Assembly: GCA_009911065.1 (NCBI GenBank)
Contig: QXWR01000002.1
Span: forward strand, 1-64,000
Source: Clostridiaceae bacterium
Lineage (GTDB): Bacteria > Bacillota > Clostridia > Lachnospirales > Lachnospiraceae
DNA: 64,000 nucleotides
Reading direction: 5' to 3'
This document shows positions 1-64,000 of the stretch, piece by piece (position 1 is the stretch's first letter; the number at the start of each line of letters is the position of its first letter). The position numbers and the translations under genes were made by a program. Below the pieces are notes generated by a model that saw only the letters and a list, made by a program, of their open reading frames with translations, was not told the DNA's origin and searched no databases.

Positions 1-29
1 CAGTTGTTCGTGTCCCTGTTCATGCGAAT

Positions 30-2000
30 TTATAAGGCAACTGAACTCTTCACGAACAAGTATGGCATATCTTTCCCGGTCTTTTGGTAGTTCAGACCGT
101 AGGACTGCGACGTACCCCTTGTGTCAGAGGTATTGTAGAGGTCTATTGTTTCTTTACCCAAAATTTCCGCCATCTCTTTTAAGGTGGTCTTTTCCTTCCC
201 TCCGAGGAATAAGGTGGTATCACAATTCCCCTCAATCGTGTCGGCGTTATCCTTATAAATCGCTTTGAGCTGCGACTTCGACTGCAAAATAATAGAAGCT
301 GATATTTCCCGGCTTCGGATTGTAGCTATCAACTTCTCAAACTTTGGTATCTGCCCGATGTTTGCAAACTCATCGAGTAAGCAGCGCACATGGACGGGCA
401 GTCTGCCATGATACACATCATCTGCCCTGTCACAGAGCAGGTTGAAAAGCTGCGTGTACATGATTGATACGATAAAATTAAACGTATCGTCCGTATCGGA
501 GATAATGACAAACAACGCTGTCCTTTCGTCCCCCAGCATATCAAGCCCCAACTCGTCATAGCTTGTCAGGTCACGCAGCTCCTTGATGTCAAATGGAGCT
601 AACCTTGCGCCACAGCTAATCAATATAGATTTTGCTGTCTTGCCCGCAGCCAGCTTGTATTTTTTATACTGCTTGACTGCAAAGTGTTCCGGCTCTCTTT
701 CCTCCAGCTCGTCGAACATCAAATCAACGGGATTTTTAAATTCCTCATCGTCCTCCCTTGCTTCGCTTGCATTTATCATGTCAAGCAGGGTGGTAAAATT
801 CTGTTCTTCCTCCACGCACTCATACCAGATGTACCCGATCAGTGCGGTGTAATAGAGCTTTTCGGCTTTCACCCAAAAATCCTCGCCGGATTGCTGCCCC
901 TCGCCTTTGGTGTTTAAAATGATTGTATTTACAAGTTTCAGAATGTCCTTCTCGCTACGGATATAAGCGATAGGGTTGTAGTGCATTGATTTTTTGAAGT
1001 TAATGGTGTTCAGCACTTTTACCTTGTACCCGTTCTTTAAAAGCATTTTTCCGCACTCGACCAACACTGTCCCCTTCGGATCGGTAACTACATATGATGA
1101 GTGCATCTGCATCAGGTTCGGTTTTACAAAAAACCTCGTCTTGCCGGAACCAGAACCGCCGATGACAAGGATATTTTTATTCCTTGCATACTTTGGCTCT
1201 CTTGGTCTGCCCGACATCATCAGCCTTTCAGTTTCTGTCAGCAGCACGTTGTTCTCAAAGACCGGATCAATGTAAGGCTCAATATCCTTTGCAGTTCCCC
1301 ACCTTGCAGAACCGTACTCCATGCCATGCCGGAATTTCTTGGCGTTCTTGGCTTTGAAATACACTATAAGACGGAGCGCAATGCCGCACCCTGCGCCTAT
1401 CAGCAGATCTTTCGGGTAAAAACTCGGTAATGGGTTGGAAAATAAACCGTCCAGCCCCTCCATGACCGCCATCATCTTTGCGGAAGTGTCCTGTCCCGGC
1501 GATACACGCCACAGCCACGCTATTTTGTCGCAGAAATATCCGGTAAGGATATAGGGAAGGCACATAAGGAATACTTTCTTCTTGTCAACATTCCCTGTCT
1601 TTGCCTTGAGCTTTTCGGGAACTGATTTTAAGTCTTTGGCAATACCATCTACGATTTTACTCATAACGACTGCCCCCTGTCCTTCTGGTGTTCCCTTGCC
1701 CTTGAAAAATACCATGTACTTCGGCGGTTCAACCGTCTTATCCTTTTTCACAGCAAAGTCTACGTTGTATTTCCTCGCCACTCTCTCAAAGGACTTGATG
1801 TTGTTATCCGTAACCTCAATGCTCGAAGCACCCATACCCTGACCGACCAAGTCTTTCACTGATATTTTTCCATGAGATGCCTGTTTTCCCTGTTTGCGGT
1901 GTTCCAGATACATCTTCATCGCCTTTTTCAGCACGTCGGCAGTCAGCCTGGAAGATTTGAACACAAGGGCAATCGTTTTCTGTGTCACTTCCTCCTGCAT
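30..2000 (-). CDS. PcfB-VirD4/TraG fusion coupling protein, C-terminally truncated
   Basis: Type IV coupling protein that would link the relaxosome to the conjugation channel at the membrane. Residues 1 to about 112 look like PcfB (DUF3801). From the internal Met at about residue 113 (codon 1664-1662) the sequence reads as VirD4/TraG: two hydrophobic segments, Walker A GGSGSGKT near 281-288 and Walker B LLDEFANIG near 541. In related ICEs pcfB and traG are separate genes. Here PcfB lacks its usual tail and runs straight into TraG, and a GGGGG tract still sits before the internal ATG, as if it were the old traG ribosome binding site. The start at 2000 is chosen for GGAGG six bases upstream. 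After YQKTGK the protein departs from the family, which normally continues about 60-70 residues, and ends in an unrelated tail at 30. This is probably a deletion product; whether it works is doubtful. Confidence 0.75.
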   Translation of the reverse strand: MQEEVTQKTIALVFKSSRLTADVLKKAMKMYLEHRKQGKQASHGKISVKDLVGQGMGASSIEVTDNNIKSFERVARKYNVDFAVKKDKTVEPPKYMVFFKGKGTPEGQGAVVMSKIVDGIAKDLKSVPEKLKAKTGNVDKKKVFLMCLPYILTGYFCDKIAWLWRVSPGQDTSAKMMAVMEGLDGLFSNPLPSFYPKDLLIGAGCGIALRLIVYFKAKNAKKFRHGMEYGSARWGTAKDIEPYIDPVFENNVLLTETERLMMSGRPREPKYARNKNILVIGGSGSGKTRFFVKPNLMQMHSSYVVTDPKGTVLVECGKMLLKNGYKVKVLNTINFKKSMHYNPIAYIRSEKDILKLVNTIILNTKGEGQQSGEDFWVKAEKLYYTALIGYIWYECVEEEQNFTTLLDMINASEAREDDEEFKNPVDLMFDELEEREPEHFAVKQYKKYKLAAGKTAKSILISCGARLAPFDIKELRDLTSYDELGLDMLGDERTALFVIISDTDDTFNFIVSIMYTQLFNLLCDRADDVYHGRLPVHVRCLLDEFANIGQIPKFEKLIATIRSREISASIILQSKSQLKAIYKDNADTIEGNCDTTLFLGGKEKTTLKEMAEILGKETIDLYNTSDTRGTSQSYGLNYQKTGKDMPYLFVKSSVAL

Positions 2001-2087
2001 GGTTTTCCTCCTTCTTCCTTTATTGCCATACATCCGTCAGGGTGGAACGTACAGCCTGTGCAGCAGATATTTCATAAGCTCTCCTTT

Positions 2088-2115
2088 CCACTTCTGGACT
2101 TTTTGTCCAAAAGTT
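2088..2115 (-). repeat. Palindromic pre-RBS element, copy 1
   Basis: A 28-base element whose arms form a 9-bp stem (CTTTTGGAC / GTCCAGAAG, one G-U pair) with a 5-base loop. On the minus strand it is followed by AAAGGAG and an ATG at 2075 that opens only a 12-codon frame ending at 2037, before the pcfB RBS. The arms match copy 2 at 3195-3222 base for base; only the loop differs. It could be an operator or an RNA element. Confidence 0.6.
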
Positions 2116-2125
2116 CTACAAATAC

Positions 2126-2169
2126 AAAAAGGGCAGCTACAAACCGCTGTTTACGGTCTATAACTGCCC
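2126..2169 (-). terminator. Rho-independent terminator after the zinc-ribbon gene
   Basis: On the minus strand, arms at 2169-2154 and 2146-2131 pair over about 16 bp (GGGCAG...CTGCCC, with three G-U pairs), with a 7-base loop and five T residues after the stem. It lies 24 bases past the stop of the gene ending at 2193, so it should separate that gene from the coupling-protein gene. Confidence 0.75.
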
Positions 2170-2192
2170 TGACGCTGTTTACCATATTCAAT

Positions 2193-2723
2193 TTATCTGT
2201 ACCGCATTACTGGACACTGCTTTGTCTTTTTCCCGACTTTTCTGCGTTCCAAAGCAAAGACCATATCCCCGGTACGCTCAAAATACCCTATATCTTTCTT
2301 CCAGCTCATGCCGCATTTACAATGCTGCAACCCGATAAACTGCTGTTTCATTTTCCTTCCACAGTTTGGGCATACCTTTTTGCCCACGCCCTTTTTCTTG
2401 GCTTTTGGCTTGTCTGCATCTTCTTTCTTTTTCTCTTTCCTTTCCGGAAGTCCATTCTCCGCAATCCTTGTTTCATAACGTGGCAGGCGGTAAAGATACA
2501 GGCGGTATATTTCATCAAAGGAAGCCTTTTCTGCTATTCCCTTTACCCTTTGATAGATTTGCTCCGCAATTTTTTCACTGTCCTCTCCCTCCGGCAGCTT
2601 ATCATGTTCCCTGTAATAATCACAGGTCTTTTCAAACATCCAGTCTGCTATTTTGGCTTTCTGCTTCTGCTTTAAGTCTTTATATGTCCTGTCTGCCCTT
2701 TTCAGGCGCTTCTTTTTTCCCAA
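2193..2723 (-). CDS. ICE-encoded zinc-ribbon protein, function unknown
   Basis: A basic protein of about 176 residues rich in Lys, with a C-terminal zinc-ribbon-like motif CPNCGRKM...HCKCGMSW (four Cys) near residues 117-140. The N-terminal half is helical and charged, which would suit nucleic-acid or protein binding. No ATG is available. The first TTG (2732) abuts the AGGAG, while the TTG three codons later (2723) is nine bases from it, so 2723 is preferred. It sits between the small unknown ORF at 2680-2799 and the coupling-protein gene, and a strong terminator follows. Probably a cargo or regulatory gene of the element; I do not recognise a named family. Confidence 0.6.
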   Translation of the reverse strand: MGKKKRLKRADRTYKDLKQKQKAKIADWMFEKTCDYYREHDKLPEGEDSEKIAEQIYQRVKGIAEKASFDEIYRLYLYRLPRYETRIAENGLPERKEKKKEDADKPKAKKKGVGKKVCPNCGRKMKQQFIGLQHCKCGMSWKKDIGYFERTGDMVFALERRKVGKKTKQCPVMRYR

Positions 2724-2799
2724 ATGGTTCAACTCCTGTCTTTAATCCTGATATAATCCACTTTATCAGAAATTCATGCGGAATTGTAAAAAACATCAT
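2680..2799 (-). CDS. Possible 39-residue hydrophobic small protein
   Basis: A short frame with GAGGG six bases before a double ATG (2799 and 2796). The first 20 residues are hydrophobic (MMFFTIPHEFLIKWIISG) and the tail is charged, like a small membrane peptide. It starts about ten bases after the 122-residue gene ends and overlaps the next gene by 44 bases in another frame. Support is only the RBS, spacing and composition, so this remains tentative. Confidence 0.35.
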   Translation of the reverse strand: MMFFTIPHEFLIKWIISGLKTGVEPFGKKEAPEKGRQDI

Positions 2800-2810
2800 G
2801 ATTTTCCCTC

Positions 2811-3179
2811 TTAGATAATTCCCTCTCCGCACAATGCAAGGAAATATTCTTTTTTCTTTGATATTTCCTCCTGCCTGTCTTTGGAAAGCGTTTTGAATAT
2901 CTCGTCATAATCAAGCTCCGCAAGCGGTGTTCCAAGTACAGGCGTTAAAACCTCATGTTCATACCATATCCGCCATAATTCCTCAAACAGTTCCGAACTG
3001 TCCGAATACGCCACAGCGGAGTCAAAGCCTTCGCCCTCATTGTACCATTGCAGGCGGACAAAGCCAAACCTCCCGGCATCTGCCACCATCACATCTGCCA
3101 GATCATACAGTTCCGTAAACGCATCTGCCACCTTCCGGCATTTTTCCCGCTGTTCTTCCGTAATATATGTTTCTGCCAT
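2811..3179 (-). CDS. Conserved-looking ICE hypothetical protein (122 aa)
   Basis: An acidic cytoplasmic protein of 122 residues without signal peptide or membrane segment. It is rich in aromatic and acidic residues (RLQWYNEGEGFDS, EELWRIWYEHEV). The start at 3179 has TAGGAGG eight bases upstream, directly after the palindromic element at 3195-3222. It is co-directional with the parA-parB-DUF6017 module and followed at about 10 bases by the small hydrophobic ORF. Genes of this size and composition are common between the replication and transfer modules of Tn1549-like ICEs, but I cannot name a function. Confidence 0.6.
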   Translation of the reverse strand: MAETYITEEQREKCRKVADAFTELYDLADVMVADAGRFGFVRLQWYNEGEGFDSAVAYSDSSELFEELWRIWYEHEVLTPVLGTPLAELDYDEIFKTLSKDRQEEISKKKEYFLALCGEGII

Positions 3180-3194
3180 AAATGATCCTCCTAA

Positions 3195-3222
3195 CCACTT
3201 CTGGACAAAATGTCCAAAAGTT
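3195..3222 (-). repeat. Palindromic pre-RBS element, copy 2
   Basis: The same 28-base element as 2088-2115, with stem arms 3220-3212 and 3206-3198 and loop ATTTT on the minus strand. It overlaps the TAA at 3223-3221 of the frame behind the 159-residue gene and is followed by the RBS and ATG of the gene at 2811-3179. It has no T run after it, so it is not an ordinary terminator. Confidence 0.6.
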
Positions 3223-3394
3223 ATCCATTTTCCTTTAAACAGTAAATCGTGCAGAGGTCAGCGCACAAAACGCCTTCCCCATATTTTATATTATCAAACA
3301 AAAGGCACTGGAACAGCACGTCACGCACACTCTCTAACCGGACAATCCCTTGCTCTATTTCTGAAAAATCTGTATCGGGAATATCCCCTGCTGT
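3221..3394 (-). pseudogene. Open coding-like frame continuing past the TAG of the 159-aa gene
   Basis: Directly after the TAG at 3397-3395, and in the same frame, 57 sense codons follow before TAA at 3223-3221. The translated stretch is protein-like (TAGDIPDTDFSEIEQGIVRL at its start, then a Cys-rich hydrophobic part) and has no good ATG or RBS of its own. Either the upstream gene was once longer and now carries a nonsense codon, or a separate small gene lost its start and was joined by deletion. Readthrough is possible but not supported by any signal. Confidence 0.4.
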
Positions 3395-3874
3395 CTACCT
3401 TGCTGAAATACAGTGTGTGTAAAGTCCGAGGATATATTTATCTGACATTGGGAAAGCGAATGTTTCCTGCCCGTCATACGTTACCCTGTATTTTTCCTGT
3501 TCTTCCTCCGGCAGCTCAAAGATGCACTGTACTGTTTCAAGATAAGTATGCCCGTCAAAGTCCGGTTTTAACTTCTTCCCGTATCTGCGGATTGTCACGA
3601 AAATATTGTTGCGGTCAATAAAAGAACGGGTACGCTTAAATGTCGGCTTTCTGCCTTTTATGTCCATATAAACATTATTCCCTGTTCCCTTCCCGGCAAA
3701 CCTGCCATAATCGCCAGTCCTCAACAGATAGGACAGCACTTTAAGCAGCTTTTCCTTTGATGCAATCTCCTGATAAGGAGAAACTCCAAAATCTATTTTA
3801 ACAAACCGTAACGGGCAGCTACCCTTTGCAATCTCACGTTCCATTGCCCTGTCAATATCCCTCATGGACTCCAT
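3395..3874 (-). CDS. ICE hypothetical protein (159 aa)
   Basis: A basic protein of 159 residues with no membrane segment, starting with MESMRDIDRAMEREIAKG. It begins immediately after the TAA of the DUF6017 gene (TAAATG), with AAGGAG eight bases before the ATG, so translation is likely coupled. The central part is rich in Lys and Arg (KPTFKRTRSFIDRNN), which would fit DNA or RNA contact. The frame stays open beyond its TAG (see 3221-3394), so the protein may be shortened. I do not recognise a domain; a role in element maintenance is inferred only from position. Confidence 0.6.
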   Translation of the reverse strand: MESMRDIDRAMEREIAKGSCPLRFVKIDFGVSPYQEIASKEKLLKVLSYLLRTGDYGRFAGKGTGNNVYMDIKGRKPTFKRTRSFIDRNNIFVTIRRYGKKLKPDFDGHTYLETVQCIFELPEEEQEKYRVTYDGQETFAFPMSDKYILGLYTHCISAR

Positions 3875-5062
3875 TTATCCATCTCCTTCCATTTTAGACT
3901 GAAACATTCCTTTTTCTTCCCACCCTCCGCCATACATATCATGCTGTACCAACTGCTGGTAGTAGTGGTTCATGGTATTGGGCGCATTGTAGAGGGCAGT
4001 CACCATGTATGCCCTGATATTGGTTATCTTGGTTGTGGTATCCCTCATGCATCCAATGACATACTCCAAATGGGAGCTGTTCAGCTTCAGGAATTTTGAC
4101 TTCACAAGCTCATAAGGGTAATCTTCCCCATTGACCTTTACTGCCTTTCGCTTTACGCACACAATCTCACAGATCACCTCATAAAGTTCCTCATACAGTC
4201 CCCTGTCATTCCAATCGCCATATTTCATGTGATGCTCATACTCAATATTTTCTTTAATGATTTCCATGTAGGCGTTAGCATCATCCATCACATCAATCAT
4301 ATCATTATCCGGCTTGCCCTGTTCTGCTTTTTCTATCTCCTGACTGGTTTGATTGATATGATGTGATTCTCCGTCAGAAATATTTGCAGAAGTATATGAA
4401 TTTGTCCCTCCGTTTTGGGACAGACCTGTATCCGGTTTCGGAATGATGGTATTGCCTGTTTTGTCATGACCTGTATCCAAATTTGTAGATACCTGTGTCC
4501 CGTTTGGGATACCCCTCCCTCCCAAAATTTCCATAGGGGCATCCGATTTTGTAGGGAGGCTCCCTCCCGTTTTGTCATCAGATACACCTGCACATGAATC
4601 GTCCACTCCGTCCATTGCAGGTATTTCCTCTGGAAATGTCAGCCGGTACAGCATATCCGGTTTCAGTTCCACATACATCACATTATTGCATACAAGCCCC
4701 TCCCCATAACTGACTGTCCGGAACTCTCTCTTTATTACCTGTAATTTTTCCAGCCTGTCCATTGCGGTTTTGACTGTTTTCTTAGACTCTCCAAATAAAT
4801 CCGCATAATACTGATAGCTCTGCCTTAGAATATCTTCTGAAAATTTCTTTTTCCAGCCAAGAATATGCCCGGTTCCCTGATCCCGCACCTCAGAAGGGCG
4901 ATACCAGTAAACAATATCCGCCAGAATAACAATCGCAAGGAGATATGGTTTCCCATTCTCCTTTGTGATTGTCCTGTACCAGACAGCGGGAATAATGTTT
5001 CCGGTAATATTTATAGAACCCATTGCGTCAACGATTACGTTTCCGCTTGTTAAATATCCCAT
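3875..5062 (-). CDS. Replication-initiator-like DUF6017 protein
   Basis: A protein of about 395 residues. The N-terminal 130 residues (SGNVI..., ITGNIIPAVWYRTITKENG, LAIVILADIVYWYRP, SKKTVKTAMDRLEKLQVIKR) form a predicted winged-helix domain like those of replication-initiator/DnaD-type proteins. A low-complexity Thr/Asn/Gly/Ser linker spans roughly 165-245, and the C-terminal part matches what I know of DUF6017 from ICEs. It likely acts in replication or partition of the excised circle. The ATG at 5062 sits two bases after the parB stop, with AGGAAGGGG upstream; an upstream GTG at 5089 is less likely because it would overlap the RBS. Part of a parA-parB-rep operon. Confidence 0.7.
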   Translation of the reverse strand: MGYLTSGNVIVDAMGSINITGNIIPAVWYRTITKENGKPYLLAIVILADIVYWYRPSEVRDQGTGHILGWKKKFSEDILRQSYQYYADLFGESKKTVKTAMDRLEKLQVIKREFRTVSYGEGLVCNNVMYVELKPDMLYRLTFPEEIPAMDGVDDSCAGVSDDKTGGSLPTKSDAPMEILGGRGIPNGTQVSTNLDTGHDKTGNTIIPKPDTGLSQNGGTNSYTSANISDGESHHINQTSQEIEKAEQGKPDNDMIDVMDDANAYMEIIKENIEYEHHMKYGDWNDRGLYEELYEVICEIVCVKRKAVKVNGEDYPYELVKSKFLKLNSSHLEYVIGCMRDTTTKITNIRAYMVTALYNAPNTMNHYYQQLVQHDMYGGGWEEKGMFQSKMEGDG

Positions 5063-5064
5063 TA

Positions 5065-5961
5065 TCAAACAGCCCCTTCCTCTTTCCACTTATCAAGAAG
5101 CGTAATAATGATGCTTTCTATCTCCTCATTGGAATAGCTGTCTGAAAAATATTTGCCTATCTTGTCTGATTTTATTGTGATTTTTCTCTCTTTTGGCTTT
5201 TCTTCTGACAAAACCAGCTTAACCATTGCCAATGTCAGCTCGCCGCTTTTGCCATACTCTTTGAGTTTCCCGGATTGTATCATACTGACATTACATCCCT
5301 GTTCCTCAATGATAACCTGCACCCACTGCTGCGCTTCCTCCGTCAGAAAAGATATATCCACGCCCTGTGAAAAACCTAATTTCTTTGTGTCAACCATTTC
5401 AAGAAGTTCATCAGAAAGCCTTGACAGCCAAATATAGCGCTGAACCTTTTTCGCATTTTCCCCGGCAGCTTCCCCGACTTCATCAAGAGTGTTCCTGCCT
5501 GACTTTTTCCCCTGATGCTTCATTGCTTCATACTTCATCTTATAGGCTCTCGCCTTTTCGCTTGGTAAGATGTCCTCCCTCTGAATGTTGGAATCCACCA
5601 TGATAATTGTTGCTTCATCATCAGTGTAATTACGGACAATCACAGGCATCTCCGTCTTTCCGGCAAGCTCTGAACCACGTTTCCGGCGGTGTCCGGCTAT
5701 GATTTCATAGCCGCCGCCTTTCCTCGGTCTTGCAATGCCCGGAACCAGCACACCATGCTGACGGATACTCTCTGTTGTTTCCTCCATCTTCTCATCGTCC
5801 TCCACCCGGAAAGGGTGGTCTTTGAATGTATGAAGCTCCGCAAGCGGCGCATTGATAATCTGCTCTATGCCATTTTCCTGTGCGGCACTTCCGCCGAATA
5901 AATCATCAAAACTTTCCATCCTGATTTTTGCTGCGCTTCCTGTTTTTGCATTACTGCCCAT
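5065..5961 (-). CDS. parB: ParB/Spo0J-family partition protein
   Basis: A DNA-binding partition protein of 298 residues. The N-terminal ParB/Sulfiredoxin domain shows HPFRVEDDEKMEETTESIRQ, VLVPGIARP and AGHRRKRGSELAG, the last being the CTP-binding GHRR motif. A helix-turn-helix middle region follows (EKARAYKMKYEAMKHQGKK, VGEAAGENAKKVQRYIWL). The C-terminal third is a variable dimerisation region. It overlaps the end of parA by 11 bases. The ATG at 5961 is nine bases from AGGAGG; a TTG two codons upstream is the alternative. It likely acts with ParA to stabilise the ICE after excision. Confidence 0.85.
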   Translation of the reverse strand: MGSNAKTGSAAKIRMESFDDLFGGSAAQENGIEQIINAPLAELHTFKDHPFRVEDDEKMEETTESIRQHGVLVPGIARPRKGGGYEIIAGHRRKRGSELAGKTEMPVIVRNYTDDEATIIMVDSNIQREDILPSEKARAYKMKYEAMKHQGKKSGRNTLDEVGEAAGENAKKVQRYIWLSRLSDELLEMVDTKKLGFSQGVDISFLTEEAQQWVQVIIEEQGCNVSMIQSGKLKEYGKSGELTLAMVKLVLSEEKPKERKITIKSDKIGKYFSDSYSNEEIESIIITLLDKWKEEGAV

Positions 5962-6736
5962 CTGCAAGCACCTCCTCCGTCAATGAATAGTAGGCTGATG
6001 CCACTTTTCCCTTTGGATCATGCTTGTATATGCTGATGCCTTCCGCTGAAATCTCCGCTGCCCTTACCGAAACAGGAATGACATTGGTAAATATCCTCAC
6101 CCGGCTTCCATAGGCTTCCTTCAGCATGGAACTGATGTCTTTTGCATAGTTAGTCCGGCTGTCCACCATTGTCAGCAATATGCCCTCAATCTCCAGTTTC
6201 GGGTTAATCTGCCGCTTTACCTTGCCAACCGTCTTAATGAGCTGCTGCAAGCCTTTAACGGGCAGGTATGCCGCCTGTACGGGTATCAAGATGCTGTCGG
6301 CACAGGCAAGGGCATTTATAGTAATCATGCCGAGCGAGGGCATACAGTCTATAAGGATATAGTCGTAATTCTCCCTGACTATCTCTATGTACGACCTTAG
6401 TATCGTTTCCCGGCTCATAACATTCACAAGGGAAACCTCCAGACCGGATAACTCAATGTTCCCCGGCATAAGGTCTATCCCTTCCTCATGGTGCAGGATA
6501 CCCTCTGTCGGCTCTACTTCTTCATCATTGATTAAATTCCCCATAATGGTTGCAAGCGTAACTTCCAATGTATCCGGCTCTGTATAGCCAAGACTTGCGG
6601 TAAGGCTTCCCTGTGCGTCTGCATCTATTAACAACACCTTTTTACCCTGTTTTGCAAGTCCTATGCCTAAATTGCTTGTTGTGGTGGTCTTGCCGACTCC
6701 ACCTTTCTGATTTGCGATTGCGATTATTTTACACAT
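5951..6736 (-). CDS. parA: ParA/Soj-family partition ATPase
   Basis: A cytoplasmic deviant-Walker ATPase of 261 residues, full length for the family. Walker A is KGGVGKTTTTSN near residues 11-22 with the signature Lys. Walker A' is DADAQGSLTASL and Walker B is YILIDCMPSLGMI. It pairs with ParB, whose gene overlaps it by 11 bases, to segregate or stabilise the element. The start at 6736 has AAAGGAGA upstream. It follows the DUF3970-like gene by 27 bases in one operon. Confidence 0.93.
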   Translation of the reverse strand: MCKIIAIANQKGGVGKTTTTSNLGIGLAKQGKKVLLIDADAQGSLTASLGYTEPDTLEVTLATIMGNLINDEEVEPTEGILHHEEGIDLMPGNIELSGLEVSLVNVMSRETILRSYIEIVRENYDYILIDCMPSLGMITINALACADSILIPVQAAYLPVKGLQQLIKTVGKVKRQINPKLEIEGILLTMVDSRTNYAKDISSMLKEAYGSRVRIFTNVIPVSVRAAEISAEGISIYKHDPKGKVASAYYSLTEEVLADGQ

Positions 6737-6763
6737 GATCTGATTCTCCTTTGCTTTCTACTA

Positions 6764-6937
6764 TTATTCTTTTATATTGCTTTTCCTTACTTCCACATAA
6801 GCCCTGTAATACTTCTTTGTCCCTTTGTTCGGGAACAAATCGGAAAACTCCGTCACTTCAATTTTAGAGCTTCTCTGTAAAATCTTACTGAACCACTTAA
6901 TATCGTTTCTTGTTCCCATAAGCCTGACTTTTAACAT
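6764..6937 (-). CDS. Small DUF3970-like protein (57 aa)
   Basis: A 57-residue basic protein beginning MLKVRLMGTRNDIKWFSKIL and containing SDLFPNKGTKKYYRAYVEV. This resembles my memory of DUF3970 (KGTKNDIKW and FxNKGT motifs), a family of small ICE-associated proteins of unknown role. The ATG overlaps the TGA of the DUF6075 gene (TGATG), so it should be translationally coupled to it. It precedes parA by 27 bases. Confidence 0.6.
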   Translation of the reverse strand: MLKVRLMGTRNDIKWFSKILQRSSKIEVTEFSDLFPNKGTKKYYRAYVEVRKSNIKE

Positions 6938-7398
6938 CAATCCTGTCCTCCGAGCATGGCGTACAGATTTTTGTTATACGTTACATACTCCGGATACCGT
7001 ATCTGTACAGCCTGCCAAAAATAAGGTGCATAGGCACAGCAGAATAATTCCTCCACTGTATAAAGTTTGCACTCGTCTACCTGTTCCTCCGCATCGTCAT
7101 AATCAAGAACGCTTGGCGTTCCGTTACAATAAAGGTTAAACGCCATCCTGACTACTTTTACGCTTCCGCTGGTCTGCCAGCCTTCATGCAGGCACTTTGT
7201 TTTTACGTTGCCTGTCTTAAAATCATAAATACTTTTGATATTCCTTCTTGTGTCATCGTTGATACCAAGACAATATACAAGTGCTTTGTGATACACGTCC
7301 TGATATCTGACTTCTTTCAGTTTTTCATAGTAGAATTTCTCATGTGCTTCGCTGATAAAAATAATCGCTCTCTCTGCTCCTAACGCTGTACTGCTCAT
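6937..7398 (-). CDS. DUF6075-like ICE protein
   Basis: A protein of 153 residues with the motifs AHEKFYYEKLKEVRYQDVYH, KALVYCLGINDDTRRNI, LHEGWQTSGSVKVVRMAFNL and YAPYFWQAVQIRYPEY, as I remember for DUF6075. The function is unknown; it is typically the first gene beside the parA-parB module of Clostridial ICEs. The start at 7398 is set by GGAGG eight bases upstream; the earlier in-frame ATG at 7413 overlaps that RBS. It is the first ICE gene after the lysS-proximal end and probably heads the operon. Confidence 0.65.
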   Translation of the reverse strand: MSSTALGAERAIIFISEAHEKFYYEKLKEVRYQDVYHKALVYCLGINDDTRRNIKSIYDFKTGNVKTKCLHEGWQTSGSVKVVRMAFNLYCNGTPSVLDYDDAEEQVDECKLYTVEELFCCAYAPYFWQAVQIRYPEYVTYNKNLYAMLGGQD

Positions 7399-7437
7399 AT
7401 TCATTTCCTCCATTTCTTATTTTGCTTTGCTGACCAT

Positions 7438-7486
7438 AACAAAAAAGGACACTTCTCTAAAATTTTCTTTTAGAAAAATGTCCTTA
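7438..7486 (-). terminator. Terminator hairpin between lysS and the ICE operon
   Basis: On the minus strand an outer stem AAGGACA/TGTCCTT (7485-7479 with 7451-7445) encloses an inner stem TCTAAAA/TTTTAGA, and is followed by six T residues. It lies downstream of lysS and just before the ICE gene starting at 7398, so it would isolate the ICE genes from lysS transcription. Confidence 0.65.
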
Positions 7487-7560
7487 TCGTACAAAATATT
7501 AACTTGAACTGACACGAGTTTAATTTAAAATCATTTATTTTAACCCTTTAAGAGAGTTTA

Positions 7561-7582
7561 TTTTGTCGTACTTTTGTCGTAC
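7561..7582. repeat. 11-bp tandem repeat at the presumed ICE end
   Basis: TTTTGTCGTAC occurs twice in direct succession, 33 bases downstream of the lysS stop codon. The position, between a conserved housekeeping gene and ICE genes, suggests the attachment or integrase-arm region of the element. The other end lies outside the window, so no att pair can be shown. Confidence 0.4.
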
Positions 7583-7614
7583 CATACTGTTTAAAAGTCC
7601 GCAAACCCTTGATT

Positions 7615-9138
7615 TTACTGGTCTTTTCCGCCAAGCGACTTCATCGTCGGAAACAACAAAACATCCCTAATCGCCGGTGCATTGGTAAGTAACATCACCA
7701 GCCGATCAATCCCATACCCAATTCCACCAGTCGGCGGCATTCCAATGTCCAATGCATTCAGGAAATCCTCATCCGTGGTATTGGCCTCCTCATCTCCGGC
7801 CGCCAGTGCAGCCTCCTGGGCCTTAAAGCGCTCTCTCTGATCAATAGGATCATTTAGCTCCGAATAAGCGTTACACATTTCCCGACCATAGATAAACAGC
7901 TCAAACCGCTCCACCAATTCCGGCTTATCCGGTTTTCTCTTGGTCAGAGGAGACACCTCCACCGGGTGATCCATAATAAAGGTAGGCTGGATCAAATGTT
8001 CTTCCACAAACTCTTCAAAGAAAAGGTTAATAATATCCCCCCGCACATGACGGGACTCATAATGAACCTCTTTCTCATCCGCCAGCTTCTTTGCCTCTTC
8101 TGTCGTCTTAATTTCCTCAAAATCAATTCCCGCATACTTTTTGATGGCATCAATCATAGTGAGGCGCTCAAAGGGCTTCCCTAAATCGATCATCTCCTCC
8201 CCATAGGGAACGCAGGTAGTTCCACAGACCTCCTGGGCCACATGACGGAACATATTCTCGGTCAAATCCATCATGCCATTATAATCCGTATACGCCTGGT
8301 ATAACTCCATCAAAGTAAACTCCGGATTGTGGCGGGTATCCAGTCCCTCGTTGCGGAACACACGGCCGATCTCGTACACCCGCTCCATGCCGCCTACAAT
8401 CAACCGTTTCAGATACAGTTCCAGGGAAATCCGCAGCTTCACATCCTCATCCAAAGCATTGTAATGGGTCTCAAATGGTCTAGCTGCCGCACCTCCCGCA
8501 TTACTTACCAGCATCGGTGTCTCCACCTCAAGAAAGCCCTGGTCATCCAGATAACGGCGGATGCTGCTGATAATTTTAGAACGCATCACAAAGGTTCTTT
8601 TCACATCCTCATTCATAATCAGATCGGTATACCTTTGGCGATAACGCATATCAGTATTTGTAAGGCCATGATACTTTTCCGGCAGAATCTGCAGGCTCTT
8701 GGACAACAAAGTCATAGACTTGGCGTGAACTGAGATTTCACCCATCTTTGTGGTAAACACAATCCCCTCCACACCCACAATATCACCAATATCCATTTTT
8801 TTAAATGCCTTATAAGCATCTTCACCCAAATCATCCCGCGCCACATAGCACTGGATATTACCTTTTAAATCCTGTACATTGCAAAAAGACGCCTTTCCCA
8901 TAACCCGTTTGGACATCATCCGGCCAGCAAGGGACACTTCTTTTCCTTCCCATTCCTCATAGCGCTCTTTAATCTCTGCACTGTGTATGGTTACATCATA
9001 TTTTGTAATTTGAAATGGGTCCTTTCCGGCTGCCTGAAGCTCCGCCAGCTTCTCCCGGCGCACTTTTAAAAGCTGGTTTATATCTGGCTCCTGATTCTGT
9101 TTTTTCTGCTGATTTTGCTGATTCTGCTGTTCTCCCAT
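7615..9138 (-). CDS. lysS: Lysyl-tRNA synthetase, class II
   Basis: Charges tRNA-Lys with lysine in the cytoplasm. About 507 residues, the usual bacterial length. The N-terminal OB-fold anticodon-binding domain spans roughly 60-170 ([19 protein letters not shown]). The class II core follows: motif 2 [18 protein letters not shown], and motif 3 [14 protein letters not shown] near the C-terminus. A Gln/Asn-rich leader (about residues 3-18) is unusual but harmless. The start at 9138 has GAGGAG six bases upstream; an earlier ATG at 9171 would put that RBS inside the gene. It follows greA by 33 bases and shares its promoter. Confidence 0.96.
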
Positions 9139-9171
9139 CCTCTGCTCCTCTTTTCGCGGAAATATAATCAT

Positions 9172-9654
9172 CTAGGACACTCTCTGAATTTCAAGCACTT
9201 TATATTGTATAATCCCTGCCTGGGTTTCTACGCTCACCACATCTCCCACTTTCTTGCCAAGCAATGCCTGACCAACCGGAGACTCATTGGAAATCTTGTT
9301 TTTCAGGCTGTTTGCCTCTGTAGAACCAACAATCCGAAATTCCATTTCCTCATCAAAGTCCACATCGTATACTTTTACTTTACAGCCAATACTGATCTTA
9401 TTTATGTCAATCTCATCTTCATCAATTACTTCTGCGTTTTTTAAAAGTTTTTCCAATTCCTCAATGCGAAGCTCAATGTCCCGCTGTTCATCCTTTGCAG
9501 CGTCATACTCTGCATTCTCAGATAAATCCCCCTGTTCTCTCGCTTCTTTTATCTTCTGTGCTACCTCTCGTCTCCGATTCACTTTCAGGTCCTGCAGCTC
9601 ATCTTCATATTGCTTCAAACCTGCATAGGTCAAAATATTTTTCTTCTCCGCCAT
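9172..9654 (-). CDS. greA: Transcription elongation factor GreA
   Basis: Binds the RNA polymerase secondary channel and stimulates cleavage of backtracked transcripts. At 160 residues it is full length. An N-terminal coiled coil (about 10-80) carries [15 protein letters not shown] with the acidic tip residues, and the C-terminal FKBP-like domain includes [17 protein letters not shown]. It is the first gene of a greA-lysS operon; a consensus promoter lies about 120 bases upstream. Confidence 0.96.
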
Positions 9655-9775
9655 TATTACTCATTTCCTTCCTTTTTTACTACTTTAAATCGCGCCGGAT
9701 CTCTTCACTTATCCGGACTCAAAAAACTGTAGCCAAATCCATAAAAACATGAGTCTGGCTCGTTACATTCCATGT

Positions 9776-9804
9776 ATTATATCCCAAACGTTTATGGTTG
9801 TCAA
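9776..9804 (-). promoter_or_regulatory. Sigma-A promoter of greA-lysS
   Basis: On the minus strand TTGACA (9804-9799), a 17-base spacer and TATAAT (9781-9776). Both hexamers match consensus exactly. It lies just after the dus stop codon and about 120 bases before the greA start. Confidence 0.85.
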
Positions 9805-9817
9805 GAATGAGAAACCA

Positions 9818-10780
9818 TCAAAAACCACTGTTTTCCAACAGTTTTTCCAGCTCCTCCATGGTTTCCACCTGATTGCATTGACGCCGCACTGCGGCAGAAT
9901 GGGGTAGACCTGCTGTGTACCAGGCAATGTGCTTGCGCATCTCCTTTATCCCCATGTTCTCACCCTTTAATTGAACTTGCATTTGTGCATGACGCAGAAT
10001 CATCTGACAGATATGTTCTTTGTCTGGTTCTGGAAGCAATTTTCCTGTATCCAGATAATGTTGTATTCTTCCAAATATCCAGGGATTTCCTCTTGCTCCC
10101 CGGCCAATCATAAGTCCGTCACATCCCGTTTCTTCCAACATTTGTTTCGCATCCTTAGGCGTAAAAATATCACCATTTCCAATTACGGGTATCCGGATTG
10201 CCTCTTTGACCTGACGAAGGATTTGCCAGTCAGCCTTTCCCGAATAAAATTGCTCACGAGTCCTTCCATGGACAGCGACTGCTGCAATCCCGCATTGTTC
10301 CGCTATTTTCCCAATCTCCACTGCATTGATTTGATGTTCGTCAAACCCTTTTCGAAATTTTACCGTCACCGGCTTTTTCACCTTTTTTGTCAAAGCAGAT
10401 AAAATTTTCTCTACCAACTGTGGATTTTTCATAAGCGCCGATCCCTCTCCATTATTTACCACTTTTGGCACCGGACACCCCATATTAAAATCAATCAGAT
10501 CAAAAGGACCGTCTTCTATCTTTGCTGCCATTTCACTGACAATCTCTGGGTCTGAACCAAACAACTGCACTGCAATGGGCCGTTCTTTCGATTCCACCCT
10601 CAAAAGTTCCTTGGTATTTTTATTATTGTATAAAATCGCCTTTGCACTGACCATCTCCGTATACAATAACCCACATCCCTGCTCTCGACATAACAGACGA
10701 AATGGCTGGTCTGTGACGCCAGCCATAGGCGCCAGTATCAGATTGTTCTCCAATTTCACATTCCCAATCTGCAGATTCAT
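9818..10780 (-). CDS. dus: tRNA-dihydrouridine synthase
   Basis: An FMN enzyme that reduces uridine to dihydrouridine in tRNA. It has 320 residues with a TIM-barrel core: LAPMAGVTDQPFRLLCR at the start, the active-site stretch DFNMGCPVPKVV with the catalytic Cys, KFRKGFD, HGRTREQFYSGKADW and NGDIFTPKDA. A short helical domain ends the protein. This is the DusB-like branch common in Firmicutes. The start at 10780 has AAAGGAT upstream; an earlier in-frame start at 10828 lacks an RBS. It has no terminator before the greA promoter. Confidence 0.92.
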   Translation of the reverse strand: MNLQIGNVKLENNLILAPMAGVTDQPFRLLCREQGCGLLYTEMVSAKAILYNNKNTKELLRVESKERPIAVQLFGSDPEIVSEMAAKIEDGPFDLIDFNMGCPVPKVVNNGEGSALMKNPQLVEKILSALTKKVKKPVTVKFRKGFDEHQINAVEIGKIAEQCGIAAVAVHGRTREQFYSGKADWQILRQVKEAIRIPVIGNGDIFTPKDAKQMLEETGCDGLMIGRGARGNPWIFGRIQHYLDTGKLLPEPDKEHICQMILRHAQMQVQLKGENMGIKEMRKHIAWYTAGLPHSAAVRRQCNQVETMEELEKLLENSGF

Positions 10781-10897
10781 GTTTGTATCCTTTCTCTTTT
10801 CAAAACTATCCTCAGCACCTTTTGCCAATATGCCCTACATTTCATCAAAACCGCAATCTGCTGCTTTTAACTACGTTCCGTTCACCCAAACAACCCC

Positions 10898-11209
10898 TCA
10901 CGTTTCTTCCAAAAACACCATCCTATAATACAATTCCAGCTTTTCCAGTAGCTCCTGTTTCTCCTCCCGATACTGCTTAATTTTCAAATCTGCCCCAATC
11001 TCATCATAATACCCATCATACTCGGAAGTTATGTGTTTAAACTGCAGACTTCCATCTTCATCATATTCCATAGTCAAAATCCCGCCGCACTCTTCTGTGA
11101 ACCACACACATAAAATCTGCAGTTCCCGGCGGACAGTTTCCGGCAAACTTGAAAAAGCTTTATTAAAATAATATTTCCTCTCATAACCATTAGAACCACA
11201 AAGTACCAT
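10898..11209 (-). CDS. DUF6145-like small protein
   Basis: A cytoplasmic protein of 103 residues beginning MVLCGSNGYERKYYFN and ending LLEKLELYYRMVF. It contains LPETVRRELQILCVWFTEE and acidic stretches, which match my memory of DUF6145 from Lachnospiraceae. The function is unknown. AAGGAGGAGATC directly before the ATG at 11209 fixes the start; the longer frame from 11296 lacks one. It lies between pfkA (134 bases upstream) and dus (117 bases downstream), all leftward. Confidence 0.65.
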   Translation of the reverse strand: MVLCGSNGYERKYYFNKAFSSLPETVRRELQILCVWFTEECGGILTMEYDEDGSLQFKHITSEYDGYYDEIGADLKIKQYREEKQELLEKLELYYRMVFLEET

Positions 11210-11343
11210 GATCTCCTCCTTGATTCGGACAGCAAATACCCGACAGTCCGTTCTACCGGAACTGCCGGGTATCTCTTCTTTCAAAATCATAATCATTCAG
11301 GCAAAACGTCTTTTCTTTTCACAATATTCGATCCAAACATTCC

Positions 11344-12318
11344 TTACCTTACCAAAAGCTTGCAGATCTCAAACTGATCCTCCGGAATATCCTTCTTCAT
11401 CTGAAGGGCCTCCTGAATATCAAAATCCACATACTCCCCATTCTTATAAGCCACTACCCGGTTGGTTTTGCCCTCGGACAAAAGCATGGCAGCCTTTGCC
11501 CCCATAATGGACGCATACACCCGGTCCTTACAAGTAGGCGTACCGCCCCGCTGCATGTGGCCTAAAATGGTAGCTCTGGTCTCCACTCCGGTTGCCGCCT
11601 CAATCCGCCGTGCCATGGAAGTAGAATGTCCGATTCCCTCTGCATTAATAATAATGTTATGCTTCTTTCCCTGTTTCCGGTTGGCAATAATCCGGTTAAT
11701 CAGCACCTGCTCGTTGCCGTCATAACGCTCTGGAAGCAGCACATCCTCCGCACCGTTGGCAAATCCGCACCACAGAGCAATATAACCAGCATTCCGTCCC
11801 ATAACCTCAATAATGCTGCACCGCTCATGGGAGGTGGATGTATCCCGCACCCGGTCAATGGCTTCCATAGCAGTGTTTACGGCAGTGTCAAAGCCAATGG
11901 TATAATCGCTGCATGCCACATCCAAATCGATGGTCCCCGGTACGCCGATGGTATTGATGCCAAGAGCCGCTAACTTCCCGGCTCCCCGGAACGAACCGTC
12001 TCCGCCAATAACCACCATGCCGTCAATTCCATGCTTCCGGCAAATCTCCGCTCCCAGCTCCTGTCCTTCCGGCGTCATAAACTCCATACATCTGGCCGTG
12101 TACAGAATCGTGCCGCCTCTGTAAATAATGTTGGACACGCTGGAACTTTTCAAATCCACGATCTCTTCCTGCAGAAGCCCCGCATACCCGCGCATGATTC
12201 CCTTGACATTCATTCCCAGGTTCAAAGCGGTCCGGACCACTGCGCGGATAGCAGCATTCATGCCCGGTGCATCTCCTCCGCTGGTAAGAACGCCTATTGT
12301 CTTAATCTCTTTTGCCAT
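11344..12318 (-). CDS. pfkA: ATP-dependent 6-phosphofructokinase
   Basis: Phosphorylates fructose 6-phosphate in glycolysis. At 324 residues it has the classic bacterial length. Motifs: TSGGDAPGMNAAIRA (N-terminal ATP-binding), GGDGSFRGA (the Gly after GGD favours ATP over PPi), PGTIDLD with the catalytic Asp, and EVMGRNAGYIALW. The usual TIDND is TIDLD here, a variant I believe is normal in Clostridial enzymes. The start at 12318 has AGGAGGAGC upstream. It lies 200 bases downstream of dnaE in the same direction, a neighbourhood typical of Lachnospiraceae. Confidence 0.95.
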   Translation of the reverse strand: MAKEIKTIGVLTSGGDAPGMNAAIRAVVRTALNLGMNVKGIMRGYAGLLQEEIVDLKSSSVSNIIYRGGTILYTARCMEFMTPEGQELGAEICRKHGIDGMVVIGGDGSFRGAGKLAALGINTIGVPGTIDLDVACSDYTIGFDTAVNTAMEAIDRVRDTSTSHERCSIIEVMGRNAGYIALWCGFANGAEDVLLPERYDGNEQVLINRIIANRKQGKKHNIIINAEGIGHSTSMARRIEAATGVETRATILGHMQRGGTPTCKDRVYASIMGAKAAMLLSEGKTNRVVAYKNGEYVDFDIQEALQMKKDIPEDQFEICKLLVR

Positions 12319-12518
12319 AACCTGCTCCTCCTATATATCCCGCGCCTTTCCGGCGTTGGTCTGCATATAAAATCTTCATGCCCCTCTAACCGCTCTGACA
12401 CTCACCATGAAAAAACATCCAGGGACACATTTTACCTGCCTGTTCGCAAATGCTGTCCACGGCAGGCTTCCAAAGCAAAAATACTCGTCCTAGCAAATCC
12501 CATTTTAAATCATTTTCT

Positions 12519-15500
12519 CTATCTTTTCAATCCCTTTTCCACAAGTTTGACATTATTCTCACCAATTACCGGATAAAGGCGTTCCATTGTTGTTCTATTT
12601 GCACATACTTTCCAATTCGCCGGCAGAATTTTCTTTGCCCGCTCCTTCTCCAGATAGATAATCACCGTATCATGCCCCTCTTCCATCTTGAGAATTTCCA
12701 TCACCTGTTTCTGTTTTTGATCATATTCCCCCTTGTCGCCAAACTTCAGCCACAGCTCCCTTGGCAGAGAATCAAACGGAATCACCTGTTCCAAAATCAG
12801 CTTCCCCGTCGTGTCGTCTCCAATGGAAGCCCGCCCCCGGACAAATACTTTGGACTCTTCTATCAGCAGGTCTCTCTTGGTCTCATAATCTCTGGGAAAT
12901 ACAAGAGCCTCCACAGTGCCCACCACATCCTCAATGGTCACAAAAGCCATCATTTTTCCTGTTTTGGTAGTCTTTACCACCTTGTTGGTGATCATTCCTC
13001 CCACAGTCACTTGAGCGCCGTCCGTCAAAATAGCCTTGCCGCTTTCCTCATCCACCATAAAATCCGTGGTCCGGGCCGTAATGCTGCTTTTCCACAAATC
13101 CATATATTCATCCAAAGGATGGCCGCTGACATACACCCCCAAAATATCCTTCTCAAAAGCTAAAAGCTCCTCTTTGGGAAATTCCTCCACCTTTGGCATA
13201 CGAATCTGGTGACGTCGTTTCTCCTCCTCACCTACAAAATCAAACAGGCTCATCTGACCTGTCATCATACTTTTCCGCTCTTTGTTTTTCTGCTCCAAAA
13301 GCTCCGGAGCAATCATCGCCTTCTGACGCCGGTTTCCAGGAAGCGTGTCCATGGCTCCGGACTTGATAAAATTCTCCACGGTCCGCTTATTCACTTCCTT
13401 GCCACTGATTCGCTCTATAAAATCATCCAGAGACGTGTAAGGACCGTTATTCTCCCGCTCTTTGATAATGGCATCCACCACACTCCTGCCCACGCTTTTA
13501 ATGGCAGAAAGTCCATAACGTATCCCTTCCCCAGCCACGGAAAAGCCGCTCTGCCCCTCATTAATATCCGGCGGCTGAATGGGAATCCCCATCTGACGGC
13601 AACTTAAAATATACTCTGCCACCTTATTGTTATTGTCCATCACAGAAGTCATTAATGCAGCCATAAACTCTTTTGGGTAATAGTATTTCAGATACGCCGT
13701 CTGAACCGCCACCACCGCATAGCAGGCGGCATGGGACTTGTTAAAAGCATACCGGGCAAAATCAATCATCTCATCAAATATCTGGTTCGCCGTCTTTTCA
13801 TCCAGTCCATTTGCAATACATCCAGCCACCCCTTCCTCCGGGTTTCCGTAAACAAAATTCTTCCGCTCCTTTTCCATCACAGAAGCCTTTTTCTTTGACA
13901 TGGCCCGACGCACCAGATCGCTTCTCCCCATGGTATATCCAGCCAGATCCCGCACAATCTGCATGACCTGCTCCTGATAGACAATACACCCATAGGTGGT
14001 CTTTAAAATCGGTTCCAGCCCCGGACAATCATAGGCAATTCTGGATTTGCCGTTCTTGCCCTTTAAATACTTGGGAATAAAGTCCATAGGACCTGGACGG
14101 TACAAAGCCACCCCGGCAATAATGTCCTCCAGATTCTCTGGCTTTAACTCCTTCATAAAATTTTTCATGCCGGAACTTTCCAGCTGAAACACCCCATCGC
14201 ACTTTCCCGTGGCAATGGACGCCATCACTTCCTTGTCGTTAAAATCAATACTTCCCATATCCAGATGAATGCCGTAATTCTTCTCCACCTGTTTGGCCGC
14301 ATTCTGAATCACCGTCAGAGTCCGAAGGCCCAGAAAATCCATTTTCAAAAGCCCCAGCTCCTCCAAGGTAGTCATGGTAAACTGGGTCGTAACCGTACCG
14401 TCCTGCGCTCTGGAAAGAGGCACAAACTCATCCATGGCCCTCTGGCCGATCACCACTCCTGCCGCATGCATGGAAGTATGGCGGGGCAGTCCTTCCAGAC
14501 GTTTGGCCATGTCAATTAAGTACTTGATCTCATCGTCTCCCTGATACGCCTCCCGCAGCTCCGGGTTCTGCCGCAGCGCCTTGTCCAGCGTCATCCCCAA
14601 ATCTCCGGGAATCATCTTGGCTATAGCGTCGCACCGGGCATAGGGCATATCCAACACCCGGCCCACATCCCGAACCACACCCTTTGCTGCCAGCGTTCCA
14701 AAGGTAACGATCTGCACTACCTGGTCTTTTCCATATTTCTCCACCACATAGTCAATCACCTCCTGCCGCCGTTCGAAGCAAAAGTCAATATCAATATCCG
14801 GCATGGAAACTCGTTCCGGATTTAAAAAACGCTCAAACAGAAGGTTGTAGCGAATGGGGTCAATGTCCGTAATCTCCAGACAGTAAGCCACAATACTTCC
14901 TGCAGCAGACCCTCGTCCCGGCCCTACCATAATCTCATTGGACCGGGCAAAATGGATAAAATCCCACACAATCAAAAAATAATCCACATATCCCATATTG
15001 CGGATTACATCTAACTCATACAAAAGCCGTTCTTTCAGAGTTTCGTCCCCCTCCGGGTACCGCTTTGCCATTCCGTCCATACAAAGCTTGTTTAAATATC
15101 CCCAGGAATCGTATCCCTCCGGCACATCATACCGAGGCAGCTTTAAAACGCCAAACTCAATCTCCACATTGCACCGTTCTGCAATCTTATGCGTATTGTC
15201 AATGGCCTCCAAAGCATAAGAAAACAGCTCCCGCATCTCTTTCTCAGATTTGCAGTAATACTGGCCCCCCTCATACCGCATCCGGTTTTCATCTGCAACC
15301 TTTTTCCCAGTCTGAATACACAGAAGAATGTCATGGGCCGCTGCATCCCGATCAAATGTATAATGAATATCATTGGTGGCCACCAAATCGATTCCCAGCT
15401 CCCGGCTCATACGCAAAAGCCCCTGGTCCACGGTCCTTTGAGCCGGAATCCCATGATCCTGCAGCTCCAGAAAGAAATTTCCTTTTCCAAAAATATCCTG

Positions 15501-15986
15501 ATAATGAAGAGCCGCCTTCTTTGCCTCCTCATACATGCCCCGAATTAGATACCGCTGAACCTCTCCAGCCAGACAGGCGCTTAATGCAATAATCCCCTCA
15601 TGGTAAGTTTCCAAAACCTCATAATCCACCCTGGGCTTATAATAAAATCCGTCCAGAAATCCCTTCGACACAATCTTCATCAAATTCTGATAACCCTGGT
15701 TGTTCTCGGCTAAAAGCACCAGATGGTAATACCGGTCCTCCCCGCTTCCAATCTCCCGGTCAAAACGGGACCCTGGCGCCACATAAACCTCGCAGCCAAT
15801 AATCGGCTTGATCCCCACTTCCCTGGCCGCCCGGTAAAAATCAATCACACCATACATTACTCCATGGTCCGTAATGGCCATGCTGTCCATTCCCAAATCC
15901 TTAGCGCACTGCACCAGCTCGTGAATCTTACAGGAGCCGTCCAGCAGGCTGTACTCCGTATGCACATGCAAATGTGTAAAAGCCAC
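12519..15986 (-). CDS. dnaE: DNA polymerase III alpha subunit DnaE
   Basis: The DnaE-type replicative polymerase subunit, 1155 residues. The N-terminal PHP domain is clear (HLHVHTEYSLLDGSC, ITDHGVMYG). The polymerase core carries GPGRGSAAGSIVAYCL and PDIDIDFCFERR with the catalytic Asp residues, then YQEQVMQIVRDLAGY and NKSHAACYAVVA. Helix-hairpin-helix and OB-fold regions follow. The start codon is GTG at 15986, five bases from AGGAGG. It is the first gene before pfkA. Firmicutes also carry PolC; this DnaE usually helps in lagging-strand start and repair synthesis. Confidence 0.96.
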   Translation of the reverse strand: MAFTHLHVHTEYSLLDGSCKIHELVQCAKDLGMDSMAITDHGVMYGVIDFYRAAREVGIKPIIGCEVYVAPGSRFDREIGSGEDRYYHLVLLAENNQGYQNLMKIVSKGFLDGFYYKPRVDYEVLETYHEGIIALSACLAGEVQRYLIRGMYEEAKKAALHYQDIFGKGNFFLELQDHGIPAQRTVDQGLLRMSRELGIDLVATNDIHYTFDRDAAAHDILLCIQTGKKVADENRMRYEGGQYYCKSEKEMRELFSYALEAIDNTHKIAERCNVEIEFGVLKLPRYDVPEGYDSWGYLNKLCMDGMAKRYPEGDETLKERLLYELDVIRNMGYVDYFLIVWDFIHFARSNEIMVGPGRGSAAGSIVAYCLEITDIDPIRYNLLFERFLNPERVSMPDIDIDFCFERRQEVIDYVVEKYGKDQVVQIVTFGTLAAKGVVRDVGRVLDMPYARCDAIAKMIPGDLGMTLDKALRQNPELREAYQGDDEIKYLIDMAKRLEGLPRHTSMHAAGVVIGQRAMDEFVPLSRAQDGTVTTQFTMTTLEELGLLKMDFLGLRTLTVIQNAAKQVEKNYGIHLDMGSIDFNDKEVMASIATGKCDGVFQLESSGMKNFMKELKPENLEDIIAGVALYRPGPMDFIPKYLKGKNGKSRIAYDCPGLEPILKTTYGCIVYQEQVMQIVRDLAGYTMGRSDLVRRAMSKKKASVMEKERKNFVYGNPEEGVAGCIANGLDEKTANQIFDEMIDFARYAFNKSHAACYAVVAVQTAYLKYYYPKEFMAALMTSVMDNNNKVAEYILSCRQMGIPIQPPDINEGQSGFSVAGEGIRYGLSAIKSVGRSVVDAIIKERENNGPYTSLDDFIERISGKEVNKRTVENFIKSGAMDTLPGNRRQKAMIAPELLEQKNKERKSMMTGQMSLFDFVGEEEKRRHQIRMPKVEEFPKEELLAFEKDILGVYVSGHPLDEYMDLWKSSITARTTDFMVDEESGKAILTDGAQVTVGGMITNKVVKTTKTGKMMAFVTIEDVVGTVEALVFPRDYETKRDLLIEESKVFVRGRASIGDDTTGKLILEQVIPFDSLPRELWLKFGDKGEYDQKQKQVMEILKMEEGHDTVIIYLEKERAKKILPANWKVCANRTTMERLYPVIGENNVKLVEKGLKR

Positions 15987-16031
15987 GATTACCTCCTCTC
16001 ATCTCTATGCTAAATCCAAAAACCCATAACC

Positions 16032-16091
16032 AAAAAACAGCTTCGGAAAAATCGGGGAATGTCAGAAAACCCTCCCGGATTCTGCCGAAGC
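16032..16091 (-). terminator. Terminator after the antiterminator gene
   Basis: On the minus strand GCTTCGG (16091-16085) pairs with CCGAAGC (16046-16040), extended by weaker inner pairs, followed by a run of six T. It lies downstream of the BglG-family gene and upstream of dnaE. Confidence 0.65.
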
Positions 16092-16213
16092 AAACCTTTC
16101 GGTATTTATCCTGTTTCCAGAAATATTATAACAAACAAAAAGCATGAAGTCAAATGCCCATGCAGGCACAGCGCTTAGCTAATTGTCCGCAAAAATCAAG
16201 ACTTCACAAGGCA

Positions 16214-17038
16214 TTATCCTCGCACCCTTTCCATATGTATAGCCAGATGTCCCACGGCTTCCTTAGGAACCGCCTTTTCAAGCTCTTTTCCCATATAGGA
16301 ACAAATCCGCCCCGCCAGCTCATAAGACTCCGGAAACTGGGTCCGGGCATACTCATCCATATCCAGATGGATCGGCTCTCCGTCCCGAATCCGGACCACC
16401 AGATAGCGAAGGTGCGCCATAAACCGCTCAAACAGAAAAGAGTGGGGATCGAACTTTATCCCCAGCTCCTCCTCTGCCATGGTCACAGCCATCCGCATGA
16501 CTGCGACCATGTGGAAAGACTCTTCCAGCTTCTCATCGGTCCGGCCGGCCCGGATGTGCAGCGTAATGTACCCTACCTCATCTTCACATAAAAAACATCC
16601 GGTACATTCCTGCACCATATCCCGGCTTTTCTGTGCAATCCGGTATTCTTCCGGATAGAGGACACGGATGTCCCCGTGAAATGGATTTTTCAACAAAATT
16701 CCGTTTTGCATCCGCTCCACTGCCACCGCAATATGGTCTGCCAACGGAATCAATATATTTGGATTCAGTTCTCCAAGCTCCCCTTTTGCCAGCTCCACAA
16801 TCTTTCCTGCCAGCTCCAGAAATTTCGGGTCCATGCCGTTTAACACCTGACGTCCCGTCCGCTTTTTTTCTTCCCGGTCCACAATGGTATAGCGCTTTGT
16901 ATTTTCATCCCTTTCAAAACGCTCATTTACCCGTTTTCCAAAGCCAATGCCGCTCCCCAGCAAAATGGCCTCTTCCTCCCGTTTCATATCGTAGACCAGT
17001 ACTCCGTTGTTGTTCAATACCTTTATCACACGATACAT
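16214..17038 (-). CDS. BglG/LicT/GlcT-family transcription antiterminator
   Basis: An RNA-binding antiterminator regulated by PTS phosphorylation, 274 residues. The N-terminal CAT/RNA-binding domain spans 1-55 (YRVIKVLNNNGVLVYD, LLGSGIGFGKRVNE). PRD1 covers about 70-170 with a conserved His in LIPLADHIAVAVERM. PRD2 covers about 175-274 with His in FMAHLRYLVVR and HLAIHMERV. It sits 23 bases downstream of the ptsG gene, whose leader carries a RAT-like hairpin and terminator, so glucose-type (GlcT) control of ptsG is the natural reading. GGGGG before the ATG sets the start. Confidence 0.88.
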   Translation of the reverse strand: MYRVIKVLNNNGVLVYDMKREEEAILLGSGIGFGKRVNERFERDENTKRYTIVDREEKKRTGRQVLNGMDPKFLELAGKIVELAKGELGELNPNILIPLADHIAVAVERMQNGILLKNPFHGDIRVLYPEEYRIAQKSRDMVQECTGCFLCEDEVGYITLHIRAGRTDEKLEESFHMVAVMRMAVTMAEEELGIKFDPHSFLFERFMAHLRYLVVRIRDGEPIHLDMDEYARTQFPESYELAGRICSYMGKELEKAVPKEAVGHLAIHMERVRG

Positions 17039-17061
17039 CCGTAAACCCCCATTGACTTTTC

Positions 17062-19326
17062 CTACACTCCCATTAAATCAGCCGCATGATCTAACGCCCG
17101 AATTTCCTTTTCCTGCGGCACCTGTATTGCAGCCCCTGCCGGAAGCGCCGTATAGATAATCATACATGCCTCGGACACTGCATTGGCCTTCACATATTCC
17201 AGGTCAAACCGCATCAAAGACTCTCCCCGTTTTACATGATCTCCGTCTTTCACCAGCGGCTCAAAGCCCTTACCTTCCAGCTTCACCGTGTCCACACCAA
17301 TATGCAGCATAAATTCCAGACCGTCGGATGTTTTCAAACCAACCGCATGACCTGTGGGGAACACAAACGCCACGTCCACGTCACAGGGAGCCAGAACCTC
17401 TCCGTCTGTAGGCATGACCATAAATCCGTCCCCAATCATCTTCTGTGCAAAGGTCACATCCGGCGCATGTTCAATCGGCTCCACCCTTCCGTTAAATGGA
17501 CTGTACAGAGGAATCTTCTTTCCTGCCTCTGCGCCAGAAGCTGCCTTTTCTCCGCCAACTGCCCCATCCGGGGAAGATGCTTTTCCTTTGCTGGCTTCTG
17601 ATCCGGCGCCAGACTCTTTTTTGCCTGCCTCCTGCTCCCCATGATACTCCACATCCGGAGCTGTAGCCATATAAGATACCAGATCTGCTTTGATATTGGG
17701 AACTGTAGGACCATAAATCACCTGCACTCCCTGGCCTTTTCGAATCACTCCCGCCGCGCCGGTTTCCTTTAAAATACTCTCGCTCACCAACTCTGGCTTG
17801 TTGACGGTACATCTTAAACGGGTAATACAGCAGTCCACATCCACCACGTTTTTCTTGCCGCCAAGACCGTCTAAAATTCTCTGGGAACGCTCATCCACAG
17901 CATCTTTTTCCGAACCGCTCCCCTGCTTTCTGGCGTCCACATCACTTCTCCGGTACAGCTTCACTTCCTCACTGTCATCCCGTCCCGGAGTCTTTAAGTC
18001 AAACTTGAGAATCAAATACTTAAACACAGCAAAATACACCACAAAATACACGGCTCCCACAACTGGAATCCAGTACCAGCTGGTCTTTGCCGCTCCCGGC
18101 AAAATTCCAAACAAAGTAAGGTCAATGATACCTCCAGAGAAGGTCATTCCCACTCCTACGTTTAAAATGTGCATAAACATGTAGGCAGCTCCGGCCAAAA
18201 CGCTGTGTACTGCATACAAAAACGGAGCCACAAAAATAAACGTAAATTCCAAAGGCTCTGTGATTCCCGTCAACATGGCAGTCAGGGCAGCTGACATTAA
18301 AAGGCTTCCTGCCGCCTGCTTCTTCTCAGGCTTTGCTACCTGATACATGGCAAGAGCTGCTCCTGGAAGGCCAAAAATCATAAACGGGAACTTTCCGGTC
18401 ATAAACCGGGTTCCTGGATTAACGCTGAAATGAGCGATCTCTCCCATATGACCCAGCTGGGCAAAGAAAATATTCTGAGCGCCATACACCATCTGACCTG
18501 CCACTTCCAGCTGACCGCCCACTGCAGTCTGCCAGAAAGGCATATAGAACACATGATGCAGTCCAAAAGGAATCAACGCACGTTCAATAATACCATAAAT
18601 CCAGGTTCCCACATAGCCAGAACTGTTTACCAGCGCACCCAGGCCATAGATTCCGTTCTGAATCACCGGCCACACAAAATACATGGCAATTCCCACAAAA
18701 ATATAAACCACACTGGAAACAATCGGAACAAACCGGGTTCCTCCAAAGAAAGAAAGCACCTGGGGAAGCTGAATCTTGTAATACTTATTGTGCAGAGCAG
18801 CAACTCCCAGCCCTACAATCACGCCTCCGAACACCCCCATCTGCAAAGAAGAGATTCCCAGGACCTTTGTCACAGAACCGTCTAGCATTCCCACCGTCTG
18901 TTCCACCGAACCCACCATGCCAGCCAGAGCATTTCCCGCCCCGTCAAGAACCTCCGGAGCTGTCACCAGCCTGCCGGACAATACTAACAAAGCATGAATC
19001 GCTGTATGCATGATAAAAAAAGCAATGACACTGGCAAGAGCCGCCACCTCTTTCTCCTGCTTTGCCATACCCACTGCCACACCAATGGCAAATAATAGAG
19101 GAAGATTTTCAAACACCACATTACCGCAGCTGTTTAAAATGTTCAAAAAACCATTCAGCAATGTACCCGGACCTAAAAGCGCCTCCAGGTGATAAGCGTT
19201 AATCATGGTCCCATTGGTAAAAGAACCGCCGATTCCCAGCAGAAGACCTGCCACGGGAAGAATCGCAATCGGAAGCATAAAGGAACGTCCGACTCGCTGT
19301 AAAACACCAAAAATCTTGTCTTTCAT
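17062..19326 (-). CDS. ptsG: Glucose-type PTS permease EIICBA
   Basis: Imports and phosphorylates glucose or a related hexose. 754 residues in the order EIIC (about 1-430, many membrane helices), EIIB (about 475-560, phosphorylation Cys in DCCITRLR) and EIIA (about 605-754, phosphorylation His in FMLHIGVDTV). The B-A linker is rich in Gly, Ala, Ser and Lys. A full EIICBA permease like this is normally GlcT-regulated; promoter, RAT and terminator lie directly upstream and the antiterminator gene directly downstream. N-acetylglucosamine is an alternative substrate. Confidence 0.92.
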   Translation of the reverse strand: MKDKIFGVLQRVGRSFMLPIAILPVAGLLLGIGGSFTNGTMINAYHLEALLGPGTLLNGFLNILNSCGNVVFENLPLLFAIGVAVGMAKQEKEVAALASVIAFFIMHTAIHALLVLSGRLVTAPEVLDGAGNALAGMVGSVEQTVGMLDGSVTKVLGISSLQMGVFGGVIVGLGVAALHNKYYKIQLPQVLSFFGGTRFVPIVSSVVYIFVGIAMYFVWPVIQNGIYGLGALVNSSGYVGTWIYGIIERALIPFGLHHVFYMPFWQTAVGGQLEVAGQMVYGAQNIFFAQLGHMGEIAHFSVNPGTRFMTGKFPFMIFGLPGAALAMYQVAKPEKKQAAGSLLMSAALTAMLTGITEPLEFTFIFVAPFLYAVHSVLAGAAYMFMHILNVGVGMTFSGGIIDLTLFGILPGAAKTSWYWIPVVGAVYFVVYFAVFKYLILKFDLKTPGRDDSEEVKLYRRSDVDARKQGSGSEKDAVDERSQRILDGLGGKKNVVDVDCCITRLRCTVNKPELVSESILKETGAAGVIRKGQGVQVIYGPTVPNIKADLVSYMATAPDVEYHGEQEAGKKESGAGSEASKGKASSPDGAVGGEKAASGAEAGKKIPLYSPFNGRVEPIEHAPDVTFAQKMIGDGFMVMPTDGEVLAPCDVDVAFVFPTGHAVGLKTSDGLEFMLHIGVDTVKLEGKGFEPLVKDGDHVKRGESLMRFDLEYVKANAVSEACMIIYTALPAGAAIQVPQEKEIRALDHAADLMGV

Positions 19327-19439
19327 TTCTTTTCCCTGCTTTCTTTTTTAGTATCCACTCTCACAAAGCCCTGTGCCTTTTTGGACTGGGAAAGTGTTTT
19401 GAAACTTTGTCTGTGTGGGCAAAACCACCCTTTTACGGC

Positions 19440-19500
19440 AAAAAGGCATAAACTCCCCCTTTCCACAGATATTCTGCCGAATTATGGGTAGTTTATGCCT
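19440..19500 (-). terminator. Conditional terminator in the ptsG leader
   Basis: On the minus strand AGGCATAAACT (19500-19490) pairs with AGTTTATGCCT (19454-19444), extended by C-G pairs, followed by a T run. Its 5' arm overlaps the RAT hairpin, as in GlcT/LicT-controlled leaders. It also stands as the only terminator behind the GH66 gene. Confidence 0.8.
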
Positions 19501-19523
19501 GATCAAACCGCTTTATCAGTAAC
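19494..19523 (-). promoter_or_regulatory. Ribonucleic antiterminator (RAT) of ptsG
   Basis: In the leader RNA, GTTACTGAT and ATCAGGCATAA flank a short loop, forming a CTGAT/ATCAG stem. GTTACTG and CAGGC are typical of BglG-family RAT sites, and the site shares bases with the terminator arm. Confidence 0.7.
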
Positions 19524-19535
19524 ACACTAAAATAA

Positions 19536-19564
19536 AGTATAGGGGGAAATTGAAACTTTGTCAA
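19536..19564 (-). promoter_or_regulatory. Sigma-A promoter of ptsG
   Basis: On the minus strand TTGACA (19564-19559), a 17-base spacer and TATACT (19541-19536). It begins ten bases after the GH66 stop codon and precedes the RAT by about 13 bases, giving a leader of about 200 bases. Confidence 0.85.
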
Positions 19565-19573
19565 TAACCATTT

Positions 19574-21424
19574 TTATTCAATCACTACCATATCCCAATA
19601 CTCCAGATACGGCAGCACAAACCGCACTTCCCCGTTGTTATAGGTAAATTCCAATTCCTCCATGATTCCCTCCTGATAATCTGGAGACATAAAATACACA
19701 TGGTTTGGAACAAAATCCACACTTTGGGCCATCTCCACCTGCCGCTTCACCACTGGAGCTGTCTGCGCTCCTCTGGAATCCACCCAGGCATAAGAGGAAG
19801 CGCCGTCATAGTTAAGAAGCTGTACAATCGTCTGATTTCCCTTTTTCTTTGTGAAAGAATACACCTTTCCCAGCTCTGCATCCGATGAAGTCGTAACACC
19901 TCCCACCTGCGTCTTTGCCGCCACCTCACAAAGACCGGTTCCTCTTAGGAAATTCTCATAGGCAACCATAAAAGAATAATAATTTCTCACCCGCTTTTCC
20001 AGTTCTCTGGAAATTCTAAGGGAATTGCCGGGATAATACTCATTGGAAAGCATTCCCGTATCCCCCAGCTCCAGATGGCTTCCCCCTGCCGCTGCCAGCA
20101 TGGCATTGGTATAGAGGATTCCTGGAAGATTAAACGGTTCTCCCTTCATTACATTGTAATCCATATATGCGCCGATCACACTGCCCCGTTCCCCCTTTGT
20201 CACCGCATAAATCTGGTCCAGCACCTTCTTTAAAGACAGATAATCCTTACAATCTCCCGGCCACACCTCCACATAAATAATGTCATACACGCCTGAATTG
20301 AGAACCTGCTGCAAGCCGTAGCCGCCCACTGGGTTAAAAATCACGCGAGTCTGAACTTCCTTTTCCAGCCGGTCTAAAAACGGCACATAAGTCTGATCCA
20401 GTTCCAGCTCATTTCCCTGGTAATCAAACCGTTTGGAACCTCTCGCTCCTAAAGAGTCCATCTGAAGACCGTCAAAATCATACACATCCAGAAAATCTCT
20501 GTGAACCTGGTTAAAATGGTTTTGCCAGTTTTCATCTGCTGGATTAAACATCCACAGCTTTGGCGTCTCCCAACCGTCTCCTCCCAGGTCATGGGAATCC
20601 TGCTGCTGATGCCTTTGATCTTTGTACAGCCCCCATTCCGGAAGAATCCCCCGCTCCTCATAATGATCATATGCGCCAAATATCAAATTATAAAAGAAGG
20701 AACGCATATTGAGAGAATGGCCTGCCGCAATGGTTTTTTTCAAAGACTGAGCATCCACCGTCTGCTTTGCCAAAGACTTCCACTCTCCATCCGGATTGTC
20801 CACAGTGCCTGCCAAAGGCTGCTCCTGACTGTCAAACACATCATAGTAAAACAGTCCGTTAATATGATGTTTTTTCAGCCGATTCAGCGTAGCGGCAATT
20901 TCCTCGTCAGACCGATGATCCAGTTTGGTAATGTACCCATAGCGAGGAAAACGGTTCCAGTCGGAAGACACGTCAATAGCAGTCATCCGGTAATCTTTTA
21001 TCTGATCTTGTTCTTCCAGATAAGCCTCCACTGCATATCCCTTAAAATCCTCCCCAGGAAGCTCTATCACAAAGGTTTCCGCCTGTGTTTCCGCTCCCAC
21101 TTGCCTTTCCTGTTCCCACACAACCTGATTTAAGTGGCGGACCCGTATGCGTAAAAGAGATTCCTTGCCTGCTCTCCCAGGGCCAAACTCCACCGTCAGC
21201 CTTATTGCCTCTCCCGGTGAATACATGCTCCGGTCCGTATAAATATCAATCAAACTGCTCCCCACAGTAATTTCCTCCCATCCCTGCCTGACAAAGGCAT
21301 CCATTCCTGTCCTTAAAGTTTTAAGGCCGGCTGCCTGTACAGGCAAAGCAGTTGCTCCAATCATACAGAGCGCTGCCATGACTGCTGCTGCCCTTTGGCC
21401 TGTTTTCTTGAATCTTTTTCTCAT
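19574..21424 (-). CDS. Secreted GH66 dextranase-type endo-alpha-1,6-glucanase
   Basis: Expected to hydrolyse alpha-1,6-glucan (dextran) outside the cell. 616 residues: a signal peptide (RKRFKK, then a hydrophobic stretch ending in VQA), an N-terminal Ig-like domain (about 40-160), then the GH66 barrel. Barrel marks are FPRYGYI, NGLFYYDVFD, nucleophile Asp at about 323 in FDGLQMDSLGARG, and acid/base Glu at about 386 in IYVEVWPGD. A C-terminal beta domain ends the protein. Cycloisomaltooligosaccharide glucanotransferases of this family usually carry a CBM35 insert inside the barrel; none is seen here, so a dextranase is favoured. GGAGGTG before 21424 sets the start. It is the last gene of the ABC/CBM35 operon. 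Confidence 0.85.
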   Translation of the reverse strand: MRKRFKKTGQRAAAVMAALCMIGATALPVQAAGLKTLRTGMDAFVRQGWEEITVGSSLIDIYTDRSMYSPGEAIRLTVEFGPGRAGKESLLRIRVRHLNQVVWEQERQVGAETQAETFVIELPGEDFKGYAVEAYLEEQDQIKDYRMTAIDVSSDWNRFPRYGYITKLDHRSDEEIAATLNRLKKHHINGLFYYDVFDSQEQPLAGTVDNPDGEWKSLAKQTVDAQSLKKTIAAGHSLNMRSFFYNLIFGAYDHYEERGILPEWGLYKDQRHQQQDSHDLGGDGWETPKLWMFNPADENWQNHFNQVHRDFLDVYDFDGLQMDSLGARGSKRFDYQGNELELDQTYVPFLDRLEKEVQTRVIFNPVGGYGLQQVLNSGVYDIIYVEVWPGDCKDYLSLKKVLDQIYAVTKGERGSVIGAYMDYNVMKGEPFNLPGILYTNAMLAAAGGSHLELGDTGMLSNEYYPGNSLRISRELEKRVRNYYSFMVAYENFLRGTGLCEVAAKTQVGGVTTSSDAELGKVYSFTKKKGNQTIVQLLNYDGASSYAWVDSRGAQTAPVVKRQVEMAQSVDFVPNHVYFMSPDYQEGIMEELEFTYNNGEVRFVLPYLEYWDMVVIE

Positions 21425-21507
21425 TCTCACACCTCCGGCTCTTTCCTTCTGCCTCAAAGACTCTCCGGCTTCCCATAGGAAGCCGCAAAGTCTTTGTCTC
21501 CATAGCC

Positions 21508-24500
21508 TTACAATTCTTCTCTCTCCAGCAAAATATAGTTCACCCAGCCAAAGAAATCTCCTTCCTGGCCGGTCAAGGTAAGAACATCTCCTGGCTTTAA
21601 GGACAACACCATCTCCAGATAATCCTGACTGTAATCAATATCGCTGTAATCCGTGGCTTTTCTCCGGATGACTCCCACTGGCAGTCCGTTTAGCTGAACG
21701 GTAAATTCTTCTCTGGTTCCGTTGGACAGCACGCTTAGACGATACCTGCCTTCCACAAAATCCGGATCATTGCTCACTGGAATCAATATGGAAGTTCCTG
21801 GCTGTAAGTCTGCTGCCGGACTGTATAAGGATGCCTGATAGAAATCCTCCCCGTCGTACCGGTACTCGGCTTTTGGCTGTCCGGTTCCCACAGGAGCCGG
21901 AATCAGCTGCACCGCTTCCACCCATCCCCAGGGACCTTCCTCCTCATTTCCCGGCGCCTCTAACGTAATAACATCATCTGGCCTTATATACAACGTATGA
22001 TTCATTCGATTCATGGTAAAATCAGATTTCTCAAATCCGCTTCCTGTCACCCTCACAATGCTTCCTGCCATCTCTCCATTTACCTTCACCCACAGACGGG
22101 TACGGTTTCCGTTTGTAACTGCTCCGATCTGGTAAAAGCCTTCCTGAAAATCTTTATGTTCCCCAGCCCGAAAAGAAAGGCTGTCTCCTGGCTGTAAATC
22201 TGCCGCATTATAATTTTCTGCCTTTTTCTCATACAGATCCGCCCCTTGATACACCACTCGGTTTCCTGTTCTTTCAGAAGCCGCAGGACCAACCCAGGTC
22301 AGGTCCACGTAATCCACCCAGCCATAATGATTTCCGCTTTCTCCCTCAACCGTTAGAATATCTGACGCAGACAAGTTCAGGGTTTCTGCCATGGTATCAT
22401 CAGTCATATGTGCCATGCCAAAGTCTGTCTCTGCCCGAAGGACATTTCCCACAACCTGGTCATTAACCTTTATGATAAACTTCTGCCGGTTTCCGTTGGA
22501 ACGGATGGTCACACGGTAAATGCCAGCCTTAAATTCTCTGTTATCTCCAAGAGGAATCTTCATCTGGGCTCCCGGCTGTAAATCTGCTGTCAGACTGCCA
22601 GACTGAGCTTTATAATAGGCTTCTCCTTCATAAATATAATGATTTCCATTGGTGCGTGTCTTCACAGGCTCATTGTCCATTGCTCTGGACAAAGCTCCCA
22701 CTGCGGCTCCTGCGCGGCTATAAATCTCATCGCCGCAATCATCCCGAAGGAACACGCCGCCCTCCACAATGGCAAACATTCCGGTCTCTTTTGAAATGGT
22801 AAATACCAGCTGATCCTCCTCAACCCGGCTGGGAACCTTGGAACACTTAATGGCCTGCCCTTCCCCGTTTACATGATACACTGTGTACGGTTTTTTAACC
22901 GTCTCCAAGTTCCCGGTCTCTGCCTCTTCCGGTCTGTCGTATTCTGTGGCGTTTGCGGTCTCTCCATTTAAACTTATAGCCAACGGCTCTGATTCTTCCT
23001 GCAGCGATCTTTTGTGGAACGCCCGGTCTGCCTTCCTTGCCCAGGTTTGCGCATTGATCTCCTCCAGACGAATGCGAATGGTCACTGGGGAAGATGGGGT
23101 AATGGGATTACTCCGATCCTCTCCCAAATAGAAACGGATATACCTTGTAATGATTCGATCCCCTTTAAAACGGTCAAGAACGGTCTCTGCCTTTGCATCT
23201 TTCGGGTCTGGCTGTTCGATTACCAACTGGGCATCCATGGGCAGAGCGCCTATGGGAGCCTCTGCCTTTACGGAGATTTCCCCGTCGCTCTCTGTGGCAT
23301 CAAAAGGTTTGCCTTCAATCAGCTCCACATAGTCAATCCAGTGGTACTGTCCTTCTGGGGTCACAAGGGCCAGCGTATTGGTTCCGTACAGTTCCAGTAT
23401 TCCTTCTGCCGAACCATATTTGTAATCTCCCCACTCTGCATGAGGTACAAAAAGACTTCCCACTGCCTTATCATTTACATGAACCAGGAGCTTTTTCCCA
23501 TCGCCTCCTCCACAATAGCGAATCAACAGATTGTACACGCCCCGGTCAAATCCATCTTCCTTCCGAAGAGGAATGGAAAGCTTATCTCCGTTGCCAGCCT
23601 CAAAATTAGCTGCATTCCCATTATCTGCCCAGGCTTTATAATATTCCTCCGCCTCAAAATGATAAATTCCTTTTTCCATGGACACGGCATAAACTCCGCA
23701 CCCTTGCATGGCAGCTGACAATCCTCCCTCATCTGCTGTGGCAAACAAGTTCTCTCCCGTATCCCCATCTACATAATAAAGATCTACATACGGATTTTCT
23801 TTATTCACTCCTGCCGGATAAGGAATCTTCACCTGAATCCGGCCTTCTCTTTGTTCTGTGGTCAAATCCAAAAGCTGCCCGCCGTCTTTTAGTTCAATCT
23901 GGTATCCCACAGCCCGCATTCCCTCTCCGGAAAAATAATGATCCGCCACCTTGCCAACCGCCTTTACCGAAAGTGTGGCCTGAATGGGAAGAACCCCTTC
24001 TTCTGCTTCCACCACAATTCCTGTGGCTGGGTCTTTCTTGTAAAAGATCGGAGGAACTTCTTTCCATACAATGTCTTTAATCCATCCATAGCTTCCTTCT
24101 GGCGCTACAATAGTCACAACGTCTCCGGCTTTCAGCGTATACCGGCCCTGCCAGCCGTTTGCCAGCAGCTGGTCCATGCCGAATGCTCCGCTTCCTGCTG
24201 CCAGATACGTTCCCATCTCTTCTCCGTTCACCAAAACCGTGTAGGTTCGGGCGCTTCCGGAATGCATCATCTTTAACACATACTGTCCCTGGATAAACCG
24301 ACTGTCCAGATTTATGGTCAGTGTCTTTCCCGGGTCCATATTGGCGCAGTTTCCGTCATCTCCAGTAATCGGATTCCATCCGTCAGCTGCTTCCTCCAGC
24401 TTCACAATAGGATCTTTCACATTCAGGCAAATCCGCTTTTCTGTTGTGGGAACTAAACGGATTTTGTCAATCCAGTCGTACTGTCCCTCTGACACTGCCT

Positions 24501-26712
24501 TCAATACCAAGGTTTCCTTCCCGGTAAGATGAAGAATCCCCATGGTCTCTGCTGTTTTGCTGTTATTCCAGCCAAATTCTCCAGGAGAAAGAATCAACTC
24601 AGCAGAATGGTTTCCTGTTTCCACCTTTAAGATTTGTCCGTTTCCCGCATAAACCGCCTCAATCCGATAATTTCCTGACTTAAATCCAGATACTTTCTCC
24701 AAAGGAATCCGGATTTCTGTGTTTGGCTGCAAGTCAGCTCCCTTTTTGTCTTCGGTCAGTCTGTCATAATACCGCTCGCCCTCAAATATGTAAGCGTCTC
24801 CTTCCATGGTGAATCCGCCTTGTACCTCTGACAGCCACTTAAAGGTTACTCCCTTTATCCAGCCTGTGGTGGTATCATTGGGCGCTGTGATCGTAACCGT
24901 GTCCCCGGCTTTGAGAGAATAACTTCCCTTCCATCCGCCGCCAGTCAGCTGATTACTTCCCAGCTCTCCCTGGTCTCCTTTGCTCTCTGCCACATCATAA
25001 GTTCCCTCTGCCTGCCCGTTAACCAAAACCGTGTAGGACCGGGCATCTCCCGTGTGGAAAAGCCACAAACCATACTGCCCTTCCTCAAAACGGGTATCCA
25101 ATTTTATGGTCATCGTATTTCCAGGTCCCAAATGAATACAGTTCCCGTCCTCTACGCTTCCTGTAATCGTGACAGAAGAATCTCCTGCCTCCACACCAAT
25201 CCAGGTTTCTGACTCTGGAAACGGCACCAGCCTTATTGTTTTCACCCATGTATACGGACCGCCGGACAACTGGTCTGCAGTGAACGTAAGGGTCTCATTT
25301 CCGGTCAGGTCAAAATACTTGAAGGTCTCTCCTGTCTTTTGTGAATCCCAGTTAAAATCCGAAGGAGACAAGATGAGTTCTCCGGCGCTGCTTCCTGCCT
25401 GAACCTCCATAATCTGTCCATTTCCAGCATAATCCATCTGAATTTGATATTTTCCCGGCTGTATGGCAGGTTCCAGATCCGCCAGATGAATCGTAATGGA
25501 TTCCCCTGGCTGTAAGTCTGCCCCTAATCCGTCGCCAGTTGGATTTCCTCCATAAAACTTCTTTGCATCAAACAGATAGGAACTGCCGTCCACCATATAA
25601 TCTGGCTCCGTTTCAGACACCCATTTCCATACAACGTCCTTTAACCATCCATAATTTCCTTCCGGCGGTACTATAGAAACCACATCCCCTGCCTTTAACT
25701 CATAGTTTCCCTGCCAGCCGTCGTCGTGAAGACCTCGCATATTAAAGCTGTCAGAACCTGCGCTTGCCGCATATCCTTCTCCCACTTCTTTTCCGTTGAC
25801 CAAAACCTTGTAAGTCCGGTCATTGCCAGTTGTCACCAGGGAAAGGGTATAAATTCCCTTTTTGAAACTGCCGTCCAGAGTCATTTCCACCTTAACCCCA
25901 GGGTCCATATTGGCACAGCTGTTGTCATCACCTGTCACCTTATCCGATGGCGCCACATAGTCCTTTGCCAGAAACCAAATCTCCTCTTCTTCCACTGGTT
26001 CCAGCTCAATCCAGTCAATCCGGGTATACTTGCCATCTGTATAAGTGCTTAATTTCAGGGTGTCGCCAGATGACAGATTCCAAACCCGGCGGTACTCCAC
26101 AGGATCATCGGTCAAATACCATTCTGCCGATGGAGTCAAAGCCATATCAAACATGGAACCCACTTCCATCTTTAGGTTCTGATCCTGTCCTCCACAGCGG
26201 AACCGAATCCGATAATTTCCGTCCTGAAAACCATCAATTCCATTTAATGGTATGGATATTACTGAACCTGCGCCGCTGCTGGTATCATTTGGCGGCTGCA
26301 AATCAGCATAAGTGTCACTTCCCTCTGTACCTGTTTTGCTATAATACTCCTCAGCCTCAATCCGAATCACCCCGTCTGCGCGGATGCTCATCTTTGCTGG
26401 CTCCATATCCGAAGAAGTAGCTTTGGTTACTTCTGTATTGTTCTGCGTCGGTTCTTCCTTGAAAACTGTATTTTCCTCTTTCTCCTCATCTTCGTCCATC
26501 TCCGCCCAGTCTGCATCTGTGGCAGTCCATCCGCTTTTGCTGGCCACATTCTTTTTGCTGTCTGATGCTAAAATCTGTGCCATTACTACAGACAGAGGAG
26601 CTGCTTTTCCTGTGAAAATTCCAACGATCAGCAGCACAGCCAGATACCGCATAGCCTGTTTTTTCTTTTTCAAGCTGACTCTTTCCGTTCGTTTGCCGGT
26701 TTCCTTTCTCAT
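21508..26712 (-). CDS. Giant secreted protein with about ten CBM35-like modules
   Basis: 1734 residues with a signal peptide (hydrophobic stretch about 22-48) and no recognisable catalytic domain. About ten carbohydrate-binding modules alternate in two types. Type A (EAEEYY or EGERYY...ADLQPG...GYxWID/V) lies near 106-228, 376-500, 635-760, 1018-1135, 1355-1475, 1480-1600 and 1612-1734. Type B (GDDxxCANMDPG...RTYxVLVNG...GSYGWIKD) lies near 228-352, 500-632 and 762-885. Two non-CBM segments (about 885-1010 and 1135-1350) separate groups. CBM35 modules of GH66 enzymes bind isomalto-oligosaccharides, and a GH66 gene lies 83 bases downstream, so glucan capture is the likely role. No LPXTG or SLH anchor is visible. 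The family call is from pattern, not a search. Confidence 0.75.
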   Translation of the reverse strand: MRKETGKRTERVSLKKKKQAMRYLAVLLIVGIFTGKAAPLSVVMAQILASDSKKNVASKSGWTATDADWAEMDEDEEKEENTVFKEEPTQNNTEVTKATSSDMEPAKMSIRADGVIRIEAEEYYSKTGTEGSDTYADLQPPNDTSSGAGSVISIPLNGIDGFQDGNYRIRFRCGGQDQNLKMEVGSMFDMALTPSAEWYLTDDPVEYRRVWNLSSGDTLKLSTYTDGKYTRIDWIELEPVEEEEIWFLAKDYVAPSDKVTGDDNSCANMDPGVKVEMTLDGSFKKGIYTLSLVTTGNDRTYKVLVNGKEVGEGYAASAGSDSFNMRGLHDDGWQGNYELKAGDVVSIVPPEGNYGWLKDVVWKWVSETEPDYMVDGSSYLFDAKKFYGGNPTGDGLGADLQPGESITIHLADLEPAIQPGKYQIQMDYAGNGQIMEVQAGSSAGELILSPSDFNWDSQKTGETFKYFDLTGNETLTFTADQLSGGPYTWVKTIRLVPFPESETWIGVEAGDSSVTITGSVEDGNCIHLGPGNTMTIKLDTRFEEGQYGLWLFHTGDARSYTVLVNGQAEGTYDVAESKGDQGELGSNQLTGGGWKGSYSLKAGDTVTITAPNDTTTGWIKGVTFKWLSEVQGGFTMEGDAYIFEGERYYDRLTEDKKGADLQPNTEIRIPLEKVSGFKSGNYRIEAVYAGNGQILKVETGNHSAELILSPGEFGWNNSKTAETMGILHLTGKETLVLKAVSEGQYDWIDKIRLVPTTEKRICLNVKDPIVKLEEAADGWNPITGDDGNCANMDPGKTLTINLDSRFIQGQYVLKMMHSGSARTYTVLVNGEEMGTYLAAGSGAFGMDQLLANGWQGRYTLKAGDVVTIVAPEGSYGWIKDIVWKEVPPIFYKKDPATGIVVEAEEGVLPIQATLSVKAVGKVADHYFSGEGMRAVGYQIELKDGGQLLDLTTEQREGRIQVKIPYPAGVNKENPYVDLYYVDGDTGENLFATADEGGLSAAMQGCGVYAVSMEKGIYHFEAEEYYKAWADNGNAANFEAGNGDKLSIPLRKEDGFDRGVYNLLIRYCGGGDGKKLLVHVNDKAVGSLFVPHAEWGDYKYGSAEGILELYGTNTLALVTPEGQYHWIDYVELIEGKPFDATESDGEISVKAEAPIGALPMDAQLVIEQPDPKDAKAETVLDRFKGDRIITRYIRFYLGEDRSNPITPSSPVTIRIRLEEINAQTWARKADRAFHKRSLQEESEPLAISLNGETANATEYDRPEEAETGNLETVKKPYTVYHVNGEGQAIKCSKVPSRVEEDQLVFTISKETGMFAIVEGGVFLRDDCGDEIYSRAGAAVGALSRAMDNEPVKTRTNGNHYIYEGEAYYKAQSGSLTADLQPGAQMKIPLGDNREFKAGIYRVTIRSNGNRQKFIIKVNDQVVGNVLRAETDFGMAHMTDDTMAETLNLSASDILTVEGESGNHYGWVDYVDLTWVGPAASERTGNRVVYQGADLYEKKAENYNAADLQPGDSLSFRAGEHKDFQEGFYQIGAVTNGNRTRLWVKVNGEMAGSIVRVTGSGFEKSDFTMNRMNHTLYIRPDDVITLEAPGNEEEGPWGWVEAVQLIPAPVGTGQPKAEYRYDGEDFYQASLYSPAADLQPGTSILIPVSNDPDFVEGRYRLSVLSNGTREEFTVQLNGLPVGVIRRKATDYSDIDYSQDYLEMVLSLKPGDVLTLTGQEGDFFGWVNYILLEREEL

Positions 26713-26723
26713 TTTTCTACCCC

Positions 26724-28337
26724 CTATTCTTCCACTTCTTTCAGATAGATATAAGCCGCGTCATCCGCTCCCAGGCGAACCCCCTGTTCCCCTTCAATCT
26801 CCTCTGAGCTTTTATCAATCTGAAAAATATCATACCCGTTTTTTTCGTTGCCGTGTTGCGGCTTACATACACGATAAATACAGTCCCCGTAATCTTTGTA
26901 TTTTTTTCCTCCTGTAACGATTCCCTTGCTGTTGACCCGCTGGGCGCTTCCTGTCTTTACATTTCCTTCTGCATCTACTAAAAACAATCCCGTTGCGTCT
27001 GTGTCCCGATTGGCAATCTCCGGAATATACACCAACTCATACCGCTCGGTGCTGGCTGACCCTACGGCAAGGCCCTGGTAGTACAGTTTTCCGTCATATA
27101 CCCCGGTCACACCTCTCCCAAGAAAATTCCTGTCGTCAGATTTCTCGGAAAAATAATAATAAAAATTTTCTTTTCCTTCTCCGTTGTTCTTGATTCTTGG
27201 TCCAGTCACCATGGCAGCGTTGTCGGAAAAATCATAGAACCCATTGGGAAATCTTCTCAAAACACTGTTTTGATCTTTCATCAATAAAAGCAGTCCGTCA
27301 ATCCTTGCCCCATTATTCTCGCAGAAATAATAGCGCCCGTCTTCTGCCTTAAAGACAAATCCCACAAAATCATCTGCATCCTTCCCGCTGCTTAAAGTTC
27401 CGTTAAAGGCATAGGTTCCGATATTTTCTTCTTCCACCTTTTGAGGGCGAAGATAATCTGCGACAATGGCATCGTTGAGTCTGCCTGCTTCTAAAATCCA
27501 ATCGTCCTGATTTCTTCTCCAGGCCCCATAACGACAATAGGTGACAATATATCCGTTCTTACCGCAGTAAAAGGAACGGTCGTCTTCGCTCTCATCTTTC
27601 CCTGGAGGCTTTGCGTTAATCCAGCAGCTTTTCGACACTTTTCCGCTGTCTGGGTCACAGTACAGATAATACTGAGGATTATGGGCATATTCCCGCTCTT
27701 CATAACCATTCCCAAAGTCTCCTCCCTGGGCTTCTTCTGTCTCGTCTGTTACCTCCACATACTTTTTCGCTCCGTCACTGTCCGGATTGTGTCCTTCTTC
27801 ATACACCCATCCCCTTAAACGTCTTCCGTTCTCGTCAAAGCAATATTCATTTCCTTCATATTCTAATTTTTTGTTTCGGACCACATTTCCCTGCTGGTCA
27901 AAATAATACCAGTTTACCTCCTCATTCCCATCTTCCGTAGGACCGGAAAACACCTGGAAATAAGGGGAATCCGGCGCATATGCAGGCATCCACTGTTCTC
28001 TGCACATCCGGCCTGTGGTATCGCAGTAATAGACCGTGTCATCCATGGTTCCAGAACGGTAAACCTCTGCATCATCTCCAATGGAATCTCCGCTGGATAC
28101 CCATCCGGTCAGCATTCTTCCTTCCCCGTCAAAAAAGTAAATGCTTCCGTCAATCTGCTGTCTGCCCTTTACGGCCTGCCCGTCCCGGCCAAAATACTGC
28201 CACACATTTCCCTGGGATTCATAGGACCATCCCGCTTCTGGCAATACCGGATTCATCTCCCCGTACACACAAACCGGGCATAGCAGCAGGATACATCCTG
28301 CTGCTGCCATTGCAATCCTTATTTTCTGCCTTTTCAT
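26724..28337 (-). CDS. Secreted glucan-binding (CW/YG repeat) protein
   Basis: About 537 residues with a clear signal peptide (KRQKIRIAMAAAGCILLLC) and aromatic cell-wall/glucan-binding repeats, for example GWVSSGD, NWYYFDQQGNVVRNKKLEY and YCFDENGRRLRGWVYEE, in the first 180 residues and again later. Such repeats bind choline or, in streptococcal glucansucrases, dextran. With the CBM35 protein and GH66 enzyme beside it, glucan binding is the better guess. No catalytic motif was found. The ATG at 28337 follows GAGGAGG by 11 bases; the GTG at 28349 overlaps that RBS. It lies between the ABC permeases and the CBM35 gene in one operon. Confidence 0.7.
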   Translation of the reverse strand: MKRQKIRIAMAAAGCILLLCPVCVYGEMNPVLPEAGWSYESQGNVWQYFGRDGQAVKGRQQIDGSIYFFDGEGRMLTGWVSSGDSIGDDAEVYRSGTMDDTVYYCDTTGRMCREQWMPAYAPDSPYFQVFSGPTEDGNEEVNWYYFDQQGNVVRNKKLEYEGNEYCFDENGRRLRGWVYEEGHNPDSDGAKKYVEVTDETEEAQGGDFGNGYEEREYAHNPQYYLYCDPDSGKVSKSCWINAKPPGKDESEDDRSFYCGKNGYIVTYCRYGAWRRNQDDWILEAGRLNDAIVADYLRPQKVEEENIGTYAFNGTLSSGKDADDFVGFVFKAEDGRYYFCENNGARIDGLLLLMKDQNSVLRRFPNGFYDFSDNAAMVTGPRIKNNGEGKENFYYYFSEKSDDRNFLGRGVTGVYDGKLYYQGLAVGSASTERYELVYIPEIANRDTDATGLFLVDAEGNVKTGSAQRVNSKGIVTGGKKYKDYGDCIYRVCKPQHGNEKNGYDIFQIDKSSEEIEGEQGVRLGADDAAYIYLKEVEE

Positions 28338-28359
28338 ACCCAAAAACACCTCCTCTTTT

Positions 28360-29253
28360 TTATTCCTTCACACTTCCCATCACAATTCCCGTAATCAGAT
28401 AACGCTGCAGCAGCGGGTAAATCAAAAGCAGCGGAACCACGGACACCACAATCTTTGCCGCATTCAGATTCTGACTGGAAACTTCCATGGCATTGATAAG
28501 AGAGCTTAGGCTTCCTCCGGAATTTAACATATCCTCCAACTTAACACTCAAGGTCTGAATATAGGTCTGAAGAGGATAATTTCGCACCTTTGTCATATAA
28601 ATCAGTCCTCCAAAAAAGTCATTCCAGTTTCCTACAATGCTAAAAAGAGCAATGGTGGCAATGACTGGTTTGGAACAGGGTATGTAAACTTTTGTCAATA
28701 CCTGTAAAGGCGTCGCCCCATCAATGACAGCTGCCTCCTCTAACGACTTTGGCACTCCCATAAAAAAGTTCATCACCATAATCACGCTGAAAATTGGAAC
28801 TGCCCCAGGAAGAACCAATGCCCAAACTGTATTGAGCAGATGAAGTTTTTTCACCACCAGGTAGGTGGGAATCATTCCGCCACTGAACAGCATAGCAAAA
28901 ATCAGCAGATTCATATAAATGTTTCGTCCCCTAAATTCCCGTTTTGTCTTGGACAACGGATAAGCCATCAGCACAATGAGAACCAGATTAACCACCAGTC
29001 CCGATGCCACCCGAAACACCGAGATTCCAAAGGAGCGCCAGAACTGACGATCCTCCATGATTTTATTGTAAGCTGCTGTGGTAAATTTCACTGGCACAAA
29101 GCCTACAATATTAGCGGCAGCTGCATCGCTGCTGCTAAAGGAGATTGCCAGAATGTTCAGCATGGGAAGCAGACAAATCAACCCTAAAAGAATCACGATC
29201 CCATAGATTATCCCAGTCCCCAAATTTGCCATTATCCCTTTTTTCCGTATCAT
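28360..29253 (-). CDS. Carbohydrate ABC transporter permease (LplC/MalG type)
   Basis: Inner-membrane permease of an importer, about 297 residues with six predicted membrane helices. The EAA loop is LEEAAVIDGATPLQVLTKV near 190-210. The N-terminal IIYGIVILLGLICLLPMLNI and the RxFxGR region suit the LplC/YtcP branch, which works with LplB and a large lipoprotein. Its start at 29253 follows GGGAGG; it lies 13 bases behind the LplB-type gene. The ATPase is not encoded here, so a shared MsmX-type ATPase elsewhere is expected, as is usual for these systems. Confidence 0.88.
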   Translation of the reverse strand: MIRKKGIMANLGTGIIYGIVILLGLICLLPMLNILAISFSSSDAAAANIVGFVPVKFTTAAYNKIMEDRQFWRSFGISVFRVASGLVVNLVLIVLMAYPLSKTKREFRGRNIYMNLLIFAMLFSGGMIPTYLVVKKLHLLNTVWALVLPGAVPIFSVIMVMNFFMGVPKSLEEAAVIDGATPLQVLTKVYIPCSKPVIATIALFSIVGNWNDFFGGLIYMTKVRNYPLQTYIQTLSVKLEDMLNSGGSLSSLINAMEVSSQNLNAAKIVVSVVPLLLIYPLLQRYLITGIVMGSVKE

Positions 29254-29266
29254 ATTCCTGCCTCCC

Positions 29267-30181
29267 TTAAAAGATCTTCCGCTCTGTAAAACGTTTGGAC
29301 AGCTCATTGGCCGTCACCATCAGAATCAATCCCACCACCGAACGCAGCAGTCCGACTGCTGTGGAAAAGCTGTACTGCCGGCTGATCAGACCCATTCGGT
29401 ACACATAGGTATCCAGCACATCGCCGGTCTTATAAACCATGGGGGAATACAGGTTATAAATCTGATCAAATCCGGCGCTCAATATACTGGTCAGGCTCAT
29501 GGCTGCCATAAGAAGAATAATCGGCAGCATTCCTGGCAGCGTAATGTGCCACACTCGTTTCCACCAGGTTGCACCATCCATAGCCGCCGCCTCGTGAAGT
29601 CCTGGGTCAATGGCCGTAATCGCCGCCAGGTACACGATAGAATTGTATCCAAACTCTTTCCATACATCGGTGGCAATGATCATGGGACGAAACCAGGTAT
29701 TGCTTCCCAAAAAATTGATCTTTTCCATTCCAAGAGCCGCCAAAAGCTGATTCACCGGTCCATCCAGATTCACCATATTTACCACCACGGCTGCCAGCAC
29801 AACCCAGGACAGGAAGTGAGGCAGATACACAATGGTCTGAATGGTCTTTTTCAAAAGCTTCACCCGAATTTCATTTAACAAAATGGCAAACACAATGGCC
29901 ATAAAGGTTCCAAGCAAAATCTTCCCCACCGCTATAATCAGCGTGTTGGCAAAGATCTGTCCAATATCCGGCAGTTCAAACATATACAGAAAATGTTCCA
30001 ATCCCACAAACTTGGAACCCAAAATTCCTTTTGCCGGCACATAGTCCTGAAATGCCATAATAATTCCAGCCATAGGCACAAAACAAAACACGATTACAAA
30101 CGCCATACCCGGCAGCATCATCAAATGAAACATTGCCTGGGTACCCATCCCCTCATTTTTTAGGGCCTTTCCCTGATTCAT
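29267..30181 (-). CDS. Carbohydrate ABC transporter permease (LplB/YteP type)
   Basis: The partner permease, 304 residues, with six membrane helices and the EAA motif HEAAAMDGATWWKRVWHI near 205-220. Typical LplB features are LMMLPGMAFVIVFCFVPMAG at the N-terminus and YRMGLISRQYSFSTAVGL near the end. GAGGAGG before 30181 supports the start. It follows the solute-binding lipoprotein gene by 45 bases. With neighbours encoding a dextranase and an alpha-1,6-glucosidase, isomalto-oligosaccharides are the likely substrate. Confidence 0.88.
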   Translation of the reverse strand: MNQGKALKNEGMGTQAMFHLMMLPGMAFVIVFCFVPMAGIIMAFQDYVPAKGILGSKFVGLEHFLYMFELPDIGQIFANTLIIAVGKILLGTFMAIVFAILLNEIRVKLLKKTIQTIVYLPHFLSWVVLAAVVVNMVNLDGPVNQLLAALGMEKINFLGSNTWFRPMIIATDVWKEFGYNSIVYLAAITAIDPGLHEAAAMDGATWWKRVWHITLPGMLPIILLMAAMSLTSILSAGFDQIYNLYSPMVYKTGDVLDTYVYRMGLISRQYSFSTAVGLLRSVVGLILMVTANELSKRFTERKIF

Positions 30182-30226
30182 TTTGCATTCCTCCTCATTC
30201 CGAATGTTTCCTAATCCTTTCGCCTT

Positions 30227-31918
30227 CTACTCTGTCCCAGCCAGAGCTTCTTCAATTTCTCCTGTAATCTTCTCCCCTCCCTGAGCGTTCCAGTCTGCCA
30301 CAAATTGGTCAAACCCATCTAAAGGAATCGAACCAGTGACAATTCCCACAAACACTTCCTCTTCCATCTTTCCCAAATTGGCGCTGCTCTTTTTCATCGT
30401 CTTTGTGGTTCCCCGAAACACTGGCGTCTCCCACTGAAACTGTCCGTTTTTTGTCAGGCTTTCAATCAGCTCGATTCCGCCCATGCGGGAGGTGTATTTG
30501 GCCCAGTCATTGACTTCTGGCTGTGATTCCTTCTGATACCGCCGAATCGATTCCACAATGCTTTTAGATTCTGCAGTCCTCACCTCTTCCATTGTAATCG
30601 CTCCGTTAAGGCAGTTCTTAATATCTGCATAGTCATCCAACAGAGATGTATAAGAATTGATCTCTACCTGGAACGGACGGGCTGAATTGTCCACCCCCTG
30701 CTGAATGTAAGAAGCCACCTGGGGCGCTTCCTGTTCCAGATTCTTGTTGTTCACCACATCATCAAAAAACAGGTTCAGCATCTTTACAATCACTTCTGGA
30801 TTGGAATAGCCTTTTCGTACCACCATATATCCGCTTCCTGCATTGCTGTGGGCCACATTCACCTTGTTCTCCTCATCGCATACGGTAAATGCTGCAAATT
30901 CCGCCTCCGGGTTCATGCCCTTTACATTGTTTAAAAGCCAGTCTGGAATGTGCCACGGCCCAAAAGCAATGCCCAGCTGATTGTTGGTCAAAAGCGCTGT
31001 AATGTCATCCCAGGTCCGTGTGCCAAACTGTGGGTCCAAAATCCCTTCCTGGAACCACTTGGCAAGCTGTCCCAAGGTAGCCTTCATCTCTTCTGTCACA
31101 GACCCATATACCACTTTATTCTCTTTATCTTCAATCCAAAGTTTGGGAAACGCCCCAAATGCCGAGGTAATGGCATTGATGGTATAACCGCTGCCGCCAT
31201 AATCGTCTGCAGTGAGATAAGGTGCAAATGCCATTCCCACCGGATTGCCGGACCCGCCAGGGTCCTGTTCCAAAAAGGTCTTTGCAATTTCCTCAAGCTC
31301 CTGAATCGTCAGACAGTGATCCTTATTTTCATCTACCATGAGTCCGGTCTTCTCCAGCCAGTCTTTCCGAATATAGGCCACACAGGGAGCGCTGTCCAGA
31401 TTCGTCCCTGGAATGGCCATCAGCCGGCCTTCGTAGGTGGCTGTGTCCAGACACCGGCCTCCATAAGAATCATAAATTTCCTTAATATAAGAACTGGCAT
31501 AAGTGTTGTAAACATCCGTCAGATCTTCTACAAGTTCATTTTCCACCAATTCATCCAGAATGTCTTTTGAGCCGATAAACATTGCATCCGGCAGCTCTCC
31601 AGATGCTATAGCCAAAGACACCTGCCGGTCATAATCCTCCCCGTTTGCCTCAAAGTCATCCACAATCTGCACGTTCAGCTTCTCCATCACATACCGGGTG
31701 TAAGCGTTGTTCTCATAAGTATCCCCTTCTGGAAATTTGGGATTGGCCAGGGTTCTGCGCCCCATGGTACACGTCAGCACCTGCTCATAGCTTCCCATGG
31801 CCCCTTCTGCTGCTGCCACTGGCTCCTGATTCTTTTCTTTGCCTCCACAACCCGTAAGCATCACTGCCGCCAGACACAAAAAACCTGCCCTCTGCCATTT
31901 TCTCCCATACACATGCAT
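30227..31918 (-). CDS. Extracellular solute-binding lipoprotein
   Basis: Captures substrate for the LplB/LplC importer at the outer face of the membrane. 563 residues with a lipoprotein signal: basic start, hydrophobic stretch and lipobox LTGC, Cys near residue 25. The size and fold (large, about 550 residues, family 1/LplA-like) fit binding of oligosaccharides. The ATG at 31918 follows GAAGGAGG. It is the first gene of the operon; an A-type promoter -10 and the terminator of the kinase gene lie just upstream. Confidence 0.88.
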   Translation of the reverse strand: MHVYGRKWQRAGFLCLAAVMLTGCGGKEKNQEPVAAAEGAMGSYEQVLTCTMGRRTLANPKFPEGDTYENNAYTRYVMEKLNVQIVDDFEANGEDYDRQVSLAIASGELPDAMFIGSKDILDELVENELVEDLTDVYNTYASSYIKEIYDSYGGRCLDTATYEGRLMAIPGTNLDSAPCVAYIRKDWLEKTGLMVDENKDHCLTIQELEEIAKTFLEQDPGGSGNPVGMAFAPYLTADDYGGSGYTINAITSAFGAFPKLWIEDKENKVVYGSVTEEMKATLGQLAKWFQEGILDPQFGTRTWDDITALLTNNQLGIAFGPWHIPDWLLNNVKGMNPEAEFAAFTVCDEENKVNVAHSNAGSGYMVVRKGYSNPEVIVKMLNLFFDDVVNNKNLEQEAPQVASYIQQGVDNSARPFQVEINSYTSLLDDYADIKNCLNGAITMEEVRTAESKSIVESIRRYQKESQPEVNDWAKYTSRMGGIELIESLTKNGQFQWETPVFRGTTKTMKKSSANLGKMEEEVFVGIVTGSIPLDGFDQFVADWNAQGGEKITGEIEEALAGTE

Positions 31919-31992
31919 TGCCCATTCCTCCTTCACTTCCTGCTGCATTCTGCTTTTTGTCTTTTTTGTACAAATTCTTTTTTGTTATTTTT

Positions 31993-31998
31993 ATTATA
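31993..31998 (-). promoter_or_regulatory. Probable -10 of the dextran-locus operon
   Basis: TATAAT on the minus strand, about 75 bases before the solute-binding protein start. The -35 region 17 bases further upstream is only a weak match (TTTATC), which would fit activation by the AraC-type response regulator encoded upstream. Confidence 0.5.
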
Positions 31999-32021
31999 GC
32001 AAAATCATTTTTGGTGATAAA

Positions 32022-32063
32022 CGAAAAAAAATACCGGTTTATGTTACATTATCCGGTATTTTT
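32022..32063 (-). terminator. Terminator after the histidine kinase gene
   Basis: Minus strand AAATACCGG (32061-32053) pairs with CCGGTATTT (32037-32029), followed by a run of T. It separates the two-component genes from the ABC/CBM35/GH66 operon. The plus strand also ends in a short T run. Confidence 0.8.
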
Positions 32064-32103
32064 CACGATTTACTTTTCTTTCATTTTTTTCTTCTCTTCC
32101 ATA

Positions 32104-33804
32104 TTAACCAGGACCCACCTTTGGAATCCGCACCAGAATCTGAGTCCCTTCTCCCGGCCAGCTTTTGATCTGCAGACCAAACTCCTTTCCATACTGTAAC
32201 TGCAGCCGCATATTCACATTCTGAATCCCATAACCTTTGGACCTGGTATGTAATACCGCCTCCAAATCCTCTCTGGACATTCCACACCCATTGTCCCCCA
32301 CCTCAAACTCCAGACAGTCTTCCTTTTCCCAGCCAAACACCCACAGCCTTTTTGCCCCCTCTCCCTCCTTATGGTCCAGCCCATGACCTATGGCATTTTC
32401 CACCAAAGGCTGCAAAATCAAATTTGGCATTTCATACTTCATCATAGAATCCTCTGCCCGCAATTCCACCTCAAACTTTCCGGAATGCATGATATTTTGA
32501 ATCCGAATGTAAGAACAGGTATTGTCCCATTCTCCCTGAATTGTAATAATGCTCTTCCCTTTATTTAAAGTAGTCCGGTAGAAGGTAGATAAAAGCTGAG
32601 CCATCTCGCTGATCTCCGTCTGATCTGCCATAATTGCCTTCCAGTTTATGAGAGAAAGACTGTTGTAGAGAAAATGAGGATTGATCTGAGCCTGAAGCGC
32701 CTTCATTTCATATTCCTGCTGAGAAATCTTGCTTTTATACACTTCATTCACCATATAATTCAGCCGCTCCACCATATGGGAAAAACTTTGGATGAGATGT
32801 CCGATCTCATCTTTGGACTCTTCCTGCACATTGACGGTCAGATTCTCCTCTGCAATCTGATCAATATTTTCAATCAGCCGGGTTAATGGCAGCATCACGC
32901 TTCTGACCAAAAGCACACTGGCTGCATATATGATTGCCAGACAGACAGCCACCGCAATGACAATCAGAAAAGTAATGCTTAAAGCAGAGGAGGACACGGT
33001 TTGCAAAGGACGGTATAAATATACCCGCCACTGATTGGCAGGAACCCTCCATTCCTCCAAAACGTAATCCTTGAGACATTCTGCCCCGCAGGACAACTGG
33101 GAAAGGGTCAGACGGTCAGGCGTATTCCCTTCTTTTTGGGAAACTGCATAAGAATAGACTGGCGTCGTACCTCCGTTGGCAATAACCACCCCGTAATTGT
33201 CCCCAAAAAGACCAGACAAATAGCCAAAAACCGATTCATAATCCAGCTCCATATACACAATGTTCTGATGTCTGGTACCCTCCTCATAAATCCGGCAGTA
33301 CAACTCCAGCACTCCGCTCTCGTCGGCTTTCCAGTGAATTTTATAATCCTCCACCCCGTCTTGAAACCGGTCCGATTCCTCCATTTTCCGCAAAATGTCC
33401 CCATGGGGATACAAGGTTGGATTGGAACTGTAAATGGAAAGCTGTTTCATCTGAGGATACAGGCTTTTCATCTGCCTTACAGACGGGTCGATCACATCCC
33501 GGTACGCCCGGTACATTTCCAGATTGTTCTGATAATCCATGGACAAGGCATTTTTCAAATTCACATCCCAAACCAGATTCTCCATTACATGCTGGTAGGT
33601 AGTAACCACTGAATTTAAAGTCAGTACGTTCTGCTCTAAGGTTTCCCGAAGCACTTCCTTCTCCCGCTGGATTAGAAGCCTTCTGGTCTGAAAATAACAA
33701 AAAGCTCCTAATATGACAACTGGAATCAGGCTGACCACCAAATGGCTGAGAAGCACTTTTTTGCGAAATGCCATATTTTTATACCATTTTACCACACTTC
33801 CCAT
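32104..33804 (-). CDS. YesM-type sensor histidine kinase
   Basis: Membrane sensor of the YesM/LytS-like class. About 566 residues: membrane helix near 12-35, a large extracellular sensor region, a second helix near 285-310, a HAMP domain, and the His_kinase domain with phospho-acceptor His at about 377 in NPHFLYNSL. The ATPase domain carries NAIGHGLDHKEG and GDNGCGMS. GGGGGAGG before the ATG at 33804 sets the start. It pairs with the AraC-type regulator 74 bases upstream. Such pairs usually control neighbouring sugar importers, here the alpha-1,6-glucan system. Confidence 0.9.
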   Translation of the reverse strand: MGSVVKWYKNMAFRKKVLLSHLVVSLIPVVILGAFCYFQTRRLLIQREKEVLRETLEQNVLTLNSVVTTYQHVMENLVWDVNLKNALSMDYQNNLEMYRAYRDVIDPSVRQMKSLYPQMKQLSIYSSNPTLYPHGDILRKMEESDRFQDGVEDYKIHWKADESGVLELYCRIYEEGTRHQNIVYMELDYESVFGYLSGLFGDNYGVVIANGGTTPVYSYAVSQKEGNTPDRLTLSQLSCGAECLKDYVLEEWRVPANQWRVYLYRPLQTVSSSALSITFLIVIAVAVCLAIIYAASVLLVRSVMLPLTRLIENIDQIAEENLTVNVQEESKDEIGHLIQSFSHMVERLNYMVNEVYKSKISQQEYEMKALQAQINPHFLYNSLSLINWKAIMADQTEISEMAQLLSTFYRTTLNKGKSIITIQGEWDNTCSYIRIQNIMHSGKFEVELRAEDSMMKYEMPNLILQPLVENAIGHGLDHKEGEGAKRLWVFGWEKEDCLEFEVGDNGCGMSREDLEAVLHTRSKGYGIQNVNMRLQLQYGKEFGLQIKSWPGEGTQILVRIPKVGPG

Positions 33805-33878
33805 GTGCCTCCCCCTTCTGCGCCAAAGCTCCATTCGTCTTGGAAATCCGGTCTCCGACTGAATGGAGCAAAAAATAT

Positions 33879-35387
33879 CTACCGCCTATACTGCTCCGGC
33901 GTCACCCCATATTCATTTCGAAAACTGCGGCAAAAATAGGATACGCTTCCATATCCAACCTGCTCGCAAATATCACTGATTTTCATATTGGTTTCTTTTA
34001 ACAGCTCCTTTGCCTTCTCCATCCGCACATTTTTAATATATTTGTTAATGCCGATTCCTTTTTCTTGAACAAAAATGCTGCTTAAATAGTGAGGCGTCCG
34101 AAAAACCCGCTCTGCCAGCACATCCAGACTTAACGGTTCCTTATAATGTTCCTGAATATACTGTTCCACCAGGCTGACGGTCCGTTTGGGAGAATCTTCC
34201 GAAGGAAGGAAATTCTTCTCCAGCTCGTTCACCACCTCCCACAGAATGGTTTCCAGATCTGCAAAGCTTCCGCAACAATAGACCCGTTCCACCAAATCCG
34301 CCAGCCGCTCCTTTCCGTCCGGAAGACCTGGAATTAAAATTTTCATCAGGCTGGCGCAGACAAACCGGGTATAAATATACGACTGAAATCCATTGTTCCG
34401 GCACACATCCAGCAAAATCTCCATGTTTCGCCGAAGGCTGTAACCGTCCCGGCATGCCACATCTTTTTCCACTGCCTGTAAAAGCTGTCCGTCGCTGATT
34501 CCTGCAATGGCCTCCTTTGGCACATGCTTCCCCTGGGGATACACATAAATATCCTGATAGAAAAACCGTTCCTCCAAAAATTTTTCCGTCTCCTGATACA
34601 AGTTTCCCAAGTCTCTCACATTTTCAATCCTTTTGCTCACTGCAAGATAACACTTTTTCTGGTACTCCTTCTCCACTGCCAGATGAATGCACCATGCCAG
34701 TTCCCGCACATACTCATCCTCCCGGTGGATTCCCATAAGAAAGAACACCCCCTGGGAAGGAGTTAAATCCTGAAAATCAAAAGGACAGGAAATCACAGAT
34801 TCAAACATCAAAGCAAAAGATCTCACATCTGTAATTTCGTTCCCAAACACATCTTCTTCAAATTCCAGGAGAATCATCCGGGTATAATCCTCCAGAAAAC
34901 GAAGCTGCCTCATTCCATATTCCTGACAAAGAACATCATAGGATACCTGATTCAAAAGGCGGGAAGTTACATAATTTTTCCAGAATCCCCGGTTCTGTGT
35001 GGCTGCCTCCTCTTCCTGATTCAGGCGGTCCACCACACGGGCAATCACCTTTTGAAACTCGGCAGGATTGACTGGCTTTAAAATATAATCTACTGCCTGC
35101 AAGGAAAGGGCCTGTTTTACATATTCAAAATCATCATATCCGCTGAAAAAAATAATCTCCATATTCGGAAACTGACGCCGCACTTGTTTGGCCAGATCAA
35201 TTCCGCTTAAAAAAGGCATCTTTACATCTGTCACCAGAATATCCGCCTGAAATTCCTTTAATTTCTCCAAAGCATTGGCTCCGTCGGCCGCCTCCCGAAT
35301 CTCAAATTCAAACCCGAATTTTTCCAAAAGGAACCGAATCCCCATCCGCTCTGCATCCTCATCATCTGCAATCATCAAGCGAAACAT
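33879..35387 (-). CDS. YesN-type response regulator with AraC DNA-binding domain
   Basis: 502 residues. The receiver domain (1-120) has IADDEDAERMG, the phosphorylation Asp at 54 in ILVTDVKMPFLSG, and the Lys in YILKPVNPAEF. The C-terminal 100 residues form an AraC-type double HTH (HYLSSIFVQEKGIGINKYI, ISDICEQVGYGSVSYFCRSF, YGVTPEQYRR). It probably activates the operon beginning at 31918 when phosphorylated by the kinase encoded directly downstream. The weak -35 of that operon agrees with an activator. Confidence 0.92.
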   Translation of the reverse strand: MFRLMIADDEDAERMGIRFLLEKFGFEFEIREAADGANALEKLKEFQADILVTDVKMPFLSGIDLAKQVRRQFPNMEIIFFSGYDDFEYVKQALSLQAVDYILKPVNPAEFQKVIARVVDRLNQEEEAATQNRGFWKNYVTSRLLNQVSYDVLCQEYGMRQLRFLEDYTRMILLEFEEDVFGNEITDVRSFALMFESVISCPFDFQDLTPSQGVFFLMGIHREDEYVRELAWCIHLAVEKEYQKKCYLAVSKRIENVRDLGNLYQETEKFLEERFFYQDIYVYPQGKHVPKEAIAGISDGQLLQAVEKDVACRDGYSLRRNMEILLDVCRNNGFQSYIYTRFVCASLMKILIPGLPDGKERLADLVERVYCCGSFADLETILWEVVNELEKNFLPSEDSPKRTVSLVEQYIQEHYKEPLSLDVLAERVFRTPHYLSSIFVQEKGIGINKYIKNVRMEKAKELLKETNMKISDICEQVGYGSVSYFCRSFRNEYGVTPEQYRR

Positions 35388-35461
35388 ATTATCCCTGCCT
35401 TCCCTTCGTCCGCTTCCGTTTCTGGATTATTTCACGAAATATCTGTCTTTTTCCATTGCTT

Positions 35462-37150
35462 TTACTTTTGTTTTAAGTACATCCGGGCCCCATATGGTCT
35501 TAACTGCCCTTTCACCGAACCTTCATAATTTCCAATAAGAAGAGTTTCCTCCTCCCATTCCTCCAAAAGTTTACAGGGAACCTGTTTATCAAAGAAATTG
35601 CACACAACCAAAAGCTGGCTCTCTTCATCTTCCCTCATATAAGCAAAAATAGTTTCATCTTCTTTTAAAAGCATCTGGAAACGGCCTTCCACAAAGACCC
35701 TATGGCTCTTTCGAAGATGGATCAGCTCCCGGTAATATTCAAACACAGAACCTGCCACCCCAACCTGAGCTGCTGCGTTAATCTCCGGATAATTGGGATT
35801 CATTCGAATCCATGGGGTTTTATGGGTAAAGCCTGCGTTTTCACTATCATCCCACTGCATGGGGGTGCGTGCATTATCCCGGCTCTTGGCATAGATGGAT
35901 TCCATAACCGAACGTTCTTCATACCCTGCCTTCTTTCGCTCCTCATACAGATTTCGCGTCTCAATGTCCCGGTAATCTTCTATTGGGAACTTAATATTCG
36001 TCATTCCCAGTTCTTCGCCCTGATAAATATAAGGAGTTCCCTGCATTCCGTGAAGAAGGGTAGCCAGCATTTTTGCCGACTCCACCCGGTACTCTCTGTC
36101 ATTGCCCCAGCGGGATACAATCCGGGGCAAATCGTGGTTATTCCAAAACAAACTGTTCCATCCCTGCCTGTAAAGTTTGGTCTGCCACCGGTCAAATACC
36201 TCTTTTAACTCCCCAAAAGGAAGAGGGGCCAAATCCCATTTTTCCTTTCCTTCCTGCTGGTCTAAAAGCACGTGTTCAAACTGAAAGACCATGGAAAACT
36301 CACTTCCGTCCGGATTGCTATAAAGCTTCGCATTTTCCGTGTCAGCGCCCCAGGCTTCTCCTACGGTAATCAAATCCCCCTTCTGAAAGGTTTCCCTGCT
36401 CATTTCCTGAATATACTTGTGAAGCATAGGACCATTATTGGTAATGCCTTCATCTGGAACTTTGGCAATCTGGTCAATCACATCCAGCCGGAAGCCTCCT
36501 ACCCCCTTTTCCATCCACCAGGAAATCATTTTGTAAATCTCCTGCCGGACTTTTGGATTGTCCCAGTTTAAATCTGGCTGGCGCACGGAAAACTGATGAA
36601 AATAGTATTGCCCGATCCCCGGAACCCATTCCCAGGCCGAACCGCCAAAAGCTGCCCTCATGTCATTGGGTGGAGTATTTCCATCTCCATCCCTCCACAC
36701 ATAGTAGTCATGGTATGGATTGTCCTTTCCGGACTTTGCCTCCAAAAACCAGGGATGCTCATCTGATGTGTGGTTTAACACCAAATCCATAATAATTCTG
36801 ATATGACGCTTTTTTGCCTCTTCAATCAGCTCCTCCATATCCTTCCGGCTGCCAAACATAGGGTCAATATCCTGATAATCGGAAATGTCATATCCATTGT
36901 CATCCTGGGGGGATTTGCACACCGGAGAAAGCCAGATTGCATCAATCCCCAGGTTTTCCAGGTAATCCAGACGCGTAATAATCCCCTGCAGATCTCCGAT
37001 TCCATCTCCATTGCTGTCCTGAAAGCTTCGTGGATAAATCTGATAAATCACTGCCCTTTGCCACCATTTTCTGTTGTTGCCATTGGTTATATTTTGATTG
37101 CGATCTTCCATTTTTCCATCCTTTTGTTGTGTGGTTTTCCTTGACTCCAT
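35462..37150 (-). CDS. malL: GH13 oligo-1,6-glucosidase (MalL-type)
   Basis: A cytoplasmic glucosidase of about 562 residues, the GH13_31 length. Conserved regions: WWQRAVIYQIYPRSFQDSNG, DLVLNHTSDEHPWF, GGFRLDVIDQIAK with the nucleophile Asp at about 223, VGEAWGAD with the general acid Glu, and FWNNHDLPR. The Val directly after the nucleophile is the known marker of alpha-1,6 specificity in isomaltases, against Ala or Thr in alpha-1,4 enzymes. It would finish breakdown of imported isomalto-oligosaccharides. The ATG at 37150 follows GGAGG by eight bases; a second RBS-like copy precedes Met at 37111. Confidence 0.9.
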   Translation of the reverse strand: MESRKTTQQKDGKMEDRNQNITNGNNRKWWQRAVIYQIYPRSFQDSNGDGIGDLQGIITRLDYLENLGIDAIWLSPVCKSPQDDNGYDISDYQDIDPMFGSRKDMEELIEEAKKRHIRIIMDLVLNHTSDEHPWFLEAKSGKDNPYHDYYVWRDGDGNTPPNDMRAAFGGSAWEWVPGIGQYYFHQFSVRQPDLNWDNPKVRQEIYKMISWWMEKGVGGFRLDVIDQIAKVPDEGITNNGPMLHKYIQEMSRETFQKGDLITVGEAWGADTENAKLYSNPDGSEFSMVFQFEHVLLDQQEGKEKWDLAPLPFGELKEVFDRWQTKLYRQGWNSLFWNNHDLPRIVSRWGNDREYRVESAKMLATLLHGMQGTPYIYQGEELGMTNIKFPIEDYRDIETRNLYEERKKAGYEERSVMESIYAKSRDNARTPMQWDDSENAGFTHKTPWIRMNPNYPEINAAAQVGVAGSVFEYYRELIHLRKSHRVFVEGRFQMLLKEDETIFAYMREDEESQLLVVCNFFDKQVPCKLLEEWEEETLLIGNYEGSVKGQLRPYGARMYLKQK

Positions 37151-37247
37151 TTTTCCATCCTCCTGCAATAACACTATTTTAAAAAACTTTTGAAAAGAAG
37201 TATACCATAAAATTTACTGATTTGTTGAAAAACTTCCGGAACCCCCT

Positions 37248-38273
37248 CTAATCGGTTGTGCTGCGCCGTTTTAATACAGGGGTAACTACCTGATGAATGG
37301 GTTCCTTTAACGGCATTGGCTTTCTTTTTTTCCGCTCATTCATCTGCATCACCAAAAGCTCCATGGCCTGGTATGCGATTTTTCCGATCTGCTGCCCTAC
37401 TGTGCTGATGGGAAGAATGGCAGAGGTTGCAATCGGAGAATCATCAAATCCCACAATCCGATATTCCTCCAAAAGGCTGCCGTATTTCCGTATGAGCAGA
37501 TTCAGAAAAATATTGGCATGGGTGTCATTGGACACAAAAACCCCCTTCTTTTTTCCTTTATAGTTTTCCTCCATTTCCTGGAGAATCTCTCCGATTCGTT
37601 TTTCATTTTCCTCATAAGTTCTGCCAAAACTGGTCAAAATAAGTTTATGCGTCCGATTTTGTTCCTGGCAAATGTCTAAAAATCCCTGGATTCTCTGATA
37701 ACCAGGCGTTGTTTTTGACACCTGCTGGTTCAGATGGAACAAAACGTCACAATTATTTCTGCACAACAAACTGGTTGCCTGGACCGCTCCCATATAGTTG
37801 TCCGTATTTACACTGCAGGTATATTGATCTTCCCGCTCAATGGTCACCAAAGGAATGTTATAAGATGCCAGGTCTTTGGAAGGAATGGTGTGGCTTAAAA
37901 CAATAAGCCCTTCAATCTTGTAAGCCAGCAGCTCCTGAATATATTGCCGTTCCACCCCTTCATCCCGATTTCCCTCAAATACCAGGAATTTGTACCCGAA
38001 TTTTTCATAGGTAGACAGGATTTCCGATAACATCTGAGCATAATAGTGCATGTACAGATCTGGAATAATGATCCCTACAAATTCTGTTTTCCCGTTAGCC
38101 AGAATTTTTGCCACCTTATTTTCTTTGTAGTTCAATGCCTCCAATGCGTCTGAGATAATCTGCTGGTTCTCCAAAGTCAGAGAATCCGGGTTGTTAAAAT
38201 ATCTGGAAATTGTAGTTTTGGAAAAATTCGTGTATTTTGCAATGTCATCAAATGTTATATTCTTTTTTCCCAT
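37248..38273 (-). CDS. LacI-family repressor, probably of the sucrose operon
   Basis: 341 residues. The N-terminal HTH is ITFDDIAKYTNFSKTTISRY, then a hinge with ILANGKTEFVGIIIP, then a periplasmic-binding-protein-like effector domain. The hinge helix has VAKILANG rather than the common ARxLA. It is divergent from scrB; two arrays of 12-bp GTTACCGGTAAC-like units lie between them, one close to each gene, so it likely represses scrBA and itself. The malL gene follows by 98 bases but has its own -10-like sequence, so it may also touch the alpha-glucan locus. The start at 38273 follows AAGGAATTGGGAAT. Confidence 0.85.
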   Translation of the reverse strand: MGKKNITFDDIAKYTNFSKTTISRYFNNPDSLTLENQQIISDALEALNYKENKVAKILANGKTEFVGIIIPDLYMHYYAQMLSEILSTYEKFGYKFLVFEGNRDEGVERQYIQELLAYKIEGLIVLSHTIPSKDLASYNIPLVTIEREDQYTCSVNTDNYMGAVQATSLLCRNNCDVLFHLNQQVSKTTPGYQRIQGFLDICQEQNRTHKLILTSFGRTYEENEKRIGEILQEMEENYKGKKKGVFVSNDTHANIFLNLLIRKYGSLLEEYRIVGFDDSPIATSAILPISTVGQQIGKIAYQAMELLVMQMNERKKRKPMPLKEPIHQVVTPVLKRRSTTD

Positions 38274-38346
38274 ATTCCCAATTCCTTTCCTTTTATTTCT
38301 GCAAGTCATACGCCAAGTTTATCATAAAAACAGGGAAATTGTAAGA

Positions 38347-38376
38347 GTAACCGGTAATGTTACCGATTTTGTAACA
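38347..38376. promoter_or_regulatory. LacI-type operator array, lacI side
   Basis: Two and a half 12-bp units in register: GTAACCGGTAAT, GTTACCGATTTT, GTAACA. They match the units at 38474-38509 and lie 74 bases upstream of the repressor start, where binding would give autoregulation. Confidence 0.65.
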
Positions 38377-38432
38377 TTTGCATAAAAAAGAAAAGTGCCG
38401 TTCATAAAGAATGCCGAAATAAAAATCCTTCA

Positions 38433-38461
38433 TTGACAAGAAGGAATGGCAGTGATAGAAT
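38433..38461 (+). promoter_or_regulatory. Sigma-A promoter of scrBA
   Basis: TTGACA (38433-38438), a 17-base spacer and TAGAAT (38456-38461). It would start transcription near 38468, just before the operator array and about 57 bases from the scrB ATG. Confidence 0.85.
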
Positions 38462-38473
38462 GAGAAACATAAA

Positions 38474-38509
38474 GTTACCGGTTACTTTACCGGTAACAAA
38501 ACCGATTAC
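38474..38509. promoter_or_regulatory. LacI-type operator array, scrB side
   Basis: Three contiguous 12-bp units: GTTACCGGTTAC, TTTACCGGTAAC and AAAACCGATTAC, around the palindrome GTTACCGGTAAC. They sit directly after the predicted transcription start, where a bound repressor would block elongation or initiation. Confidence 0.75.
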
Positions 38510-38524
38510 TAGCGGAGGATAAAT

Positions 38525-40015
38525 ATGGAACATTCAATAAGCCCGCAGCTTTTAAAAGTCCGTAGAATGGAAAGAAAGCAAATCCATGATATTCCAAAGG
38601 AAGAACGTCCGGCTTATCATGTGTCTGCTCCCACTGGCTGGATCAATGATCCCAATGGATTTTCCATTTTCCAGGAGCAGTGCCATCTGTTTTTTCAGTA
38701 CCATCCATTTAGTAAAAAATGGGGTCCTATGCATTGGGGACACTGCACAAGCAAAGATTTTATCAAATGGGAATATCTTCCCTGTGCATTGGCTCCCGAC
38801 AAATCCTATGATGAAGGCGGATGCTATTCTGGAAGTGCCATTGAAGCCAACGGGGAACATGTGCTGATCTATACTGGAGTCATAGACCGGTATCTGGATG
38901 ACGGGTTCCACTATTACAGACAGGTTCAGTGCATAGCAAAAGGAGATGGTATTGATTACAGAAAAAATGAGCAAAATCCGGTGATTACAGGGGAGAGCGC
39001 TCCTGCGGGAAGCAGTTTGGAAGATTTTCGGGACCCCAAAGTGTGGAAAGAGGAGGATGGATACTATCTGGCAGCAGGAAGCCGGTCCGAGGATGGAAGC
39101 GGACAGATTTTGCTGTACCGTTCACAAAATCTGGACCAATGGGAATATGTGACGGTTCTTGACCAAAGCCGGAATCAATATGGGAAAATGTGGGAGTGTC
39201 CTGATTTTTTTCCTCTTGGTGATAAACAGATTTTGATGGTTTCCCCCCAGGACATGAGGGCTTTTGGATTGGAATTTCATAATGGCAATAACTCCATCTT
39301 CCTCTATGGACAGTACGATAAGCAATCCCACCAGTTTCAGCGAGAGAAAGTTGCTTCTGTTGATTACGGGCTTGATTTTTATGCTCCTCAGACGTTACTC
39401 ACCAAGGACGGCCGGCGTATTCTCATCGGATGGATGCAGTCATGGGATGCCAACATTACGCCGGTTTCATTTCAATGGTCCGGAATGATGACGATTCCCA
39501 GAGAGCTGACTCTGGAACACGGCAGAATTTATCAACGGCCTGTAAAAGAACTGGAAAACTATCGCACGGATATGGTTCGATACGACCATTTACAGATTAC
39601 AGGCGCTACGGCTCTGGACAATATCCAGGGGAGGGTTTTGGAACTTCTTCTTGAAATCACTGGTTTGGAATTTGAACATTTTCAAATCCGATTTGCAAGA
39701 AATCATGAATATGAAACTTTTTTGCAGTACAACCGAAAAAAAGAATGCCTGACCATAGACAGAACCCACTCTGGAATTGATCGTGACGTGGTCTGCCGCA
39801 GAAAAATGGAGCTTGCTCCCATGGAAGACGAAAACGGAAAAAAAGTTTTAAAGCTTCGAATTTTACTTGACAAATATTCCGTTGAAGTATTTGCCAATGA
39901 TGGGGAAAAGGTTATGTCCTCCCTGTTTTACACACCCCTGGAGGCAGATGGAATTGTATTTGATTGTGACCAAACTGCCTGGGTCAACATTATAAAATAT
40001 TCATTTGAAATTTGA
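38525..40015 (+). CDS. scrB: Sucrose-6-phosphate hydrolase, GH32
   Basis: Cleaves sucrose 6-phosphate, delivered by the PTS, to glucose 6-phosphate and fructose. 496 residues: the five-bladed propeller with nucleophile Asp at about 42 in GWINDPNGF, the RDP motif in DFRDPKVW, and acid/base Glu at about 224 in WECPDFF. A C-terminal beta-sandwich follows. GCGGAGG before the ATG sets the start. It lies 56 bases before the PTS gene, and the pair with the divergent LacI-type repressor makes a standard scr locus. Confidence 0.93.
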   Translation: MEHSISPQLLKVRRMERKQIHDIPKEERPAYHVSAPTGWINDPNGFSIFQEQCHLFFQYHPFSKKWGPMHWGHCTSKDFIKWEYLPCALAPDKSYDEGGCYSGSAIEANGEHVLIYTGVIDRYLDDGFHYYRQVQCIAKGDGIDYRKNEQNPVITGESAPAGSSLEDFRDPKVWKEEDGYYLAAGSRSEDGSGQILLYRSQNLDQWEYVTVLDQSRNQYGKMWECPDFFPLGDKQILMVSPQDMRAFGLEFHNGNNSIFLYGQYDKQSHQFQREKVASVDYGLDFYAPQTLLTKDGRRILIGWMQSWDANITPVSFQWSGMMTIPRELTLEHGRIYQRPVKELENYRTDMVRYDHLQITGATALDNIQGRVLELLLEITGLEFEHFQIRFARNHEYETFLQYNRKKECLTIDRTHSGIDRDVVCRRKMELAPMEDENGKKVLKLRILLDKYSVEVFANDGEKVMSSLFYTPLEADGIVFDCDQTAWVNIIKYSFEI

Positions 40016-40071
40016 AACCAATTTCGTTGCTGTAACAAACAGCAGTCGAACCACAAAAAAGGAGAAAAAAC

Positions 40072-42030
40072 ATGGAAGAAAAGTATAGGAAAGCAGCCCA
40101 GGAGATCCTGAACTGTGTGGGAGGGGAAAGCAATATTGTCAGCGCTGCTCACTGTGCCACACGATTGAGACTTGTCTTAAAAGACGATTCCAAAATTGAC
40201 CGGAATGCTTTGGAGCAAATAGATCTTGTAAAAGGCAATTTTAATAATGGAGGGCAGTTCCAGATCATTTTAGGAACTGGCATTGTCAACAAAGTATATG
40301 GAGAATTTATCCAAATCGCTCATATTACAGAAATGACAAAAGAGGAACTGAAACAGCAGGCTGCGAAAAAAATGAATCCCATTCAGAAATTATTAAAAAC
40401 CCTTGCTGATGTATTTGTTCCGATTCTGCCTGCCCTTGTTGCATCTGGTCTTTTAATGGGCATTAACAATATCCTGACTGCCCAGGGCATGTTTGTCCCC
40501 GGTAAGTCTCTTGTGGAAGCATTTCCGGCCATTAAGGACATTGCAGAGATGGTGAACTTGTTCTCCAATGCAGGATTTACCTTTTTACCTGTATTGATCG
40601 GATTTTCAGCTGCTAAAATTTTTGGCGCAACTCCCATTTTGGGCGCAGTCATAGGAGCGATCATGATTCATCCTGACCTGATGAATGGATATGGTTATGG
40701 TCAGGCTCTACTGGACGGAACGGTTCCATACTGGCATATTTTTGGATTTTCCGTTGCAAAAGTAGGTTATCAGGGTACAGTTCTTCCGGTAATTGCATCT
40801 GCTTTTTGTCTGGCAGTGATTGAAAAACGGCTGAGGAAGGTAGTTCCTGCCATGTTGGATAATATCGTTACCCCTCTTCTGTCTGTTTTGCTTGCTGGGG
40901 CATTGACCTTTTTATTCATAGGCCCGGTTATGAGAGGCGTGGGTGATATGATGACCAATGGAGTTATGTGGCTGTTTTTTGACCTTGGAGCTTTGGGCGG
41001 ACTCATCTATGGAGTTACATATCCGCTTCTGGTTATTACAGGTATGCACCACAGCCTGGTAACGGCCGAGACCCAAATTCTTGCAAACATCGGAACTTTA
41101 GGCGGTTCTCCCACCTTTGCCGTGGTGGCTGCTGCAAACTGCGCTCAGGGCGCTGCCGCGCTGGCGGTTATGTGCCGTTCAAAAAACGACCCGAAAATGA
41201 AAAGTATGGCATCTGCATCTGGAATTTCTTCCATGTTGGGAATTACAGAACCAGCCATCTTTGGCGTAAACTTAAAATTACGGTATCCTTTTTACGGAGC
41301 CTTGATTGGAGGAGGCATAGGAGCTGCCTATGCTACCATCATGCATGTTTTATCCGTCTCTCAGGGACCCTGCGGTGTAATCGGCGTCATCTGCATTCGG
41401 CCTGACTGTATGCTGCAGTTTATGGTTTCCATGGCCATTGCCATTGTATGTGCTTTTGCTGCAACCATGTTTTTAGGGAAAATCCTGGGTCAGAAAGAAA
41501 ATGATGGAAAAAACCAGACCCCATCCAATCAAAAAAGTGAGACTTTATCTCCATCGGAGCATAAACCGGTTATGAGAATCCAGACAGAATCCGGCTGCAT
41601 CTATGCGCCGGTTGAGGGAACTGCCATTCCCCACACTGAAATCAAAGACGCCACTTTTGCAGCAGGGGTAGTTGGGGAAGGAGTGGGAATCGTTCCTTCA
41701 AAAGGTGAGGTAGTTGCACCCTTTGACGGCCAGATTTCTATGTTCTTTGACACCAAACATGCCATTGGCCTTGTCAGTAATGACGGAGTGGAAATTCTGA
41801 TTCATGTGGGAGTCAACACAGTAGAACTTCAAGGAAAGCATTTTACTCCCTTAAAACAATCTGGCGATTCGGTGAAAGCCGGAGACCGGCTGTTAGAATT
41901 TGATATGGATGCCATAAAAGCGGCTGGTTATGATTTAACTACAGCAGTCCTGGTTCCTGCTCCAACCCATGTAAAGATGGTGAAAACAGGAGAAGTGAAA
42001 CAACTGGATAAAATTTTAACCACGCTCTAA
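40072..42030 (+). CDS. scrA: Sucrose-type PTS permease EIIBCA
   Basis: Imports sucrose as sucrose 6-phosphate. 652 residues in the order EIIB (1-85, phosphorylation Cys 28 in HCATRLRL), EIIC (about 105-460, ten or so membrane helices, GITEPAIFGV) and EIIA (about 505-652, phosphorylation His at about 578 in ILIHVGVNTVELQGK). Such B-C-A permeases serve sucrose, trehalose or beta-glucosides; scrB upstream favours sucrose. AAAAGGAG precedes the ATG. Confidence 0.92.
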   Translation: MEEKYRKAAQEILNCVGGESNIVSAAHCATRLRLVLKDDSKIDRNALEQIDLVKGNFNNGGQFQIILGTGIVNKVYGEFIQIAHITEMTKEELKQQAAKKMNPIQKLLKTLADVFVPILPALVASGLLMGINNILTAQGMFVPGKSLVEAFPAIKDIAEMVNLFSNAGFTFLPVLIGFSAAKIFGATPILGAVIGAIMIHPDLMNGYGYGQALLDGTVPYWHIFGFSVAKVGYQGTVLPVIASAFCLAVIEKRLRKVVPAMLDNIVTPLLSVLLAGALTFLFIGPVMRGVGDMMTNGVMWLFFDLGALGGLIYGVTYPLLVITGMHHSLVTAETQILANIGTLGGSPTFAVVAAANCAQGAAALAVMCRSKNDPKMKSMASASGISSMLGITEPAIFGVNLKLRYPFYGALIGGGIGAAYATIMHVLSVSQGPCGVIGVICIRPDCMLQFMVSMAIAIVCAFAATMFLGKILGQKENDGKNQTPSNQKSETLSPSEHKPVMRIQTESGCIYAPVEGTAIPHTEIKDATFAAGVVGEGVGIVPSKGEVVAPFDGQISMFFDTKHAIGLVSNDGVEILIHVGVNTVELQGKHFTPLKQSGDSVKAGDRLLEFDMDAIKAAGYDLTTAVLVPAPTHVKMVKTGEVKQLDKILTTL

Positions 42031-42109
42031 TCCAGATAAACTAGTATAATCAAAACATAGCAGAACAAGATTGTGACAATTTTAGATCGATAAACAGAAT
42101 GGAGAGATT

Positions 42110-42943
42110 ATGGAGATTCAATATTTGGGAACAGCAGCAGCAGAAGGATGGCCAGCCCTTTTCTGTGATTGTGATATTTGCCGTAAGGCAAGAAAGGAAG
42201 GAGGAAAAGATCTTCGAACCAGAACTCAATCGATCATTGATGGGACCCTCCTGATTGATTTTCCGCCAGACACTTACACCCATGCCATAAAACACTCTTT
42301 AAATTTGGGACAGATTCAGCATTTGCTGATTACTCACTCTCATATGGACCATTTTTTCCCGGTGGAACTGATTCACCGCCATGAACACTTTGGACACAAT
42401 GCCAAAGGGATGCTTCATGTATATGGGAATGAAACTGTGGAAAAGGCATTTTATGACGCAGTTCTCATTGACCGATTCAAGGTACATCCCCTTGATAACA
42501 GCGTTAAATTTATCCGTCTGAAGCCATTTGAAGATTTTTATGCAGAAGGCTATCATATTATTCCCGTGCCAGCTGATCACGATCCACGGGAAACCTGCTT
42601 TATCTATATCATTGAAAAAGATGGAAAATGTCTGCTGTACGGACATGATACGGGAATGAACTTGAAACAGGAAGCCTGGGAGTGTATTTACCGTCACAAG
42701 TACAACTTGATTTCCATGGATGCCACAATGGGAAAGCAAAAAACCAATGGTTATCATATGGGACTTCTTGATGATGTGGAGTTTGCCAGACGTTTGGAGG
42801 AAAAAGGATGTGTAAATCCAAACACAATAAAAATCATCAATCATTTTTCCCATAATGGGAACATGACTCATAAGGACTTGGAAGAATTTGCCCATAAACA
42901 TAAAATGATTGCTTCCTATGATGGGATGCGTGTGGAATTTTAA
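42110..42943 (+). CDS. PhnP-like MBL-fold metal-dependent hydrolase
   Basis: 277 residues with the metallo-beta-lactamase signature THSHMDHFFP (about 75-84), further metal ligands in VPADHDPRET and LLYGHDTGM, and a C-terminal His in IINHFSHNG. The start MEIQYLGTAAAEGWPALFCD with CDCDICRKARKEGG resembles PhnP-like phosphodiesterases, where such Cys residues bind a structural zinc. No phn genes are near. It follows scrA by 79 bases and could be co-transcribed; the substrate is unknown. GGAGAGATT before the ATG supports the start. Confidence 0.8.
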   Translation: MEIQYLGTAAAEGWPALFCDCDICRKARKEGGKDLRTRTQSIIDGTLLIDFPPDTYTHAIKHSLNLGQIQHLLITHSHMDHFFPVELIHRHEHFGHNAKGMLHVYGNETVEKAFYDAVLIDRFKVHPLDNSVKFIRLKPFEDFYAEGYHIIPVPADHDPRETCFIYIIEKDGKCLLYGHDTGMNLKQEAWECIYRHKYNLISMDATMGKQKTNGYHMGLLDDVEFARRLEEKGCVNPNTIKIINHFSHNGNMTHKDLEEFAHKHKMIASYDGMRVEF

Positions 42944-42944
42944 A

Positions 42945-42973
42945 TAGACAACGTTTCAATGACATGATAAAAT
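42945..42973 (+). promoter_or_regulatory. Promoter of the Uma2-family gene
   Basis: TAGACA (42945-42950), a 17-base spacer and TAAAAT (42968-42973), beginning two bases after the stop of the MBL gene and about 68 bases before the next gene's start. Confidence 0.65.
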
Positions 42974-43047
42974 AATTAACAGCAGCTGCCAGCAACTGAA
43001 ACCATAGAATACAACCACATACAATAACCAAGAAAGGAAGTGTTACT

Positions 43048-43614
43048 ATGCCGCCAGTACTACAGCCACAGCCAGAAGCAGCCACTCTGGAACAGTATGA
43101 GGCTCTGCCAGAAAATATCCGGGCAGAAGTCTTTGATGGACAGATCTATTATATGGCTAGCCCATCCCAAGAACACCAGACAATTTCTATGGAACTTTCC
43201 ACTTTGCTTAACACTTATCTCAAAAGCAAAAAGGGGCCATGTCAGGTGTTTTATGCTCCATTTGATGTAAAATTGAATGACGTTCCCCTCACCATTGTTC
43301 AGCCTGATCTCATGATTGTATGGGATAAAAACAAATTGGACGGAAAGCGTTGTAATGGCGCTCCCGATTTCATTATTGAGATTGTTTCTCCCGGCAATCC
43401 GGCCGATGATTATATCCGAAAGGCATACTACTATGAATCTTCTGGTGTTCGTGAATACTGGATTGTCGATCCCCGCCGCAAAATAGTAACCGTCAACTAT
43501 TTTGAGAAAAACATGCTCAGCATCCAGTATTCTTTTGATTCCACAATTAAAGTCAATATCTATGATGATCTGCTTATCAACTTCTCCGAGATTGCGGATC
43601 TTCTGAACACTTAG
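43048..43614 (+). CDS. Uma2-family (DUF820) PD-(D/E)XK nuclease-like protein
   Basis: 188 residues with the Uma2 layout: LEQYEALPENIRAEVFDGQI, QPDLMIVWD, APDFIIEIVSPGN and RKAYYYESSGVREYWIVDP. The Asp, the Glu-Ile-Val stretch and the following Lys/Tyr residues form the PD-(D/E)XK-like site. Members are widespread; their biological role is unclear. It stands alone with its own promoter, and its last codons and TAG lie inside a 31-bp terminator stem. GGAAG upstream of the ATG supports the start. Confidence 0.88.
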   Translation: MPPVLQPQPEAATLEQYEALPENIRAEVFDGQIYYMASPSQEHQTISMELSTLLNTYLKSKKGPCQVFYAPFDVKLNDVPLTIVQPDLMIVWDKNKLDGKRCNGAPDFIIEIVSPGNPADDYIRKAYYYESSGVREYWIVDPRRKIVTVNYFEKNMLSIQYSFDSTIKVNIYDDLLINFSEIADLLNT

Positions 43615-43673
43615 TCAAAACAAAAAAGGCATGTGCTACCCTGCATATGCCTTTTTTGTTTTGACTAAGTGTT
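43606..43673. terminator. Bidirectional terminator with 31-bp stem
   Basis: Arms 43606-43636 and 43643-43673 are complementary over 31 bp with one G-U/A-C-type mismatch and a 6-base loop. Inside the stem, A-rich and T-rich blocks beside GGCAT/ATGCC act as U tracts in both directions. It sits between convergent genes ending at 43614 and 43693. Confidence 0.9.
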
Positions 43674-43692
43674 CATCCCACAAAATCTTATT

Positions 43693-44730
43693 TTACTGGA
43701 TTCTCTTATAAGTTTTTATCTCCGTATAATGTCCGGTTACGGCTCCGGTCTCCCAATTCATATTGTCATATTTGGCATAAATTGTAAAAGTATCGCTGTC
43801 ATTAACAACCCAATAAACGTCGGAAGCTGTCAGAGAACCGTCAGCCACCCACTTATCATTGTCGCTATGAAAAGACTCTTTCCATGCCGTAGCTTCATTA
43901 TAATAAGATTCCTGCTCAATTCCTGGCCATGCTTCATAGTATACGGTAAAGGCGTTGTCCGTAACGTTGGCTATTTTCATATCTCCAACTGGGTCTGCCA
44001 TAAGACCAAAAGGATAACGGTCCTTCTCCAATGCCATATTGTACAATTCCCTATCTGAATCCAAAGTAACCTCTCCCTTATGAAGCATGCTCTGGCTGTC
44101 ATTATCATAAATATCGGTTGTTACATAATAGTAATACCCCTCATTAGGCTTTACAGCGCCTGTGCTCTCATCATTCCGGTTATAGTCTCTAAAATATATA
44201 ATTCCAGTAAGCTTATCCTGCTGGTCAAAGTGGAAACGCATTCCATAGGGCTTTGTAAAATATTCTACTGCCGAAACCGATGCGGCAAAGGTGTAGGCAT
44301 CTGCAGCTCCATCGCTGATCATCTTCTGATACCATGGATCGGAAGCGCTGTCATAAGGTTTTGCCTCTCTATTCCCATACTTTTCCATCACTTCAGCTTT
44401 TGTATTTCCAAACGTAATTCCTCTGGCTGTAATTAAAGAATCTCCGTTTACAAATGAATAGTAAGGTGAAAGATTATGTGCTGCATATCCGATTCGCGAC
44501 CAGATTGTAAGAATGCTGTTATCCCCATTTTCGGCAGTAACCGAGTTATTGCCCGACACGATAAAATCACTTTCACTAATAGGCGCAGCTGGAACCATTT
44601 CGGTCTGTGCCTGCACCATTGAGGTTGACATCAAACTTCCTGCAAAACACGGCGTTGTCATCAAAACCGACATTGCCATTGTTGCCCACATTACTTTTTT
44701 GGCTTCTTGTGTTAAATTCTGTCTTTTCAT
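43693..44730 (-). CDS. Secreted protein of unknown function under a G9-tract promoter
   Basis: 345 residues with a signal peptide (hydrophobic AKKVMWATMAMSVLMTTPCF, likely cleaved after CFA or VQA), then an acidic, Tyr-rich mature protein without membrane segments, LPXTG or recognised enzyme motifs. The segment ITFGNTKAEVMEKYG recalls short lipoprotein-type repeats that sense or bind the wall, but this is weak. AAAGGAG before the ATG at 44730 sets the start. Its promoter carries nine G in the spacer (44793-44820), so expression may switch on and off, as for surface antigens. Confidence 0.7.
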   Translation of the reverse strand: MKRQNLTQEAKKVMWATMAMSVLMTTPCFAGSLMSTSMVQAQTEMVPAAPISESDFIVSGNNSVTAENGDNSILTIWSRIGYAAHNLSPYYSFVNGDSLITARGITFGNTKAEVMEKYGNREAKPYDSASDPWYQKMISDGAADAYTFAASVSAVEYFTKPYGMRFHFDQQDKLTGIIYFRDYNRNDESTGAVKPNEGYYYYVTTDIYDNDSQSMLHKGEVTLDSDRELYNMALEKDRYPFGLMADPVGDMKIANVTDNAFTVYYEAWPGIEQESYYNEATAWKESFHSDNDKWVADGSLTASDVYWVVNDSDTFTIYAKYDNMNWETGAVTGHYTEIKTYKRIQ

Positions 44731-44792
44731 CTCTTCTCTCCTTTTCATAAAAAAATGCTTTACTAATACTTTACTATAAGTAATCCAGTTTC

Positions 44793-44820
44793 ATTATAAT
44801 ACCCCCCCCCGATGTGTCAA
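44793..44820 (-). promoter_or_regulatory. Promoter with G9 tract in the -35/-10 spacer
   Basis: On the minus strand TTGACA (44820-44815), a 16-base spacer holding nine consecutive G (44810-44802), and TATAAT (44798-44793). One extra G would give the optimal 17-base spacer. Slipped-strand change of the tract would shift promoter strength. Confidence 0.75.
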
Positions 44821-44834
44821 GGTCAAAATCCTCT

Positions 44835-44870
44835 TTCACAAGATTACAGCGTTCCCGTCTTGTGAACGCT
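44835..44870. repeat. Two overlapping, mutually exclusive hairpins
   Basis: TTCACAAGA (44835-44843) can pair with TCTTGTGAA (44858-44866), and AGCGTTC (44848-44854) can pair with GAACGCT (44864-44870). The two share bases, so only one can form at a time. They lie between the 94-residue gene and the G9 promoter. Confidence 0.5.
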
Positions 44871-44929
44871 ATAACATTATACCCGCCACTACCTTTTCTT
44901 CAGATATTTTTGGTATCCTTTGTATCCCC

Positions 44930-45214
44930 TTATACTCGAATGTCCACGTTTCTCTTATCAGCTGCAATCGTGTTCCTCTTGCTATCCGGACCTGACAGCA
45001 TCTCTTTTGTAAACATTTTATTTTCTTTGTTTAAAATGGTACGCAGCTGAGCGGAAACTGGCTCCCGCATAAGCTCATTAAACTTGATTGTACAAAAATC
45101 CAAATCTTCCGGTTCCTGTGACTCACTGGTTACACTCTCCCCTGGTTCTCCATAAGAATACCAGTTCGTTCTGTCCTGCATCACCATCGAATGTGTGTAA
45201 AAATAAACTCCCAT
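44930..45214 (-). CDS. Small hypothetical protein (94 aa) behind gltD
   Basis: 94 residues, soluble, acidic in the middle (SESQEPEDLDF) and basic at the end. No known motif is recognised. AAGGAGAAG before the ATG at 45214 is a good RBS, and it starts 27 bases after gltD, so it is probably co-transcribed with gltBD. The frame ends in VDIRV at a TAA that lies within TATAA-rich sequence. It may be a short accessory protein or the truncated start of a longer one; nothing in the sequence decides. Confidence 0.5.
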   Translation of the reverse strand: MGVYFYTHSMVMQDRTNWYSYGEPGESVTSESQEPEDLDFCTIKFNELMREPVSAQLRTILNKENKMFTKEMLSGPDSKRNTIAADKRNVDIRV

Positions 45215-45241
45215 AAATCTTCTCCTTTTTTGCGTTTTATG

Positions 45242-46729
45242 CTATGCCAAATTTGTATACCCCATCAGCCATTGGTCTGCGGCTTTTGCCGCTTCCCGGC
45301 CTTCTCGGATAGCCCAGACTACCAGAGATTGGCCTCGGTGCATGTCTCCGGCAGTAAAGATATTTTCTTGGTTGGTCTCATAGGCTCCGGTTTCAGTGGC
45401 TACGTTCATTCTTTCGTTTAATTCCACTCCAAAAGCTTCTGCCACATACCGCTGAGCGCCTGTAAAGCCTGCTGCAATGAGAACCAAGTCTGCGGGGACT
45501 TCTTTTTCGCTTCCTTCCACTGGCGTCATAGTCTTTCTTCCTGTCTCTGAGTCGGTTTGGCATGTAAGGCTTATTAAGATAGCCCGACAGACTTTTCCCG
45601 TTTCGTCTTTTATAAACTCTTTTACCGTTGTCTGATACAGCCGTGGGTCATGGCCAAAGAGAGCGATGGCTTCTTCCTGTCCATAATCGGTTTTACAGAT
45701 TCGAGGCCACTCTGGCCAGGTGTTGTCTTGGGTCCGCTCATTGGGAAGCTTAGGCATCATCTCCAACTGAATCACAGAAGCACACCCATGGCGGATGGCA
45801 GTTCCCACACAGTCATTTCCCGTGTCGCCGCCCCCGATTACCAGCACATGCTTATCCTTTGCCGAGAGATACTGACCATCCTCCAGTGCGGAATTTAACA
45901 AACTTTTGGTTGTGGACTTTAAAAAATCCACGGCAAAAAAGATACCTTCCCCATCCCGCCCAGGTACAACAATATCTCTAGGTTCCGAGGCGCCGCAGGC
46001 CAGAATTACACAATCAAACTCCCGTTTCACTTTTCCTGCCTTATAATTCCGTCCAACATCCGCTCCGGTGACAAAGGAGATTCCCTCTTCTTTCATCACC
46101 TGAATCTTTCGGTCAATTACCGATTTTTCCAGCTTCATATTGGGAATCCCGTACATGAGAAGCCCTCCAATCCGGTCCTCCCGCTCAAATACCGTTACAT
46201 TGTGACCCCGTTTGTTCAGCTGATCTGCCGCTGCCAGTCCGGCAGGGCCAGAGCCTATTATGGCAATCTGTTTATCTGTGCGGATTTTCGGCGGACGTGC
46301 TCCTGCCTTGCCGCTTTCATAAGCTTTCTCAATTATGGCCCGCTCATTTTCCTTGATTGTCACTGGGTCTCCGTGAAGTCCGCAGGTACATGCAGCCTCG
46401 CAGGGAGCCGGACACACCCGACTGGTAAATTCCGGAAAACTGTTGGTCTTCTTCAACCGATGATATGCCTGATTCCAGTTGCCGGTATACACCAGATCAT
46501 TCCACTCCGGAACCAGATTGTTTAAAGGACAGCCAGACACCATACCGCCCAGCATTACGCCGGACTGGCAAAACGGCACGCCGCACTCCATACATCTGGC
46601 TCCCTGCCGCTTTTGCTCCTCCTCCCCAAGAGAAGTATAAAACTCATGAAAATGCCGGATTCGCGTAAGAGGCGCCGCCGCATTGCCCGTCTCCCGGTCA
46701 TACTCTAAAAATCCTGTTGGCTTTCCCAT
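45242..46729 (-). CDS. gltD: Glutamate synthase small subunit
   Basis: Supplies electrons from NAD(P)H to GltB. 495 residues. The N-terminal Cys-rich region CMECGVPFCQSG...CPLNN binds two 4Fe-4S clusters. An FAD-binding GSGPAGLAAADQLNKRGH follows near 155-175, then an NAD(P)-binding GGGDTGNDCVGTAIRHG near 300 and the C-terminal FAD site TAGDMHRGQSLVVWAI. GAGGAGAAAGG precedes the ATG. It lies 13 bases after gltB. Confidence 0.95.
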   Translation of the reverse strand: MGKPTGFLEYDRETGNAAAPLTRIRHFHEFYTSLGEEEQKRQGARCMECGVPFCQSGVMLGGMVSGCPLNNLVPEWNDLVYTGNWNQAYHRLKKTNSFPEFTSRVCPAPCEAACTCGLHGDPVTIKENERAIIEKAYESGKAGARPPKIRTDKQIAIIGSGPAGLAAADQLNKRGHNVTVFEREDRIGGLLMYGIPNMKLEKSVIDRKIQVMKEEGISFVTGADVGRNYKAGKVKREFDCVILACGASEPRDIVVPGRDGEGIFFAVDFLKSTTKSLLNSALEDGQYLSAKDKHVLVIGGGDTGNDCVGTAIRHGCASVIQLEMMPKLPNERTQDNTWPEWPRICKTDYGQEEAIALFGHDPRLYQTTVKEFIKDETGKVCRAILISLTCQTDSETGRKTMTPVEGSEKEVPADLVLIAAGFTGAQRYVAEAFGVELNERMNVATETGAYETNQENIFTAGDMHRGQSLVVWAIREGREAAKAADQWLMGYTNLA

Positions 46730-46742
46730 TCCTTTCTCCTCC

Positions 46743-49700
46743 TCACTTTTTCATGTTGGCATAAAATGCCTCAATCTGTGCCTGTTCGCTGCTTAATCCT
46801 TTTTCTTCCATCTGCACAATGGTATTCATCATTCTCCGGTAATCATGGGGAAGAATCTTCTTGAATTTAGGCAGATACTCTGCAAAATGGTCCAGAATCC
46901 GCTTGCCTTTTTCCGAATTGGTATAAGACACATGCTCCTGAATCATTTCCTTTAATTCCTGCACATCATACTTGCCGGTCACTTCCTCCAAAGACACCAG
47001 TTCTTTGTTCAGCCTCCGGTACAAATCCCGCTTTTCATCCAGCACATAGGCGATTCCTCCGCTCATTCCGGCGGCAAAATTCTTGCCCGTAGGGCCAAGC
47101 ACCACTACCCGTCCTCCGGTCATATACTCACAGCCATGATCTCCCACTCCTTCTACCACTGCCATCGCGCCGGAATTGCGGACACAAAACCTTTCCCCTG
47201 CCACACCGCAGATAAACGCCTTCCCACTCGTCGCCCCATAAAGGGCCACATTTCCGATAATAATATTTTCTTCTGCCAAAAATGACACTCCTTTTGGCGG
47301 GTACACAATAAGCTTGCCTCCGGATAATCCTTTCCCAAAATAATCATTGCTGTCCCCAATCAGCTCCAAAGTCAGTCCTTTGGGAATAAATGCCCCAAAA
47401 CTCTGTCCTCCGCTGCCATTACAGCTGACTGTGTACGTGTCATCTGGCAGCCCGTTGGGATACTGTCTGGTAATCTCAGACCCAAAAATAGTTCCCAAAG
47501 TCCGGTCCACATTGGTCACATCAATCTGCACGCTTTTCTTTTGCCCGTTTGCAAGAGCTGTCTTCATTTTCTTTAACAATATCTGCTCGTCAATGGTTTT
47601 TTCCAGGCCAAAATCATATGCCTGTTTCTTGGAATATCCAAGAAGCTTCACTCCTTCATATGGATTTCCAAGAATGGCAGATAAATCTACCTTTCTCGCC
47701 CGCTCATTTAAAATGTCGTCCTTCTTTTTCAGAAGCTCTGTCCGGCCCACCAGTTCATCCACTGTCCGGATTCCCAATTTTGCCATATATTCCCGCATTT
47801 CCTGGGCCACAAAGTTCATAAAATTCACCACATATTCCGGTTTTCCCCGAAAACGTTTCCGAAGCTTGGGATTTTGGGTGGCAATTCCTACCGGACAGGT
47901 ATCCAGATTGCAGACCCGCATCATCACACACCCCATAGCAACCAGAGGCGCTGTGGCAAAACCAAACTCCTCTGCCCCCAGCATACAGGCAATGACCACA
48001 TCCCGCCCGGTCATCAGCTTTCCGTCTGTCTCCAAAATCACCTTATCCCGAAGTCCATTTTGAATCAACGTCTGATGGGATTCTGCCACTCCCAGCTCCC
48101 AGGGAAGACCTGCATTGTAAATGGAATTTCTCGGCGCTGCCCCGGTTCCCCCATCAAAAGAAGAAATCAAAATCACCTGAGCACCTGCCTTAGCCACCCC
48201 TGCTGCCACAGTTCCAACCCCTGCCTCGCTGACCAGCTTTACGGAAATCCGCGCTTTGGTGTTGGCATTCTTCAGATCATATATCAGCTGGGCCAAATCC
48301 TCAATGGAATAAATGTCGTGATGGGGAGGCGGGGAAATCAACCCAACCCCAGTGGTAGAGTGACGGGTCTTTGCCACCCAGGGATAAACCTTTCCACCTG
48401 GCAGCTGACCGCCCTCCCCAGGTTTTGCTCCCTGGGCCATTTTGATCTGAATCTCCTGGGCGCTGACCAAATACCGGGACGTAACTCCAAACCTTCCCGA
48501 CGCCACCTGCTTGATTGCAGAACAGCGATTCTGGTTCTTCGGACCTGGAGTCAGCCTCTCAAGGCTCTCTCCCCCTTCTCCTGTATTGGACTTACCTCCC
48601 AGCCGGTTCATGGCAACTGCCAAAGTCTCATGTGCCTCCTGGGAAATGGAGCCGTAGGACATAGCCCCGGTTTTAAACCGTTTTACAATGGACTCCACGC
48701 TCTCCACCTCATCCAAGGAAATGCCCCCGTTTTCGTCATACTTAAAATCCATCAGGCTCCTTAAATGAATGGTCTGCCCCTCCTCATTGAGAGCGTGGCT
48801 GTACTCCTTAAAAACCTCATAATTTCCCGTGCTGGTTGCCTTCTGGAGAAGGTGAATGGTCCGGGGATTGTAAAGATGCTCCTCCTGTCCGGCCCGCTCC
48901 TTGTGACTTCCCACACTTTCCAGGGTCAAATCCACATCCAGCCCCAAAGGATCAAATGCCGTGGAATGGAGCACATCCACATCATTTGCAATATCCTCCA
49001 AGGTGATTCCACCCACCCGGCTGACCGTGTTGGTGAAATATTTATCAATAACCTCCTTTGAAATGCCGATGGACTCAAAAATCTGCGCTCCCTGATAGGA
49101 CTGAATGGTGGAAATTCCCATTTTAGAGGCAATTTTCACAATCCCATGAAGAACCGCCCCATTGTAATCCTCCACCGCAGCATAATAATCCTTATCCAGC
49201 ATTCTGCTTTCAATCAAATAACGCACCGACTCCTGAGCCAGATACGGGTTGACGGCACAGGCCCCATATCCCAAAAGGGTGGCAAAATGGTGAACCTCCC
49301 TTGGCTCTCCGCTTTCCAAAATCAAGGCCACAGATGTCCGCTTTTTTGTCTTTACCAAATGCTGCTGTAAAGCAGACACCGCTAACAAAGACGGAATCGG
49401 CACATGGTTCTCATCAATATCCCGATCTGACAAAATGATAATGTTTGCCCCATCCCTGTGAGCCCGATCCACCTCCAAAAACAGCCGGTCAATGGCCTTT
49501 TCCAGAGAAGTGTTTTTATAATAGGTAATGGGAATTACTTCCACCTTAAATCCTGGCTGATTCATATACTTAATCTTTAACAAATCGGTACAGGTAAGAA
49601 TTGGATTATCCACCTTTAAAATCTTGCAGTTTTCCGGTTTCTCCTCCAGCACATTTCCCTCTTCCCCCACATACACTGTGGTGGAAGTGACAATCTCTTC

Positions 49701-51263
49701 CCGAATGGAATCAATAGGCGGATTCGTCACCTGAGCAAACAACTGTTTAAAATAATTAAACAATGGCTGGTGTTGTCTGGAAAGCACTGCCAAAGGGCTG
49801 TCCGCTCCCATAGCGGACACCGCCTCCGCCCCATTGAGCGCCATGGGAAGAATCATGGTCTTATACTGTTCATAAGTATATCCATAAGTCTTTTGCAGCC
49901 TTGCCCGCTGTTCCTTGTCCATAAACGGCACCCCTTTATTAGGAATGGGAAGGCTTTTCAAATCCACCAAATTACTGTCCAGCCATTCCCCATAGGGCTG
50001 ACGCCCTGCATAGCGCATTTTCAAATCCTCATCATTCACCAGCTCTCCCTTCACAGTGTCAATGAGAAGCATTTTTCCTGGATGAAGACGCTCTTTTTTC
50101 ACCACATGACACTGGGGAATGTCAATGGCTCCCACTTCCGAAGCCAGAATCACCTGATCTTCGTCTGTAATATAATACCGGGAAGGACGCAGCCCGTTCC
50201 GGTCCAGCACAGCCCCCAAAACATCTCCGTCGCTGAACACAATTGACGCCGGACCGTCCCATGGCTCCATCATAGTCGCATAATATTGATAGAAATCCGC
50301 CACTTCCCTGGGCATACTTTTATCATGATTCCAAGGAGCAGGAATGGTAATCATCACAGCCAATGGCAGCTCCATACCGCTCATCATCATAAATTCCAAA
50401 GCATTGTCCAGCATGGCCGAGTCAGACCCTTCCTGGTTGATAATAGGCAAGACTTTGTGCATTTCTGACTGGAAAAAACCGGACTCCATGGTTTCCTCCC
50501 TGGCAAGCATCTTGTCCACATTTCCCCGAATGGTATTAATCTCCCCGTTGTGAACAATAATCCGATTGGGATGAGCACGCATCCAGCTTGGGTTGGTGTT
50601 GGTGCTAAACCGGGAATGGACCACTGCCAAAGCCGACTCATAATCTGGGTCCTGCAGATCGTCAAAAAACTGCCGCAACTCTCCTACCAGAAACATCCCC
50701 TTATACACAATGGTCCGGCTGCTCATGGACACCACATACGTGTTGTCATTGCTCTGCTCAAATACCCGTCTGGCCACATACAGCTTCCGCTCAAATTCCA
50801 GCCCTTTGGCCACTCCTGCCGGCTTGCCGATAAATCCCTGAACAATATAGGGCATCTTTTCCACAGCCTTCTCTCCAATCCGGTCCGGATGAATGGGCAG
50901 GTCCCGCCATCCAAGGAAAGAAAGCCCTTCCTTTTTCACAATAATCTCCAGCATCTTCCTGGCCTGACTTCTTGCCAGCTTGTCCTGGGGAAAGAAAAAC
51001 ATTCCCACTCCGTACTCCCGCTCTCCTCCCAGCTCAATCCCAAGAGGTTCTGTCACCTTCTTAAAAAAGCGATGGGAAATCTGCATTAAAATGCCAACCC
51101 CATCGCCAGTCTTTCCTTCCCCGTCCTTGCCTGCACGGTGCTCTAAATTTTCTACAATGTGAAGGGCCTGCTCCACGGTCTTATGGCTGGGAACCCCTTT
51201 TATATTGGCAACAGCGCCTATACCGCAGTTGTCATGTTCAAATCTCGGATCATAAAGTCCCAT
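46743..51263 (-). CDS. gltB: Glutamate synthase large subunit
   Basis: Makes two glutamates from glutamine and 2-oxoglutarate. About 1506 residues. The class II amidotransferase domain begins at the catalytic Cys of DNCGIG, about residue 13, after a short propeptide that is removed. Then come the central domain, the FMN domain (AVAMNRLGGKSNTGEGGE) with the 3Fe-4S ligands CVMMRVCNLDTCPVGIA, and the C-terminal GXGXG domain (GLSGGKLIVYPP, GAMAVVEGVGDHGCEYMTGG). It forms a complex with GltD. The ATG at 51263 follows AAAGGAATT. It heads the gltBD operon for ammonium assimilation. Confidence 0.96.
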   Translation of the reverse strand: MGLYDPRFEHDNCGIGAVANIKGVPSHKTVEQALHIVENLEHRAGKDGEGKTGDGVGILMQISHRFFKKVTEPLGIELGGEREYGVGMFFFPQDKLARSQARKMLEIIVKKEGLSFLGWRDLPIHPDRIGEKAVEKMPYIVQGFIGKPAGVAKGLEFERKLYVARRVFEQSNDNTYVVSMSSRTIVYKGMFLVGELRQFFDDLQDPDYESALAVVHSRFSTNTNPSWMRAHPNRIIVHNGEINTIRGNVDKMLAREETMESGFFQSEMHKVLPIINQEGSDSAMLDNALEFMMMSGMELPLAVMITIPAPWNHDKSMPREVADFYQYYATMMEPWDGPASIVFSDGDVLGAVLDRNGLRPSRYYITDEDQVILASEVGAIDIPQCHVVKKERLHPGKMLLIDTVKGELVNDEDLKMRYAGRQPYGEWLDSNLVDLKSLPIPNKGVPFMDKEQRARLQKTYGYTYEQYKTMILPMALNGAEAVSAMGADSPLAVLSRQHQPLFNYFKQLFAQVTNPPIDSIREEIVTSTTVYVGEEGNVLEEKPENCKILKVDNPILTCTDLLKIKYMNQPGFKVEVIPITYYKNTSLEKAIDRLFLEVDRAHRDGANIIILSDRDIDENHVPIPSLLAVSALQQHLVKTKKRTSVALILESGEPREVHHFATLLGYGACAVNPYLAQESVRYLIESRMLDKDYYAAVEDYNGAVLHGIVKIASKMGISTIQSYQGAQIFESIGISKEVIDKYFTNTVSRVGGITLEDIANDVDVLHSTAFDPLGLDVDLTLESVGSHKERAGQEEHLYNPRTIHLLQKATSTGNYEVFKEYSHALNEEGQTIHLRSLMDFKYDENGGISLDEVESVESIVKRFKTGAMSYGSISQEAHETLAVAMNRLGGKSNTGEGGESLERLTPGPKNQNRCSAIKQVASGRFGVTSRYLVSAQEIQIKMAQGAKPGEGGQLPGGKVYPWVAKTRHSTTGVGLISPPPHHDIYSIEDLAQLIYDLKNANTKARISVKLVSEAGVGTVAAGVAKAGAQVILISSFDGGTGAAPRNSIYNAGLPWELGVAESHQTLIQNGLRDKVILETDGKLMTGRDVVIACMLGAEEFGFATAPLVAMGCVMMRVCNLDTCPVGIATQNPKLRKRFRGKPEYVVNFMNFVAQEMREYMAKLGIRTVDELVGRTELLKKKDDILNERARKVDLSAILGNPYEGVKLLGYSKKQAYDFGLEKTIDEQILLKKMKTALANGQKKSVQIDVTNVDRTLGTIFGSEITRQYPNGLPDDTYTVSCNGSGGQSFGAFIPKGLTLELIGDSNDYFGKGLSGGKLIVYPPKGVSFLAEENIIIGNVALYGATSGKAFICGVAGERFCVRNSGAMAVVEGVGDHGCEYMTGGRVVVLGPTGKNFAAGMSGGIAYVLDEKRDLYRRLNKELVSLEEVTGKYDVQELKEMIQEHVSYTNSEKGKRILDHFAEYLPKFKKILPHDYRRMMNTIVQMEEKGLSSEQAQIEAFYANMKK

Positions 51264-51401
51264 AATCAATTCCTTTCCCTTTCCAGACTTGACAGCTCAT
51301 TTTTAATGATGATACTACGACTGTATAAATTTGTAAAGGGGATTTTTGTGGAAATTTTCAGATAATTAGACAACTTCTTATAATTCGCATAAATAATCAG
51401 T

Positions 51402-51473
51402 TTATTTATGCAGTTCCAGTGGAAGACCATCTGGATCAAAGAAAAATGTCATTCTTTTATGTGTATTATCATC
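51402..51473 (-). pseudogene. Relic of a glyoxalase/VOC-family gene
   Basis: About 23 codons read DDNTHKRMTFFFDPDGLPL, then ELHK and TAA at 51404-51402. FxDPDGxPxEL is the usual C-terminal end of glyoxalase/bleomycin-resistance-type VOC proteins, with the metal-ligand Glu. A TAG lies in frame directly upstream and no start or RBS is seen, so this is a gene remnant. The rest of the 51264-51569 gap holds a TATAAT-like site near 51539 and nothing else I can name. Confidence 0.6.
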
Positions 51474-51569
51474 CTACATTAAACTGGAGAAGCTTTCAAG
51501 TCTTTCCTGCACACCCACCTCCCTCCCCTCTCATATCCTATAATAGGATTCAATCAAAGGAGGCAATCT

Positions 51570-52358
51570 ATGAAGCCAAAACTGGAGGTCTGCGGGGTCA
51601 GTTACTCCTACCACACGCCAGACGGCGAAACCCCCGCCCTTTCTCATATATCCTTTACCGTTCCCACCGGAGAATTTCTTGCAATCGTCGGACCTTCCGG
51701 CTGCGGCAAGTCCACTCTGCTTTCCCTGCTGTGCGGCCTGATAGAGCCGGAGGAAGGCTCTGTTCTCATGGACGGCATTCCCATAAAAGAAGGACACGCC
51801 GGCATCGGCTATATGCTCCAAAAAGATCATCTGTTCGAGTGGCGCACCATTTACGGCAATGTATCCCTGGGACTGGAAATTCAAAAAAAACTAGATGACC
51901 AGGCCCACAATCATTTAAAAGAAATGCTTGCCGCTTATGGGCTAAACGGTTTTGAAACTGCCCATCCTTCCGAATTGTCCGGAGGAATGCGCCAGCGGGC
52001 CGCTCTCATTCGCACCCTTGCCTTGAAACCGGACCTGCTTCTTTTAGACGAGCCATTTTCCGCTCTGGACTATCAGACCCGGCTCTCGGTCTGCGACGAC
52101 ATCAGCAGCATCATCCGGCGGACCGGAAAAACTGCCATTTTAATCACCCACGACCTGTCAGAAGCCATCAGCACTGCTGACCGGATTATCATTCTGTCTC
52201 GTCGTCCCGGCAAAATCAAAGCCGTATTGCCCATAGACTTTCCTCCGGAATATGCCAGCCCATTAAAGCGCAGAAATGCAGGAGAATTTTCCTCTTATTT
52301 CAATCAGGTATGGGAGCTGTTACAAGATAATTTTTTAACAAAAGATATTGAAAAATAG
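51570..52358 (+). CDS. NitT/TauT-family ABC transporter ATP-binding protein
   Basis: The motor ATPase of a SsuB/TauB-type importer, 262 residues. Walker A GPSGCGKSTLL near 45-55, Q-loop YMLQKDHLFEWR, signature LSGGMRQRAALIRTLA, Walker B LLLLDEPFSALD, and the switch His in ITHDLSEAI. AAAGGAGG before the ATG supports the start. Its natural partner is the permease on the opposite strand at 56162-56968; the CooS operon lies between. No substrate-binding protein is in the window. The substrate (nitrate, sulfonate, bicarbonate, pyrimidine precursor or a metal complex) is undecided. Confidence 0.88.
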   Translation: MKPKLEVCGVSYSYHTPDGETPALSHISFTVPTGEFLAIVGPSGCGKSTLLSLLCGLIEPEEGSVLMDGIPIKEGHAGIGYMLQKDHLFEWRTIYGNVSLGLEIQKKLDDQAHNHLKEMLAAYGLNGFETAHPSELSGGMRQRAALIRTLALKPDLLLLDEPFSALDYQTRLSVCDDISSIIRRTGKTAILITHDLSEAISTADRIIILSRRPGKIKAVLPIDFPPEYASPLKRRNAGEFSSYFNQVWELLQDNFLTKDIEK

Positions 52359-52393
52359 TCTATTTTATTGTAAAATTTAACCATCAATCTATA

Positions 52394-52468
52394 AGAGCGC
52401 CTTTGGGAATGATTGACACTTTATGAAAGCAACGATAAAGATTTTGCCAACCATCCCTCCGGCGCTCT
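52394..52468. promoter_or_regulatory. Promoter and flanking dyad upstream of cooS
   Basis: TTGACA (52413-52418), a 17-base spacer and TAAAGA (52436-52441) form a plausible promoter. The 8-bp inverted arms AGAGCGCC (52394-52401) and GGCGCTCT (52461-52468) flank it, and CTTTAT/ATAAAG lies inside. The arms could be two operator half sites or a folded leader; the first arm lies upstream of the predicted start, which favours DNA binding. Confidence 0.5.
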
Positions 52469-52490
52469 CTGTTTAAAGGAGGTATGTCAA

Positions 52491-54374
52491 ATGAATCAAT
52501 GTTACAGCTGCAACACCTGCAAAAGCGCAGACAAACCATTGGAAGCTTACATTGCAGGACTTCCCATGGAAACCTCCCACCACCGTGTGGAAAGCCAGAG
52601 TACCAAATGCGCATTCGGTCTTCAAGGCGTGTGCTGCCGCCTTTGTTCCAACGGTCCCTGCCGGATCACACCGGAATCTCCCAGAGGAATCTGCGGCGCC
52701 AATGCAGATACCATCGTCACCAGGAACCTGCTTCGGGCTGTGGCCTCTGGCTCTGGCTGTTATATTCATGTTGTGGAAAACACAGCTCTGAATGTAAAAA
52801 ACACAGCCAAAACCAAAGGCGAAATCAAAGGCATTCACACTTTAAACCGGCTTGCCTCCCTTTTTTCCATTGAGGAAGAGGACATCCACAAACGGGCGGA
52901 AGCTGTGGCTGATGCAGTCTTAAAAGATCTTTACCTGCCAGAATATGAAAAGATGACCCTGACCGAAACACTTGCTTACCATCCCCGGTACGAAAAATGG
53001 AAAGAACTGGGCATTCTCCCTGGAGGAGCCAAATCCGAAGTGTTCCACGGCGTGGTGAAATGTTCTACCAACTTAAATTCAGATCCAGTCAATATGCTTT
53101 TGGATTGTCTGAAGCTGGGAATTTCCACGGGAATCTATGGACTGGTTCTCACCAACCTGCTCAATGATATTGTGCTGGGCGAACCAGAGATCCGCCTTGC
53201 CCCGGTTGGACTGCGGGTCATTGATCCAGACTACATAAACATTATGATTACCGGACATCAGCACTCCATGTTTACCTTCCTTCAAAATCGCCTCACCGAT
53301 GAAGATGTAAAAGAAAAAGCAAAAAAAGCCGGAGCAAAAGGCTTTAAGCTGGTAGGCTGTACCTGTGTGGGACAAGATTTACAGCTTCGGGGCGCTCATT
53401 ATACCGAGATTTTTGACGGACATGCAGGCAACAACTATACCAGCGAGGCAATTTTAGCCACCGGAGGAATCGATGCAGTCATCTCTGAATTTAACTGCAC
53501 CCTTCCGGGAATTGAACCAATCTGCGATGCGTTAAAAATCAAACAGATCTGTATTGACAACGTGGCCAAAAAAGCCAACGCCCAGTTAAAAGAATTTGAT
53601 TTTGAGAATCGTCCGGCTGTGACCGATGAGATCATTGATGAGGTAATTGCTTCCTATCAGATGCGCCGGGGCGTTGTACCTATGAACCTGCTGCCAGACC
53701 ATGGCAACTCCAACACCCTTACAGGCGTCAGCGAAACCTCTCTGAAAAATTTCCTGGGCGGAAACTGGCAGCCGCTGATTGATTTGATTGTGGCCGGAGA
53801 CATTAAAGGCGTGGCCGGTGTGGTAGGCTGTTCGAACTTAACTGCCAAAGGCCACGACGTTCTGACTGTGGATTTGGTAAAAGAACTGATTGCCAAAGAC
53901 ATTATTGTTTTGACTGCCGGCTGCTCCTCAGGCGGAATCGAAAACTGCGGTCTGATGACCCCGGAAGCTGCCAAATATGCTGGTCCGAAACTTCGGGCAG
54001 TATGCGAAAAGCTGAACATTCCTCCGGTTTTAAACTTTGGACCTTGTCTGGCCATTGGACGGCTGGAGATTGTGGCCACCGAACTGGCGGAAGCCTTAAA
54101 GGTAGATTTGCCCCAGCTTCCCTTAGTTCTTTCTGCCGCTCAATGGCTGGAGGAACAGGCCCTTGCTGACGGCTGTTACGGTCTTGCCCTTGGCCTTCCT
54201 CTCCACCTGGGTCTTCCGCCTTTTGTAACCGGAAGCAAAGTTGCCGTACAAGTGCTGACCGAAGATATGAAACAGCTGACCGGAGGCCAGGTGATTATCA
54301 ATGACGACGCAAAAGCATCTGCAGACATTTTAGAGAAGATAATTCTGGAAAAGCGCCAGGGACTTCACATATAG
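52491..54374 (+). CDS. cooS: CooS-family Ni-Fe carbon monoxide dehydrogenase homologue, divergent active site
   Basis: Classical CooS interconverts CO and CO2. 627 residues. D-cluster Cys 40 and 48 and B-cluster Cys 49, 52, 57, 68 are present. All C-cluster ligands are present too: His 256 (GHQH), Cys 292, 336, 447, 478 and 519. Compared with the Carboxydothermus CODH-II sequence as I remember it, the four-His proton channel (H93, H96, H99, H102) is replaced at about residues 85-100 (GCYIHVVENTAL), the acid-base Lys 563 is Gln 556, and Ile 567 is Asp 560. AAAGGAGG sets the start at 52491. The cooF- and FNOR-like genes follow in an operon. It could be a slow or altered CODH, or act on another small molecule. 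Confidence 0.85.
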   Translation: MNQCYSCNTCKSADKPLEAYIAGLPMETSHHRVESQSTKCAFGLQGVCCRLCSNGPCRITPESPRGICGANADTIVTRNLLRAVASGSGCYIHVVENTALNVKNTAKTKGEIKGIHTLNRLASLFSIEEEDIHKRAEAVADAVLKDLYLPEYEKMTLTETLAYHPRYEKWKELGILPGGAKSEVFHGVVKCSTNLNSDPVNMLLDCLKLGISTGIYGLVLTNLLNDIVLGEPEIRLAPVGLRVIDPDYINIMITGHQHSMFTFLQNRLTDEDVKEKAKKAGAKGFKLVGCTCVGQDLQLRGAHYTEIFDGHAGNNYTSEAILATGGIDAVISEFNCTLPGIEPICDALKIKQICIDNVAKKANAQLKEFDFENRPAVTDEIIDEVIASYQMRRGVVPMNLLPDHGNSNTLTGVSETSLKNFLGGNWQPLIDLIVAGDIKGVAGVVGCSNLTAKGHDVLTVDLVKELIAKDIIVLTAGCSSGGIENCGLMTPEAAKYAGPKLRAVCEKLNIPPVLNFGPCLAIGRLEIVATELAEALKVDLPQLPLVLSAAQWLEEQALADGCYGLALGLPLHLGLPPFVTGSKVAVQVLTEDMKQLTGGQVIINDDAKASADILEKIILEKRQGLHI

Positions 54375-54389
54375 AAAGGAGTGGTATAC

Positions 54390-54836
54390 ATGAAACGCAT
54401 CCTGATTGAATATGAAAAATGCGATGGCTGTAAAAACTGCTCCGCTGCCTGTATGCAGGCCCACCGGAAAGACACTGGCACCATCTACGACCTGGATTTA
54501 ACCAACCCAGAAAATGAGTCCCGGAATCGGATATTAAAAGACGCCAAAGGCCAGTACCGTCCTCTTTTCTGCCGTCACTGCGATGACCCGGAATGTGTTA
54601 AGTCCTGTATGAGCGGCGCTTTGTACAAAGATCCGGAAACCGGCCATGTGCTGTACGACCAAACCCGGTGCGGCTCCTGCTTTATGTGCGTGATGAATTG
54701 TCCCTTTGGAGTGTTAAAACCAGACACTCTGACCAAAAGCAAAGTAATCAAATGTGATTTTTGCGCAGATGCAGGGGGAGAGCCATCCTGCGTAAAATCC
54801 TGCCCGAAAAAAGCCATTCATGTGGAGGAGGTGTAA
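54390..54836 (+). CDS. CooF-like 4Fe-4S electron carrier
   Basis: 148 residues with four Cys-rich cluster motifs: CDGCKNCSAAC, CRHCDDPECVKSC, CGSCFMCVMNCPFG and CDFCADAGGEPSCVKSCP, so up to four 4Fe-4S clusters. This is the CooF/HycB-like ferredoxin layout. It would pass electrons between the CooS homologue and the flavoprotein encoded three bases downstream. It begins 15 bases after the cooS stop with AAAGGAG upstream. It is cytoplasmic, with no membrane segment. Confidence 0.88.
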   Translation: MKRILIEYEKCDGCKNCSAACMQAHRKDTGTIYDLDLTNPENESRNRILKDAKGQYRPLFCRHCDDPECVKSCMSGALYKDPETGHVLYDQTRCGSCFMCVMNCPFGVLKPDTLTKSKVIKCDFCADAGGEPSCVKSCPKKAIHVEEV

Positions 54837-54839
54837 AGG

Positions 54840-56063
54840 ATGAAATATGTGATCATTGGCGCTGGCATCGCCGGAGTGGAAGCTGCCAAAACCATCCGCG
54901 TACAGGACCCTGCCGGTGAGATTGTGATGGTTTCCACTGACACCCATGTCCATTCCCGCTGTATGCTCCACAAATATATCTCTGGTGAACGGGATGAACA
55001 GGGCCTGGATTTTACGGAAGAAGATTTTTTTGAGAAATACCACATTGAATGGAAAAAGGGGATAACTGTAAAAAGTATCCATCCAGACAACAAAGAAATT
55101 ATACTGACAAACGAAGAGCATATTGCTTATGACAAGCTTCTCATCGCCGCAGGCGCCGACAGCTTTATTCCTCCTGTGGGAGATTTGCGGAAAGCCTCCA
55201 ATGTATATGGTCTGCGGAACCTTTCCGACGCTCAGTCCATTGTAAAAGAAGCAGAACAGGCAGAACAGGTTCTGGTCATCGGCTCCGGACTGGTAGGTTT
55301 GGATGCTGCCTATGGACTTTTGGAACGGGGAAAGAAACTGACTGTCGTTGAGATGGCTGACCGGATTCTTCCGGTTCAGTTAGATGCCCATGCTGCTAAA
55401 GCTTACCAGGAAGCCTTTGAAAAAGCAGGGGTCCGGTTTGTGCTGGAACGAAAAGCATCCCAGGCCGTTTGTGAGCCAGATGGCAAAATTCACAAAGTAA
55501 TCTTGGACAACGGAGATGAAATTCCCTGTGACCTGATTATTGTGGCTGCTGGTGTCCGTCCGGCGATCTCCTGTCTGGAAGGCAGCGGCATTGCTTGCGA
55601 CCGGGGAATCACGGTAGATGCCTCCTTAAAGACATCTATGGATGATATTTACGCTGCCGGAGATATTACAGGGTTATCCGGTATCTGGCCCAATGCTGCT
55701 GACCAGGGGCGGATTGCCGGCAAGAATATGTGCAGCGTTCCGGCTGAATATACAGACACCTATGCCATGAAAAATACCATCAATTTCTTTGGTCTCATCA
55801 CCCTCTGCGTAGGGAGAATCCGAGAAGAAGAAGGAGATGAAATTCACATCAAAGAAGACCACACCCAGTATAAACGGGTAATCTTAAAAGACGGAAAGGT
55901 GCAGGGAATTTTACTTCAGGGTAATATTGCCGGCGCCGGATTCTGGCAGTATTTGATTAAAAATCACATCGACACCAGGCTTGTCAGACAAGATATTTTT
56001 AACATCAGTTATGGAGATTTCTACCAGACCGGTGAAAAAGGCAAGTATGAGTGGAAACTGTAG
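54840..56063 (+). CDS. NAD(P)H/FAD-dependent oxidoreductase of the CooS operon (FNOR)
   Basis: 407 residues, pyridine-nucleotide-disulphide oxidoreductase type. FAD motif IIGAGIAGVEAAKTIR at the N-terminus, NAD-binding GSGLVGLDAAYGLLERGK near 145-165, and FAD-contact AAGDITGLSGIWPNA near 275. A Cys in HSRCMLHKYISG near 40 sits where NADH oxidases carry a redox Cys. In cooS-cooF-FNOR clusters this protein is thought to couple the ferredoxin-like protein to NAD. It is the last gene of the operon; a terminator follows. Confidence 0.85.
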   Translation: MKYVIIGAGIAGVEAAKTIRVQDPAGEIVMVSTDTHVHSRCMLHKYISGERDEQGLDFTEEDFFEKYHIEWKKGITVKSIHPDNKEIILTNEEHIAYDKLLIAAGADSFIPPVGDLRKASNVYGLRNLSDAQSIVKEAEQAEQVLVIGSGLVGLDAAYGLLERGKKLTVVEMADRILPVQLDAHAAKAYQEAFEKAGVRFVLERKASQAVCEPDGKIHKVILDNGDEIPCDLIIVAAGVRPAISCLEGSGIACDRGITVDASLKTSMDDIYAAGDITGLSGIWPNAADQGRIAGKNMCSVPAEYTDTYAMKNTINFFGLITLCVGRIREEEGDEIHIKEDHTQYKRVILKDGKVQGILLQGNIAGAGFWQYLIKNHIDTRLVRQDIFNISYGDFYQTGEKGKYEWKL

Positions 56064-56072
56064 CCAAAAGAA

Positions 56073-56113
56073 AAGAGCTTCCAAAAGACAAGCGTCCGTC
56101 TTTGGAAGCTCTT
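56073..56113. terminator. Shared terminator of the CooS operon and the ABC permease
   Basis: AAGAGCTTCCAAAAGAC (56073-56089) pairs with GTCTTTGGAAGCTCTT (56098-56113), leaving one bulged A and an 8-base loop. T-rich sequence follows on both strands. It sits between convergent genes ending at 56063 and 56162. Confidence 0.8.
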
Positions 56114-56161
56114 CTTCTGTTAAAAAACAGGCCAATGAAATATGCGGTTATTGAAAACAGG

Positions 56162-56968
56162 TTACACGAATTTTTCCAGCCATGCAATCCCCTGATACAA
56201 AACCGCTGACAAAATACAGAGAATCACAATACTCATCATGACCAAATCCAGCTTAAACACCTGACTCCCATAAATAATCAGATACCCCAGCCCTCTCTGA
56301 GCGGCCAGAAACTCCCCGATAATCACTCCCACCAGGCAAAGTCCAATATTCACCTTCATATTGCTGATAATAAGAGGTATTGACCCAGGAAGAAGCACCT
56401 TCACAAGGACATCCTTTTGCGTTCCCCCCAAAGAGCGTATTAGTTTTATCTTATCTGGGTCTGTCTGCATAAATCCTGTATGCAAGGTCAAAATTGACCC
56501 GAAGACTGCCACAGACACAGCCGCCACAATGATGGTCCGCATGTGATTTCCCAGCCACACAATCAAAAGAGGCGCCAGAGCAGACTTTGGCAGACTGTTC
56601 AGCATGACCAGATACGGCTCCAGGATCTCCGAAAGACTCCGGCTCGCCCACAAAGCCACTGCCACTGCCACCCCTGCTGCCACCACCAGAAGAAAGCTTA
56701 CCAACGTTTCAAAAAGCGTAACCCCAATATGAATAAAAATACTTCCGTCCCTTGCCATGTTCACAAAACAGGTTCCGATTCTTACAGGGGAACTAAAAAT
56801 AAACGAATCAATCCATCCAAACTCTGCAAACAGCTCCCACAACGCCAGTAAAAGCACCAAAAGCATCCCCCGGCAAATCCTTACCCGGCTTTTGTGCTGA
56901 TGTTCTCTTGCAAGAAATTCCTGTTGCGCCAGAGAAGGAACCGCCTCAGCTTTTTGTTGGCTTTTCAT
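56162..56968 (-). CDS. NitT/TauT-family ABC transporter permease
   Basis: A SsuC/TauC-type membrane subunit, 268 residues with about six helices. The coupling loop holds SLPKSALAPLLIVWLGNHMR and, later, EFLAAQRGLGYLI, both typical of this family. AAAGGAGAC before the ATG at 56968 sets the start; the frame from 57001 is longer but lacks an RBS. It probably works with the ATPase encoded at 51570-52358. The two genes now face each other across the CooS operon, an unusual split. Confidence 0.87.
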   Translation of the reverse strand: MKSQQKAEAVPSLAQQEFLAREHQHKSRVRICRGMLLVLLLALWELFAEFGWIDSFIFSSPVRIGTCFVNMARDGSIFIHIGVTLFETLVSFLLVVAAGVAVAVALWASRSLSEILEPYLVMLNSLPKSALAPLLIVWLGNHMRTIIVAAVSVAVFGSILTLHTGFMQTDPDKIKLIRSLGGTQKDVLVKVLLPGSIPLIISNMKVNIGLCLVGVIIGEFLAAQRGLGYLIIYGSQVFKLDLVMMSIVILCILSAVLYQGIAWLEKFV

Positions 56969-57099
56969 GTCATGTCTCCTTTCCTGCACCAATCCAATCA
57001 CACGTTCTAAATCCGTCTACTTTTATGGTATGCCATCCTGCAAAAAAAGTGCCGCACAACATTTCTGCTGTGCGGCTTCCATCTATTATTTTCCCTTTG

Positions 57100-57969
57100 T
57101 TAATTGGTCAAAAATCCTTTTCCAATAATCTCGCTGGAGTTGGAAATTAAGATAAATGCCGTTGGCTCCACTTTTCGGATATAATTCCGCAGTTTCACCG
57201 CCTGAACCCGTTTCATGGTTGTCATAATAACCGTTTTGTTGTGATGGGTAAACGCTCCTTCTGCCGTATAAGTCGTGGCACTCCGGTGAAGTTCATGAAT
57301 AATAAAATTACAGATCGGTTCCGGATTGTCACAAATAATATTGAAACATTTACACAGGTTCATATTCTCAATCACATCATCAATTACCAGAGACTTGGCC
57401 ATCAGTCCTAAAATGGAAAACAGTCCGGTAGTAGGGCCAAACACAAAAAATGCCATAACCACAGAAGTCAAATCCACCAACAGCAAAGCGCTGCCAATAT
57501 TCATACTGGTATGTTTCTTTAAAATCATGGCAATAATATCCGTACCCCCGCTGGATGCCCCAATGTTAAACAATACTGCCGAGCCAAATCCAGGACAAAA
57601 TATGGCAAATATCAACTCCAGCAACGGCTCTTTTGTCAAAGGTCCAGAAAGCGGGCAAAAACGCTCCAATGCGGATAGACTGAAGGACATCAACATACTT
57701 GCATACACCGTCTTCACTCCCACATCCGTTCCAAGAAACATAAATCCCACAATCAAAAGTCCTGTGTTGACAAAAAACGTAAAATCACCTGCAGACCATC
57801 CGGTCATCTTTGCAAAAACCGTAGAAAAACCAGTTACTCCGCCAAATGCAAAATTGTTGGGAAACTTGAAAAAATAAATTCCCACTACCATAATCCAGAT
57901 GCTTATGGTAATCATCCCATACTCTGCAAACTTCTTTAAAAATGGATTGTGAATCTCTCTCGTAACCAT
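57100..57969 (-). CDS. YitT-family membrane protein (DUF161/DUF2179)
   Basis: 289 residues. Five membrane helices form the YitT/DUF161 part (PNNFAFGGVTGFSTVFAKMTG, FNIGASSGGTDIIAMIL), and the C-terminal DUF2179 domain (about 210-289) has TTYTAEGAFTHHNKTVIMTT. The function of the family is not firmly known; metabolite transport has been proposed. The ATG at 57969 gives the usual length. A TTG at 58002 with AGAGAGG upstream would add 11 residues and cannot be excluded. Confidence 0.88.
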   Translation of the reverse strand: MVTREIHNPFLKKFAEYGMITISIWIMVVGIYFFKFPNNFAFGGVTGFSTVFAKMTGWSAGDFTFFVNTGLLIVGFMFLGTDVGVKTVYASMLMSFSLSALERFCPLSGPLTKEPLLELIFAIFCPGFGSAVLFNIGASSGGTDIIAMILKKHTSMNIGSALLLVDLTSVVMAFFVFGPTTGLFSILGLMAKSLVIDDVIENMNLCKCFNIICDNPEPICNFIIHELHRSATTYTAEGAFTHHNKTVIMTTMKRVQAVKLRNYIRKVEPTAFILISNSSEIIGKGFLTN

Positions 57970-58027
57970 TTTCTCTGCCAAACAGGCACACAAAAAGCAC
58001 AAGCAGAACCTCTCTTGTCTGGTTGTG

Positions 58028-58180
58028 TCACTGTGCCGCCTCTTTGTTACCTCCCTCTATTTTGACAGAGAATCTTTGTAAGGATTCCCTGTCACCTTCA
58101 ATATATCCTGTCCGGTACAAAAAAGCAAACACCATTCTCACTGGAAGAATCACAACCCGGCTATTGTATGCCTTAACCAT
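58028..58180 (-). CDS. Possible 50-residue small protein behind the VWA gene
   Basis: A frame of 50 codons whose ATG overlaps the VWA stop (ATGGTTAA). It reads MVKAYNSRVVILPVRMVF, then a mixed charged tail. It lacks a good RBS and would rely on coupling to the VWA gene. A 12-bp hairpin (58063-58094) lies inside it. The evidence is thin; it may be only an open intergenic frame. Confidence 0.25.
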   Translation of the reverse strand: MVKAYNSRVVILPVRMVFAFLYRTGYIEGDRESLQRFSVKIEGGNKEAAQ

Positions 58181-59831
58181 CCATCTTATTGGAACCATTA
58201 CGATTCATACACTGCTGCACCAATTCCAGAAACTCCTTCCGGTATTCGTCCGAATCCCTGTGAACACAGGCTTCTGCCAATTCCATCACATGTTCAAAGG
58301 TGGCATTTCCCCGGTTGTCGCTGTCTCTTAAAATCATTCCAAATTCTGCCACAGCAGATGCAAACATAAGGTTTTCCGAAAGTTCCGGTCTATAGCTGTC
58401 TGCCTCCACCGGATACTCGATTCCCTTACTTTTATTCCCGTTGGGCGCCTTGTAACGCAGACTCACCGTGAGAAGCTCCGTGCTGCCAACCGACTTTGTT
58501 TTGGTCTGATATTTCAATGTCTGACCTCCCTCTCCTCCTGGGATAATCTCATACAAGGCCGTAACCGTATGACCGGCGCCAATCTCTCCTGCATCTACTT
58601 TGTCATTGTTAAAATCTTCATTTCGAAGAACCCGGTTTTCGTATCCCACCAGCCGGTAGCCAGCCACATACTCCGGATTAAACTCCACCTGAATTTTCAC
58701 ATCTTTTGCCACTGTCACCAAAGTTCCGCCCATCTCGTCTACCAGAACTTTCTTTGCCTCATAAAGACTGTCCAGATAGCTGTAATTGCCGTCCCCGTTG
58801 TCGGCCAGAGCCTCCATCTTATTATCTTTTAAATTTCCACTTCCCACTCCTAAGACAGACAAATGAACCCCGCTTTTTTTCTTTTCCTGAATCAGCCGGG
58901 TCAAACCGCCCTGGCTGCTGATTCCCACATTCAAATCCCCGTCTGTAGCAAGAATCACCCGGTTATTTCCTCCCGGAATAAAATTCTTTTCTGCCAGTTC
59001 ATAGGCTTTTTCAATCCCGGCTGCTCCGGCCGTAGAGCCTCCCGCCTCCAAATCCTCCAATGCAGCGGCAATCATTGCCGTTTTATTTCCCGGCACCCCG
59101 TCTAATACCACCGACTCGTATCCTGCGTAGGTGACGATGGATACCCGGTCATTGGAATTTAAGTTTTCTGCCAGCATGGTAAATGCCTTCTGCACCAAAG
59201 GCAGCTTGTCGTCTGAGTACATGGAGCCAGATACATCCAGCAAAAACACCAGATTCGAGGCAGGACGACTGTGAAAATCAATCTCTTTGGCTTTCAGTCC
59301 GATCAGCAACAGCCGGTGGTCCTCATTCCAGGGACAATCTCCATACTCAGTTGTTACCGAAAAAGCTTCTCCTTCCTTTGGCTCCGGATAATCATAGTCA
59401 AAATAATTGATCATCTCCTCCACCCGCACCGCATCTGCCGGAACCGGGGCGCCAGATCGAATCATCCGCCGGACATTTCCATAAGAAGCAGTATCCACAT
59501 CAATGGAAAACGTAGACAAAGGTTGCTCAGATACCTTTTTATATCCATTTTCATGAATATAATTATACTCTTCCGTATTATAATCCTCTCCGCCATAAGC
59601 CTCTTCATATTTACTGGCCATGGAACGGTTTGTATTTCCCTCTGTTACTTCATAATTCTCTGCTCCCAGTGTAGTGGCCGCCTCTTTTGGATAAGCCAAA
59701 TCTCCCCCTCCGGCTGCCGCTGCCCCGGACGAGCCAGAACCTTTTGCACCACATCCCCAAAGACAACCGCAGACTGTCATCATACAGACTCCGCAGATCA
59801 TCCAACTCTTCCTTTTTTTATTTTTCTTCAT
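58173..59831 (-). CDS. VWA-domain lipoprotein (YfbK-like)
   Basis: 552 residues. Lipoprotein signal with Cys in CLWGCG near 27, a Gly/Ala/Ser-rich linker, a von Willebrand N-terminal region (SEQPLSTFSIDVDTASYGNV), then a VWA domain with a complete MIDAS: DVSGSMYS, a Thr in GGSTAG, and ATDGDLNVG. The C-terminal part resembles DUF3520. It is probably anchored on the outer membrane face and binds a divalent cation. It overlaps the anti-sigma gene by 14 bases; GGGAGG precedes the ATG. Such lipoproteins are often encoded behind ECF sigma/anti-sigma pairs, but the ligand is unknown. Confidence 0.88.
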   Translation of the reverse strand: MKKNKKRKSWMICGVCMMTVCGCLWGCGAKGSGSSGAAAAGGGDLAYPKEAATTLGAENYEVTEGNTNRSMASKYEEAYGGEDYNTEEYNYIHENGYKKVSEQPLSTFSIDVDTASYGNVRRMIRSGAPVPADAVRVEEMINYFDYDYPEPKEGEAFSVTTEYGDCPWNEDHRLLLIGLKAKEIDFHSRPASNLVFLLDVSGSMYSDDKLPLVQKAFTMLAENLNSNDRVSIVTYAGYESVVLDGVPGNKTAMIAAALEDLEAGGSTAGAAGIEKAYELAEKNFIPGGNNRVILATDGDLNVGISSQGGLTRLIQEKKKSGVHLSVLGVGSGNLKDNKMEALADNGDGNYSYLDSLYEAKKVLVDEMGGTLVTVAKDVKIQVEFNPEYVAGYRLVGYENRVLRNEDFNNDKVDAGEIGAGHTVTALYEIIPGGEGGQTLKYQTKTKSVGSTELLTVSLRYKAPNGNKSKGIEYPVEADSYRPELSENLMFASAVAEFGMILRDSDNRGNATFEHVMELAEACVHRDSDEYRKEFLELVQQCMNRNGSNKMDG

Positions 59832-60786
59832 TCTGTCCTCCCTGTTCCACTTCCACTAAGCTAAGAAATTCAGAAAGAAAGTTGTCATCTTTTCTTAAAA
59901 CCATCCGGTCATAATAAACATCATTGCTCCCTTGGGGGGTGCCTGTCACCACCAAGGTCTCATCATTCATCAAGGTGGCATAGCCAGAATGGAACAAATA
60001 GTCCCCCTCTCCCGTTACCTGAATCTGCGGTGCAAAGGGATACAAAAGCTCCCAGCCTCCCTCCTGCTGCAAGAGAGGCAGCAGGTAAGTTCCCCCAATC
60101 TGAAGCTGATAAAGAATGTACACCTCATCTCCATCGGTCTTTACAATCGGACTTTTCACTGTGATTTCATCCATACCAGCAACATAATCCTCTGCATAAT
60201 CCACCTGATCCAGGGAAACTTTATAAACCACCTTCACTGCCTTTCCAGAAGAATCTTCCTCCAGAGAAACATCCGTGACAGTTCCTCTGCACACCAGCTG
60301 GGCATCCTTTAAAACCGCTTCGGAAAAATACTGGTCATCTGCAGGAATAGTCACTGCATCCTCTGGTACAGCCATAGGATGGCAGGCTGCCAGCATTAGC
60401 TGCCCCTCATCAACCACACCAGAATCTTCATTGCCCCCCTCTTCCATCCATGTATCAAGCTCTCCGGCTTCCATAACTGCTGCTTCTTCTCCCCCTGTGA
60501 TCTGAGCTATGGTCTCTGTCTTAGTTCCCATCCATGCAGACTTATCACCTATGGAATCGGGAACCGACATTTTTACTGCAACCATTGCCGCCACAGCTGC
60601 CGCTGCCACAGCCGATGTTTGAAATATTCTTCGTCCTGGCTGGAATGAACGGATCTTTTGCATCTCCTCCTGCTCCTTATCCCGGTCCGGATGTTCTTTT
60701 AAATTAGACTCAATCCGGCTCCACAGATCTGGCGTTTCCTGCTGTCTCCATTTTCTGTATTCTGCCTTTAACTGTTTTTCATCCAT
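59818..60786 (-). CDS. Membrane-anchored anti-sigma-factor-like protein
   Basis: 322 residues. The N-terminal 55 residues are cytoplasmic and helical (DEKQLKAEYRKWRQQETPDLW, the part expected to bind sigma), then one membrane helix near 55-80 (Ala/Val-rich), then an acidic extracellular domain of about 240 residues. The ATG at 60786 overlaps the TGA of the sigma gene (TGATG), and GGGAGG precedes it, which rules out the longer frame from 60972. Together with the sigma gene it makes a standard ECF/anti-sigma pair; the sensed signal is unknown. Confidence 0.75.
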   Translation of the reverse strand: MDEKQLKAEYRKWRQQETPDLWSRIESNLKEHPDRDKEQEEMQKIRSFQPGRRIFQTSAVAAAAVAAMVAVKMSVPDSIGDKSAWMGTKTETIAQITGGEEAAVMEAGELDTWMEEGGNEDSGVVDEGQLMLAACHPMAVPEDAVTIPADDQYFSEAVLKDAQLVCRGTVTDVSLEEDSSGKAVKVVYKVSLDQVDYAEDYVAGMDEITVKSPIVKTDGDEVYILYQLQIGGTYLLPLLQQEGGWELLYPFAPQIQVTGEGDYLFHSGYATLMNDETLVVTGTPQGSNDVYYDRMVLRKDDNFLSEFLSLVEVEQGGQNEEK

Positions 60787-61310
60787 CACAGCTGCACCTC
60801 CCTTAACTTCCGAATCGCTGTACGATAACACCATGCCACCGTTCCCTGGGGCTTTTTCAAAATCACAGCAATCTCCCGAAAGGTCAGCTCTCCTAAAATC
60901 TTCAGATTGACAATCTGCCTTTCCTCCTCCTTTAATGTCATAAGTGCCTGCGCAAGACCAAGCTTCTGGCATAGCTGTTCCTCACAGGAATCCTCTCCTG
61001 CCTGAAGATAATCCGGAATCTCCCCAGTCAGGCTCTCCCGTTTCCTTTTCCTTAAAAAATCGATGGCCAGATTGCGGGCAATGGTGATCATCCATGCCCG
61101 ATGGCCTTTTCCCGGCCGGTATGTATCCGCAATATCCCATAGCCGGATGAAAAAGTCAGAAGTCACATCCTCCGAATCCTCCCGGCTTCCCAGGATTTCC
61201 CACACAACCGAATAGATTAGCGGGCAGTAATCCTCATAAATCTCCCGAAGCCCATCTTTGTCATTTCTGCGGATTCGGCCAATATTTTTTTCAAATTCCT
61301 GGTCATTCAT
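60786..61310 (-). CDS. ECF-type RNA polymerase sigma factor
   Basis: 174 residues with region 2 (YEDYCPLIYSVVWEIL, DSEDVTSDFFIRLWD) and region 4 (LTFREIAVILKKPQGTVAWC), linked by a short acidic stretch. It recruits RNA polymerase to its own regulon. AGAGAGG before the ATG supports the start. The anti-sigma and VWA genes follow with overlaps. The upstream region carries TTGCCGAAAAA twice (61385-61411, minus strand), possibly part of an autoregulated promoter. Confidence 0.92.
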   Translation of the reverse strand: MNDQEFEKNIGRIRRNDKDGLREIYEDYCPLIYSVVWEILGSREDSEDVTSDFFIRLWDIADTYRPGKGHRAWMITIARNLAIDFLRKRKRESLTGEIPDYLQAGEDSCEEQLCQKLGLAQALMTLKEEERQIVNLKILGELTFREIAVILKKPQGTVAWCYRTAIRKLREVQL

Positions 61311-61483
61311 AACAATATCCTCTCTGCCGTTGGCCTTGTACTTACAATACGTCCCAGGCTGAAATATTTATGGTAAATCGATTCTTTTTTCGGCAAATAA
61401 TTTTTCGGCAAGTTTAATGTCCTGACTGGATTATAGACGGTCAAAACACGCTCTGGCACACAAAACAACAGCCCCCACCAGAA

Positions 61484-63103
61484 CTATTTCTGGTGAAGGC
61501 GCTCATAGACTTCCAGATGGGGATCAGATAGCTTAATAATAATCCGCTCCTCCTCCCGAACCACAGAACCCTGATCCGGCCATGACGGCATATCTTCTGT
61601 CCGGACCACAGATGCCAAATACTGCTCTGGAGTCGCTTTCTGGTGCATCAGCCCATAGACATAAAAAAGGGTGCTGACCCGGCCGGAAACCCCGGTTGGT
61701 CCCAACTCATCCCACTCAAAAACGGAAACTCCGATCATATCTCCCTTTAATGTGCTCACATTCGTATCCATGGGCCGTTTTCCCACAAACACCAGCGCCA
61801 TATCCCGCACATGAACTCCTCCAGATATAGCCGCCACCCGCTCTGCCTCCTGATAAATGGCTTTACACCGCTCCTCATCCTGTATGGATGCCCGATGCAT
61901 CGTATCCAAAAGGCGCTCGGAACTCATCCACTGATTCCACGCCACCACAACAGCCAAACTTACAGCAGCAAACGGCAGCAGCTTCTGCCCTCTGCCCTCT
62001 GGTTTTATCGTTGCAAGAACCCCAGCGCTGACAGACAGGACAAAGGGATATGCCAACTGAACCCGGATTCCCTGAAACGTTCCGGTCAATATGCCCATAA
62101 GTACAGGAGAGCTTACAAAAACAGCTCCTGCAAACAAAAAAAATACTCGTTCCTTCTGATTGGTCTTCCATCCCCGAACCCAAAACAATCCTGCTGCCAA
62201 AATCAAAATCACCAAAGTTAAGGGAGAGAAAAAAGGCGGCTGTCCCAAATAGATTCTCTGTATATCCGTCAAAACCCGGTGCAGGCAGACCTTTAATCCA
62301 TCTCTTCCCCAAAAAACCAGCGTATTCAGGTACTCCCCATTTGTATTTGTGACGCTGCGAATCAAATGAGCCAATGCCCCATGTACGGCCAAAATCACCA
62401 AAAAGACTGCTGCAAACCAGACCCCTTTCCGAAACCAGCCTTCTGCCTTTGATTCCTCATCCGTCTGTCCGTTCTGATAAGCCAAAAGAAAAGAGAATGC
62501 ACTTAAAGCGATAAAAACTGCTGCCATCGCCTGATAGGTTCCCACGGCCCACACACCGCAGATAAGGGAAAAGAGCAGCCATCCCCTGCTTTCTTTCCCA
62601 TACACATACCGGCTGACACCGTAAACTGCCAGCACCGACAGATAGATCCCCCAAATAACCTCCAACGCCTGCATCTGAAAATAAAACTGTTCTGCCAGAC
62701 AAGGGCAGGTACCATAAATTGCTGAAAATACCGGATAAAAAATCTCATACCGCTTGTCCCCATTACTCCACTGGCTGACTGCAAAATTCACAGTCATACA
62801 GATCATTCCAATCAGGAACATGGAAGCCGTCATAATTACCGTCTGAGACAGCTTGTCTGTCCCAAGAAGCTCTTTGGTAAACACCAGTCCAAAACGTCCC
62901 AGGCCATACCAGGACCGGAGCATTCCCTTAGAACCAGTGATCATAATCTCCGTATCCACCCCAATATCGGTCCGGAAGGTCAATGCCCCCCAACTGGCAA
63001 AGACCACAAAAGCCGTAAACAGACAAGTTTTCTTATGTTCCAAAGCAAATGTCCAAAATTCCTTTCTCACATCCGACACCTGCTTGATAAACTCAGTCCC
63101 CAT
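61484..63103 (-). CDS. GtrII-like membrane glucosyltransferase-domain protein
   Basis: 539 residues with about ten membrane helices and an extracytoplasmic C-terminal part of 130 residues. It resembles the GtrII (PF14264) family, which transfers a glucosyl unit from a lipid carrier onto a surface polymer. The N-terminal loop has TDIGVDTEIMITGS with acidic residues that could be catalytic. It overlaps the GtrB-like gene by 11 bases, and GAGGAAAAG sets the start. The pair suggests side-chain glucosylation of a wall polymer or exopolysaccharide. The stop codon lies in a small hairpin (CACCAGAA/TTCTGGTG). Confidence 0.75.
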   Translation of the reverse strand: MGTEFIKQVSDVRKEFWTFALEHKKTCLFTAFVVFASWGALTFRTDIGVDTEIMITGSKGMLRSWYGLGRFGLVFTKELLGTDKLSQTVIMTASMFLIGMICMTVNFAVSQWSNGDKRYEIFYPVFSAIYGTCPCLAEQFYFQMQALEVIWGIYLSVLAVYGVSRYVYGKESRGWLLFSLICGVWAVGTYQAMAAVFIALSAFSFLLAYQNGQTDEESKAEGWFRKGVWFAAVFLVILAVHGALAHLIRSVTNTNGEYLNTLVFWGRDGLKVCLHRVLTDIQRIYLGQPPFFSPLTLVILILAAGLFWVRGWKTNQKERVFFLFAGAVFVSSPVLMGILTGTFQGIRVQLAYPFVLSVSAGVLATIKPEGRGQKLLPFAAVSLAVVVAWNQWMSSERLLDTMHRASIQDEERCKAIYQEAERVAAISGGVHVRDMALVFVGKRPMDTNVSTLKGDMIGVSVFEWDELGPTGVSGRVSTLFYVYGLMHQKATPEQYLASVVRTEDMPSWPDQGSVVREEERIIIKLSDPHLEVYERLHQK

Positions 63104-64000
63104 ATTCTTTTCCTCTCAGTTTCCCTTCTTCTTTTGTCCCCCGGTTCCCATCCGCCTCGGTCTCCCCAATCAGGTAAATGGGACGATGCTTGATTTCCAA
63201 ATAAGCCTTGGCCAGATACCTGCCTATAATTCCCATACACAAAAGCTGAAGTCCCCCTAACATGAGAATAATACAGGCCAGAGACGGCCATCCGCCCACA
63301 GGATCTCCTAAAATCAAAGTCTTGGCAATCACCACCAAAATCATAAAAAATGCCACAAAACAGCACACCAGTCCGATCACTGCGGCAATGGACAAAGGGG
63401 CTGTGGTAAAAGCTACAATCCCTTCCAGAGAATAGAGAAAAAGCTTCCAGAAGGACCACTTGGTCTCCCCTGCCATCCGCTCTACATTTTCAAAAGAAAT
63501 CCATTTGGTCCGAAATCCCACCCAGCCAAAAATTCCCTTGGAAAAACGATTGTATTCTTTGAGAGACAAAACCGCCTCCACCATCTTTCGGTTCATCAGC
63601 CGAAAGTCCCTTGCCCCGTCTACAATATTCACATCCGGAGACACCATATTAATCAGACGATAAAACAATCGGGCAAACATAGAGCGAATCGGCGGCTCTC
63701 CTTTCCGGTCCACTCTTCTGGCGGCAGCGCAGTCGTACTGGCCACTTTCCAGCGCCTCCACCATCTCCGGCAGAAGAGACGGCGGGTCCTGAAGATCTGC
63801 ATCCATCATAGCCACATAATCTCCCGTTGCATGTTCCAGACCAGCATAGATCGCTGCCTCCTTCCCAAAATTCCGGGAAAAAGAGAGATAACGAACCTGC
63901 TTGTCTCGTTCTGCCTCCTTCCGAAGCAGCTCTAACGTCCGGTCTCTGGAACCATCATCCACGAAAAGCAGCTCAAACTGATACTGCTTTAACTGGTCAC
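63093..64000 (-). CDS. GtrB-like GT2 polyprenyl-phosphate glycosyltransferase (5' end beyond window)
   Basis: At least 302 residues, open to the window edge. GT2 domain: FVDDGSRDRTLELL, MDADLQDPPSLLPEM with the DXD metal site, ARRVDRKGEPPIRS, and DGARDFRLMNRKMVEA. Two C-terminal membrane helices (about 230-290) are typical of GtrB/DPM1-like enzymes that load glucose or another sugar onto undecaprenyl phosphate. It overlaps the GtrII-like gene by 11 bases, so the pair works together. The true start lies upstream of position 64000. Confidence 0.88.
   Translation of the reverse strand, partial: DQLKQYQFELLFVDDGSRDRTLELLRKEAERDKQVRYLSFSRNFGKEAAIYAGLEHATGDYVAMMDADLQDPPSLLPEMVEALESGQYDCAAARRVDRKGEPPIRSMFARLFYRLINMVSPDVNIVDGARDFRLMNRKMVEAVLSLKEYNRFSKGIFGWVGFRTKWISFENVERMAGETKWSFWKLFLYSLEGIVAFTTAPLSIAAVIGLVCCFVAFFMILVVIAKTLILGDPVGGWPSLACIILMLGGLQLLCMGIIGRYLAKAYLEIKHRPIYLIGETEADGNRGTKEEGKLRGKEYGD

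Follow-up and report, generated by a model that had tools for sequence, protein, structure and literature searches.

The gene at 52491..54374 on the forward strand of the window, the whole 64,000-nucleotide stretch of DNA analysed here, encodes a CooS protein of 627 residues that belongs, with near certainty on the strength of its sequence, to group C-1 of the clade C CO dehydrogenases (CODHs) and lies in a cooS-cooF-FNOR operon. Its function is best read, with a probability of about 0.4, as that of a stress-linked, NAD(H)-coupled small-molecule redox enzyme outside carbon fixation, most likely an NADH-driven reductase of oxidised nitrogen or oxygen species; slow oxidation of CO is nearly as likely. 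Both the residue pattern and the operon were already published in 2019 (PMC6344411), so the system is of a known kind, and the earlier note, made from the sequence alone, was wrong to see in it an undescribed redox system where there are the published clade C groups C-1 and C-2 with their CooF and FNOR partners (PMC6344411, PMC13056359). This gut bacterium carries a known, poorly understood cousin of CODH in which the proton-handling residues have been swapped. Clades B, C and E account for 92% of host-associated Ni-CODH clusters (PMC8776680).

Cluster ligands and the active-site pocket

The reading frame is intact from the ATG at 52491 to the stop at 54374, with a good ribosome site, AAAGGAGG, preceding the ATG, and the product matches the profile of the anaerobic CODH catalytic subunit, TIGR01702, at full length (746.8 bits, cut-off 478). 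The D-cluster cysteines C40 and C48 and the B-cluster cysteines C49, C52, C57 and C68 lie at 52608..52694 (forward strand, like all CooS features below) with the C-x7-CC spacing of type II, C40-x7-C48-C49 agreeing with Cys-(X)7-13-Cys-Cys, and the C-cluster ligands H256, C292, C336, C447, C478 and C519 are all present. An alignment of the query with 200 loci and three PDB references, one of which (6vwy) is the D. vulgaris CODH, bears out the claim that every B-, C- and D-cluster ligand is kept. Judging from these columns, the alignment shows CooS to be a CODH scaffold with intact ligands and a non-canonical second sphere. CODH-II position numbers are used for the query columns. Tyr91 replaces the acid-base His93, the query's own His93 sitting at CODH-II position 95 (52761..52769); in C290-T291-C292 (53358..53366) the ligand Cys295 is kept as C292 and the preceding Cys has become Thr291; PCLAIGR, residues 518-524 (54042..54062), flanks the ligand C519 (Cys526); and QALAD (54156..54170) carries Gln556 for Lys563 and Asp560 for Ile567, the two exchanges that had been claimed before. 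The acid-base His and Lys of a canonical E/F-type CODH are therefore both absent. PDB titles list CODH-II mutants at H93, H96, K563, I567 and C295. The earlier note missed Thr291 ahead of the ligand, and it makes no mention of an N-terminal CxxCxxC (C4, C7 and C10; 52500..52520), the extra cysteine motif of group C-1.

Two of its other claims hold in part. PCLAIGR does stand at 518-524, while the SCVDNSR with which it had been compared is usually SCVDISR: the column reads Ile in 41 and Asn in 3 of the 44 E/F rows, which makes the Ile of PCLAIGR unremarkable. The four-His ladder is gone in the sense that none of its columns is commonly His in clade C, whereas the full ladder occurs in 0/44 E/F rows either (H93 and H96 in 44/44, H102 in 33/44, H99 in 0/44). 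That the protein has "lost the proton channel" is consequently an overstatement, the more so as slow CO oxidation is reported for the T. kivui enzyme that has been placed in clade C (PMC8683389).

According to Table 2 of Inoue et al. 2019 (PMC6344411), groups C-1 to C-4 have all C-cluster residues and exchange the His for Tyr and the Lys for Gln; group C-1 adds an N-terminal motif of two to four cysteines, and C-1 and C-2 are associated with FNOR, CooF and an NsrR/IscR-like regulator. The query resembles group C-1 in its C-cluster ligands, Tyr, Gln, type II D-cluster, cysteine motif, CooF and FNOR, and every sequence feature listed for the group in that table is found in it (all ligands, Tyr91, Gln556, the D-cluster, C4/C7/C10). 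It is noteworthy that 179 clade C genes survive a filter said to demand both acid-base residues (PMC11338639), a result at odds with the same table.

The clade letters used here are residue states matched to Table 2 of PMC6344411, and the tree was built without any published clade C sequence. At five diagnostic positions clade C reads Tyr-Cys-Cys-Gln-Asp (122 rows, two of which repeat the window; L051, with Pro for the Gln, is added to these), clade D Tyr-Cys-Cys-Lys-Asp (11 rows) or Tyr-Glu-Cys-Lys-Asp (5 rows), the E/F type His-Cys-Cys-Lys-Ile (44 rows, two of them PDB references) and clade B His-Cys-Asp/Glu-Lys-Ala (19 rows); loci L192 and L152 are gapped at this set. Leaving out L001 and L025, which are the window again, gives 121 clade C rows for the residue counts; certain genomes occur more than once among the 120 clade C loci, and 111 clade C rows are distinct. 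The tree leaves out L001, L025, L192, L152 and L171 and then 11 identical rows, and in the resulting FastTree phylogeny of 188 distinct rows clade C is an exact split of 111 rows with support 1.0 (0.817 when the tree is re-rooted). Exact splits are also obtained for clades D (15 rows, 0.954), E/F (44 rows, 0.956) and B (18 rows, 1.0), and for C and D jointly (126 rows, 1.0). The phylogeny and residue comparison that the earlier note had proposed thus group the query with the Tyr/Gln sequences. A shifted alignment that hides the His and Lys elsewhere is unlikely, since the adjacent ligand columns are in register and 121 clade C rows show these states again.

Tyr91, Leu520, Gly523, Arg524 and Asp560 are invariant in 121/121 clade C rows and Gln556 is found in 120/121, the sole exception, L051, having a Pro that may be a sequencing error in a sequence that ends just past the site. 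The position before the ligand Cys295 is Thr in 121/121 clade C rows and Cys in 44/44 E/F rows, and the column of the query's His93 is His in 121/121 clade C and 15/16 clade D rows. Part of the 121 rows was gathered by the patterns SA[AP]QWLEE and CCRLC[SA]NGP, so that within these two words some of the conservation is built in by the search. Neither word includes Tyr91, Gln556, Asp560 or residues 519-524, and in the 41 clade C rows gathered without patterns Tyr91, Thr291, Asn335, Phe516, Leu520, Gly523, Gln556 and Asp560 are invariant (41/41). In comparisons with 16 near relatives dN ranges over 0.04-0.08, and omega is 0.017-0.039 in the 6 pairs with a computable, though high, dS (1.5-2.2), dS being saturated in the other 10. 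The near-invariance of the pocket argues that it is a maintained design under strong purifying selection, and not decay.

The predicted model of CooS (pLDDT 80.6, with residues 1-59 under 50) has as its top PDB match in Foldseek CooS-V of Carboxydothermus hydrogenoformans (7b7q; E 2.8e-46, TM 0.90), with the D. vulgaris CODH narrowly behind (E 1.5e-45, TM 0.86). Given this near-tie the fold alone separates neither, and the predicted model supports a CODH fold only; the homodimer state and the metal content of CooS are what we infer. CooS-V, a member of clade D-1, shares Tyr91, Asn335, Phe516, Gly523 and Asp560 with the query. These five residues, Asn335 being the one before the second ligand Cys, are common to clades C (121/121) and D (16/16), and the 44 E/F rows differ at each of them. 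Unlike the query, which has Cys (C292) and Gln, CooS-V has Glu at the ligand position Cys295 and keeps Lys563; the query therefore falls outside clade D-1. CooS-V carries an Fe-S-O hybrid cluster without Ni, CO activity was not detected, NO reduction was not above background and hydroxylamine was reduced slowly, with a kcat of 0.13 per s (PMC9311411). The family PF03063 covers, by its name, both the query's family and the hybrid cluster protein (HCP; PMC9311411), whereas the query scores 22.6 bits against the HCP profile TIGR01703 (cut-off 360.8) and is no HCP itself.

Operon partners and the Rrf2 gene of related loci

The cooF-like gene begins within a few bases 3' of cooS (54381..54836, forward strand, with the ATG at 54390 as a possible start) and encodes a ferredoxin with 16 cysteines and four predicted [4Fe-4S] clusters. 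It adjoins a gene for an FNOR-type FAD/NAD oxidoreductase (54840..56063, forward strand; PF07992) whose best NCBIfam match is PadH, below the PadH cut-off. The earlier note had correctly recognised an operon with its own ferredoxin and NAD-linked flavoprotein, and the CooF-FNOR pair (54381-56063) is that of group C-1. Among the best 80 of the 466 relatives that passed the scan (76-94% identity), CooF lies next to cooS in 78, FNOR is found in 75 and both together in 74, with the sequences of L065 and L072 stopping too soon to reveal FNOR. In three distant loci of the phylum-wide search (L183-L185) CooF and FNOR matches share a single reading frame, at least 497 aa long and running off the available sequence, an arrangement that argues for physical coupling. 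Published clade C neighbourhoods contain FeS proteins in 72%, NAD(P)/FAD oxidoreductases in 71% and transcriptional regulators in 58% of cases (PMC13056359, eLife 2026), and cooS1 of C. autoethanogenum, placed in group C-2 by PMC6344411, is likewise followed by genes for a ferredoxin-like protein and an oxidoreductase (PMC4895105).

The query differs from group C-1 in that NitT/TauT ABC genes flank it and no Rrf2 gene was found nearby. The ATPase of NitT/TauT type upstream (51570..52358, forward strand) and the ABC permease downstream on the opposite strand (56162..57001, reverse strand) are probably bystanders: an ATPase orthologue (>250 bits) occurs in only 2 of the 80 best relatives out of 466, the permease is linked in the same two, and the ABC genes were rejected as part of the system. 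NitT/TauT ABC neighbours are a trait printed for clade B (PMC6344411).

No gene of the Rrf2 (NsrR/IscR-like) family was found in the 64 kb window; for group C-1 the regulator is a network association and not obligatory. An Rrf2 match accompanies 43 of the best 80 relatives out of 466, a few of these loci having little upstream DNA. A phylum-wide search of 398 genomes, covering up to about 1.5 kb on each side of the gene, yielded 17 full-length clade C loci; in 16 of them an Rrf2 gene lies just upstream of cooS, and CooF and FNOR are found in 11. Two partial matches stand outside these 17 loci, one at a contig start that has the Gln and the Asp (L192) and one that is high-scoring (G368). In an alignment of 57 Rrf2 rows (40 from relatives, 16 from the 17 loci and one from a clade D locus), three Cys columns, spaced by about six and by seven to eight residues, are conserved in 55 rows and a following His in 53; one example scores 82.1 bits against PF02082. 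A spaced cysteine pattern of this kind resembles that of IscR, NsrR and other Rrf2 proteins that bind an Fe-S cluster, and the regulator upstream of clade C cooS is predicted to be of the Fe-S type.

Of 80 upstream regions (those of 79 relatives, from the best of 466, and that of the window), 8 contain a Rex-like box with at most two mismatches, where about 0.5 regions are expected by shuffles and about 1 by random stretches; Blautia records make up 6 of the 8. The window itself has no such box at up to two mismatches; its best has three, and at that stringency shuffling already produces 3.6 regions. A scan of 41 upstream regions for FNR and PerR/Fur patterns, run without a shuffle control, revealed no clear site.

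Clade C in the genomes of the family

The genome that carries the query is a 5.37 Mb draft in 284 contigs (completeness 100, contamination 6.23). It holds one PF03063 match in all, and neither an HCP nor a second CODH was found in the draft; nor does any PF03598 match point to an ACS in these 284 contigs, and the query is accordingly not classed as a component of CODH/ACS. In this it differs from C. autoethanogenum, where cooS1 coexists with CODH/ACS. A CooC homologue with 73% identity is encoded elsewhere (contig C228, 11867-12622). A missed acs cluster near that gene was rejected, as no CODH is among the open reading frames listed for 20 kb there. By eye, its surroundings contain mobile-element-like genes, along with a further CooC-like gene and one for a DUF3786 protein.

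A survey of 299 genomes of the family, presumably the Lachnospiraceae, found 64 with at least one classified CODH (61 score over the family cut-off, and three have copies below it that are full-length or broken; the fragment of 58 bits in G105 is not included). By class, 18 genomes carry E/F, 12 C plus E/F, 12 B, 11 C, 6 B plus E/F, 4 D and one B plus C plus E/F. Clade C is thus carried by 24 of the 299 genomes, 13 of which also have E/F, as do 24 genomes among the 275 others; a co-occurrence of clade C with E has been stressed before (PMC13056359). In the remaining 11 carriers, the query's own genome included, clade C is the sole CODH found, and full-length ACS was likewise not detected. ACS was counted from PF03598 matches above 190 bits (37 genomes), with matches below 41 bits, in frames of 231-274 aa, left out; by that count full-length ACS is present in 13/13 genomes with C plus E/F and in 0/11 with C alone, one of which, G148, has a PF03598 match of 30.6 bits, over the Pfam cut-off, near its 57-bit CooC-like match. 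Strong CooC matches follow the same division, occurring in 13/13 genomes with C plus E/F (in G121 the match is the CooC search sequence itself) and in only 1/11 with C alone, the query's own genome; 9 of the 11 are without CooC at 1e-10 and a tenth has only the match of 57 bits.

The occurrence of clade C alone in nearly half of its carriers fits poorly with a purely auxiliary role and argues against the published idea that clade C merely assists a working CODH. For the same reason, namely that 11 of 24 clade C genomes have no other CODH or full-length ACS that could be found, the protein is probably not a part of carbon fixation. A strict reading of gene absence calls for caution, given that enrichments of 'Ca. 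Galacturonibacter soehngenii', of the Lachnospiraceae, have CO dehydrogenase activity without canonical genes (PMC7000372). Genomes with clade C alone and no full-length ACS (in the present case also no HCP) offer a clean genetic background for studies of function. The idea that clade C stands in for HCP was rejected: HCP occurs in 16/24 carriers and 98/275 others (p 0.004), a difference in the opposite direction, and among genomes without full-length ACS in 6/11 carriers and 79/251 others (p 0.18).

Candidate reactions of CooS

The suspicion, voiced in the earlier note, that CooS is not an ordinary CODH of CO metabolism gains support because clade C is the only CODH found, without full-length ACS, in 11 of 24 carriers and an Rrf2 gene of predicted Fe-S type is its steadiest neighbour across the phylum. 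In the favoured reading electrons would pass between NAD(H), the flavin of FNOR, the clusters of CooF, the D- and B-clusters and the C-site; we infer this path and its direction because of the gene content, the three loci with CooF and FNOR in one frame and the copurified CooS-CooF of T. kivui. As in the hybrid cluster protein, the C-site would reduce an oxidised nitrogen or oxygen species, and its turnover of CO would be at most slow. The type of regulator, the stress induction of relatives, the genomes with clade C alone and the likeness to CooS-V favour such a reductase by a small margin. As to stress, the cooS-CD0175-CD0176 operon of C. difficile, which by its gene order would be of clade C, is induced by sigmaB and counted with the genes for aerobic and nitrosative stress (PMC7494833), its expression is lower in a fur mutant (PMC6311696), and the group C-1 cluster of C. 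ljungdahlii is reported to rise upon exposure to O2 (PMC6344411). A more specific proposal makes clade C CooS an enzyme that uses NADH to reduce NO, hydroxylamine or a related oxidised compound, keeps all Ni,Fe-cluster ligands, is under Fe-S Rrf2 control in many lineages and stands alone in gut bacteria without CO metabolism; it is rather unlikely to hold in every part. Several observations speak against the reductase: all six C-cluster ligands are kept and Ni could bind, a CooC homologue is encoded in the genome, clade C is no substitute for HCP, and the operon has neither an Rrf2 gene nor an above-chance Rex-like box. Also against it, the T. kivui enzyme oxidises CO and loss of cooS1 slows C. 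autoethanogenum on CO (PMC8683389, PMC4895105), and CooS-V itself shows no NO reduction above background and is slow with hydroxylamine (PMC9311411).

Slow CO oxidation, possible and close behind the reductase in likelihood, would have a low-flux CODH pass electrons from traces of CO in the gut via CooF and FNOR to NAD+, possibly feeding oxygen defence. The conserved metal ligands and the CooC homologue of the genome are in its favour. NAD has an E0' of -320 mV. With an E0' of -520 mV for CO2/CO (PMC8776680), transfer from CO to NAD+ is downhill by about -39 kJ/mol; NADH-driven CO2 reduction would yield, by an estimate from the same two potentials, only nanomolar CO at equilibrium and is thus unlikely to be the main job. 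Energetically, CO oxidation runs downhill, and so does a reduction of oxidised nitrogen or oxygen species. The feeding of oxygen detoxification by CO is a published suggestion for C. ljungdahlii (PMC6344411), and extracts of G. sulfurreducens, whose CooS, CooF and FNOR operon is governed by a putative CO sensor, use CO to reduce NADP+ (PMC4703632). In T. kivui, CooS and CooF copurify as a complex that shows 13.9 U/mg with methyl viologen and 0.5 with ferredoxin, compared with 213.9 and 111.5 for AcsAB, and CooS is required for growth on CO (PMC8683389). This strain is CO-adapted and has been doubted as representative (PMC13056359); a protein 96% identical to its CooS has been taken as the CO-oxidising enzyme of another acetogen (PMC10213532). 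No other purified clade C enzyme was found in the literature searched, which mostly excludes subscription papers. The C. autoethanogenum cooS1 mutant grew more poorly on CO and better on H2/CO2, whereas an acsA mutant with cooS1 and cooS2 intact, given fructose plus CO, oxidised no CO and released some (PMC4895105). Slow CO oxidation is further weakened by the loss of both the acid-base His and Lys, mutations of which lower CO oxidation (PMC6344411), by the predicted Fe-S Rrf2 as steady upstream neighbour in 16 of the 17 phylum-wide loci, and by the missing strong CooC match in 10 of the 11 genomes with clade C alone. For clade C as a whole no conclusion on activity is held to be possible, and activity is expected to be low or nil (PMC13056359).

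A redox sensor or electron buffer without a substrate of its own, for instance beside a working CODH, has been proposed for clades C and D (PMC13056359) and agrees with the presence of E/F in 13/24 carriers, set against 24 E/F genomes among the 275 others. It is nevertheless improbable here, since 11 of the 24 carriers have no other CODH that could be found, the pocket on the substrate side is conserved to the same degree as the ligands, something that mere electron storage would not require, and NAD-linked partners adjoin cooS in 74 of the best 80 relatives out of 466, though only in 11 of the 17 phylum-wide loci. That the gene is a decaying CODH heading for loss, as two lost acid-base residues and an operon without one-carbon genes might suggest, can safely be dismissed in view of the near-invariance over 121 rows, the low omega in the 6 computable pairs and the intact operon.

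Clade C cooS in spirochaetes

Among the best 80 of the 466 cooS relatives, clade C genes with 78-80% identity occur in records assigned to Treponema and Spirochaetia (L081, L089 and L097), an occurrence that suggests acquisition by gene transfer from Clostridia.

Genes and sites around cooS

The operon that begins with cooS (52491-54374, + strand) is flanked by two NitT/TauT-type ABC transporter genes on opposite strands, an ATPase gene at 51570-52358 (+) and a permease gene at 56162-57001 (-); a gene for the binding protein was not noticed next to either. Of the related loci, L041 has a similar ABC gene layout, and in L040 the ATPase gene is present further upstream. In three clade C loci from the phylum-wide search of 398 genomes (L183, L184 and L185), the CooF and FNOR matches downstream of cooS fall within a single open frame, which extends past the end of each locus sequence. 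In six other clade C loci from this search (L173, L176, L179, L180, L181 and L186), neither CooF nor FNOR is matched over the stretch that each locus covers, and the same six carry an Rrf2 gene upstream. Genes are present downstream of cooS in L181, one of them cytochrome b-like by eye.

Upstream of cooS, eight loci among the best 80 relatives (L052, L078, L079, L082, L087, L093, L095 and L104) carry Rex-like palindromes, each with no more than two mismatches, and no Rrf2 match was found in these eight loci. The palindrome shared by L079, L082 and L093 reads TTGTTATAATCTTAACA[AG] and contains TATAAT.

CooC homologues and short PF03598 frames

Elsewhere in the window's own genome, the gene for a CooC homologue is grouped with a DUF3786 gene and another CooC-like gene, but with no CODH (contig C228, 11861-14348; L206), near genes that by eye resemble those of mobile elements. 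A similar CooC pair lies on contig C4 of another family genome, G013, whose classified CODHs are on other contigs. A weak CooC-like match also adjoins a weak PF03598 (ACS) match, the latter in a 247-aa frame, in G148 (C23:280203-281489), a genome without CODH/ACS; similar short PF03598 frames are present in other genomes too.
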